Below, in pieces: positions 1 through 35,588 of a stretch of 35,588 nt of DNA. This stretch comes from Spirulina subsalsa CS-330. Lineage in GTDB: Bacteria; Cyanobacteriota; Cyanobacteriia; Cyanobacteriales; Spirulinaceae. The translations under genes were made by a program, and so were the position numbers. The stretch lies in contig NZ_JAQMTY010000225.1 in the NCBI RefSeq assembly GCF_028330765.1, positions 1 through 35,588 of the forward strand. Direction: 5' to 3'. Within the stretch, counting starts at the first letter, position 1. Each line of letters begins with the position of its first letter. A model generated the notes under the pieces. The model saw only the letters and a program-made list of their open reading frames with translations, did not search any database and was not told the origin of the DNA.

Positions 1-72
1 AAAAAAACAGGACGGACAAAAACGGATGTCGTTAGAGAATTTATCCGTTCCCTCAAAAGTATTGAAAATTAA
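1..72 (+). CDS. 3' end of a possible ribbon-helix-helix protein (partial)
   Basis: The first 23 codons are open and end at TAA 70-72. The peptide contains TGRTKTDVVREFIRSL, which resembles the second helix of CopG/Arc-type ribbon-helix-helix DNA-binding proteins, often small antitoxins or repressors. The gene starts outside the window, so length, partner and function cannot be judged. A palindrome-rich, gene-free stretch follows. The call is inference from a very short peptide. Confidence 0.4.
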   Translation, partial: KKTGRTKTDVVREFIRSLKSIEN

Positions 73-101
73 GGACTCGCTGTCGCTCGGTTTGTTTGTT
101 G

Positions 102-193
102 GTGCAAATTCATCTCGCCACTAAAAGGCACGTCCGCCGTTACCTTCGGTAACTCTACTCGGACTCGCTTTATAGTGGGAGTCTTCTTTGCAC
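102..193. repeat. Nested palindrome (long imperfect stem-loop)
   Basis: Four paired blocks nest inside one another: 102-108 with 187-193 (7 bp, GTGCAAA/TTTGCAC), 114-123 with 173-181 (9 bp with one bulged G), 132-136 with 160-164, and 139-144 with 148-153 around a TTC loop. Such a structure could be a transposon end (IS200/IS605-type ends carry hairpins), a structured RNA or a terminator for the gene ending at 72. No transposase is visible in the window. Confidence 0.45.
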
Positions 194-204
194 ATTTAAG
201 ATAA

Positions 205-260
205 GTGAGCCAGAGGCTCACACTACCTGGAATCCTCTGTAGTGCGAGCGTCTCGCTCGC
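205..260. repeat. REP/BIME-like pair of hairpins
   Basis: Two perfect 7-bp stems with 3-nt loops lie at 205-221 (GTGAGCC-AGA-GGCTCAC) and 244-260 (GCGAGCG-TCT-CGCTCGC). They are separated by an inverted CACTAC (221-226) / GTAGTG (239-244). This symmetrical arrangement resembles REP/BIME elements. From 261 to 390 I see no gene. Confidence 0.5.
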
Positions 261-390
261 TGCCCTGACTGAAAGGGGGATTAAACACAGGCGAGGCCAA
301 CCTGAGAACGTTGTGTATCAGCAGTCGCTCCATCAACAAACCTGGTGCGATCGCACCGTTGACCCAACTTCCCCCAGGAGCAACCCCCGA

Positions 391-1254
391 TTAACTCCCC
401 CCAAGCTCCGAAAACTCACGGTTTAAAAAGGGTAACAAAATTTGCCCAATCTCCTGGCCCCAATGTTCTTGGGGGTAGTGTTTTGCCTCAGCGATCGCAT
501 TCCAATCCACCATCGGATTTTTTTGCAACTGTTGGCGCACCGGCTCCCCATCCAGCCAGGGATCAGCCATCCCCCAGATGATTTGCGTGGGCTTGCGCCA
601 TTGGGCGAGGTCTTGGCTGAGTTGACCCATGGCCTGGCTGAGGTTGAGCTTTTTCGCCGTCATCAGCAACGCCCGGCCCGCTTGGGAGCTTTTTAAAAAC
701 GGTTGACGATAGAAACTTAACTCATTTTCTTCAATCACCAAGCCGCTCCCCCCTTCTAGGGTGCGATCCACCAACAGCGGATCTTGGGTCAACATATCCC
801 CCACAAAGGGAATCGTCCAGCGTTGCATGATCCAAGGCACGGTCGCGCTGGTGGTGAGGGGGGTATTAAGGATGACGAGGCGATCGATCTGTTCGGGATG
901 ATTGCAGGCATATTGCACCCCCACCGAGCCAAGATAGCCCTGGGCCACGAGGGTAAACTGTTCAAGCTCCATCGCGGTGATCCAGTCCCCCAAGGCGGCT
1001 TCGTAGGCGGCGGGACTGTAGGCAAATTCGCGGGGCTGGGGCTTGGCCGAGCGACCAAACCCCAGCCAATCGGGGGCGATCGCACGATATCCGGCCGCCG
1101 CGCAGGTTTCCATCAAAATCCGCCAGCCGTAGCTATGGCAGAGAATGCCATGGATAAACAATACCGGGGGCTTGCCGTTGGGGACATCGGGGGTGATTTC
1201 CCGATAAAACCAATCGTGGCCACCGGCTGCGATCGTCTGTTCAGTTAAATTCAT
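391..1254 (-). CDS. Alpha/beta-fold hydrolase lacking a standard nucleophile
   Basis: The 287-residue protein starts at ATG 1254-1252; its ATG overlaps the leuD stop in an ATGA, so the genes are probably translationally coupled. The oxyanion motif is [12 protein letters not shown] (residues 33-44). The canonical nucleophile elbow reads AQGYLG at 104-109, with Gly106 where Ser or Asp is expected. A late acidic site (WGMADPW) and a histidine (AKHYPQEHW) remain. From memory, the protein resembles a cyanobacterial/chloroplast subfamily with the same glycine. Substrate is unknown and it may not use the usual Ser-His-Asp chemistry. A longer upstream frame exists but only inside leuD. Confidence 0.85.
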
Positions 1255-1847
1255 GCCGCACCCCAAGCGAGGTAGGGCAGTTGGGTGGCGGTGGTGCGCA
1301 CTTGGTCGGCGTTGGCCACCAGTTGGCCGCAACTGTCCCACTTGCCGCTGGTGAGCATCGTGCGGGGGCCGTCGGCGAGGGTGACGGGGAGGGTGAGGTC
1401 GCCAGCGGTGACGGTGAGGGCGACCAGATCGAGGCAAACGGTGAGACTGGGATCAGCTTCGAGGGCGGTTTGCAGTTGGGTGGCGTGGTCGGGGGTGACG
1501 GTGGCGCAGGGAATCCCCAGGGCGACACAGTTGCCGAAGAAAATTTCCGCAAAACTTTCGCCAATCACGGCTTGGATGCCCCATTTTTGCAGGGCTTGGG
1601 GGGCATGTTCACGGGAGGAACCGCAGCCAAAGTTACCATTGACCACCAAAATATTCGCCCCTTGGTACTGGGGTTGGTCGAAGGGGTGAGTGCCGTTGCT
1701 GGCGGCGCGATCGTCGGCGAAGGCATGGGCCCCCAACCCGTCAAAGGTGACGCAGCGCAGGTAACGGGCGGGGATGATGCGATCGGTGTCGATATCGCTG
1801 CCGCGCAGGGGGAGACCGCGGCCGGAAACGGTTTTCACTTCACTCAT
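1251..1847 (-). CDS. leuD: 3-isopropylmalate dehydratase small subunit
   Basis: This 198-residue protein has the usual length of LeuD. It shows the swivel-domain signatures: [15 protein letters not shown] near residue 16, and [17 protein letters not shown] near residue 70, which contributes to the substrate site. With LeuC, LeuD isomerises 2-isopropylmalate to 3-isopropylmalate in leucine biosynthesis. No leuC is adjacent, which is common in cyanobacteria. The gene overlaps the downstream hydrolase by 4 bp. The start at ATG 1847 gives the typical short N-terminus. Confidence 0.95.
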
Positions 1848-2032
1848 GGGTCTGTTTCAAGGGTAGGCGTGACCTCCTATGATACGCGATCGCGCTCCCC
1901 CACCCCATCGCCCCTAATCCGCAGGCAAGGGAATGAACTCCGTTTCCCCCGGAACCGGATCAAATCGCCCAGCGACCCCATGGTTATCCATTGTGGGCGA
2001 ATCGGGTGCTGGGAGAACCCTTTCAATCTGCC

Positions 2033-2158
2033 CTAGTGCAGCGTCAATGCCAAGAATTAGGATGTTTGTAGGGTGCTGTTAGCGAAGCGTAACGCACCGT
2101 CACGTTGAGTGTTGGACATTCAATACAATCCGAATATTAAGTCTTGACGCTGCACTAG
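2033..2158. mobile_element. MITE-like element, copy 1
   Basis: A 126-bp element has perfect 15-bp terminal inverted repeats: CTAGTGCAGCGTCAA at 2033-2047 and its complement at 2144-2158. Inside is a smaller hairpin around GTTAGCGAAGCGTAAC. No coding capacity is seen. A divergent copy in the opposite orientation lies at 33898-34020. It fills much of the leuD-GNAT gap; the rest of 1848-2175 shows nothing else recognisable. Confidence 0.75.
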
Positions 2159-2175
2159 TTCACTGAGCGCAATGT

Positions 2176-2673
2176 TTAAATTGAGGCATTGGTGGGTAGC
2201 CGTTTTCGATAGACTAAATCACAGCGGGGCGTTTCAACCCCTGTTGTTTTTTGATAGCCATTCTGTTCATATAACCGCACCGCTGCCGCTAAAGAAGTCG
2301 CCGTTTCGATCCAAATTTCTTGGAAGCCACGCTGTTGAATCGCGGTTTCTAAGGCCGTGAGTAAAAATCGCCCCAAACCTTGACCGCGCACCGATGGATG
2401 GAGATACATTTTACGAATTTCCACGGCATTTTCACCCCGTTCAATCGGATGATATGCCCCCGTACCCACCAGAGTTTCATCCTGTTCAATGACCCAAAAT
2501 TCACCCCCCTGATTAATGTAATGGGTTTCCACTTCGATCACATCTCGATCGGCTCGTTCCGGTTCCCACGGGAGACTGTATTCTTTTAAAATATCCCGAA
2601 TCAGGTGGGCGGCAGCGGCGCGATCGCACTCCTGCCAGTCTCGAATCACAAAGGTTTTGTAGGTTTGCGCCAT
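2176..2673 (-). CDS. GNAT family N-acetyltransferase
   Basis: This 165-residue protein has the GNAT fold signatures. The acetyl-CoA pyrophosphate loop reads VRGQGLGRFLL near residues 99-109, preceded by the beta-4 strand EIRKMYLHPS, and the C-terminal motif AVRLYEQNGYQ is present. It should transfer an acetyl group from acetyl-CoA to an amine on an unidentified substrate. It is transcribed alone, diverging from the P-type ATPase gene. The start at ATG 2673 gives a normal single-domain length. Substrate cannot be predicted. Confidence 0.88.
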   Translation of the reverse strand: MAQTYKTFVIRDWQECDRAAAAHLIRDILKEYSLPWEPERADRDVIEVETHYINQGGEFWVIEQDETLVGTGAYHPIERGENAVEIRKMYLHPSVRGQGLGRFLLTALETAIQQRGFQEIWIETATSLAAAVRLYEQNGYQKTTGVETPRCDLVYRKRLPTNASI

Positions 2674-2779
2674 GGCTAAAGAATATGGGCGAGATTAACC
2701 CGATTATTGTAACGTAGCGAGTTTTAACGCGGGCGATCGTGATGCTCCGGTTCAGACTTACCCCTTACATAAAATGCCT

Positions 2780-2880
2780 GATTGATAACAACAAAAATGA
2801 AGATGATAATCGTTTTAATAATCTAATTGGATAGAGAGAATTTTGAGCATTGATGATAATGATTCTGATTCTAAAATAGC
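2780..2880 (+). promoter_or_regulatory. AT-rich upstream region with Fur/Zur-like hexamer repeats
   Basis: The gap 2674-2970 holds no gene. It contains GATGATAATCG at about 2802-2812 and GATGATAATGATTCTGATT at 2852-2870. These resemble arrays of NAT(A/T)AT-type hexamers bound by Fur-family regulators (Fur, Zur). They lie upstream of a predicted zinc/cadmium exporter. A cleaner inverted repeat of the SmtB/ZiaR type was not found. The site is a candidate only. Confidence 0.3.
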
Positions 2881-2970
2881 ATTAAAATTTCCTCAAGTGG
2901 GGTGATTTTAAACGAGGTAAAGCGTTAGGATTAGAAGCAAGATTATGGCTTAGAAAAGAGAGTTTGAATC

Positions 2971-4878
2971 ATGACACAACCCGCCCCCGCCTCCTGTTGT
3001 CGTTGCTCGACCGCATCCCCACCGGGGTCTACCCATGATCCTGTCACCCCGTCTTATCGAGAATTGCAGCAGCTAGGGGCGATCGCGATCGTGGTGGCGG
3101 CGGGGGTTTGGATGCAGCAGAGTTTGCCCCAATGGCCGCTCGTGGCGGTGGGGGTGTTGGGCGGCGCGTATCTCTGGAGTGCCTGGCCGGTGCTGATCCA
3201 AGCGGGGCAGAATATTCTGCGGGGGCAGATGTTTGATGAGACGTTTTTGATGACGATCGCAACCCTGGGGGCGTTGGTGCTGGGGGAATATCCCGAAGCG
3301 GTGGCGGTGATGGTGTTTTATCGGGCGGGGGAATGGGTGCAAGAACAGGCCGTGGGCCAGTCGCGGCGATCGATCGCGGCGGTGTTGGCGGTGCGACCGG
3401 ATCGGGCGACGGTGTGGCGAGATCAAGCCTGGCAGAGGGTGAACCCGGAACAGGTGCAAGTGGGCGATCGCCTCCAAGTCAATCCCGGCGAAAAAATCCC
3501 CCTTGATGGCGTGGTGTTGACGGGAACCTCGGAAATTAATACGGCAGCGTTAACCGGGGAATCCATGCCCCGCCCTGTCGAACCGGGCGATCCGGCTCTC
3601 GCGGGGACTTTAAACCAAACGGGCCAACTCACCCTGCGCGTCACAAAACCGTTCGGGGAATCCTCCGTGAGCAAAATCCTCGATCTCGTCGAAAATGCTA
3701 GCCGCAGCAAGGCGAAAACCGCGAAATTCATCACCCAATTCGCCCAAATTTACACCCCGATCGTGGTGCTGGGTGCGATCGCCCTTGCCCTGATTCCCCC
3801 CTTAATCATTCCCGGTGCGACGGTGCAAACCTGGGGCTATCGGGCGTTGATTTTGCTGGTGGTGTCCTGTCCCTGTGGCTTGGTGATTAGCATTCCCCTG
3901 GGGTATTTCGGGGGGATTGGCGGCGCGGCAAAACGGGGCATTTTGGTGAAGGGGGCGACGTTCCTCGATACCCTGGCGCAGGTGAAAACGGTGGTGTTTG
4001 ATAAGACCGGAACCCTGACCCATGGCGAGTTTCAAGTTACCGATGTCCAGAGTGCCAACGGCCGCAGCCGGGCGGACTTGTTGGAACTCGCAGCCTATGC
4101 CGAAGCCCATTCCAGCCACCCGATCGCGGCCTCGATTCGCGCCGCCCACGGTCAGCCCTTGGATCTAGACCGGGTGACAGATTATCGCGAGGAGGCGGGT
4201 TATGGGGTGAAAACGCAGGTGCAGGATGCAACGGTTTGGGCGGGGAGCGATCGCCTTTTCCCTGATCTCGCCCTGCCCTCCACCACCGGAACGGTGGTAC
4301 ATCTCAGCGTTGATCACCACTACGCAGGCCATATCACCCTTGCCGATACCCCCAAACCCGACGCGGCCCTAGCGATCCAACGGTTGGCCCAGTTGGGCAT
4401 CACTCACACGGTAATGCTCACGGGCGACCAACCCAGCACCGCCGCCGCGATCGCCGCTCAATTGGGCGTGAGCGCCTACCGAGCGCAATTACTCCCGGAA
4501 GATAAAGTCACGGCAGTAGCAGAGATTCAACGGGAACGACCGGGAGCGATCGCCTTTGTGGGGGACGGGATTAACGACGCGCCCGCCCTCGCCCGTGCTG
4601 ATGTGGGGTTAGCGATGGGGGCCTTGGGGTCAGATGCGGCGATTGAAACGGCGGATGTGGTGCTGATGCAGGATACGCCGTTGCAGGTGGTGGAGGCGAT
4701 CGCGATCGCCCGACGCACCCGGCGCATCGTTTGGCAAAATATTGCGATCGCCCTCGGCATCAAAGGGTTCATGATTCTCCTCAGTGCCTGGGGGGTGGCG
4801 ACGCTGTGGGAGGCCGTTTTTGCCGATGTGGGGGTGGCTCTGCTTGCGATCGTCAACGCCACCCGGATCGCCCGTTAA
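2971..4878 (+). CDS. Heavy-metal P1B-type ATPase, Zn/Cd/Pb class
   Basis: The 635-residue membrane pump has the full P-type set: TGES in the actuator domain (195-198), the metal-site CPC in a membrane helix (300-302), the phosphorylation motif DKTGT (344-348), the HP dipeptide (383-384) and GDGINDAP (531-538). Lys598 in the seventh helix and Asp619 in the eighth match the P1B-2 subgroup that exports Zn2+, Cd2+ or Pb2+. There is no N-terminal HMA domain; only a short Cys-rich SCCRC at residues 8-12. It probably exports excess zinc or cadmium from the cytoplasm. No ArsR-type repressor gene is adjacent. The start at ATG 2971 follows an A/G-rich stretch (AAAAGAGAG). Confidence 0.92.
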   Translation: MTQPAPASCCRCSTASPPGSTHDPVTPSYRELQQLGAIAIVVAAGVWMQQSLPQWPLVAVGVLGGAYLWSAWPVLIQAGQNILRGQMFDETFLMTIATLGALVLGEYPEAVAVMVFYRAGEWVQEQAVGQSRRSIAAVLAVRPDRATVWRDQAWQRVNPEQVQVGDRLQVNPGEKIPLDGVVLTGTSEINTAALTGESMPRPVEPGDPALAGTLNQTGQLTLRVTKPFGESSVSKILDLVENASRSKAKTAKFITQFAQIYTPIVVLGAIALALIPPLIIPGATVQTWGYRALILLVVSCPCGLVISIPLGYFGGIGGAAKRGILVKGATFLDTLAQVKTVVFDKTGTLTHGEFQVTDVQSANGRSRADLLELAAYAEAHSSHPIAASIRAAHGQPLDLDRVTDYREEAGYGVKTQVQDATVWAGSDRLFPDLALPSTTGTVVHLSVDHHYAGHITLADTPKPDAALAIQRLAQLGITHTVMLTGDQPSTAAAIAAQLGVSAYRAQLLPEDKVTAVAEIQRERPGAIAFVGDGINDAPALARADVGLAMGALGSDAAIETADVVLMQDTPLQVVEAIAIARRTRRIVWQNIAIALGIKGFMILLSAWGVATLWEAVFADVGVALLAIVNATRIAR

Positions 4879-4959
4879 CCGTAGGGGCTGGGTTGCCCAA
4901 CCCCAGGAATCAGGCCAACCCTCTAAAATCGGGAAGAGATACCCCTTGCTCCGGCTGCC

Positions 4960-6357
4960 ATGACTGACGACTTTGACGCGACCCTCCTCGACATTGCCGC
5001 CATCCAAGGCGAACTCCACTACAAACAGGCCCAAACCGCCCTCCACAACCTCGTTCAACACCTCGACCTCACCCCCCAAGAAGAAGCCGGACTCAATCAA
5101 GAACTCGAACATCTCAGCCAAGTGCTCGACAAGCTCGATCGCTCCGTGGTGCAGATTGCGGCCTTTGGGATGGTGGGGCGGGGGAAATCTTCGATTTTGA
5201 ATGCGCTCTTGGGGGAGACGGCGTTTGAAGTGGGGCCGTTGCATGGGGTAACGCGGACAATTAGTAATGCAGCCTGGACGGTGGAAACCGATGCGCTTCA
5301 GGTGCAGCGGGTGGTGATTCCCTCGGTGCGGGATGCTCAGATTCAACTGGTGGATACGCCGGGGATTGATGAGGTGGACGGCCAGACGCGGGAACAGTTG
5401 GCGAAACAGGTGGCGAAACAGGCGGATCTGATCCTCTTTATCGTGTCTGGGGATATGACCCAAGTGGAATACAATGCCCTCTCGCAGTTGCGGGAGGTGG
5501 GCAAACCGATGCTCTTGGTGTTTAACAAGATTGATCAATATCCCGAAGCCGATCGCTTCGCCATCTATCACAAACTCTGTGATGAGCGGGTGCGGGAATT
5601 GATTTCCCCCGATGAGGTGGTGATGGTGGCGGCCTCGCCCTTGGTGGCGGTGCAGGTGAGCGATCGCGGCCAAACCCGAATCGAACGCCAACGGGGAGCC
5701 GCCCAGATCGCGCCGTTAAAGGTGAAAATCCTCGATGTGCTGCACCGGGAAGGAAAATCCCTCCTGGCCCTGAATACGATGCTCTACGCCAGCGAACTGA
5801 ATGAACAAGTGGTGGCGCGGAAGGTGCAGATCCGGGCCGAACGAGCGGAGCAATTAACCTGGCGGGCGGTGATGACGAAGGCCGGCGCGATCGCGATCAA
5901 TCCCGTCACGGTGCTCGATCTGCTCACGGGAGCCGCGATCGATGTGGCGCTGATCCTCTCCCTCTCGAAACTCTACGGCCTACCCATGACCCACGGCGGC
6001 GCGGTGGCTCTGCTACGCCAGATCGCCCTAGGCATGGGCGGCATTACCCTCAGTGATGTGGTGACGACCTTGGGATTAAGCGGGTTAAAGAGCGTGTTAG
6101 GCATCACTGCGCCGTTAACGGGGGGCGCGAGTTTGGCCCCCTATCTATCCGTGGCGATCATGCAGGCCAGCGTTGCGGGGGTGATGACCCATGCGATCGC
6201 AACCATCACCCAAACCTACCTCACCAACGGCGCAACCTGGGGCCCCGACGGCCCGAAAACCGTCATCCAAAACATCCTCGCCACCCTCGACGAACAATCC
6301 ATCCTCTACCGGATCAAAACCGAACTCACCGCCAAACTCCACCCCCCCATCGCTTAG
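4960..6357 (+). CDS. Era/dynamin-like GTPase with DUF697-type C-terminus
   Basis: This 465-residue protein has an N-terminal helical segment (1-65), then a GTPase domain with P-loop GMVGRGKS (70-77), G3 DTPG (132-135) and G4 NKID (189-192). The C-terminal third (about 300-460) is hydrophobic and glycine-rich, like the DUF697 domain of YcjF/slr-type cyanobacterial GTPases, and probably contacts a membrane. Precise role is unknown. It is 81 bp downstream of the metal ATPase on the same strand and converges on the next gene; their 3' ends overlap by 4 bp (6354-6357). Confidence 0.85.
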   Translation: MTDDFDATLLDIAAIQGELHYKQAQTALHNLVQHLDLTPQEEAGLNQELEHLSQVLDKLDRSVVQIAAFGMVGRGKSSILNALLGETAFEVGPLHGVTRTISNAAWTVETDALQVQRVVIPSVRDAQIQLVDTPGIDEVDGQTREQLAKQVAKQADLILFIVSGDMTQVEYNALSQLREVGKPMLLVFNKIDQYPEADRFAIYHKLCDERVRELISPDEVVMVAASPLVAVQVSDRGQTRIERQRGAAQIAPLKVKILDVLHREGKSLLALNTMLYASELNEQVVARKVQIRAERAEQLTWRAVMTKAGAIAINPVTVLDLLTGAAIDVALILSLSKLYGLPMTHGGAVALLRQIALGMGGITLSDVVTTLGLSGLKSVLGITAPLTGGASLAPYLSVAIMQASVAGVMTHAIATITQTYLTNGATWGPDGPKTVIQNILATLDEQSILYRIKTELTAKLHPPIA

Positions 6358-7016
6358 CTTTTCCACTGTTTGCCGAGGGTGGATTGTTTGAGCCAGGCGA
6401 GAAAATCATTACGGTCTTGATCGGGCATATCGAGCAAAATATCATCCAGTTCATCGGCAAAATTAGCATTGCCAAAAAACTCTTTGCCAATCCGATAAAC
6501 CTCTTGTAACACGGCAATTAAATGCTGCTCGGCCCAACTGGGGGCTGTGAAATTGCCGAGGGGATCAGCCTTTAAGAGTTGATCAACCGCTTTACCAGAA
6601 TTCACTTCAGGAATTTGGCGGCTTTGGAGGGCCGTGGTCATTTCTTGGTGAAAGAGTTTCGCCTGACGACCGCCGAGGAGTTCTTCCACGTCAAAATACA
6701 CCGCTTGCAAAATTAGCAAGGCGGCTTGAACCGAGGAGACGGGGCTGGATTCATCGTTGCTATCACCGATTAATTGTTCAAGTTTGACACGCCCCCAAAC
6801 ACTGTGGCGATTGTCTTCTTGGAGTAGGACGCAAAACTTTCCCTGATTATCGGTCAGATCTTTCCAAAACGTTTTCGCTTCTTCGGCTTTGGCGACATCA
6901 AAGACGCTAATCAGACGAAACGTTTGGTCTTGATACTTCAAGATGGGGATTTGTTGTTCTCGTTTGGGGTGCTGAACGTTGGAGATCTCAACATCCTGCC
7001 GTTTGAGAATAAACAT
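6354..7016 (-). CDS. Conserved cyanobacterial protein of unknown function
   Basis: This 220-residue soluble protein starts MFILKRQDVEI and has no signal peptide, membrane segment or catalytic motif that I recognise. The N-terminal half (1-75) is predicted to be mixed beta; the C-terminal half is helical and ends in an acidic DELDDILLDMPDQD stretch. It resembles a family I associate only with cyanobacteria (possibly the Npun_F0813 group, from memory and unverified). It converges with the GTPase gene and is followed upstream by a 190-bp gap before tRNA-Arg. Confidence 0.75.
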   Translation of the reverse strand: MFILKRQDVEISNVQHPKREQQIPILKYQDQTFRLISVFDVAKAEEAKTFWKDLTDNQGKFCVLLQEDNRHSVWGRVKLEQLIGDSNDESSPVSSVQAALLILQAVYFDVEELLGGRQAKLFHQEMTTALQSRQIPEVNSGKAVDQLLKADPLGNFTAPSWAEQHLIAVLQEVYRIGKEFFGNANFADELDDILLDMPDQDRNDFLAWLKQSTLGKQWKS

Positions 7017-7208
7017 AATGGGGTCGATGACTCCTGCGGAGGGTCAGGGCAACAGGGTAGCAAGTCAGTCTCCTGATTATTGCTATATTAGTTTACCCTG
7101 AGAAATTCATCTGCATCGTGGCGGGATTGGATTGGTGGGGAAATTGCGCGATCGCAAACCCAACCGCTACAATGGCTATGCCCAATTCCCCTGTGGGCGA
7201 TCGATCAA

Positions 7209-7281
7209 GCTCTGGTAGCTCAATGGATAGAGCAAACGCCTTCTAAGCGTTCGGTTACAGGTTCGAGTCCTGTCCAGAGCG
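7209..7281 (+). tRNA. tRNA-Arg (anticodon UCU)
   Basis: The sequence folds as a complete cloverleaf: acceptor GCTCTGG/CCAGAGC (7 bp), D stem GCTC/GAGC, anticodon stem AACGC/GCGTT with loop CTTCTAA, T stem ACAGG/CCTGT with loop TTCGAGT, and discriminator G7281. The anticodon TCT lies at 7242-7244, reading AGA/AGG arginine codons. CCA is not encoded. Its last 27 bases are antisense to the end of the symporter gene. Confidence 0.96.
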
Positions 7282-8682
7282 TACCATCGTGGCGTTTTGG
7301 CGACGGGCAGCGGCGGCGAAATCCGGTGAAAATGTGCCAGGGCTGAAGTGAAGAACAAGATCGGCGCGGACTTCGCGGCTGAGGGCATAGAGGCCGAGCA
7401 GATTAGGAACCGTCATCAGGAGCAGGGAAATATCGCTCACTTGCACCACCAATTCCGGGCGGAGCAGGGTTCCGGCAATGATTAAGCTGAGTTGAATGCC
7501 TTGATAAAGGGGGCGACGCTCGGAGCCAAAGAGATACACCCAAGCCGCTTCGCCGTAGTAGCCCCAAGCGATGATCGTGGAAAAGGCAAAGCAAACGGTG
7601 GCGATCGCGAGTAACCACGGAAACCAAGCGATCGCACTGCCAAAGGCGGCGCTGGTGAGTTCTGCCCCGGCAAAGTTGGCATATTGGGGGTCTTGGTAGG
7701 TTCCCGTCACGATAATCACGAGGGCGGTGATGTTGCAGATCACGACGGTATCGATCACGGGTTCGAGGGTGGCGATCAATCCCTCTTGAATCGGGGTCGT
7801 GCCTTCGGTGGCGGCGTGGGCGATCGCCGCCGTGCCGATGTTCCCCTCATTGGAAAAGGCCGCCCGTTGAAATCCCAAGGCCATTAACCCCACCACGCCC
7901 CCCAGGCCAGCGCGGGGATGCCAGGCATCGGCCCAAATCGTCTGCATCGCGGCGGGGATGGCCTGCCAATGCAGACCGAGGATATAGACCGCCGTGATCA
8001 CATACAGACCACACATCACCGGCACGAGCCAACTGGTCACCTGTCCGATGCGATGGATACCACCAACGGTGACGAGGGCAACGGCGATCGCTAACCCCAC
8101 CCCATAGCCCCAAGCCGACAGATCCGGCAGCACATGCACCAAGGTACGGTAGGACTGCCCCGCCTGAAACATCCCACTCGACCCCAAGGCCCCCACCACA
8201 CAACAGAGGGCAAAGACCGCCGCGAGGATCTGACCCCAGCGGGCTTTGCCTTGGGCGGCGAGGCCGTGGGTGAGGTAATACATCGGGCCGCCGGAGACGC
8301 TGCCGTCGGGGTTGGTGTGGCGATATTTGCGGCCGAGGGTGCATTCAATCAGGCGGGTGTTCATCGTCAGGATGCCCGCGATCGTCATCCAAAAACAAGC
8401 GCCGGGGCCACCGACGCTAATCGCGATCGCCACCCCGGCAATATTCCCCAATCCCACCGTGGAAGAAAGGGCCGTGGTGAAGGCTTGGAAGGAACTCACC
8501 CCGCTGGGCGTGGCGTTATGGGTACGCAGGAGGGCGATCGCTTCACCCAAGCCCCGCAAGCCGAGAAACCGCAACCGCAACGTTAACACCACCGTCCCCA
8601 CGATCGACCACAACACAATCAACGGCACACCCGCCACCGGGAAAAAGAGCACCGCCTCTAAGGCTGCAATCAGTCCACTCAA
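7255..8682 (-). CDS. Sodium:alanine/glycine symporter (AGCS family)
   Basis: The protein is about 475 residues with roughly 10-11 hydrophobic helices. It carries family signatures: TTALSSTVGLGNIAGVAIAI, GPGACFWMTIAGILTMNTR, GRKYR, GGPMYYL, and AFSNEGNIGTAAIAHAAT. It should take up alanine or glycine with Na+ across the cytoplasmic membrane. The listed start is TTG 8682-8680; no ATG precedes it before the upstream stop, and other non-ATG starts up to 28 bases further upstream are possible. The last residues (RSGQDSNL) are encoded by the antisense of the tRNA 3' half, so the natural stop may have been lost and a new C-terminus acquired. Confidence 0.88.
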   Translation of the reverse strand: MSGLIAALEAVLFFPVAGVPLIVLWSIVGTVVLTLRLRFLGLRGLGEAIALLRTHNATPSGVSSFQAFTTALSSTVGLGNIAGVAIAISVGGPGACFWMTIAGILTMNTRLIECTLGRKYRHTNPDGSVSGGPMYYLTHGLAAQGKARWGQILAAVFALCCVVGALGSSGMFQAGQSYRTLVHVLPDLSAWGYGVGLAIAVALVTVGGIHRIGQVTSWLVPVMCGLYVITAVYILGLHWQAIPAAMQTIWADAWHPRAGLGGVVGLMALGFQRAAFSNEGNIGTAAIAHAATEGTTPIQEGLIATLEPVIDTVVICNITALVIIVTGTYQDPQYANFAGAELTSAAFGSAIAWFPWLLAIATVCFAFSTIIAWGYYGEAAWVYLFGSERRPLYQGIQLSLIIAGTLLRPELVVQVSDISLLLMTVPNLLGLYALSREVRADLVLHFSPGTFSPDFAAAARRQNATMVRSGQDSNL

Positions 8683-8896
8683 TCCCGTTTCGATCCCGTC
8701 TAACAGTTGAAAAATGAGCGTTTCCTCAATCGTTTATCGCCAACATCATGGGCGCTTTTGCTGCTTGTCCCACATTTTCCCCGTTATAACATACGCCGCT
8801 TTTTGCTCTAAGGCGAGGATTTCAATTCCCGACGGGGGGCACGATCGCACCCCCCACTCGCTAAGATCAACCCTAAACCCTGTCTTTTTCCCGCCC

Positions 8897-11782
8897 ATGA
8901 ATGCCGTTGAAATCGAAGCCGCCGTGTCCCAGCTTGCCGCTGCACCTTTTGATCCGGAAGATTTCCCCTTTGCATTTCTAACCGCCTTTGGCAACAAGGC
9001 GACGACGATCAAGCGGCTCCGGAGCAAAAAAAGCAGTTCTAACCAATCCGACCTTGGCGGCGTGCTTCAGCGTAACAACATTCACATTAAGGTGTGCGGC
9101 GCGGGGGAGGTGACGGCGACGCTGACAGCGTTGCGGGAGAGTGCCGCGACGACGCGACAGAAGGCGAAGTTTATCCTGGCGACGGATGGCGACAGTCTGG
9201 AGGCGGAAAACCTCAGCGATGGGGATGCGATCGCTTGTCCCTACGCAGATTTGCCGGACTATTTCGGGTTTTTCTTGCCCCTCGCGGGGATCACGACGGT
9301 TCAGCAAATCCGCGAAAATGCGTTTGATATCAAGGCCACGAGTCGGCTGAATCGGCTTTATGTGGAGTTATTGAAAACTAATCCGGATTGGGACAAGGGC
9401 GATCGCCGCGATGCGATGAATCATTTCATGGCGCGGTTAATTTTCTGTTTTTTCGCGGAAGATACGAACATTTTCCACAGTGACGGCCTGTTTACCCAAA
9501 CGATCGCCCAAATGAGCGCACCCGATGGCTCGAACACCCACGAGGTTTTAGGGGAAATTTTCCGAGCGATGGCGATCGCACCCCAGGAGCGCAAAACGGC
9601 GGGACTCCGCAATTGGGCGGATCAGTTTCCCTATGCCAATGGGGGGCTGTTTAGCCCTCATCCCCTAGCCCCTTCTCCCGTGGGAGAAGGGGAACCGGAA
9701 GGTCTTCCCCCCCTCTCCCGTGGGAGAGGGGCCGGGGGTGAGGGCGTTCCCCGGTTCAGCAAAATCGCCCGATCGCACCTGATCCATGTGGGCGGTCTGG
9801 ATTGGACGAAGATTAACCCGGATATTTTCGGCTCGATGATTCAAGCGATCGCGGATGAGGCGGAGCGGGGCGCGTTGGGGATGCACTACACGAGTGTGCC
9901 GAATATCCTCAAGGTGTTAAATCCGTTGTTTTTGGATGATCTGCGGGGTCAGTTGGCGGCGGCGGGGGACAGTGGGCGGAAGTTGCTCAATCTGCGGCAA
10001 CGGTTGGCGAAGATTCGGGTGTTTGATCCGGCTTGTGGGTCGGGGAATTTTTTGGTGATTGCCTATAAGGAGATGCGGGCGATCGAGGCGGAAATTAATC
10101 AGCGGCGGGGGGAGGCGAATCGGGCTTCTGAGATTCCGTTAACGAATTTTCGGGGGATTGAAATTCGGTCGTTTGCGGCGGAGGTGGCGCGGTTGGCGTT
10201 GATTATTGCGGAATATCAATGTGATGTGTTGTATCGGGGGCAATTGTTAGCATTAGCGGAGTTTTTGCCGTTAAAAAATGACAATTGGATTACTTGCGGG
10301 AATGCGTTGCGCTTGAATTGGTTGGAGTTATGTCCACCGACGGGAACGGGGGTCACGGTGCAGCGGGAGGATTTGGATCTGTGGCAGGAAACGAAAGACG
10401 AGGCAGAGATTGATTTTCAAAATGAGGGGGGAGAAACCTACATTTGTGGCAATCCGCCTTATGTGGGTTCGACTTGGCAAACGAAGGAACAGAAAGACGA
10501 TTTAAAGCAAATTTTTGAGGGTCGTACAAAGCTTTGGAAGTCATTGGATTATGTGGCGGGTTGGTTTATGAAGGCGGCAGATTATGGAACGCAGACGAAT
10601 GCGGCGGCGGCGTTTGTTTCGACTAATTCGATTTGTCAGGGGCAACAAGTAGCGATTTTATGGTCGTTAATCTTTGAGACGGGACATGAAATTAATTTTG
10701 CTCATACCTCTTTTAAATGGGCAAATTTAGCAAGTCATAATGCAGGAGTTACCGTTGTTATTGTCGGAATTGCTCAACAGTCTAAAAAGGTTAAATATTT
10801 ATTTTCTATTGATGAAAAGAATCACACTATAGCTAAGGAAGCGATAAATATTAATGCTTATTTGGTAGATGGAAAAAATGTAATTGTTGAAAAAGTTACA
10901 AAGCCATTAAGTGATATCACTGAGATGAATTTTGGTAGTAAACCTGTTGATGGAGGGAATCTACTTTTATCTAGAGACGAACTGTATAAAATGAATTTAT
11001 CTTTAGAAGAAAAAAATAAATTTATTCGAGTCATTTTAGGATCAGATGAATTCATCTCAGGAAAACAAAGATACTGTATTTGGATAAAAGATGAAGAAGC
11101 TGAAATTGCCAGACGTAATCCGGTAATTAACTTACGATTAGAAGCTGTTAAAAAAATGCGCTTAAGTAGCTCTAAGGTTGCAACACAAAAAGGGGCTAAA
11201 TGGTCACATAGATTTGATGAACGTCGTCAAATTGGAAATGAAACTATAATTACAATTGCTGCTATTAGCTCGGAAAATAGAGAGTATTTACCTTGTGGAT
11301 TGTTGCCATGCGGAACAATTATTTCAAATAAATGTTTTGCCCTTTATGATGCACCCCTCTGGAACATGGCTCTAATCGCCTCGCGCCTCCATTGGGTTTG
11401 GATCGGTACAGTTTGCGTCAGAATGAGAACCGATTTTTCTTACTCCAATACCCTCGGCTGGAACACCTTTCCCGTCCCCAAACTCACCACCCAAAACAAA
11501 AAAGACCTCACCCGCTGCGCCGAAAACATCCTCCTCGCCCGTGAGCATTACTTCCCCGCCACCATCGCCGAAATGTACGACCCCAAACACATGGACAAAG
11601 ACTATCCCGAACTCCGCCACGCCCACAACCAAAACGACGAAACCCTCGAACGCATCTACATCGGCCGCCGCTTCAAAAACGACACCGAACGCCTCGAAAA
11701 ACTCTTCACCCTCTACACCCAAATGACCACCCCAAAACCCCCCACCCCATCCAAAACCAAAAAACAAAAAAAAGATAAATAA
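8897..11782 (+). CDS. MmeI-like N6-adenine DNA methyltransferase
   Basis: From ATG 8897 the protein has 961 residues; an upstream frame to 8714 looks non-coding. It has the layout of MmeI-like type IIG enzymes: N-terminal domain (1-140), helical spacer (145-345), methyltransferase with SAM motif FDPACGSGNFL (376-386) and catalytic NPPY (519-522), a target-recognition region (about 585-825) and a helical C-terminus. It should methylate adenine and provide sequence specificity. I see no clear PD-(D/E)XK nuclease motif at the N-terminus, so cutting may be done by the downstream GIY-YIG protein. Residues 254-283 are an in-frame repeat insertion. The target-recognition DNA is markedly AT-rich. The last 45-50 codons recur four times downstream. 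Confidence 0.9.
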   Translation: MNAVEIEAAVSQLAAAPFDPEDFPFAFLTAFGNKATTIKRLRSKKSSSNQSDLGGVLQRNNIHIKVCGAGEVTATLTALRESAATTRQKAKFILATDGDSLEAENLSDGDAIACPYADLPDYFGFFLPLAGITTVQQIRENAFDIKATSRLNRLYVELLKTNPDWDKGDRRDAMNHFMARLIFCFFAEDTNIFHSDGLFTQTIAQMSAPDGSNTHEVLGEIFRAMAIAPQERKTAGLRNWADQFPYANGGLFSPHPLAPSPVGEGEPEGLPPLSRGRGAGGEGVPRFSKIARSHLIHVGGLDWTKINPDIFGSMIQAIADEAERGALGMHYTSVPNILKVLNPLFLDDLRGQLAAAGDSGRKLLNLRQRLAKIRVFDPACGSGNFLVIAYKEMRAIEAEINQRRGEANRASEIPLTNFRGIEIRSFAAEVARLALIIAEYQCDVLYRGQLLALAEFLPLKNDNWITCGNALRLNWLELCPPTGTGVTVQREDLDLWQETKDEAEIDFQNEGGETYICGNPPYVGSTWQTKEQKDDLKQIFEGRTKLWKSLDYVAGWFMKAADYGTQTNAAAAFVSTNSICQGQQVAILWSLIFETGHEINFAHTSFKWANLASHNAGVTVVIVGIAQQSKKVKYLFSIDEKNHTIAKEAININAYLVDGKNVIVEKVTKPLSDITEMNFGSKPVDGGNLLLSRDELYKMNLSLEEKNKFIRVILGSDEFISGKQRYCIWIKDEEAEIARRNPVINLRLEAVKKMRLSSSKVATQKGAKWSHRFDERRQIGNETIITIAAISSENREYLPCGLLPCGTIISNKCFALYDAPLWNMALIASRLHWVWIGTVCVRMRTDFSYSNTLGWNTFPVPKLTTQNKKDLTRCAENILLAREHYFPATIAEMYDPKHMDKDYPELRHAHNQNDETLERIYIGRRFKNDTERLEKLFTLYTQMTTPKPPTPSKTKKQKKDK
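9655..9744 (+). repeat. In-frame palindromic repeat inside the methyltransferase gene
   Basis: Exactly 90 bp, starting CCCTCATCCCC and ending GGGGGTGAGGG, form two hairpins (CCCCTTCTCCC-gt-GGGAGAAGGGG and CCCCTCTCCC-gt-GGGAGAGGGG). They encode 30 extra residues rich in Pro, Gly, Ser and Glu between the conserved NGGLFS and VPRFSKIARS. The same family occurs at 16802-16918 and 18495-18588. The length is a multiple of three, so the frame is kept. Confidence 0.8.
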
Positions 11783-11816
11783 TCGTCAAAAAACTACACC
11801 CCCGGAGATTCTAACC

Positions 11817-12092
11817 ATGTCCAAAACAACCGTAGAACGGCAAAATTTAATCGAAGCCGTCAACGCCCTACCCGATGAAGTGCTCATCGAACTGGCCAAC
11901 TTTGTTGAATATCTACAATATAAAACAGTCCAGCAGCAGCCCACCAACTCACCCCCGCAAAACTTCCTATTGGCGATCGCCGGTTTAGGAAAATCCGGAC
12001 AACCCGACACCTCCGATCATGACGAAGAAATTCTACACAATGAGATTGACACAATTCATGGCTGGAGCAGCAAACCAGGAGATAAGCCATGA
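11817..12092 (+). CDS. DUF2281-like VapB-type antitoxin (module 1)
   Basis: This 91-residue protein has a helical core, NLIEAVNALPDEVLIELANF, matching the LP(D/E)-x4-E-x-L-x-F pattern seen in two other antitoxins of this array. The C-terminal half is polar and probably binds the toxin. A GGAG precedes ATG 11817. Its stop overlaps the toxin start as ATGA (12089-12092), typical of co-translated antitoxin-toxin pairs. It begins only 34 bp after the methyltransferase stop. Confidence 0.8.
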   Translation: MSKTTVERQNLIEAVNALPDEVLIELANFVEYLQYKTVQQQPTNSPPQNFLLAIAGLGKSGQPDTSDHDEEILHNEIDTIHGWSSKPGDKP

Positions 12093-12502
12093 CCGGAATC
12101 CTCGATACCAGTTTTTTATTTGCTTTAACAGATCAGAGCGATCGTAACCATCAACGAGTGCTCACCGTTGCCCAGAACGCCAACGAACAGTTAGTGCTAC
12201 CCGTCATCGTCTTACCGGAAATCTGTTATCTAATTTTTTCAAGATTAGGACATCTCGCCATGCGTCGCTTTGTGGCCAGCATGACACCTGATCTCGTTCA
12301 CATTGAAACCATGAAAACAGAGGATCTGGTACGAGTACAGCAAATTCTAGAGCAATATGCCGATAATCAACTTGATTTTACAGATGCAGCAATTATTACA
12401 ATCGCTGAACGGTTAGAAATTCCCCGCGTTTACACCCTTGATCGTCGAGATTTTTCAGTGATACGCCCAAAACACTGTGATTATTTCGAGTTAATCCCTT
12501 GA
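12089..12502 (+). CDS. PIN-domain toxin, VapC-like (module 1)
   Basis: This 137-residue protein has the acidic residues of a PIN ribonuclease: Asp6 (ILDTS), Glu44 (LPEICY), Asp99 (FTDAA) and Asp118/Asp121 (TLDRRDF). It should cleave RNA unless neutralised by the antitoxin encoded just upstream. The set of catalytic residues is complete, so this toxin may be active. The first orphan methyltransferase tail begins about 10 bp after its stop. Confidence 0.88.
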   Translation: MTGILDTSFLFALTDQSDRNHQRVLTVAQNANEQLVLPVIVLPEICYLIFSRLGHLAMRRFVASMTPDLVHIETMKTEDLVRVQQILEQYADNQLDFTDAAIITIAERLEIPRVYTLDRRDFSVIRPKHCDYFELIP

Positions 12503-12512
12503 AAGCGATCGC

Positions 12513-12632
12513 AACGACGAAACCCTCGAACGCATCTACATCGGGCGACGATTTAAAAATGAAAGCGATCGCTTAGAAAAACTCTTCACCCTCTACACCC
12601 AAATGACCACCCCAAAATCACCCAAACCATGA
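12513..12632 (+). pseudogene. Orphan methyltransferase tail 1 (C-terminal fragment)
   Basis: The 39 codons from 12513 to a TGA at 12630-12632 encode NDETLERIYIGRRFKN and continue to LEKLFTLYTQMTTPK, nearly identical to the methyltransferase C-terminus, but ending SPKP. The DNA differs at many silent positions, so it derives from another allele rather than a recent copy. The fragment begins right after a HIP1 octamer (12505-12512). Its stop overlaps the start of the MNT gene as ATGA. There is no start codon or complete domain. Confidence 0.85.
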
Positions 12633-12949
12633 ATTTAACCCTACAACCCGTCTTAAAATTCCTTAAACAGGATCTCACCCAACTCTATGGCGATCGCCTC
12701 ATTCAACTCATCCTCTTTGGTTCCCAAGCCCGTGGTGATCATGAACCAGACTCTGATATTGATGTTCTCGTCGTGTTGCGATCGCTCACCAATCCTGGCG
12801 AAGAAATTAAACGCACCGGCAAAATTGTGGCCGATCTTTCTCTTCAGTATGATGTCGTCATTAGCTGCCTCTTCATGACAGAAATCGACTACCAAACCCG
12901 CAACAACGCACTACTTCGTAATATTCATCAAGACGGAATTTTGCTATGA
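12629..12949 (+). CDS. MNT-type nucleotidyltransferase antitoxin (module 2)
   Basis: This 106-residue protein has the minimal nucleotidyltransferase signature GS-x10-D-x-D: Gly31-Ser32, Asp43 and Asp45, in a GSQARGD...SDIDVLVV context. In MNT-HEPN pairs the MNT protein neutralises its HEPN partner, in studied cases by AMPylation. Its ATG overlaps the stop of the orphan tail, and its own stop overlaps the HEPN start (ATGA at 12946-12949). This shows that the gene was once translated directly behind a methyltransferase. Confidence 0.88.
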   Translation: MNLTLQPVLKFLKQDLTQLYGDRLIQLILFGSQARGDHEPDSDIDVLVVLRSLTNPGEEIKRTGKIVADLSLQYDVVISCLFMTEIDYQTRNNALLRNIHQDGILL

Positions 12950-13326
12950 ATAATGAACAGCAAGAACTCCTTCTCAAAGCCCAACAAAGCCTAGAAGCTG
13001 CAAAACTTCTCCTTGCCAATAACTATCCAGACTATGCAGTATCTCGCGCCTATTACACCATGTTTTATCTTGCTGAGGCCTTCTTAGATAGTCGTAAACT
13101 TTCTTTTTCTAAGCATTCTGCTGTCATTGCTGCATTTGGTCGAGAATTTGCTAAAACAGGGCTAATTGCACCAGAGTTTCACCGCTTCTTAATTGAAGCC
13201 CAAGAACTCCGCACCACTGGCGACTATGGACAATTCAACGCCGTAACTCATAGCCAAGCCACTGAACAAATTGACCGCGCCGAACAATTTCTCAACCTAG
13301 CCATTCAAGGGATTAACTCAATTTGA
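12946..13326 (+). CDS. HEPN-domain toxin (module 2)
   Basis: This 126-residue, all-helical protein has the HEPN signature SRAYYTMFYLAEAFL (about residues 33-47). It is the predicted RNA-targeting toxin of the pair with the MNT gene, with which it overlaps by 4 bp. I do not see a clear Rx4-6H catalytic motif, so it may be of the HEPN subclass without it; whether it cuts RNA is uncertain. It ends 33 bp before the second orphan tail. Confidence 0.82.
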   Translation: MNNEQQELLLKAQQSLEAAKLLLANNYPDYAVSRAYYTMFYLAEAFLDSRKLSFSKHSAVIAAFGREFAKTGLIAPEFHRFLIEAQELRTTGDYGQFNAVTHSQATEQIDRAEQFLNLAIQGINSI

Positions 13327-13359
13327 TTAACTCGATAACCCATCGATATCAGTCACAAA

Positions 13360-13476
13360 TTCAAAAACGACACCGAACGCCTCGAAAAACTCTTCACCCT
13401 CTACACCCAAATGACCACCAAACCAGAGACAGAAAAAAAAGCCAGCAAACGTAAAAATGCAAAGCGATCAGGTTAG
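13360..13476 (+). pseudogene. Orphan methyltransferase tail 2 (C-terminal fragment)
   Basis: From 13360 an open stretch of 38 codons encodes FKNDTERLEKLFTLYTQMTT, identical to the methyltransferase C-terminus, then a different extension (KPETEKKASKRKNAKRSG) before TAG 13474-13476. The NDTER form matches the intact gene; tails 1, 3 and 4 carry an NES form. It starts further inside the gene than tails 1 and 3. The own stop and own extension indicate origin from a distinct methyltransferase allele. Confidence 0.83.
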
Positions 13477-13510
13477 GATAAGTATGTTGTTTTCAGCAGG
13501 AGGTAGCCTT

Positions 13511-13717
13511 ATGGAACAGATTATTCTCAAACGACTTCAGCAATTACCAGAATCAGCACAGCAAGAAGCATTGCAATTCATCGATCAACTACTCGCTAAA
13601 TACCAACAGCCTCAGCAATTTATGAGCCGCAAAGAAGCCTTCGGTATTTGGCGAGGCAAACTCTGGATGGCAGACGACTTTGATGCACCGTTAGAAGAAT
13701 TAGCGGAGTATATGTAG
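13511..13717 (+). CDS. DUF2281-like antitoxin (module 3)
   Basis: The 68-residue protein starts at ATG 13511, chosen over an upstream in-frame ATG at 13457 because a strong AGGAGG (13498-13503) precedes it. The helical core LKRLQQLPESAQQEALQFIDQLL matches the family of the other two VapB-like antitoxins here. The C-terminus contains a toxin-binding-type segment (SRKEAFGIWRGKLWMADDFD). Its stop overlaps the GTG start of a damaged PIN toxin, so it may be an antitoxin without a working toxin. Confidence 0.82.
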   Translation: MEQIILKRLQQLPESAQQEALQFIDQLLAKYQQPQQFMSRKEAFGIWRGKLWMADDFDAPLEELAEYM

Positions 13718-13887
13718 TGTCAGATTTTTTAATTGATACACATACACTCCTCTGGTTTATTGAAGCCGATCCAAGATTGAGTGATCGGGCTAGAAATGTA
13801 CTGATGAACGACAGTATTAACCTCTCTGTGAGTGTTGTCAGTGCTGACAATGTGTTTGGCTCCTATGAAATAGATCGATTTTGGTAA
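13717..13887 (+). pseudogene. PIN-domain toxin with in-frame internal deletion (module 3)
   Basis: A GTG at 13717 opens 56 codons. Residues 1-42 are a normal PIN start (SDFLIDTHTLLWFIEADPRLS). Residues 41-56 (VSADNVFGSYEIDRFW) match the usual C-terminal end of the same VapC subfamily. The central 70 or so residues, with the remaining catalytic acids, are missing, and the reading frame is kept. VVSA-like codons are common at both places in this subfamily, so deletion between short repeats is plausible. The product should be inactive as a nuclease. It is shorter than half of a normal 125-130-residue toxin. Confidence 0.78.
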
Positions 13888-13912
13888 ATCCTCTCCCTAT
13901 TAAGGCGATCGC

Positions 13913-14078
13913 AACGACGAAACCCTCGAACGCATCTACATCGGGCGACGGTTTAAAAACGAGAGCGATCGCGTAGCGTTGCGAAGCAAATCGCCTCGAA
14001 AAACGCTTCTAACTCTACACCCAAATGACCACTCCAAAACCCCCCACCCCACCAAAAAACCAAAAATCTAAACCATAA
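13913..14078 (+). pseudogene. Orphan methyltransferase tail 3 (frame broken)
   Basis: It starts directly after a HIP1 octamer (13905-13912), at the same position in the gene as tail 1, with codons for NDETLERIYIGRRFKNESDR. A 22-bp insertion at 13973-13994 shifts the frame. Beyond it the original frame resumes (LEKRF), meets a TAA, and continues as LYTQMTTPKPPTPPKNQKSKP to TAA 14076-14078. The decay marks it as older than tails 1 and 2. Confidence 0.82.
13973..13994. repeat. 22-bp HIP1-linked insertion, copy 1
   Basis: The insert GTAGCGTTGCGAAGCAAATCGC follows GCGATCGC inside orphan tail 3. The same 22 bp sit at the same place in orphan tail 4 (14807-14828). Its ends repeat part of the HIP1 octamer. 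Confidence 0.7.
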
Positions 14079-14111
14079 TAGGAATGAAATCTACCGCCAC
14101 CCCTAAAAATC

Positions 14112-14345
14112 ATGACAGCCGCAGAAAAACTCTATCAACTCATCCAAACCCTCCCAGAAAGCCAAATCAACGAAATTCTCCACTTTGCCCAATTTCTTCA
14201 ACACAAACACCCCTCTCCTCCCCCCGCTATTCCCCCCGGAACCCTCACCGGACTTCGAGGCATAGCCAAACATCCTGGCATAGCACCCAGTGATGATGAA
14301 CTACAAACAGAATACATAAACTATCTGACCCAAAAATACCAGTAA
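14112..14345 (+). CDS. DUF2281-like VapB-type antitoxin (module 4)
   Basis: This 77-residue protein has the helical core KLYQLIQTLPESQINEILHFAQFLQHK, again of the LPE-x4-E-x-L-x-F type shared with modules 1 and 3. A proline-rich linker (PSPPPAIPPG) leads to a C-terminal toxin-binding-type region. It is 33 bp downstream of orphan tail 3 and 8 bp upstream of its toxin. A same-strand overlapping frame at 14084 is a shadow. Confidence 0.8.
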   Translation: MTAAEKLYQLIQTLPESQINEILHFAQFLQHKHPSPPPAIPPGTLTGLRGIAKHPGIAPSDDELQTEYINYLTQKYQ

Positions 14346-14353
14346 GCCTACCC

Positions 14354-14761
14354 GTGAAAGTTCTCATCGATACCAACATTGTCCTAGACCTAATCCTAGA
14401 ACGGGAACCCTTTATTGAGGCGGCGATCGCCCTCTTCGAGCAAATTGAACAAGGCAAATTAGAAGGCTATATTGCTGCAACGACTATCACCAATATTTTC
14501 TACATCATCCGTAAAATGAAAGGTCGTGAAGTTGCTCTTGCGGCTATCCATCGGCTCCTAACCGGCCTCCAATTTTGTACTGTTGATCGGCAAACTGTTG
14601 AAACAGCCTTCAGCCTAGATCTAACAGACTTTGAAGATAGCATCCAACTCGCCTGTGCCACCATTGCTCAATTGGATGCGATCATAACCCGTGATCATCA
14701 AGACTTTATGAATAGCAACATTCCTGTTTACTCCTCCACCGAAATCATCAACCAGCTTTAG
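14354..14761 (+). CDS. PIN-domain toxin, VapC-like (module 4)
   Basis: A GTG at 14354 opens 135 codons. Asp6 (VLIDTN), Asp95 (DFEDS) and Asp114/Asp117 (ITRDHQDF) fit a PIN nuclease. At residue 47 (TITNIFYIIRK) the sequence has Asn where relatives usually have Asp or Glu, so one metal-binding acid may be lost. It is not closely related to the module 1 toxin. The fourth orphan tail follows within 8 bp. Confidence 0.85.
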   Translation: MKVLIDTNIVLDLILEREPFIEAAIALFEQIEQGKLEGYIAATTITNIFYIIRKMKGREVALAAIHRLLTGLQFCTVDRQTVETAFSLDLTDFEDSIQLACATIAQLDAIITRDHQDFMNSNIPVYSSTEIINQL

Positions 14762-14768
14762 CGAAAAA

Positions 14769-14903
14769 CATTCATCGAGTGACGCTTCAAAAACGAGAGC
14801 GATCGCGTAGCGTTGCGAAGCAAATCGCCTCGAAAAACTCTTCTAACTCTACACCCAAATGACCACCCCAAAATTATTAAAAACCCAAAAAGGAAAATCA
14901 TAG
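14769..14903 (+). pseudogene. Orphan methyltransferase tail 4 (frame broken)
   Basis: This copy starts within the IYIGRRF codons, already altered, and contains the same 22-bp insertion (14807-14828) as tail 3 and the same ACC-to-TAA change after LEKLF. It then reads LYTQMTTPKLLKTQKGKS to TAG 14901-14903. The shared defects show that tails 3 and 4 had a common, already broken ancestor, yet their last codons differ. Confidence 0.8.
14807..14828. repeat. 22-bp HIP1-linked insertion, copy 2
   Basis: Same 22-bp sequence and same insertion point as at 13973-13994, inside orphan tail 4. Confidence 0.7.
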
Positions 14904-14972
14904 GATAAGCGATCGCCGCCTAGCATGATTTAGACATCAGAGGGTAAACAGGGATTTAGGGTGACGGCAATG

Positions 14973-15050
14973 TGTCAAGTCACTGATGAACAAGCTGTAA
15001 AATTTAAGTTAGTGTGTGCTGTCATGTCCGACAATGAATAAGCTGTATTA
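14973..15050 (+). promoter_or_regulatory. Two ~28-bp direct repeats upstream of the helicase
   Basis: TGTCAAGTC...GATGAACAAGCTGTAA (14973-15000) and TGTCATGTC...AATGAATAAGCTGTAT (15020-15048) repeat at a spacing of 47-48 bp. They lie 35-110 bp before the helicase ATG in a gap without a gene. They may be operator sites for the downstream operon, or remnants of a transposon end with repeated transposase sites. Confidence 0.4.
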
Positions 15051-15082
15051 CTATCCGCGATCGCAATCTGTAGAGTTTCGCC

Positions 15083-17269
15083 ATGAACAAACCTGTCTCT
15101 GTTCCCGCCGTTTCCGTCACCTATGCCCACGATGGCCGCTCCACCCAAGCCAATGAACTGGGGATGCGCCCGATGCAAGAACGCGCCTACAACAAACGCG
15201 GCGAACAATATTTATTGATCAAATCACCCCCCGCCTCTGGGAAAAGTCGCGCCCTGATGTTCATTGCCCTCGATAAATTGATCCACCAAGGGCTGAAACA
15301 GGCGATCGTCGTTGTGCCAGAAAAGTCGATTGGGTCTAGTTTTCAGGATGAACCCCTGTCACACTATGGCTTTTTTGCCGATTGGACAGTTGCGCCGCGC
15401 TGGAATCTTTGCAATGCGCCGGTCACCGATAGCGGCAAAGTGAACGCGGTGCAAGCCTTCCTCAAGAGTGAGGATCAAATCTTGATTTGCACCCATGCAA
15501 CCTTTCGGTTTGCGGTGGAACGGTTGGGCATTGAACCGTTAGATGATCGCCTCATTGCGGTGGATGAATTTCACCATGTTTCGGCGAATCCTGATAATAA
15601 ATTAGGGGAGCAGGTGCGGCAATTGATGACCCGCGATCGCGCCCATATTGTCGCGATGACCGGCTCCTATTTTCGCGGCGATGCGATCGCGGTACTGCAC
15701 CCCGAAGATGAAAACCGCTTTGAGACGATCACCTACACCTATTATGAACAACTCAACGGCTATCAATACCTCAAACAATTAGACATCGGCTATTACTTTT
15801 ATGCGGGGAACTATGCCAGCGAAATTATGCGGGTGCTCAATCCAAACGAGAAAACCATTGTGCATATTCCGAATGTCAACTCCCGCGAAAGTACCAAGGA
15901 TAAAATCCGCGAAGTGGAGCATATTCTTGACACCCTCGGCGAATGGCAAGGCACTGACCCCAAAACGGGGTTTCAGTTGATTCGTACCCCCGACGGGACG
16001 GTGCTGAAGGTGGCGGACTTGGTGGATGATGACCCGACGAAGCGCGATCGCGTCGTTACGGCCCTCAAAGACCCCACCCAAAAAGAAAACCGCGACCATG
16101 TGGATATCATCATTGCCCTGGGGATGGCAAAAGAAGGGTTTGATTGGATTTGGTGTGAACACGCGCTGACGGTGGGGTATCGGTCGAGCTTGACGGAAAT
16201 TGTCCAGATTATTGGTCGTGCGACCCGTGACGCACCGGGCAAGACCCGCGCCCGCTTTTCTAACCTGATCGCAGAACCCGATGCGGCCAGTGAGGTGGTG
16301 ACGGAGGCGGTGAATGATATGTTAAAGGCGATCGCCGCCAGTTTGCTGATGGAACAAGTGCTGGCGACCCGTTTTGAATTTCGCCCCAAACGCCCCGACA
16401 ATCAACCAACAGCGGGGTATGACTATGGCCCGGAGGGGTATGATCCGACGGGTTGTAATGTGGGCATCAATCGGCAGACGGGCCAGGTGCAACTGGAGAT
16501 TAAGGGCCTCGCAATGCCGAAAAGCCGGGAAGCCCAGCGGATTTGCGCGGAAGATTTGCTCGAACTAACGACGGCATTGGTGCAAGATAAACCCTCGATT
16601 GAGCGGGGCTTGTTTGATTCGGAACTCGTGCCGGAAGAAATTACCACGGTACGGATGGGGAAGATTATCCAGGAAAAATATCCCACCATTGAACCGGAGG
16701 ATCAAGAGGCAGTGCGCCAACATGCGATCGCTGCCTTCAACCTCGTACAGCAGGGCAAAAAATACATCCTCAATGAAACCGGAGGAACCTACGATCTTCT
16801 CCCCTCGCCCCTGGGAGAGGGGCCGGGGGTGAGGGAAGACCCCTCGCCCTTGGGAGAGGGGCCGGGGGTGAGGGCAGATCCCTCGCCCCTGGGAGAGGAG
16901 CCGGGGGTGAGGGAAGACCCCGAACCGACGAAAAACACTGCCCTGATCGATGGGGTGAAACAGTTCGCCCTCTCGGTCACTGATCTCGATATGGATCTGA
17001 TCGATCGCATTAATCCCTTTGGGGAAGCCTACGCCATCCTTGCCAAAGCCATGAACGAAGAACGCCTCCAACAGATCGCGGCGGTGATTACGGCTAAACG
17101 GTTGAGCCTCAGTATGGACGAGGCGCGAGACCTGGCCCACCGCGCCGTCCGGTTTAAGCAGGAGCGGGGTCGCTTGCCTGCGCTGACGGCGGCAGACCCC
17201 TGGGAGCGACGTATGGCTGAGGGGGTCGCATTCCTACAGCGCAAAGTCAAGGAGGATAGGGATGGTTAA
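15083..17269 (+). CDS. SF2 helicase of the restriction-like system
   Basis: This 728-residue protein has superfamily 2 motifs: Walker A SPPASGKSR (48-56), a DEFH box (161-164), motif III TGS (193-195) and motif VI QIIGRATRD (375-383). It should use ATP to move along or remodel DNA, comparable to the translocase part of type I or III restriction enzymes. Residues 574-612 are three in-frame copies of a 13-residue repeat, a genomic repeat insertion. It overlaps the GIY-YIG gene by 8 bp and lies behind the methyltransferase and toxin-antitoxin array on the same strand. Confidence 0.88.
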   Translation: MNKPVSVPAVSVTYAHDGRSTQANELGMRPMQERAYNKRGEQYLLIKSPPASGKSRALMFIALDKLIHQGLKQAIVVVPEKSIGSSFQDEPLSHYGFFADWTVAPRWNLCNAPVTDSGKVNAVQAFLKSEDQILICTHATFRFAVERLGIEPLDDRLIAVDEFHHVSANPDNKLGEQVRQLMTRDRAHIVAMTGSYFRGDAIAVLHPEDENRFETITYTYYEQLNGYQYLKQLDIGYYFYAGNYASEIMRVLNPNEKTIVHIPNVNSRESTKDKIREVEHILDTLGEWQGTDPKTGFQLIRTPDGTVLKVADLVDDDPTKRDRVVTALKDPTQKENRDHVDIIIALGMAKEGFDWIWCEHALTVGYRSSLTEIVQIIGRATRDAPGKTRARFSNLIAEPDAASEVVTEAVNDMLKAIAASLLMEQVLATRFEFRPKRPDNQPTAGYDYGPEGYDPTGCNVGINRQTGQVQLEIKGLAMPKSREAQRICAEDLLELTTALVQDKPSIERGLFDSELVPEEITTVRMGKIIQEKYPTIEPEDQEAVRQHAIAAFNLVQQGKKYILNETGGTYDLLPSPLGEGPGVREDPSPLGEGPGVRADPSPLGEEPGVREDPEPTKNTALIDGVKQFALSVTDLDMDLIDRINPFGEAYAILAKAMNEERLQQIAAVITAKRLSLSMDEARDLAHRAVRFKQERGRLPALTAADPWERRMAEGVAFLQRKVKEDRDG
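16802..16918 (+). repeat. Three tandem 39-bp in-frame repeat units in the helicase gene
   Basis: Units 16802-16840, 16841-16879 and 16880-16918 each encode a version of PSPLGEGPGVRED. Each 39-bp unit carries a palindrome around CTGGGAGAGGGG and the GGGGGTGAGGG end shared with 9655-9744 and 18495-18588. Total 117 bp keeps the frame. Confidence 0.82.
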
Positions 17270-18464
17270 AAAAATGCCGCAAACCACAGACAGCGATCGC
17301 GAACTCTTAGGGGAATTGGGGATTGATCTCACGGCTCCGGCTCCGGTGCAGTATTCCCCCCGTGAGGAGCGGATCATCGCCGGATTTGAGGAGATCGAGC
17401 GGTTTGTCTCGGCGCAGGGACGCTTACCCCAGCATGGCGATGACCGGGATATTTTCGAGCGTCTCTATGCCGTGCGTCTCGATCGCCTGCGCCGCTTAGA
17501 AGACTGTCGCACCCTCCTCGAACCGTTGGACTCGCGGGGCTTACTCACAGCAACCCCAGATCTGGAGGTTCCGCCGGCACTGGATGATCAGGCGTTGCTG
17601 GCGGAACTGGGTTTGGATGGGGCGGCGGTGGATGATGTGACCCAATTAACCCATGTGCGATCGCGTCAAGACATTAAAGCCGCTGAGGAAATCGCCCAGC
17701 GCACCCCCTGCGAGGACTTCAACCAATTTAAACCCCTGTTCCAACAGGTTAAGCAGGCATTAAAAACCGGGGCGCGTCACACCCTGAAATATCAAGACAA
17801 TGCGGCGATTCAGGCGGGAAATCTTTTCATTCTTGACGGGCAGATGGTGCTCGTGGCGGCGATGGGGGAGTTTTTCATCAGTGACTATGGCCGCCCCAAT
17901 GCAGAATTGCGGGTGATTTATGACAACGGTACAGAGAGCAATCTTTTACTGCGATCGCTGCAACGGGCCTTGAACCGCGATCGCACCAGTCGCCGGATCA
18001 CCGAACTCGTCAGCAACTTTGGCCCCCTCTTCGCCCCCCAGAATCTCACCCCTACCGATCGGCACACCGGCCAGGTCTACGTGTTGCGCAGTCAATCGGA
18101 TCATCCCTTCATCGCGGCACACCGCACCCTGATCCACAAAATCGGCATGACCAGCGGCGATGTGAACCAACGGATCATCCATGCCGCTAAAGACCCCACC
18201 TATCTCCTCGCTGCGGTCGAAATCGTCACCACCTTCCAACTCGCAAACATCAACCCGAAAAAACTCGAAGCCCTCCTCCACCGATTTTTTGAGGCGGCGC
18301 GGTTGGATCTGGAATTGATGGATCGGTTTGGGTTACCGGTGCAGCCGCAAGAGTGGTTTTTTGTGCCGTTGGGGGCGATTGAGGCAGCGATCGCCCACAT
18401 CCAAGCGGGCACGCTCGATCAGGTTCACTATGATCTCGAAACCGCCAGCATCATTGCTCGGTAG
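17262..18464 (+). CDS. GIY-YIG nuclease with T5orf172-type C-terminal domain
   Basis: The 400-residue protein has a C-terminal GIY-YIG fold: QVYVL (271-275) for GIY, HKIGMT (292-297) for YIG, the catalytic-type Arg304 (DVNQR), Glu335 in LEALLHRFF and the closing QEWFFVPL (363-370). Residues 1-250 are unrecognised. It should nick or cut DNA and is the best nuclease candidate for the methyltransferase-helicase system. A GGAGG (17251-17255) six bases before ATG 17262, inside the helicase gene, supports this start and tight coupling. Confidence 0.85.
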   Translation: MVKKMPQTTDSDRELLGELGIDLTAPAPVQYSPREERIIAGFEEIERFVSAQGRLPQHGDDRDIFERLYAVRLDRLRRLEDCRTLLEPLDSRGLLTATPDLEVPPALDDQALLAELGLDGAAVDDVTQLTHVRSRQDIKAAEEIAQRTPCEDFNQFKPLFQQVKQALKTGARHTLKYQDNAAIQAGNLFILDGQMVLVAAMGEFFISDYGRPNAELRVIYDNGTESNLLLRSLQRALNRDRTSRRITELVSNFGPLFAPQNLTPTDRHTGQVYVLRSQSDHPFIAAHRTLIHKIGMTSGDVNQRIIHAAKDPTYLLAAVEIVTTFQLANINPKKLEALLHRFFEAARLDLELMDRFGLPVQPQEWFFVPLGAIEAAIAHIQAGTLDQVHYDLETASIIAR

Positions 18465-18494
18465 TGCTGGGATAGCGACCCCTGACCCTCAGTG

Positions 18495-18588
18495 CCCTCA
18501 TCCCCCAACCCCTTCTCCCAAACTAGGGAGAAGGGGAGCCAAATTCAAAGTCCCTCTCCCTGCTTGGGAGAGGGATTTAGGGTGAGGG
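18495..18588. repeat. Intergenic copy of the G/C palindromic repeat
   Basis: This 94-bp copy starts CCCTCATCCCCC and ends TTTAGGGTGAGGG. It has two hairpins (CCCCTTCTCCC/GGGAGAAGGGG and CCCTCTCCC/GGGAGAGGG) in the same layout as 9655-9744. It lies between the GIY-YIG gene and the next, convergent gene, whose last codons it supplies. Confidence 0.75.
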
Positions 18589-18996
18589 CTTTCCTCTGGA
18601 GTGGCTGTCACCAGCGGCAGAGCGGGTGAGGAAGTAGCGCAGGCGGATCAATGTAGCCGTTTGCCCCAGGGCAATGGGGAGGAGGGAGACCCCTTCGAGG
18701 CGCGATTGTACCCAACCGTCGCCCCAATACCATTCGTGGAAGCCATCGATGCCGCGACTGAGGATGAGGCGGAGGCTTTGGGGCGTGGCCAGATCGACGT
18801 AGTGATCGATGGCGATCGGGCCTGTCCAGGCGGTGAAGGTTGCGCCGGCTTTGAGGGGGTTGGGAATATCGGTTTCGAGGCGTTGGGGAAAGAGCCAGCG
18901 GCGGAACTGGTCGGGGTTTTGGAGACTGGCCGCGATCGCAGCTTGGGATGCGTCCAATTCAATGCGGAGACAGCTTTTTTGGTAGTGACCGAACAT
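18577..18996 (-). CDS. SRPBCC/START-like protein, function unknown
   Basis: From ATG 18996 the protein has about 139 residues; an in-frame ATG at 19062 would extend it into a pseudogene remnant and is less likely. The pattern of strands with PDQFRRWLFPQRL, GATFTAWTGPI and a terminal helix rich in Leu and Arg fits a small SRPBCC/START-like fold for a hydrophobic ligand, but this is inference. Its last residues (SRGKPSP) come from the adjacent genomic repeat, so the native C-terminus was probably changed. Confidence 0.6.
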   Translation of the reverse strand: MFGHYQKSCLRIELDASQAAIAASLQNPDQFRRWLFPQRLETDIPNPLKAGATFTAWTGPIAIDHYVDLATPQSLRLILSRGIDGFHEWYWGDGWVQSRLEGVSLLPIALGQTATLIRLRYFLTRSAAGDSHSRGKPSP

Positions 18997-19046
18997 TGGG
19001 GCGTGGGGGGTGAGGGCTGGGGGTCTTAGCCTTCTATTATAAGCGG

Positions 19047-19257
19047 TTAGGATTCCCGACATCCCAAGGACACACGGGTCTCTACGCCGGTCTGCCCATT
19101 GGTTCCGGAGGCGATCGCACAGAGTTGGCGCATCGGTTTCCCATCGAGCAGAGCATCGGTAAAGTCGGCTCCGGCGATCGTCACATCATCCAACAATCGC
19201 CCGCAAAAAGAGGGTTTCATGGAAAATCGCGTTGCTAAGATTCGCCCCGGTTAATTC
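19047..19257 (-). pseudogene. Remnant of a pentapeptide-repeat protein
   Basis: On the minus strand ELTGANLSNAIFHETLFLRAI runs from 19257 into a frameshift near 19190. In another frame it continues AGADFTDALLDGKPMRQLCAIASGTNGQTGVETRVSLGC to TAA 19047-19049. This is the characteristic C-terminus of cyanobacterial pentapeptide-repeat proteins. There is no start and a stop lies just upstream, so only a broken end remains. The rest of the gap to 19337 shows nothing else. Confidence 0.7.
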
Positions 19258-19337
19258 CCATTATGGCCGATGGCGACTGGGGGAACTCTCCTGAGGCTTC
19301 ACCCCCTGCTATGAAAGATGCAGTACAGTTTTAAAGG

Positions 19338-20168
19338 ATGAAATCAGCGATGACAGTTGTGGGGCAAGTCGTGCGATCGCTTTCGATCAGTATTTTAGGG
19401 GTTGTGGTGGTGGGGACGATGGCCCTCTCGTTGCCAATGCAGCGATCGCACCGTGACCCGAACCGCCTCATTCCCCCCGCCGAAGCCCAACTGGCCCAAC
19501 GCACCGCCACGGGGTTAATCTGGCCCACCACCGGCACCATTTCCCAACCCTTCCACCGCTACCACGAAGGCCTTGATATTGCGGGCCCCATCGGTACGCC
19601 CATCCTCGCCGCCCAAGCCGGGGAGGTGATTCTCGCCGGGTGGGATAATTGGGGCCTCGGCTATGCGGTGGAACTGCGCCACCCGGACGGCAGCCGCACG
19701 GTATACGGGCACAACAGCCGCTTATTGGTCAGCGTCGGGCAATGGGTGGAGCAGGGGCAGATCATCGCAGAGATGGGCAGCACTGGCAATTCCACCGGCC
19801 CCCATCTCCATTTTGAATATTATCCCGACAGTGTTACCGCCCAGAACCCGCTCACTCAACTGCCGGCCCTCGTGGCGGGGCGCATTCCCACCCGTCCGCC
19901 CCAAGGCGATCGCTGTCCCGGCACAACGTTAATCAACGGTGAAACCCAGAATTTTCGGGTGCAAATTTGTCAAATCAGCGATCAGCTTTGGTATTTTGGC
20001 CAGGCGAAACTTGAGCCTTACCATTCGATCTGGTTGCCAGCGGTGTTTAATGGGTCGAGCTATCAAGCCCGGAATGGCCAATTTATCTATCAAGTAGACG
20101 GCGATCGCCTCCAAGTCTTTGAAAATCAGCAGCGGATTCGTCAAGAACGTTTGTTGCGCTCCTCGTGA
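19338..20168 (+). CDS. M23 (LytM) family metallopeptidase
   Basis: This 276-residue protein has an N-terminal hydrophobic segment (about 12-34) for export or anchoring, then an M23 domain with the zinc ligands His76 and Asp80 in HEGLDIAGP and His156/His158 in PHLHFE. It should cut, or regulate cutting of, peptidoglycan cross-bridges in the periplasm. The C-terminal 90 residues are not recognised. It is transcribed alone ahead of another cell-wall-binding protein. Confidence 0.9.
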   Translation: MKSAMTVVGQVVRSLSISILGVVVVGTMALSLPMQRSHRDPNRLIPPAEAQLAQRTATGLIWPTTGTISQPFHRYHEGLDIAGPIGTPILAAQAGEVILAGWDNWGLGYAVELRHPDGSRTVYGHNSRLLVSVGQWVEQGQIIAEMGSTGNSTGPHLHFEYYPDSVTAQNPLTQLPALVAGRIPTRPPQGDRCPGTTLINGETQNFRVQICQISDQLWYFGQAKLEPYHSIWLPAVFNGSSYQARNGQFIYQVDGDRLQVFENQQRIRQERLLRSS

Positions 20169-20396
20169 GTGCGATCCACGCGAAAATTTGTAAATTCCAC
20201 GGGGAATTTTGTCGATCTTGCCGTACAACAGTAAACAGAACCGGCGGCGCTGCGTGCGAATTTCCTGAAACTAGCGCGATCGCGCTCCCGACGTTCCCTC
20301 AGACCCATAATTTAGCTGTTGCTAAATTGGGGTGGAGCGATAGAATCGGAACTATTCCGATCAATTGTTTTTTCTCAGTATTGCAAGGAGACCATC

Positions 20397-21221
20397 GTGG
20401 ACGCAATCGCTTATACCCATTCCTATGCTGCCCACGAAGCAGCCACCGGCATTGAATACGATTTCAGCGAAGTCGATTTTTTTGAATGGGCTAAGGCTCC
20501 GAGCGCCCCCTGGTTAAAGCTGTTGGCGGTGGGGGTCTTAGTGGCATCCATTAGCGCGATCGCCCCGGCTGCGATCGCCCAGACCCAAGTAGACACCCCC
20601 AGCGGTCGCTGCCTCAACGCCCGCACCGGCCCCAGCACTCAATACACCGTCGCCACCTGCGTCACCGAAGGCGCAACCCTCAAACCCGTCGTTGAAACCA
20701 AAGGCGATTGGCTCAAACTCTCCAGCGGGCGCTGGGTCTACGGCCCCTACACCACCTACGGCAAAGCCACGCCCCCCGCCATGGCCACCGGCAACCGCCT
20801 CCGCCAAGTCAACACCCCAAAAAATAGCTGCCTCAACGCCCGCACCGGCCCCGGCATTCAATACGCGGCGGCAATGTGTGTCCGCGATGGCGCACCCCTC
20901 AAAGCCGTCACCCAAATCCAAGGCGATTGGCTGCAACTCTCTAGCGGGCGCTGGGTCTACGGCCCCTACACCGCCCCCATCGCCGCCGCTCCCCCCGCCA
21001 ACACCGGCGGCCGCACCGTCCTCCTGATGGGGTCACGGGGCGACACCGTGAAAGCCGTCCAAACCAAACTTGTCGAACTCAAATACGGCATCGGCCCCGC
21101 TGGCATCGACAGCATCTACGGCCCCGATACCAAGTCCGCCGTCTCGGCCTTCCAAAAAGCCAACGGCCTCACCGTAGATGGCATTGTTGGCCCCGCGACC
21201 ATTGCCAAAATGGGACTGTAG
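20397..21221 (+). CDS. Exported protein with two SH3b domains and a peptidoglycan-binding domain
   Basis: The GTG at 20397 with AAGGAG at 20385-20390 is preferred over the ATG at 20319, giving 274 residues. A hydrophobic segment ending PAAIAQ (38-62) serves as signal or anchor. Two bacterial SH3 repeats follow (about 63-120 and 133-192), both with CLNARTGP and a GDWL...SSGRWVYGPYT block. A PG_binding_1 domain fills 206-274. It probably binds the cell wall; no catalytic domain is present. The two SH3 units are near copies, suggesting internal duplication. Confidence 0.87.
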   Translation: MDAIAYTHSYAAHEAATGIEYDFSEVDFFEWAKAPSAPWLKLLAVGVLVASISAIAPAAIAQTQVDTPSGRCLNARTGPSTQYTVATCVTEGATLKPVVETKGDWLKLSSGRWVYGPYTTYGKATPPAMATGNRLRQVNTPKNSCLNARTGPGIQYAAAMCVRDGAPLKAVTQIQGDWLQLSSGRWVYGPYTAPIAAAPPANTGGRTVLLMGSRGDTVKAVQTKLVELKYGIGPAGIDSIYGPDTKSAVSAFQKANGLTVDGIVGPATIAKMGL

Positions 21222-21255
21222 CGGTTCTCCAAACGTTAGGTCTAGCTCCTGCGAA

Positions 21256-21283
21256 CCCCTTCAAATTCGCAAATTTGAGGGGG
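21256..21283 (+). terminator. Hairpin after the SH3/peptidoglycan-binding gene
   Basis: CCCCTTCAAATT and AAATTTGAGGGGG pair as a stem of about 12 bp (one G-T pair) around a short CGC loop, 35 bp after the stop at 21221. No T-run follows, so it may be a weak or factor-dependent terminator or part of a repeat. Confidence 0.4.
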
Positions 21284-21334
21284 CGTTGTCTGGGGTCGAA
21301 GCTCCGGCGATCGCTTCCCTCACCACCGGGATTT

Positions 21335-21427
21335 TATAGCACTAGCCAGGGCAGTTAGGACATTTAGAGACTCTGGAACAAGGGGCTTAAGCCCCTTGCC
21401 TGTCCTAACAGATTTGTCCACTGCTAT
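21335..21427. mobile_element. Second type of MITE-like palindromic element
   Basis: About 93 bp run from TATAGCACTAGCCAGGGCAG to a related inverted end (CTGTCCTAACAG...CCACTGCTATG). In the middle is a perfect 20-bp palindrome (21379-21398, CAAGGGGCTTAAGCCCCTTG). The ends are imperfect inverted repeats. It resembles small non-autonomous elements scattered in cyanobacterial genomes; family assignment is a guess. Confidence 0.45.
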
Positions 21428-21502
21428 GTGAGGCAGGCGCGAAGGTCAAGGGGCGATCGCCCAGAACGATAGAATATTAACGATGTTATTTAGAATCTAC
21501 TC

Positions 21503-21775
21503 ATGACTTGGGTTAATCTCAGCCTCGGTGTGGTGCTCGGCCTCATGATTGTCTTGTTTATTTTTCGGATTGTGCTGACTTGGTATCCCCAAGTGGAGCT
21601 TAAAAAAATGCCGTGGAGCCTGATCGCCCTGCCCACCGAGCTATTTTTAGCTCCCACCCGCCGCGTGATTAAACCCTTGGGCGGGGTGGATATTGCCCCG
21701 ATTATTTGGGTGGGGATTATTGCCCTGATTCGGGAGTTGCTTTTGGGTCAGCAGGGCTTATTACGGATGCTTTAG
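21503..21775 (+). CDS. YggT family membrane protein
   Basis: This 90-residue protein has two hydrophobic helices (about 4-28 and 65-88) separated by a conserved loop with YPQ, LPTE and APTRRVIKPLGGVDIAPI, the signature of YggT/Ycf19/CCB3. Relatives in chloroplasts and cyanobacteria help thylakoid or cytochrome b6f assembly and nucleoid placement; the exact role here is unknown. It converges on the glycosyltransferase cluster. Confidence 0.9.
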   Translation: MTWVNLSLGVVLGLMIVLFIFRIVLTWYPQVELKKMPWSLIALPTELFLAPTRRVIKPLGGVDIAPIIWVGIIALIRELLLGQQGLLRML

Positions 21776-21794
21776 GCGGAGTTGGGGGAGTATG

Positions 21795-24700
21795 TCAATC
21801 GCGCCCGGTCACCTGGCGATAGAACTGCTCTAGACCCTGCACACAATCGGGGTCATCGTAGAGGCGATCGCCCTGCTGAATAATTTTGGTTTTGATGCGA
21901 TCGCGCCACTGAGGATCACGTCCTAAACGGGTGGCAATCTGCACATAGTCGTCGGGATGGGCGGCGATCGTTTCCGTCACGCCGATCATCTTCAAAAAGC
22001 TATCGGTATGGCGGCCGCGCATGAATTCCCCCGGACAGGTGACGATGGGCAGATGGCAGGCCAAGGCTTCTAAACTGGTATTGCCCCCCGACCAATCGAA
22101 GCTATCTAGGTACACATCGCACAGTTGATTCACCGCGAGATAATCACCCCGCGCCACCACTCGCCGAAAATCGCAATAGTCAGCGATCGCTAACCCGGCA
22201 TGATGAAAGGCACGAATCAACCGCTGGCGCATCACCTCACCCCGCAGAAACACAAAGCGAGCCTTAGGGACTTGGCGAGCGATCGCCGGAAACACCCAAT
22301 CATACTGGGGCAAATATTTAAACGGCGCTTGGCAACAGAGATACAGCACCGCATCCTCCGCAAACCCATAATCAGCGCGGGTTTTCGTCAAGGGGGGAAT
22401 CTGCGGATTCGGATAGGCCACGCCAATATTCGGCAACTTGACGAGGGTTTCGGTGTAATGGTCGTCCGCATTCGCCCCCTCCATCAATTCACTCGACAGA
22501 AAATAATCCACCGTCGGTAACCCCGTCGTCACCGGATGCCCCCACGCCACACATTGCACCGGAGCCAACCGCAACGCCGCCAGGGTCATCGTCGGCGCAT
22601 CCATCCCCACTTCAGGAAACACCAAAATATCCAATTCATCCTGCAAAATCTGCTGGGCAGCATTGATCCAAAACCCGTTAAAGGCGTACCAGCGATCGCA
22701 ACAATCCCGACAGGTTTGCGCCATTCCATCATTGGCCGCGCCCAAATCGTAACCATAGAGTTCAAATTGGGTGCGATCGTGCTGTTGAAGCCAACCTTTG
22801 AGCCACAATGTCCCGCTGTAGGCATAGAAATAGGCCGAAACATAACCAACGCGAAGTTTTTGCCGTTGGGGCCGTGGTGGTAATTCCTGCACCCAAGCGG
22901 GGAAATTCGCCGCCGCAATCCGATGCACTAACGCCCCATATTGTCCTTGTAAATCGCGCACATTAAAGGCTTGATAGGCTAGGTAAAAATTGGTGATTTG
23001 GCTAATTCCTGCCAATGCCGCTTGACATTGTGCAGGGGTGTCTAATGTTGTGATATTAATCAGAGTTTGTAGACCTTGAATATAGCGCGATCGCGCCATT
23101 GTAATCTCATCCCCACGCCCATAAATCATCGGCACTAATAGATGATCCAGCACCGTAAAAATATAGTCCTGGGGACAGGCTTGGCGAGCCACCTGGGTCT
23201 GCTGTCGCGCCCTGTCGATATGCCCTTCATGGAGTGCTGCAAAAATCAAATCAAAATGAAACCGAGGGTCATGGGGATGAATTTTATTACCCAGTTCTAA
23301 ACTGCGTAATTGTTGATGAGGCCGCCCCAATTGTTGATAACAATAACTAAGTTTGCGATAAATCTCCGCATCAATCGGATAAGCATTCACTAACGCCTGA
23401 AAATTCTGGGCCGCCGCCTCCCATTGTTGCTGTTCATAATACCAATTCCCTAAAATAACCCAGATGATATCCTGACCCCATTCCTGAAGTTGATCCAGCG
23501 TTAGCATGGTTATTGGAATGGGTGATGTGAGGGGATAATCATTGGGTAAACGGAGATAAGCCTGGAGTTTAATCCAGGCGATATCCTGTAGATTGGTAAT
23601 AGCTTCGATGCTGATTTTTTCAGCGATCGCCCCATCATCAGTCAGGCATAATTCCATCAGAATACTCGAAATCATCAATTGAGCGATTTCGAGTTGTTGA
23701 GGGTCACACAGGATATCGAGGTGATATTTATATTGATCCGGATAATGGTGAAAAATGGTGAACAGTTGAGAGAGTTGTGCTTGTAAAATAGCCTCCGACT
23801 GTTGCCAATTGGGATGGATTAGGAAGGCAATAGATCGAGTATCTGGTGAGTTTTGAGCAGTGGTATGGGGGCGATCGCGGGGGAGGGTGAGCGGCTGTTT
23901 TTGCTGTTTGATTTCAGATAAATAGTCTAAAAAACGCTGCGCTGTGGGCATGGGTGCATAATGGGCGATCGCCCAATCTCGTCCCGCCGCTGCAATCTCT
24001 GGCCAATGGGGTTTTAACCCCTGAAGCCATGCCATACTGCTGCTTAAATCATCCATATTCAAGCCAAGATAATGCACCCCATTTTCTGGCATCACCGGCA
24101 ATTCTGCGCCATATTTTTCTAGATCCAAATGAATTGTTAAACATCCCGCCGCCAGCGATTCCCATAAACGCCAACTATCCCACCCATGCAAGCACCACTC
24201 TTGATTTTGTGCCGTCAAAAAGCCCCCAAATGCGGTACTCGCTTGGATGGTTTGGAGACGGTGATCATCGGGTTGAATGTCCCATAGTTGGGCGAGTCGC
24301 GGCGTGATTCGTTGGGCGGCAAGATGCCGTAGGGAATAGTCGGGATTTAAATAGGCAGTATCACTATAAAGGGGGCCGTAGGGGGTCGTAGCGTGGACAT
24401 TTCGCCATTGAATACTGTCGTGATGGGTGCGGTCATTGTTTAAAAGGTGTGGGGTGCGATCGCGCCATTCAGACACCGTTTCTAACAGTCGTAACATCCG
24501 ACTTGATAGGCCAAAACTCCAGGGTTTCACCTGTTGAGGTCGGGCATGATGCCGATTTAAATGGGTACTCAATACCAGGTCAAATTGTTGCTCAAATCCC
24601 CAATCGTCTTTCGGCCCATCTAAGTCATGGAGATACACCGTGAAATAGGGGCGATCGTTATAAAAAAGGTAGTGCGGGAAAATGGGATACTGATTAACAC

Positions 24701-24932
24701 CAATGGTTTGTGTTTTCAAGAGTGCCGAATCAACGACCACGACCTCACAATCATCCGGGGAAATTGTGGGGTCATAGCGTAACCCGATTGCCTCAGAATC
24801 TGAGTCTAATTGTCCATCCTGGAGATCACGAAAACACTCTATCCCTAGGGCATTGAGTCCCACGGCTAAATTAATCGCTAGACTATGATCATGGGGTTGA
24901 ATGAGGTAGAAAAAGACACGACGTGGCAACAT
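21795..24932 (-). CDS. Large glycosyltransferase with SPINDLY/OGT-like C-terminus
   Basis: This 1045-residue protein has three parts. Residues 1-345 look like a glycosyltransferase of the exostosin or spore-coat type (HGWDSWRLWESLAAGCLTIHLD at 249-270). Residues 367-460 carry a linker starting PNWQQSE, shared with the upstream gene product. Residues 495-600 are TPR-like, and 690-1040 match the O-GlcNAc transferase/SPINDLY catalytic region (RVGYVSAYF, GHPVTTGLPTVDYFLSS, YLDSFDWSGGNTSLEALACHLPIVTCPGE). It should transfer a sugar to protein or to a surface glycan; donor and acceptor are unknown. It starts 3 bp after the stop of the 1529-residue gene, so they form an operon. Confidence 0.85.
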   Translation of the reverse strand: MLPRRVFFYLIQPHDHSLAINLAVGLNALGIECFRDLQDGQLDSDSEAIGLRYDPTISPDDCEVVVVDSALLKTQTIGVNQYPIFPHYLFYNDRPYFTVYLHDLDGPKDDWGFEQQFDLVLSTHLNRHHARPQQVKPWSFGLSSRMLRLLETVSEWRDRTPHLLNNDRTHHDSIQWRNVHATTPYGPLYSDTAYLNPDYSLRHLAAQRITPRLAQLWDIQPDDHRLQTIQASTAFGGFLTAQNQEWCLHGWDSWRLWESLAAGCLTIHLDLEKYGAELPVMPENGVHYLGLNMDDLSSSMAWLQGLKPHWPEIAAAGRDWAIAHYAPMPTAQRFLDYLSEIKQQKQPLTLPRDRPHTTAQNSPDTRSIAFLIHPNWQQSEAILQAQLSQLFTIFHHYPDQYKYHLDILCDPQQLEIAQLMISSILMELCLTDDGAIAEKISIEAITNLQDIAWIKLQAYLRLPNDYPLTSPIPITMLTLDQLQEWGQDIIWVILGNWYYEQQQWEAAAQNFQALVNAYPIDAEIYRKLSYCYQQLGRPHQQLRSLELGNKIHPHDPRFHFDLIFAALHEGHIDRARQQTQVARQACPQDYIFTVLDHLLVPMIYGRGDEITMARSRYIQGLQTLINITTLDTPAQCQAALAGISQITNFYLAYQAFNVRDLQGQYGALVHRIAAANFPAWVQELPPRPQRQKLRVGYVSAYFYAYSGTLWLKGWLQQHDRTQFELYGYDLGAANDGMAQTCRDCCDRWYAFNGFWINAAQQILQDELDILVFPEVGMDAPTMTLAALRLAPVQCVAWGHPVTTGLPTVDYFLSSELMEGANADDHYTETLVKLPNIGVAYPNPQIPPLTKTRADYGFAEDAVLYLCCQAPFKYLPQYDWVFPAIARQVPKARFVFLRGEVMRQRLIRAFHHAGLAIADYCDFRRVVARGDYLAVNQLCDVYLDSFDWSGGNTSLEALACHLPIVTCPGEFMRGRHTDSFLKMIGVTETIAAHPDDYVQIATRLGRDPQWRDRIKTKIIQQGDRLYDDPDCVQGLEQFYRQVTGRD

Positions 24933-24935
24933 AAA

Positions 24936-27900
24936 TCACGAGAAAAGTTGGACAACCGGCAACACCTGAACGGGGGGAAGTGCAACAACTTCAGGATCAT
25001 CACAAACGAGGGGAATTCGCCCTTGAATGCGGGGCAAAAGCGCCGACCATTGCACCGGATGGAGGGGGGGGAGGATTGCGATCGCTAAATGCTCATCTAA
25101 ATCCACCGCCTCCATCATCATCAAGTTAAACGCGATCCCCGTCAGTAATGTATTCACGTCTTCAGCATTGGCAGTGGCTGCATAAAATAGCAGCGTAATC
25201 GGATTTTTTTGTTGAGCTAAGGTTTTAAAGATTTCGCTGAGGACTTCGTTTAACACGTCCTCCGATTGTGACCAATTGGGGGTGAGAATATAATTAGTAC
25301 CGCTCAAATTCGTGACAGGCACAGTAGCCATAATTAACGCCTGTTCGACCGTTTGCGCCATTTTTTCCCAGGAAAATTGCTGGGCTTGTTGGAGTCCGGC
25401 AAGGCGTAAAGATTGGCGCACACGGGGATTTTGTACCTCACACAGGGCCGCGATCATGGTGGCTTCATCGTCGGGATTGACATAAATGGCGGCTTCTCCG
25501 GCGACTTCTGGCAGTGAGGCGATCGGTGATGTAATAATTGGGCAACCACAGGCTAAGGCTTCGAGGACGGGTAAACCAAATCCTTCATAACGGGAGGGAT
25601 ACACGAGGGCGATCGCACCTGAAAATGCGAGTCGTAATTCTGCATCGTCTAAGTAAAGCGTGTGAATCGTATTCCCCGGAACCATCGCCCGCAAATTCTC
25701 ATCCAACCAGCCCATATTGCCGGTACAAACTAACTCAAACCCCAAGCGCGTCGGCAACTGAGCAAAGGCACGGAAAAAGAGTTGCGCATTTTTATAACCA
25801 GTTCCTGGCGCACTGAGTATAAAGTAGGGTTTTTGAATGCCATATTTATGTTTAAATCGCTCAATTTCGCTCTCGCTGGCGGGGGTAAAGATCGGTTCAA
25901 CTCCACAATGGGCGACGGTTCTCGGTTTCGTGGCTGCGTCGGGAAAACAGCGCACGAGATCATCTAAGGTATTTTGTGAAATGCCGATATAGGCCTGGGC
26001 GTGCTCAATGGCGCGGTGCTTTTCTTGCCACATTGGCTCATTAAAATCCGCCCCTAACACTTCTGGAATCATGTCATAGGCCATAAACACCGAGGGTGTT
26101 GTGATCGGAATGGTGTAGTAGGTGGAAATGAAGAGGGTGGCGTTTTCTTGGTCGCAAATTTGCTGGAGTTGTTGCCGTTCAAGGTCGGGGTTTTCGTAAC
26201 TGTGGGGGGGCAATGTGCGATAGGTCAAGCCGGGTAAGCGTGGGGCTGATCCGCCGCGATCAATAATCACTAATGACTGAGCAAATTGACTGTTGGCCCA
26301 ACGTTTAAGGAGCGATCGCCACACCCGTGCAATGCCCGTGTTGTAGCGTTGAAAAAACATCCCATCGACAACAATTCGCACCGGCATAGTCTGATGCTCT
26401 TGTGGTGAATGCATGGCCGGTGCAAATGTTTCTACCGTGTCAGATTGATTCGGTAACACCAGACAAAAAGGAGTTCCATCACGAAGCTCTTGTGCCTTCA
26501 ATAAACCTGGCATTAGTTTTAAGGTCGCGTCTGCCAGTTTTTGAGCTTGGGGGATGTCTCCGAGCAGTTGAGCCCATTGTCCTAGGGTGAGGAGATGGAG
26601 CCAATCATTCCCCGGTTTGGGATTGGCATCTCCTTTTCCAAACCAGACCCCGGTGTCGTCAATTTGACGCAGGGCAAAGGTTGTTTCTCGTTGGGCTTCA
26701 AATTCATGAATTGCTTTGGCGCATCCTTCCCAATAGCCATAGTCATCAATTTGAATCACGCCTTGGGAATCAACAAGATCATAGTAATAGGCAAAAATAT
26801 CGCGGGTTGATTCATACCAATCACCATCAGCATGGAGGAGCGCGATCGCATCAATTTCATCGCGATATTGGGGTAAGGTATCTGCAAATAGGCCCGCCAC
26901 CGCAACCACAGCATCACTCACACCCAATTCAGCGCAAACCACGGCTAAATTGTCCGCAATCGGAGCCTGTAGAGTTCCCCCACCAAACCCTGTTGCGTTG
27001 GCCTCAATCCCTTGATGTTTATCCGCATCGGTGGGTTCAGGCATACCGGCAAAGGTATCAAAGGCGTAGACCTTTCGAGGCCTTAATGAATACCGTGTCA
27101 CCACCGCCGCTAACAGTGCCGTTGCCCCGCCGCGCCACGCTCCACATTCAACAATATTGCCCGGCACATCATCTAAACAGATCGTTTTGGCTAATGTGTA
27201 GAGCGATCGCAATCGGGCATCGCTTAACATCGTGTAGGGGCGCACCGTGGCTAAAAGGTCTTGAAATTCCTGACCAACATAGGGTGGATGGTTGCCATTG
27301 CTGTTATTGGCGAGGGCCTGATGGGATAGGCTGGCTTGGAATTGCTCAAGATTATTAGTTCCGGCTAAGGTGGCAAGGGTGCGGTGGGCGATTCGGGAGG
27401 TGGGATGGAGTTGAATGAATTGGCTCCAGTGGTGTTGCGCGGTTGATTGATCCCCTTCCGCCAGGGCAGTGGCAGCTTGCTGGCGAAGATTACTAATCTG
27501 TTGTTTTTGCTCAGCGGTCAGAAACTCAGGACTGGGGGCTGAGGTGGGATTCAGGGTCAAGACGGTGGTGAGGAGCTTTTCAAGCCATGAGGTCTCGATC
27601 GGTTGTGTTGGTGATGGCGGGGTCGAGAGCTGACCGCTGATGGTGTAGCCCTGGAGGTGGGGCGGGAGTGACCAATTGACGGCGGGATCGGGTTGGTGGG
27701 CGATGGGTTGAACATTACCGCGCCAGGCGATGCCCATGATTTGCATGGTTTGATAGACGAGGGTTTGCCAACCGCGATCGCGAAAATAATCTAACCCTTG
27801 GGCCACGGCGGGAGCGGCTAAGTCATGAAATACAATGAGCGCATCGTCTGCAGCGAGGGGTTCACAGGCGATCGCATCCTCAAGGGGGCCCGGCGCTTCA

Positions 27901-29525
27901 TGATTTCCATCAATGAACAAGAGCGACCAGCGGCGTTGGTGTTGCGTGGCTAATTCCTTCACGGCTTGGGGACTATAACCAGCGATCAGGTTGACGCGAT
28001 CGCGCACCCCGGCCGCCTGCAACGATTGAGAAACACTCGCGTAGGCCTCTGGATCACCCAACACCGGATCAACCACATCCAACTCCAGCCCCGCCAGAGC
28101 CAAATGACAAGCTGACCACCCCATCCAACAGCCAATTTCTAAACCGCGTTTGCCTGCAAATTGCTGCGCCAAATTGTAGAGAAGATGGGCCTCATCACGG
28201 CTTAAAAAACCAATCGTCGGCTGACGACGATCAACATACCAATGATGGGGAATTTCACGGCGAAGATAGGGCCAATTACAGACACTGGGATCACCAACAA
28301 TCATGTTAGGAAAAGCAGCATCGGGCTGAACTGCCGCTAGCCCTGGCGAAATGTAGTCATGGTGTGCATCCATTGTGCGTTGAATCATAGTGATGGTTTC
28401 CGTGAGCATCCGATCTTCAGTAAAAAGTTGTGCTGCTCGTGCGGCACAGTCGCGCCCAATCTTCAGGCGTAATGTTGAATCCCGACTCCATTCGGTGAGG
28501 GTTGTGATTAAGTCTTGAACCGTTTGCTGAGGATTTTGCTTCGGGTCAGCCAACAGTCGCCCGGTCTCGCCCAACTGTTCCGGAATGCCACTGACAGCAC
28601 TGGCAACCACGGGTAACCCTTTGGCCATCGCTTCAATAATACTCAGGGGCATTCCTTCAAGTTGGGAGGGAAAGACAAAAATATCCGCCAGATTGAGCCA
28701 GTCTTGGACGGTTTCCACTTGTCCTAAAAATCTCACCTGATCATCAGCCGCAATCGCTTTTAATTCGGCTTTGAGGGTGGCTTCTAACTCTGGTTCAAAT
28801 ACGCCCCCACCGGCCCAAACAAAGTAGAGGTTTGGCCAAATTTCAGTATTTCGGAGGGCTTTGATCGCTTCGAGTTGAAATTGATAGCCTTTGCGGGATT
28901 CAATGCGAGCGGAAGTAAAACACACGATCGCATCATCGGGAATGCCTTGGGCGTGGCGCAGGTCTCGACGAATGTTGACATCAATGGGGGTGAAGTATTG
29001 GGGCGGGCGACCGTAGTGGATCACTTGCCCGCGATCGCGGGGGAGGTGGAAATGTTGGTGCAGGAGTGCGAGGTTATCGTGGGAGACGGCGACGATCGCT
29101 TGGGCGTGGGTGTAGTGATGGGCCAGCAGCGGGAGATATTGAGCATTTTGGGCGGCTAAATGGGGTTCGACAAGGCCTTCAATAATGATGTAGGGAATCC
29201 GCTGTTCGAGGGCGATCGCTTTTAACGGGAAGTTAGCAAACGGATTCGTATTACTACACAGCAGGAGATGGGGTCGAGTGGCGGGATTGGCTAGCCATTG
29301 CCGCAGGGACTCCGGATCATCATGCTCAAAAATGACCGAGTTGATGTGGGGATAGTGGGAACGCAGCCAGTCCGTATCTAACGGCGCACCATATTGTAAA
29401 TAGGTGATCTGATCGCCCAGCCGGTTTAAGCCCTTGAGCAAGGCGTAGTTGTATTGAGCAACACCGCCAACACCGGGATCAGGGCTGGCGAGGAGAATCC
29501 GGTATCGGGTTGGGGGGGTGCTCAT
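24936..29525 (-). CDS. Four-domain glycosyltransferase/methyltransferase fusion
   Basis: This 1529-residue protein contains a GT4 glycosyltransferase (about 8-385; RIESRKGYQ, FPSQLEGMPLSIIEAMAKGLPVV), a class I methyltransferase (about 440-610; GLEIGCWMGWS, LLFIDGNHE), a helical spacer, a TylF/MycF-type methyltransferase (about 765-965; NIVECGAWRGGA, HADGDWYESTRD, IDDYGYW) and a second GT4 domain (about 1048-1400; YPSRYEGFGLPVLEALACGCPII). It ends with a ~95-residue domain starting PNWSQSE. It probably builds and O-methylates a surface glycan. Its ATG overlaps the TPR gene stop by 4 bp. The order of reactions cannot be deduced. Confidence 0.87.
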   Translation of the reverse strand: MSTPPTRYRILLASPDPGVGGVAQYNYALLKGLNRLGDQITYLQYGAPLDTDWLRSHYPHINSVIFEHDDPESLRQWLANPATRPHLLLCSNTNPFANFPLKAIALEQRIPYIIIEGLVEPHLAAQNAQYLPLLAHHYTHAQAIVAVSHDNLALLHQHFHLPRDRGQVIHYGRPPQYFTPIDVNIRRDLRHAQGIPDDAIVCFTSARIESRKGYQFQLEAIKALRNTEIWPNLYFVWAGGGVFEPELEATLKAELKAIAADDQVRFLGQVETVQDWLNLADIFVFPSQLEGMPLSIIEAMAKGLPVVASAVSGIPEQLGETGRLLADPKQNPQQTVQDLITTLTEWSRDSTLRLKIGRDCAARAAQLFTEDRMLTETITMIQRTMDAHHDYISPGLAAVQPDAAFPNMIVGDPSVCNWPYLRREIPHHWYVDRRQPTIGFLSRDEAHLLYNLAQQFAGKRGLEIGCWMGWSACHLALAGLELDVVDPVLGDPEAYASVSQSLQAAGVRDRVNLIAGYSPQAVKELATQHQRRWSLLFIDGNHEAPGPLEDAIACEPLAADDALIVFHDLAAPAVAQGLDYFRDRGWQTLVYQTMQIMGIAWRGNVQPIAHQPDPAVNWSLPPHLQGYTISGQLSTPPSPTQPIETSWLEKLLTTVLTLNPTSAPSPEFLTAEQKQQISNLRQQAATALAEGDQSTAQHHWSQFIQLHPTSRIAHRTLATLAGTNNLEQFQASLSHQALANNSNGNHPPYVGQEFQDLLATVRPYTMLSDARLRSLYTLAKTICLDDVPGNIVECGAWRGGATALLAAVVTRYSLRPRKVYAFDTFAGMPEPTDADKHQGIEANATGFGGGTLQAPIADNLAVVCAELGVSDAVVAVAGLFADTLPQYRDEIDAIALLHADGDWYESTRDIFAYYYDLVDSQGVIQIDDYGYWEGCAKAIHEFEAQRETTFALRQIDDTGVWFGKGDANPKPGNDWLHLLTLGQWAQLLGDIPQAQKLADATLKLMPGLLKAQELRDGTPFCLVLPNQSDTVETFAPAMHSPQEHQTMPVRIVVDGMFFQRYNTGIARVWRSLLKRWANSQFAQSLVIIDRGGSAPRLPGLTYRTLPPHSYENPDLERQQLQQICDQENATLFISTYYTIPITTPSVFMAYDMIPEVLGADFNEPMWQEKHRAIEHAQAYIGISQNTLDDLVRCFPDAATKPRTVAHCGVEPIFTPASESEIERFKHKYGIQKPYFILSAPGTGYKNAQLFFRAFAQLPTRLGFELVCTGNMGWLDENLRAMVPGNTIHTLYLDDAELRLAFSGAIALVYPSRYEGFGLPVLEALACGCPIITSPIASLPEVAGEAAIYVNPDDEATMIAALCEVQNPRVRQSLRLAGLQQAQQFSWEKMAQTVEQALIMATVPVTNLSGTNYILTPNWSQSEDVLNEVLSEIFKTLAQQKNPITLLFYAATANAEDVNTLLTGIAFNLMMMEAVDLDEHLAIAILPPLHPVQWSALLPRIQGRIPLVCDDPEVVALPPVQVLPVVQLFS

Positions 29526-30082
29526 TCTTCAGTGGGTTCAGTGGATTCAGTGGGTGGGTCGGTGGATTCGGGTTGAGGTGTGGTGGGGTTGGGGGGGAGT
29601 TCGCCGGTTTCGACGAAGGTTTTCACTTGGTCGAGGGTGCTTTTTAGTTCGGCATCGTCGGGGTTGAGTTCGTGGAGGGTTTCAAGGTGGGGGAGGGCGG
29701 CGGCGAAGTTTTGGGTTTGGAGGTGGATGGCGGCGATCGCTTGCAAATATTGGGGGTTTTCGGGGTTGAGTTTGTGGAGGGTTTCGAGGGGGGCGAGGGA
29801 TTCTTGGAGTTTGCCGAGTTCGATGCGGGTTTGGACTAATCCTTCGAGGGCGAGTTGGTTTTCCGGTTCGCGCTCGACCACTGCCGCGTAGCCGGATTCT
29901 TGGGCTTCGAGTTGGGTTTTTGCCGCGTTTTCGGCTTCTGTTGCTGTGGTGTCGGCGGCAGCATTGGAGGGGGGGCGATCCGAGGTCATCAGGGAAATGC
30001 CCATGACGGCTGTGCCGCCGAGGAAGGCCACACCGGAGAGAATGATCAGAACTCGTTGCACAATGCCGCGTTGTTGGGTCAT
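29522..30082 (-). CDS. Membrane-anchored TPR protein
   Basis: This 186-residue protein has one N-terminal membrane segment (about 9-31) followed by two or three TPR units (60-155; LETLHKLNPENPQYLQAIAAIH and LETLHELNPDDAELK repeat the same motif). The tail is rich in Pro, Thr, Ser and Glu. It probably scaffolds an assembly at the cytoplasmic or thylakoid membrane. It overlaps the glycosyltransferase start (ATGA), so its job is likely linked to that pathway. Confidence 0.8.
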   Translation of the reverse strand: MTQQRGIVQRVLIILSGVAFLGGTAVMGISLMTSDRPPSNAAADTTATEAENAAKTQLEAQESGYAAVVEREPENQLALEGLVQTRIELGKLQESLAPLETLHKLNPENPQYLQAIAAIHLQTQNFAAALPHLETLHELNPDDAELKSTLDQVKTFVETGELPPNPTTPQPESTDPPTESTEPTEE

Positions 30083-30151
30083 GACGGGAAAATAAGGAAA
30101 TTAAGCTGCGAAATTAATCCGGTGGGGGTTGAGCCTAGCGTACCCAAGTTT

Positions 30152-30628
30152 TTATCCTAAGCGTTCAATGGTGGCGATCGCTAGCACCCGGGCCGACTCC
30201 GTGGCCTCTGGCGACACCAGGTAATAATGTGACCCTAAGCCCATCCCAAAGCCCAACAAACTCACGCAAACAATTAACCCAAAGGATACCCATTCGCCAT
30301 AGCCCAAGCGTTGCAATTCCAACCGTGCCAAGGCCCCCGCCGCAAACAAGACCAACAGCCGGATAAAGATGGTAAACCACGTCCCTAAGATCACCACGGC
30401 AAAGGCCAAGATGATCACCGACACAAAGGCGCGGGAATCCGATTGAATCAACCCCGTCAACACGTTGCGCACCATATTACTCGGAGCCGTGAACAGCAAG
30501 GCCATCAACACAATTAAGACCACTGCCAATTCCCAAACTAAGAGGTGGGAGGTGGCTTCGGCTAAAATCCAGCCAAAGACGGCGTAGATCAGCCACAGGA
30601 TGAACAGAGACAGGACGGGCAAACGCAC
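30152..30628 (-). CDS. Membrane protein of unknown function
   Basis: The 158-residue protein starts at GTG 30628-30626. It has four or five hydrophobic helices and little else: LFILWLIYAVFGWIL, VVLIVLMALLF, VIILAFAVVILGTWFTIFIRLLVLFAAGAL and GLIVCVSLLGFGMGLGS. I do not recognise a functional family. It lies 21 bp after rlmD and 69 bp before the TPR gene on the same strand, so it may be part of one long transcript. Confidence 0.78.
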   Translation of the reverse strand: MRLPVLSLFILWLIYAVFGWILAEATSHLLVWELAVVLIVLMALLFTAPSNMVRNVLTGLIQSDSRAFVSVIILAFAVVILGTWFTIFIRLLVLFAAGALARLELQRLGYGEWVSFGLIVCVSLLGFGMGLGSHYYLVSPEATESARVLAIATIERLG

Positions 30629-30649
30629 GGCTGGGGGATTTGGGGTGAG

Positions 30650-32065
30650 TTAAACAGGTTCCTCATCAATGCTATCACTTGGCTCTGGGGTGGTGGTTTG
30701 GGCTTGGAGGATGGCGACGCATTCGATGTGGGGGGTTTGGGGGAAGAGGTCGGCGGGTTGGAGGTGGGTGATCCGGTAGCGATCGCCCTCGCAGAGCAGT
30801 TTTAAATCACGGGCGAGGGTGGCGGGTTTACAACTGACGTAGACGATCCGCTGCGGGTTGAGGCGCAGGAGACTGTCGATCACGCTGCGATCGCACCCCT
30901 TCCGAGGCGGATCAACTAGGGCCACATCCGGGGCCGTGTCGCAGGTTTTGATCCAGTTTTCCATCGTCTTGATGTGGAAGACCGTGTTATGAATCCCGTT
31001 CAGTTTGGCGTTAATTTCCGCTTGAGCGATCGCGCTCCCTTGGGACTCCACCCCAATCGCCAACTGCACCCGCTGCGCCAAGGGCAGCGTAAACGTCCCA
31101 ATCCCACAATAGGCATCGAGGAGCACCTCATCGCCCTGTAAATTTAACTGCGTTTGAATCACCTCTAAAAGCTGTTCAGCCACTTCGGTATTGACCTGAA
31201 AAAACGTCTCCGGTCGCAGCCGAAACGTCAGCCCCGCAAAGGTTTCTTCTAAATAGGGCTGCCCCGCCATACAGAGGGTATCATCGCCAAAAATCACATT
31301 GCCCCGCTGCGGATTGTGGTTTAAACAGACCCCCACCAAGCCCGGATAACGGTCAAGCCAAATTTGCGCCTGTTCCTCAAGGCCCGGCATGGCGCGATCG
31401 CAACTCACCAACGTCAGCAACTGTTGCCCCGTCCGTCGTCCCACCCGCAACGCCAAATGTCGTAACCGCCCCTGATGGCGTTTTTCGTTATAAATACTCC
31501 AGCCCCGCTCAGCGATATCCTGCTTCACCTCCGCCAACAGCGGATCAAGGCGCTCATCCTGCACCGGACATTGATTCAGATTCACCACCTGATGGCTACC
31601 CTTGCGGTAATAGCCCGCCTGCACCGTATTATTCTGCGTCGAGCGATGGAGGGGATAGGTGGCCTTATTGCGATAATGCAGCGTCTCCCCCGTCAACAGG
31701 GGCGCAAGGGTCAACGACTCAAACCCCCCAATCCGCTGCAAGGCCTGCTCGACTAAATTCACCTTCGCCGTCCGTTGGGCAGCATCATCAATATGTTGCC
31801 ACTGACAACCGCCGCACTTATCCGCCACAATACAGCGCGGCCGAATCCGATCCGGCGATGCCGTCACAATCCCCTGGAGCTTCCCATGGGCATAGTGACG
31901 CTTCACCTGAACGAGGCGCACCTGAACGCGATCGCCCGGTACGGTATCGGGGATGAAAATGGCGCGATCGTCCCACTTCGCCACCCCATCGCCGCGATCG
32001 CTAAGATCCACAACATCAACATCAATTAAAGTTCCCTGTTGCCACAGGTTGGCCGAATCAGACAT
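30650..32065 (-). CDS. rlmD: 23S rRNA (uracil-C5)-methyltransferase, RlmD/RlmCD type
   Basis: The 471-residue enzyme has an N-terminal TRAM domain (about 8-68). A four-cysteine iron-sulfur site is visible (Cys78, Cys84, Cys87, Cys166; CGGCQWQH). The SAM fold includes DAYCGIGTFTLPLA (317-330), DPPRKGC (385-391), and the catalytic cysteine is Cys412 in YVSCKPATLARD. It methylates a uracil of 23S rRNA (position 1939 in E. coli; some homologues also modify 747). It heads the minus-strand gene group. The rRNA position in this organism is inferred only from the family. Confidence 0.92.
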   Translation of the reverse strand: MSDSANLWQQGTLIDVDVVDLSDRGDGVAKWDDRAIFIPDTVPGDRVQVRLVQVKRHYAHGKLQGIVTASPDRIRPRCIVADKCGGCQWQHIDDAAQRTAKVNLVEQALQRIGGFESLTLAPLLTGETLHYRNKATYPLHRSTQNNTVQAGYYRKGSHQVVNLNQCPVQDERLDPLLAEVKQDIAERGWSIYNEKRHQGRLRHLALRVGRRTGQQLLTLVSCDRAMPGLEEQAQIWLDRYPGLVGVCLNHNPQRGNVIFGDDTLCMAGQPYLEETFAGLTFRLRPETFFQVNTEVAEQLLEVIQTQLNLQGDEVLLDAYCGIGTFTLPLAQRVQLAIGVESQGSAIAQAEINAKLNGIHNTVFHIKTMENWIKTCDTAPDVALVDPPRKGCDRSVIDSLLRLNPQRIVYVSCKPATLARDLKLLCEGDRYRITHLQPADLFPQTPHIECVAILQAQTTTPEPSDSIDEEPV

Positions 32066-32270
32066 GGTGAAAATCTATTTTTGTGTAAATTAATTCCGTT
32101 TCTTTTGTAAAGATTCCTAACAAACAGCCCCCTCCCTCGGTAGCATTTCCCCCTCGATTCTCCCCAGCAATCCCGGATAGTCTACCCCAAAGACCCCCGG
32201 CAGTCTGACCCCCGCAAACGGTTCAATCCACGAGTCTACCGTGAGTCCATAGAGGGATGAGACTGAAATT

Positions 32271-32279
32271 GAGTATAAT
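32271..32279 (+). promoter_or_regulatory. Candidate -10 element before apcD
   Basis: In the 413-bp gap between rlmD and apcD (32066-32478) a TATAAT at 32274-32279 stands about 200 bp before the apcD start. No good -35 is seen at the right distance. Nothing else recognisable lies in this gap. Confidence 0.3.
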
Positions 32280-32478
32280 CTTAGACGTTCCTCGACTCCC
32301 TAGGCGGTTTCGGGGGCACATCGCGATCGCCACTGCACAGTTAACCATTCAGGCATTGTCCCAGGGGCGAAGTGATGTTAAATAAGATTATCTTGCCCGC
32401 ACCACTCAAACCCGAATTTCCTTGTTGTTCGGACAGGAAAATACGTCAACAGTGGTATTTGACCCTATCACATTTAAT

Positions 32479-32964
32479 ATGAGCGTAGTTAGCCAAGTTA
32501 TTCTCAACGCTGATGATCAACTCCGCTACCCCAGCAGTGGCGAGCTTAAAAGCATCAGCTCCTTTTTAGAAACCGGAATGCAACGCATTCGCATCGCCGA
32601 AGGCCTTGCCGAAAATGAGAAAAAGATCGTCGAAAAAGCCAGCAAAGAACTCTGGAAAAGACGGCCCGACTTTATCGCCCCCGGCGGCAACGCCTTCGGC
32701 CAGCGTCAGCGTGCCCTCTGTCTCCGGGACTACGGCTGGTATCTCCGCCTCATCACCTATGGAGTTCTCTCCGGTGACAAAGGCCCCATCGAAAGCATCG
32801 GACTCATCGGTGTCAAAGAAATGTACAACGCCCTCGAAGTCCCCGTTGCTGGCATGGTTGAAGCCATTCGCTGCCTCAAAGATGCCTCGTTAGGGGTGTT
32901 GAGTACCGAAGACGCTCAAGCCACTGAACCCTACTTTGACTACATCATCCAAGCCATGACCTAA
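32479..32964 (+). CDS. apcD: Allophycocyanin B alpha subunit
   Basis: From ATG 32479 the protein has 161 residues, the standard length; an in-frame ATG at 32422 would add 19 atypical residues. It starts [20 protein letters not shown] and binds phycocyanobilin at Cys81 ([12 protein letters not shown]). The [15 protein letters not shown] and IRCLKDASL blocks are typical of ApcD rather than ApcA. ApcD is a terminal emitter in the phycobilisome core, passing excitation mainly to photosystem I. It is transcribed alone, with a terminator after it. Confidence 0.93.
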
Positions 32965-32987
32965 TTAGTCACCCTTCCGTTTCGCTC

Positions 32988-33019
32988 AAAAAGGCAAGCT
33001 CAAGCGGGCTTGCTTTTTT
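32988..33019 (+). terminator. Rho-independent terminator after apcD
   Basis: AAAAAGGCAAGC (32988-32999) pairs with GCTTGCTTTTTT (33008-33019) and ends in a run of T, 24 bp after the apcD stop. Stem and T-run together are a standard intrinsic terminator. Confidence 0.85.
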
Positions 33020-33104
33020 GATCCATTGTTCACTGAGTCCCTGAATAGATCACATCATAAAAATTTTGTCAAGGGGTGAAATCCAGCAGTTCCACCAAAA
33101 CTTT

Positions 33105-33113
33105 TGCTATACT
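33105..33113 (+). promoter_or_regulatory. Candidate extended -10 promoter for the anti-sigma gene
   Basis: TGCTATACT at 33105-33113 fits an extended -10 (TGnTATAAT-like). If used, the transcript would have a leader of about 320 nt. The gap 33020-33442 holds no other feature I can name. Confidence 0.4.
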
Positions 33114-33442
33114 GGTGCGTATTAGAAAGCGCGATTCCACCGATAGATTAAATAATTTGAGGTTCTAATGTGACATAAGCTGATGCGATCGAGAGGAATA
33201 GCAACGCAATTCAACACTCTCAAACTCGATGTGCTCTTTCTAAATCAAACCAAATGTCATCCTTAGCCTCCCAGTTGCATCCTGAAAATTTCAAAATCAA
33301 ACCAGTGATGAGTGGATGAAATATCAGATTTTTTTGTATTTCTATCATGCCTAACCCTGAGACGAACCAATAATCTCACACCGCTAACCCCCTAGGCACC
33401 ATTGACCATCATTTTGTAATTCTAAGCTGGAGGTAACTTCGT

Positions 33443-33883
33443 GTGATTGCGATTTCCTTGCCCACTCGCAAGCAAGATTGGCAAACAATGAGCTTCGCTT
33501 CAACGCTCTATCTCTGCCCCATTCTTGACTTACTTTTAGTAAAAGTCCCGGTGAATGCTCAGCCAGAATTACGCCTAGGCTTACAAGAAGCCTTGGTGAA
33601 TGCTGCCAAGCATGGGAACAAACTCGACCCTAGCAAGCAGGTTTCGGTGCAGTTTTCGATCTGTGATGATCTGTATTCATGGGTGATTACGGATCAGGGG
33701 GAGGGCTTTCGTCCGATCCAATCTTGCCCCGCCCATCCCGAAGATCTCCTGCCGGATGATTTTTCTGAAAATGGTCGTGGGATGTGTATTCTGTACCACA
33801 TCTTTGACCAAGTTCATTGGAACCGGGAAGGCACTCAATTGCGGCTCTCGAAGCGGGTTAAACGGGATCACTCCCCCTGGTAA
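33443..33883 (+). CDS. Anti-sigma factor-type serine kinase (HATPase, RsbW-like)
   Basis: The GTG at 33443 with GGAGG at 33429-33433 opens 146 codons. The GHKL ATPase motifs are present: N-box EALVNAAKHGNK (49-60), G1 DQGEGF and G2 ENGRGMCIL. It lacks the histidine-phosphorylation domain of sensor kinases, so it resembles RsbW/SpoIIAB regulators that bind sigma factors and phosphorylate anti-anti-sigma proteins. No sigma or STAS gene is adjacent, so the partner is unknown. Confidence 0.82.
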   Translation: MIAISLPTRKQDWQTMSFASTLYLCPILDLLLVKVPVNAQPELRLGLQEALVNAAKHGNKLDPSKQVSVQFSICDDLYSWVITDQGEGFRPIQSCPAHPEDLLPDDFSENGRGMCILYHIFDQVHWNREGTQLRLSKRVKRDHSPW

Positions 33884-33897
33884 TAAGCCCCAATGCC

Positions 33898-34020
33898 CTA
33901 GGGCAGGGTCAAGACTTAATTCGGATCGTCTTGCATGACCAGCGCTCAATGGGGCGGTGCGTTACGTTTCGCTAACAGCACCCTAGCAACAGCCTATGTT
34001 TAGCCTTGACGCTGTACTAG
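33898..34020. mobile_element. MITE-like element, copy 2 (opposite orientation)
   Basis: This 123-bp copy begins CTAGGGCAGGGTCAAGACTT and ends CCTTGACGCTGTACTAG. It matches the reverse complement of the element at 2033-2158 along its length, including GGTGCGTTACG...CGCTAACAGCACCCTA in the middle. The ends have drifted. It lies between two convergent genes. Confidence 0.75.
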
Positions 34021-34021
34021 C

Positions 34022-34423
34022 CTAAACATAGGTGTGAAAGAGCGACAGAATGCGATCAAAGATCGGATCACCAGATCGGGTCGTTAAGATGGCTTGAATG
34101 AGTTGAAAGAATCGAGTGTCGGGGTTTTGATCGCTCTCGATGGTTTTGCTGGCGGGATAAAAGGAGACATCATCGGTGCGCAGTTCGTTGGTGGTTCCGG
34201 TTTGCCAACGATCGCCTTTTCGATACCAAGAGAGCGATCGCCCCCGCAGCGTGACCTGAAACCACTCAATTTCTGTGCCACGACGTTCCACAAACACATC
34301 AAAATAGGGTTCGCCACCCTGATACCAAACTCGCTCAATCCCCGCCCCCCCTTCACGGTTTAACAAGGTCTGATCGATTTTGCGAAGGGACTGACCTAAT
34401 GCAGTAATTTCGGCCTGTTCCAT
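34022..34423 (-). CDS. Hypothetical cyanobacterial protein
   Basis: This 133-residue soluble protein has no membrane segment and no motif that I recognise. It is mixed alpha/beta with an aromatic-rich centre (ERVWYQGGEPYFDVFVERRGTEIEWFQVTLRG cut into two strands by a turn) and a C-terminal helix. Its stop is 1 bp from the MITE copy, and the last codons form an 11-bp inverted repeat with that element. Codon use resembles neighbours, so it is probably a real gene. The region 34424-34613 shows nothing recognisable. Confidence 0.65.
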   Translation of the reverse strand: MEQAEITALGQSLRKIDQTLLNREGGAGIERVWYQGGEPYFDVFVERRGTEIEWFQVTLRGRSLSWYRKGDRWQTGTTNELRTDDVSFYPASKTIESDQNPDTRFFQLIQAILTTRSGDPIFDRILSLFHTYV

Positions 34424-34613
34424 TAATTAAAATACTCGTGTTGAACTTCCATCAATTCTAAACCGCTGCTTCCCCAGATATGACCCCGCCGTGACAGATT
34501 GAAATCTGAAACGGAGCGCGACGGCTCCGCTTGCCCTGAGCCGCTGAGAATGCGTCGGGTGCGATCGCTCTACCCTGTGCCCCTTTGCAGATTGATCGCG
34601 GCGTTGGGATGCG

Positions 34614-34913
34614 TCAAGTGTTACCCCCATCGGAGTCCGGGAACTCAGGGGGGGCGAGCGATCGCGTTTGCTCCAACTCAATCAATTCCACATGGCCACT
34701 AAACACAAACCATTGCACCGTATCGGGATGGGTCGCAAAGGGGGCATGATCAAAGGTGAGTTGAAGATGGAACTGTTCCGCTAGACAATAACGCGCCACA
34801 TTCAATTCTTGACCCTGCTGCACCGATACTTTGGCCTCGGCCGATAGCACGCCCGACTGTTGCACGGAACGTTTAAACACAGTATCGATGAGGACACGCA
34901 ATTTAGCCGCCAT
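34614..34913 (-). CDS. Small hypothetical protein, possibly SH3-like
   Basis: From ATG 34913 (AAKLRVLIDTVFKRSVQQS) the protein has 99 residues; an in-frame ATG at 34964 is less convincing. The pattern of short strands and VQQG, plus the WFVFSGHVELIE ending, recalls small SH3-like units attached to cyanobacterial cell-wall or hydrolase proteins, where such a unit starts with a similar KL-x-DT-x-K-x-S motif. No catalytic domain is attached. The assignment is tentative. Confidence 0.6.
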   Translation of the reverse strand: MAAKLRVLIDTVFKRSVQQSGVLSAEAKVSVQQGQELNVARYCLAEQFHLQLTFDHAPFATHPDTVQWFVFSGHVELIELEQTRSLAPPEFPDSDGGNT

Positions 34914-34993
34914 AGTCGTGGATTCATTCTCCCAGATCGCGTAGGACTGCCCTTTGTTGTACACGATTTTGGGGGCACATTTCTAACTCACCC

Positions 34994-35149
34994 CTAGCCG
35001 GTGATTTTTTCGTAGATGGCGAGATATTGGCGGGCCTCTTCGTCGGGCCAAAATCGGGTTTCCACGGTGCGGCGGGCGTTGGTGGCGAGGGCTAAGGATA
35101 GATCATCCAATAGCGGACAGATGCACTCCGCCCCGATCCACTCCGCCCA
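34994..35149 (-). pseudogene. C-terminal remnant of a glycosyltransferase
   Basis: A minus-strand frame of 51 codons ends at TAG 34994-34996 with LSLALATNARRTVETRFWPDEEARQYLAIYEKITG (given here only as a type: the NARRTVE...F-x4-EA-x-QYL-x-IY pattern). This is the usual C-terminal helix of GT4-family glycosyltransferases. A stop lies directly upstream and there is no start codon. The rest of 34965-35256 is empty. Confidence 0.5.
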
Positions 35150-35256
35150 TCACTCTCAAACCACCCTTAAACAATACCCATTTTTTACACCCCCACAAAG
35201 CGTCATCCCCTAAAATCAAGGGGTATTCTCGTGTGGCTCAACAGGTGTCTAAGGGT

Positions 35257-35588
35257 ATGATGCGACGATCATCGCGTAATAGTTTGGGTTTATTCATCCT
35301 GCTGGGTTTGGTGGGCTGTGCGCAAGGACGGGAAGAACCACCGGAGCGTGAGGCGTTATTGGCGCAAATTCAGCCGAGTGTGGTGCGGATTTCCTATGGC
35401 GACACGGATGGGCAGGGGACGGGTTTCATTATTGATGGGGAGCCGGGGGTTTGCACGGTGGCGACGGCGGCTCATGTGGTCAAGCCCAGCAATTTGATTG
35501 CTATTTCGACCCACGATTCGGACATCGTTAACCAAGGGCCAATCCCCGCTAAGGCGGTGCAGATGTCGGAGGATCTGGATCTGGCGAT
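35257..35588 (+). CDS. Lipoprotein trypsin-like serine protease (partial, runs off the window)
   Basis: The start ATG 35257 (or in-frame ATG 35260, or GTG 35245/35233) opens a frame continuing past the window end. A signal peptide ends in the lipobox LVGC, so it is probably lipid-anchored. The trypsin-like fold shows GTGFII, TAAHVV with the catalytic His and EDLDLA with the catalytic Asp. The serine part is outside the window. It likely acts as a periplasmic protease or sensor, similar to HtrA-like or S1-type domains. Confidence 0.8.
   Translation, partial: MMRRSSRNSLGLFILLGLVGCAQGREEPPEREALLAQIQPSVVRISYGDTDGQGTGFIIDGEPGVCTVATAAHVVKPSNLIAISTHDSDIVNQGPIPAKAVQMSEDLDLA

What the first reader, a model, noticed from the sequence alone, without database searches (positions are those of the whole stretch)
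11450..14910. Methyltransferase 3' end is repeated four times, each copy following a toxin-antitoxin module
Seen directly: after the intact gene (tail encoding LERIYIGRRFKN and LEKLFTLYTQMTT) come four orphan tails at 12513-12632, 13360-13476, 13913-14078 and 14769-14903. Each follows one toxin-antitoxin module: 11817-12502, 12629-13326, 13511-13887, 14112-14761. The tails differ in silent positions and in their last codons, so they come from different alleles. Inference: TA modules enter or are exchanged at the 3' end of this methyltransferase by recombination in its conserved tail, so the tail works like an attachment or recombination site and the array is a layered record of past insertions. 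Distal tails are more decayed than proximal ones, fitting oldest-last order. I do not know of a described system of this kind.
Basis: partly seen in the sequence, partly recalled or inferred. Interest (0 to 1): 0.92.

Follow-up and report, generated by a model that had tools for sequence, protein, structure and literature searches.

The report
Toxin-antitoxin modules stacked behind restriction gene
In many cyanobacteria the slot just behind a restriction-modification gene is filled with interchangeable toxin-antitoxin and other small modules, and displaced copies of that gene's tail between some of them suggest they were added one after another by recombination.

Summary
Behind an intact MmeI-like (type IIL) restriction-modification gene (8714-11782) lie four orphan copies of its last ~100 nt, each after a toxin-antitoxin (TA) module, then a helicase and a T5orf172-domain gene. 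Of 89 related loci with both MTase and helicase, 25 have at most 20 nt between them and 62 hold 0.4-5.4 kb there. In cyanobacteria ten or more module families are reshuffled in this slot. I found 22 orphan tails in 11 of 43 cyanobacterial genomes and 2 in 65 other loci. Window modules 1, 3 and 4 sit directly behind a full-length MTase elsewhere (module 2 only behind incomplete ones); same-genus G002 carries module 3 behind a gene ending KRSG, as predicted. G000/G002 identity is 88-97% through the conserved tail and falls inside its last codons. Left edges vary and are enriched for the HIP1 palindrome. Best explanation: serial insertion and exchange by recombination in the tail, like the displacement proposed for Rhs/CDI/T6SS arrays, here with TA cargo in a restriction operon. 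'Different alleles' and strict oldest-last order are not supported. Function of the cargo is untested.

The parts
8714..11782 (+). MmeI-like (type IIL) restriction-modification gene, intact; the anchor gene
   Evidence: Pfam MmeI_N, MmeI_hel, MmeI_Mtase, MmeI_TRD, MmeI_C all above cutoff
11633..11728 (+). conserved tail block of the intact gene (NDETLERIYIGRRFKNDTERLEKLFTLYTQMT)
11729..11782 (+). variable terminal codons (...KKDK*); same KKDK ending before the same module in G162, G121, G137
11817..12502 (+). TA module 1: DUF2281 antitoxin + PIN toxin
12505..12512 (+). HIP1 palindrome GCGATCGC at the left edge of orphan tail 1
12513..12632 (+). orphan tail 1 (88% identical to own gene over 118 nt); its stop overlaps the next gene's start (ATGA)
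12629..13326 (+). TA module 2: MNT-type nucleotidyltransferase + HEPN protein
13336..13476 (+). orphan tail 2, 5'-truncated, ending KRSG*
13511..13887 (+). TA module 3: DUF2281 antitoxin + truncated PIN remnant
13905..13912 (+). HIP1 palindrome at the left edge of orphan tail 3
13913..14078 (+). orphan tail 3, with a 22-nt insert (13973) and a stop
14112..14761 (+). TA module 4: DUF2281 antitoxin + PIN_3 toxin
14763..14904 (+). orphan tail 4, most decayed; 94% identical to tail 3 over 101 nt and sharing its insert and stop
15083..17269 (+). DEAD/ResIII-type helicase gene, usual operon partner of the MTase
17262..18464 (+). T5orf172/MUG113-domain gene (GIY-YIG-type nuclease by recall), third gene

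Best explanation
The gap between the MTase and helicase genes of a widespread type IIL restriction operon is an accessory slot. TA and other small modules are added, swapped and lost there by recombination in the conserved last ~100 nt of the MTase. A module arrives linked to the terminal codons and short spacer in front of it, and often to a piece of tail behind it. A crossover in the tail keeps the MTase intact, gives it the donor's last codons, and pushes the old tail and old module downstream. First joins appear to be made at short homologies, often a HIP1 palindrome behind the module matching CGATCGC codons in the tail; once two tails exist, ordinary homologous recombination between tails can insert, delete or reorder modules. 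Shown: the slot, the reshuffling, the orphan tails, the identity break in the tail, the HIP1 enrichment. Inferred: crossover as the cause, uptake from other cells, a circular or multi-tail donor, and any benefit to the operon.
For: Orphan tails: 22 in 11 of 43 cyanobacterial genomes, all on the MTase strand, 20 behind the MTase or in front of the helicase as far as contigs show, 2 upstream of the G082 MTase. Two cases in 65 other loci lie at insert boundaries (L146 fused to the end of RhuM just before the helicase; L126, weak, between two inserts). Empty state: MTase stop within 20 nt of the helicase in 3 of 27 cyanobacterial and 22 of 62 other loci holding both genes. Seven families occur behind an MTase-attached tail in some genomes and an orphan tail in others: PINa, MNT_S09, PINb, PIN3, UPF0175, MNT2, Uma2 (28 of the 40 attached tails belong to frames of over 900 codons). 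G000/G002 DNA identity in 60-nt windows: 43-73% from 10701 to 11330, 88-97% for windows from 11451 to 11661, then 78%, 62% and 42%; window tail 2+module 3 matches G002 tail+module at 67-95% up to the toxin deletion. Linker in front of a module is more alike within than between families (p=1e-4; thinned p=0.005) while the tail block is not (p=0.23; 0.85). HIP1 lies at 8 of 22 left edges against 0.9 expected (thinned 5 of 15, p=1e-4), and in 0 of 40 attached tails. After the DUF3368 module the tail begins at the same codon in Limnothrix and Spirulina.
Against: Many multi-module arrays have no detectable tail between modules (L108, G514 and G355 none; G082 one among several), so tails are either lost quickly or not always needed. 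Six of 20 orphan tails are not closest to their own gene, and of 14 orphans tested only two have a same-family linker as best match. Left edges for the HIP1 test were judged by eye, and HIP1 could arise by one mutation from CGATCGC. G000/G002 does not tell insertion in one from deletion in the other. In five Laspinema/Oscillatoria-group genomes no helicase follows within the fetched stretch, so the operon is not always whole. No recombination event was watched.
Confidence: 0.75

Rival explanations
1. Site-specific integration: the tail is an attachment site, each module a small element whose integrase acts in trans.
For: Displaced 3' ends behind a restored gene are typical of integrative elements (recalled); 20 of 22 orphan tails lie on the downstream side.
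Against: No recombinase among the window's module genes or among 10 cyanobacterial insert proteins typed elsewhere, one of which has no Pfam match. Left edges differ by about 100 nt between genomes and between copies in G007; a fixed cut site would give fixed edges.
Confidence: 0.06
2. Segmental duplication inside the genome: the MTase end was duplicated in tandem and modules were later inserted at the spare copies by chance or through short dispersed repeats.
For: Own-genome similarity of tails (14 of 20 closest to own gene); tails 3 and 4 share decay; the two tails of G176 and the two of L102 share left edges; short palindromic repeats at several edges.
Against: Does not explain why most tails run on through their own stop and a short spacer into a module, nor why the same modules follow attached genes elsewhere.
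Confidence: 0.15
3. The tails are kept because they act on the modules, as leader peptide, translational coupler or RNA element.
For: Tail 1 stop overlaps the next start (ATGA); modules and RM genes are all on one strand.
Against: Tails 3 and 4 carry stops and an insert, G007 tail 1 is frameshifted; many modules occur in arrays without tails; promoter and terminator scans show no excess.
Confidence: 0.04

Closest known systems
Rhs arrays formed by C-terminal displacement (Jackson 2009, PMC2935791)
   Same: Intact gene followed by a row of displaced pieces, each with a conserved fragment of variable length; [quoted passage not shown] displaced pieces are attached to intact genes in other strains.
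   Different: There the displaced part is the variable end of the protein itself; here the gene stays complete and the cargo is a separate module behind its stop codon.
Orphan cdiA-CT/cdiI arrays of CDI systems (Poole 2011, PMC3150448; author name recalled)
   Same: Arrays of orphan toxin/immunity pairs, varying lengths of upstream gene fragment, module borders at the conserved VENN motif, orphans fused to full-length genes elsewhere.
   Different: Secreted toxin fused to the anchor protein; here intracellular TA pairs and a DNA-modifying enzyme.
T6SS immunity arrays in Vibrio cholerae (PMC5361080)
   Same: Sequential displacement, an effector 3' end shifted downstream, suggested homology-facilitated illegitimate recombination plus homologous recombination.
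   Different: Immunity genes are kept and effectors lost; here three of the four window modules keep both genes.
TA embedded in a restriction operon (DarTG2 between hsdS and hsdR, PMC12255303)
   Same: TA genes within an RM operon at a site called a potential recombination hotspot.
   Different: Type I system, single insert; the passages I saw mention no displaced gene tails or serial arrays.

Membership tests
MmeI-like type IIL restriction-modification enzyme | MmeI N, helicase-spacer, MTase, TRD and C-terminal domains in one protein | tested here: met
   all five Pfam domains above cutoff
MmeI-like type IIL restriction-modification enzyme | active methylation and cleavage | not testable with these tools
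   needs an assay
Rhs/CDI-type displacement array | orphan units downstream of an intact gene, each with a fragment of that gene | tested here: met
Rhs/CDI-type displacement array | orphan cargo found attached to full-length genes in other genomes | tested here: met
   met for PINb and PIN3 of the window; for MNT_S09 only behind incomplete MTase genes
Rhs/CDI-type displacement array | cargo toxin is the C-terminal end of the anchor protein | tested here: not met
   in the window the anchor stop codon precedes the first module and each tail is followed by a separate ORF
Integron cassette array | integrase gene and attC recombination sites | tested here: inconclusive
   no integrase among the window's module ORFs; repeats are protein-coding tails with variable edges; the genome was not scanned for an integrase and attC structure was not tested
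Integrative element at a gene 3' end | recombinase plus fixed att boundaries | tested here: not met
   no recombinase in the window's modules, variable left edges
Type II toxin-antitoxin modules | paired small genes of known antitoxin and toxin families | tested here: met
   DUF2281/PIN, nucleotidyltransferase/HEPN, DUF2281/PIN_3; module 3 toxin truncated; some modules of relatives (Uma2, the 340-aa/Fic pair) are not plain TA pairs
Type II toxin-antitoxin modules | toxicity and neutralisation | not testable with these tools
   needs expression tests

The most novel reading that the evidence does not exclude
The conserved 3' end of this restriction gene works as a general docking sequence: a recombinase-free, integron-like platform that collects and trades defence and addiction modules between cells inside a restriction operon, in cyanobacteria and, more rarely, in other phyla.
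Probability: 0.35. Interest if true: 0.8.

Novelty: new variant of a known kind. Interest (0 to 1): 0.64.

Why it matters
Defence genes are often found nested inside other defence operons, and how they get there is seldom visible. Here displaced gene tails record insertions, so borders, order and sources of module capture can be read from sequence and tested. It carries a displacement process proposed for secreted toxins over to intracellular TA modules and restriction systems. No restriction-TA locus with displaced gene tails appeared in the listings of seven searches of the open-access library (8-15 titles shown each); that library holds only part of the literature.

Tried and rejected
Chance or assembly artefact: rejected, 0.00 expected repeats and assemblies of other species show the same pattern. 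Ancient fixed block: rejected by differing module sets. Dispersed mobile repeat: no tail-only match elsewhere at E up to 1e-5 in the genomes apart from second contigs of G007 and G070, where the match lies ~1 kb from a contig end and I infer the same locus; but the decayed tails of G002 and G082 were missed at that threshold, so decayed tails elsewhere may be missed too. Cyanobacteria-only: weakened by L146 and L126. Promoter or terminator in each tail: scans gave no excess (6 against 5.9, 2 against 4.3). Linker as a sharp per-tail marker: only statistical.

Dropped or marginal rows: G012 and G043 (MTase fragments without a tail) and five named loci that duplicate G genomes are left out of counts; 20 loci without a helicase in the fetched stretch are not among the 89; the linker test used 44 of 46 tails with an assigned module, of 61; one dN/dS pair (PIN_3 window/G007) was read in the wrong frame and is not used. 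In one search, 7 of 24 cyanobacterial loci beat their controls, five clearly, G138 and G514 barely (not counted as tails); G470 did not beat them; of 38 others L146, L126 and, barely, L153 did. The script labelled the second MTase of G149 'orphan', which it is not. L191 shows a duplicated MTase half, not a plain orphan tail. The 43 and 65 loci are best matches, not a random sample.

Changed on rechecking: insert length 22 nt; 'full-length gene' claimed for three modules instead of four; confidence lowered from 0.77 to 0.75 for that, and two rivals raised by 0.01 each.
Full report
The observation. The window holds an intact MmeI-like restriction-modification gene (8714-11782; five MmeI Pfam domains) followed by four orphan copies of its last ~100 nt, each behind a small module. 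The modules are DUF2281+PIN, nucleotidyltransferase+HEPN (PADLOC PDC-S09 for the first gene), DUF2281+truncated PIN, and DUF2281+PIN_3. After them come a helicase and a T5orf172-domain gene. A 20-base piece of the tail occurs five times with no mismatch against none expected, and a DNA search of the own genome found tail matches nowhere else.

The slot. In most relatives MTase, helicase and nuclease genes follow one another. Over 89 non-duplicate loci in which both MTase and helicase were found, 25 have at most 20 nt between them (3 of 27 cyanobacterial, 22 of 62 other), 2 have 21-249 nt and 62 have inserts of 250 nt or more. In 20 further loci no helicase was found downstream, often because a contig ends; in G162, G121, G187, G089 and G149 none follows within the several kb fetched. 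In Lyngbya HA4199 stop and start overlap as ATGA. So the window's 3.3 kb is extra DNA in a usually compact operon. Inserts typed by Pfam in other phyla include RhuM, DUF1016/YhcG, RelB/YafQ, a Schlafen AlbA_2 protein and a PD-(D/E)XK nuclease; in cyanobacteria UPF0175, DUF3368, Uma2, nucleotidyltransferase/HepT, Fic, an addiction-module component, ParE and a helix-turn-helix protein besides those of the window (20 proteins typed, 4 without a match; one search listed 186 insert ORFs, duplicates included).

Orphan tails elsewhere. In the 65 non-cyanobacterial loci two have one: L126 (weak) between two inserts, and L146, where the end of an inserted RhuM gene is fused to a copy of the MTase end directly before the helicase. 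Against shuffled and upstream pieces L146 scores 63 (controls up to 27) and L126 39 (controls up to 29).

Full-length MTase genes (frames over 900 codons) with the matching module directly behind exist for window module 1 (G162, G121, G137), module 3 (G002) and module 4 (L102). Module 2 was found behind an MTase only in G061 and L136, whose frames in front of the tail are 412 and 392 codons. The sharpest case is G002, same genus: its gene ends ...KRSG and is followed by the module that in the window sits behind orphan tail 2, also ending KRSG. Window and G002 are 88-97% identical in 60-nt windows from 11451 to 11661, near the level of the first ~700 nt of the helicase (80-98%), but 43-73% over the target-recognition part before it and 62% to 42% in the terminal codons after it. 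So the conserved end stayed while specificity domain and downstream module changed. Whether the window gained or G002 lost modules cannot be told from two genomes.

Reshuffling. Ten or more families recur in the slot in different order and company. Linker DNA in front of a module is more alike within a family than between families (0.313 against 0.233, p=1e-4; 0.267 against 0.230, p=0.005 after thinning), whereas the conserved tail block is not (p=0.23 and 0.85). This is what crossovers inside the block predict. Cargo genes are under constraint (dN/dS 0.03-0.20 in 11 usable pairs, several with saturated dS), while tails carry stops, inserts and frameshifts.

Edges. On the right most tails run on into stop codon, spacer and module. 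The left edges vary: window tails 1 and 3 and L105 begin right after HIP1 (GCGATCGC|AAYGACGAA), three G007 tails share one edge, the two of G176 share one, the two of L102 share one, and after the DUF3368 module the tail begins at the same codon in Limnothrix and Spirulina. HIP1 lies at 8 of 22 left edges against 0.9 by chance (thinned 5 of 15; p=1e-4), no attached tail of 40 holds a full HIP1, and 19 of 40 hold CGATCGCAA at the matching codons (edges judged by eye). This suggests short-homology joins, with the caution that HIP1 may arise by mutation.

The window's tails are each closest to the window's own gene (4 of 4; 14 of 20 overall), so they are not plainly foreign alleles; gene conversion or own-tail duplication must play a part. 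Tails 3 and 4 share an insert and a stop, so one module entered at, or was copied with, a tail already out of use. Arrays without detectable tails exist (L108, G514, G355).

What is known. Rhs arrays are explained by displacement of C-terminal tips through homologous recombination with circular intermediates (PMC2935791, passages); CDI arrays carry orphan modules bordered by the VENN motif, with counterparts on full-length genes elsewhere (PMC3150448, passages); rhs main/orphan recombination was reported over a 522-bp region of 95% identity (PMC3967940, passages); T6SS arrays are explained by sequential displacement and perhaps homology-facilitated illegitimate recombination (PMC5361080, passages). 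A TA system inside a type I restriction operon is described (PMC12255303, passages). The window joins these two lines: a displacement array made of TA modules in a restriction operon. I file it as a new variant, not as a member of the Rhs/CDI kind, because the cargo is not part of the anchor protein.

Function. I think the modules act as independent TA or abortive-infection units that gain from, and perhaps stabilise, a mobile restriction operon; this is inference.

Noticed in passing
window 10701-11450 against G002: Target-recognition part of the MTase is swapped between same-genus genomes (DNA identity 43-73%) while the C-terminal block stays 88-97% identical: specificity exchange with a border near 11330-11450.
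   Followed up: partly
window 9669-9752 and 16800-16921: The same ~39-nt GC-rich repeat lies inside both the MTase and helicase coding frames, adding repeats to two proteins of one operon.
   Followed up: no
L046 (G149): Two full-length MTase genes in tandem in front of a PINa antitoxin remnant.
   Followed up: partly
L191 3024-6707: A viral-collection contig with the C-terminal half of the MTase duplicated in tandem; may be real or an assembly chimera.
   Followed up: partly
L041 (G007), oriented 348-3618: Spirulina subsalsa has a helicase and a T5orf172 gene upstream of its MTase.
   Followed up: no
L038 (G082): Two orphan tails with a shared ~100-nt trailer lie upstream of the MTase, and a third copy with the same trailer lies downstream.
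   Followed up: no
L145 5241-5294: A 53-nt copy of the 3' end of the nuclease gene lies upstream in the same locus; the only such match in 57 non-cyanobacterial loci.
   Followed up: no
window 13717-13887: The PIN toxin of module 3 has an internal deletion; the G002 homologue is also cut short at its end.
   Followed up: partly
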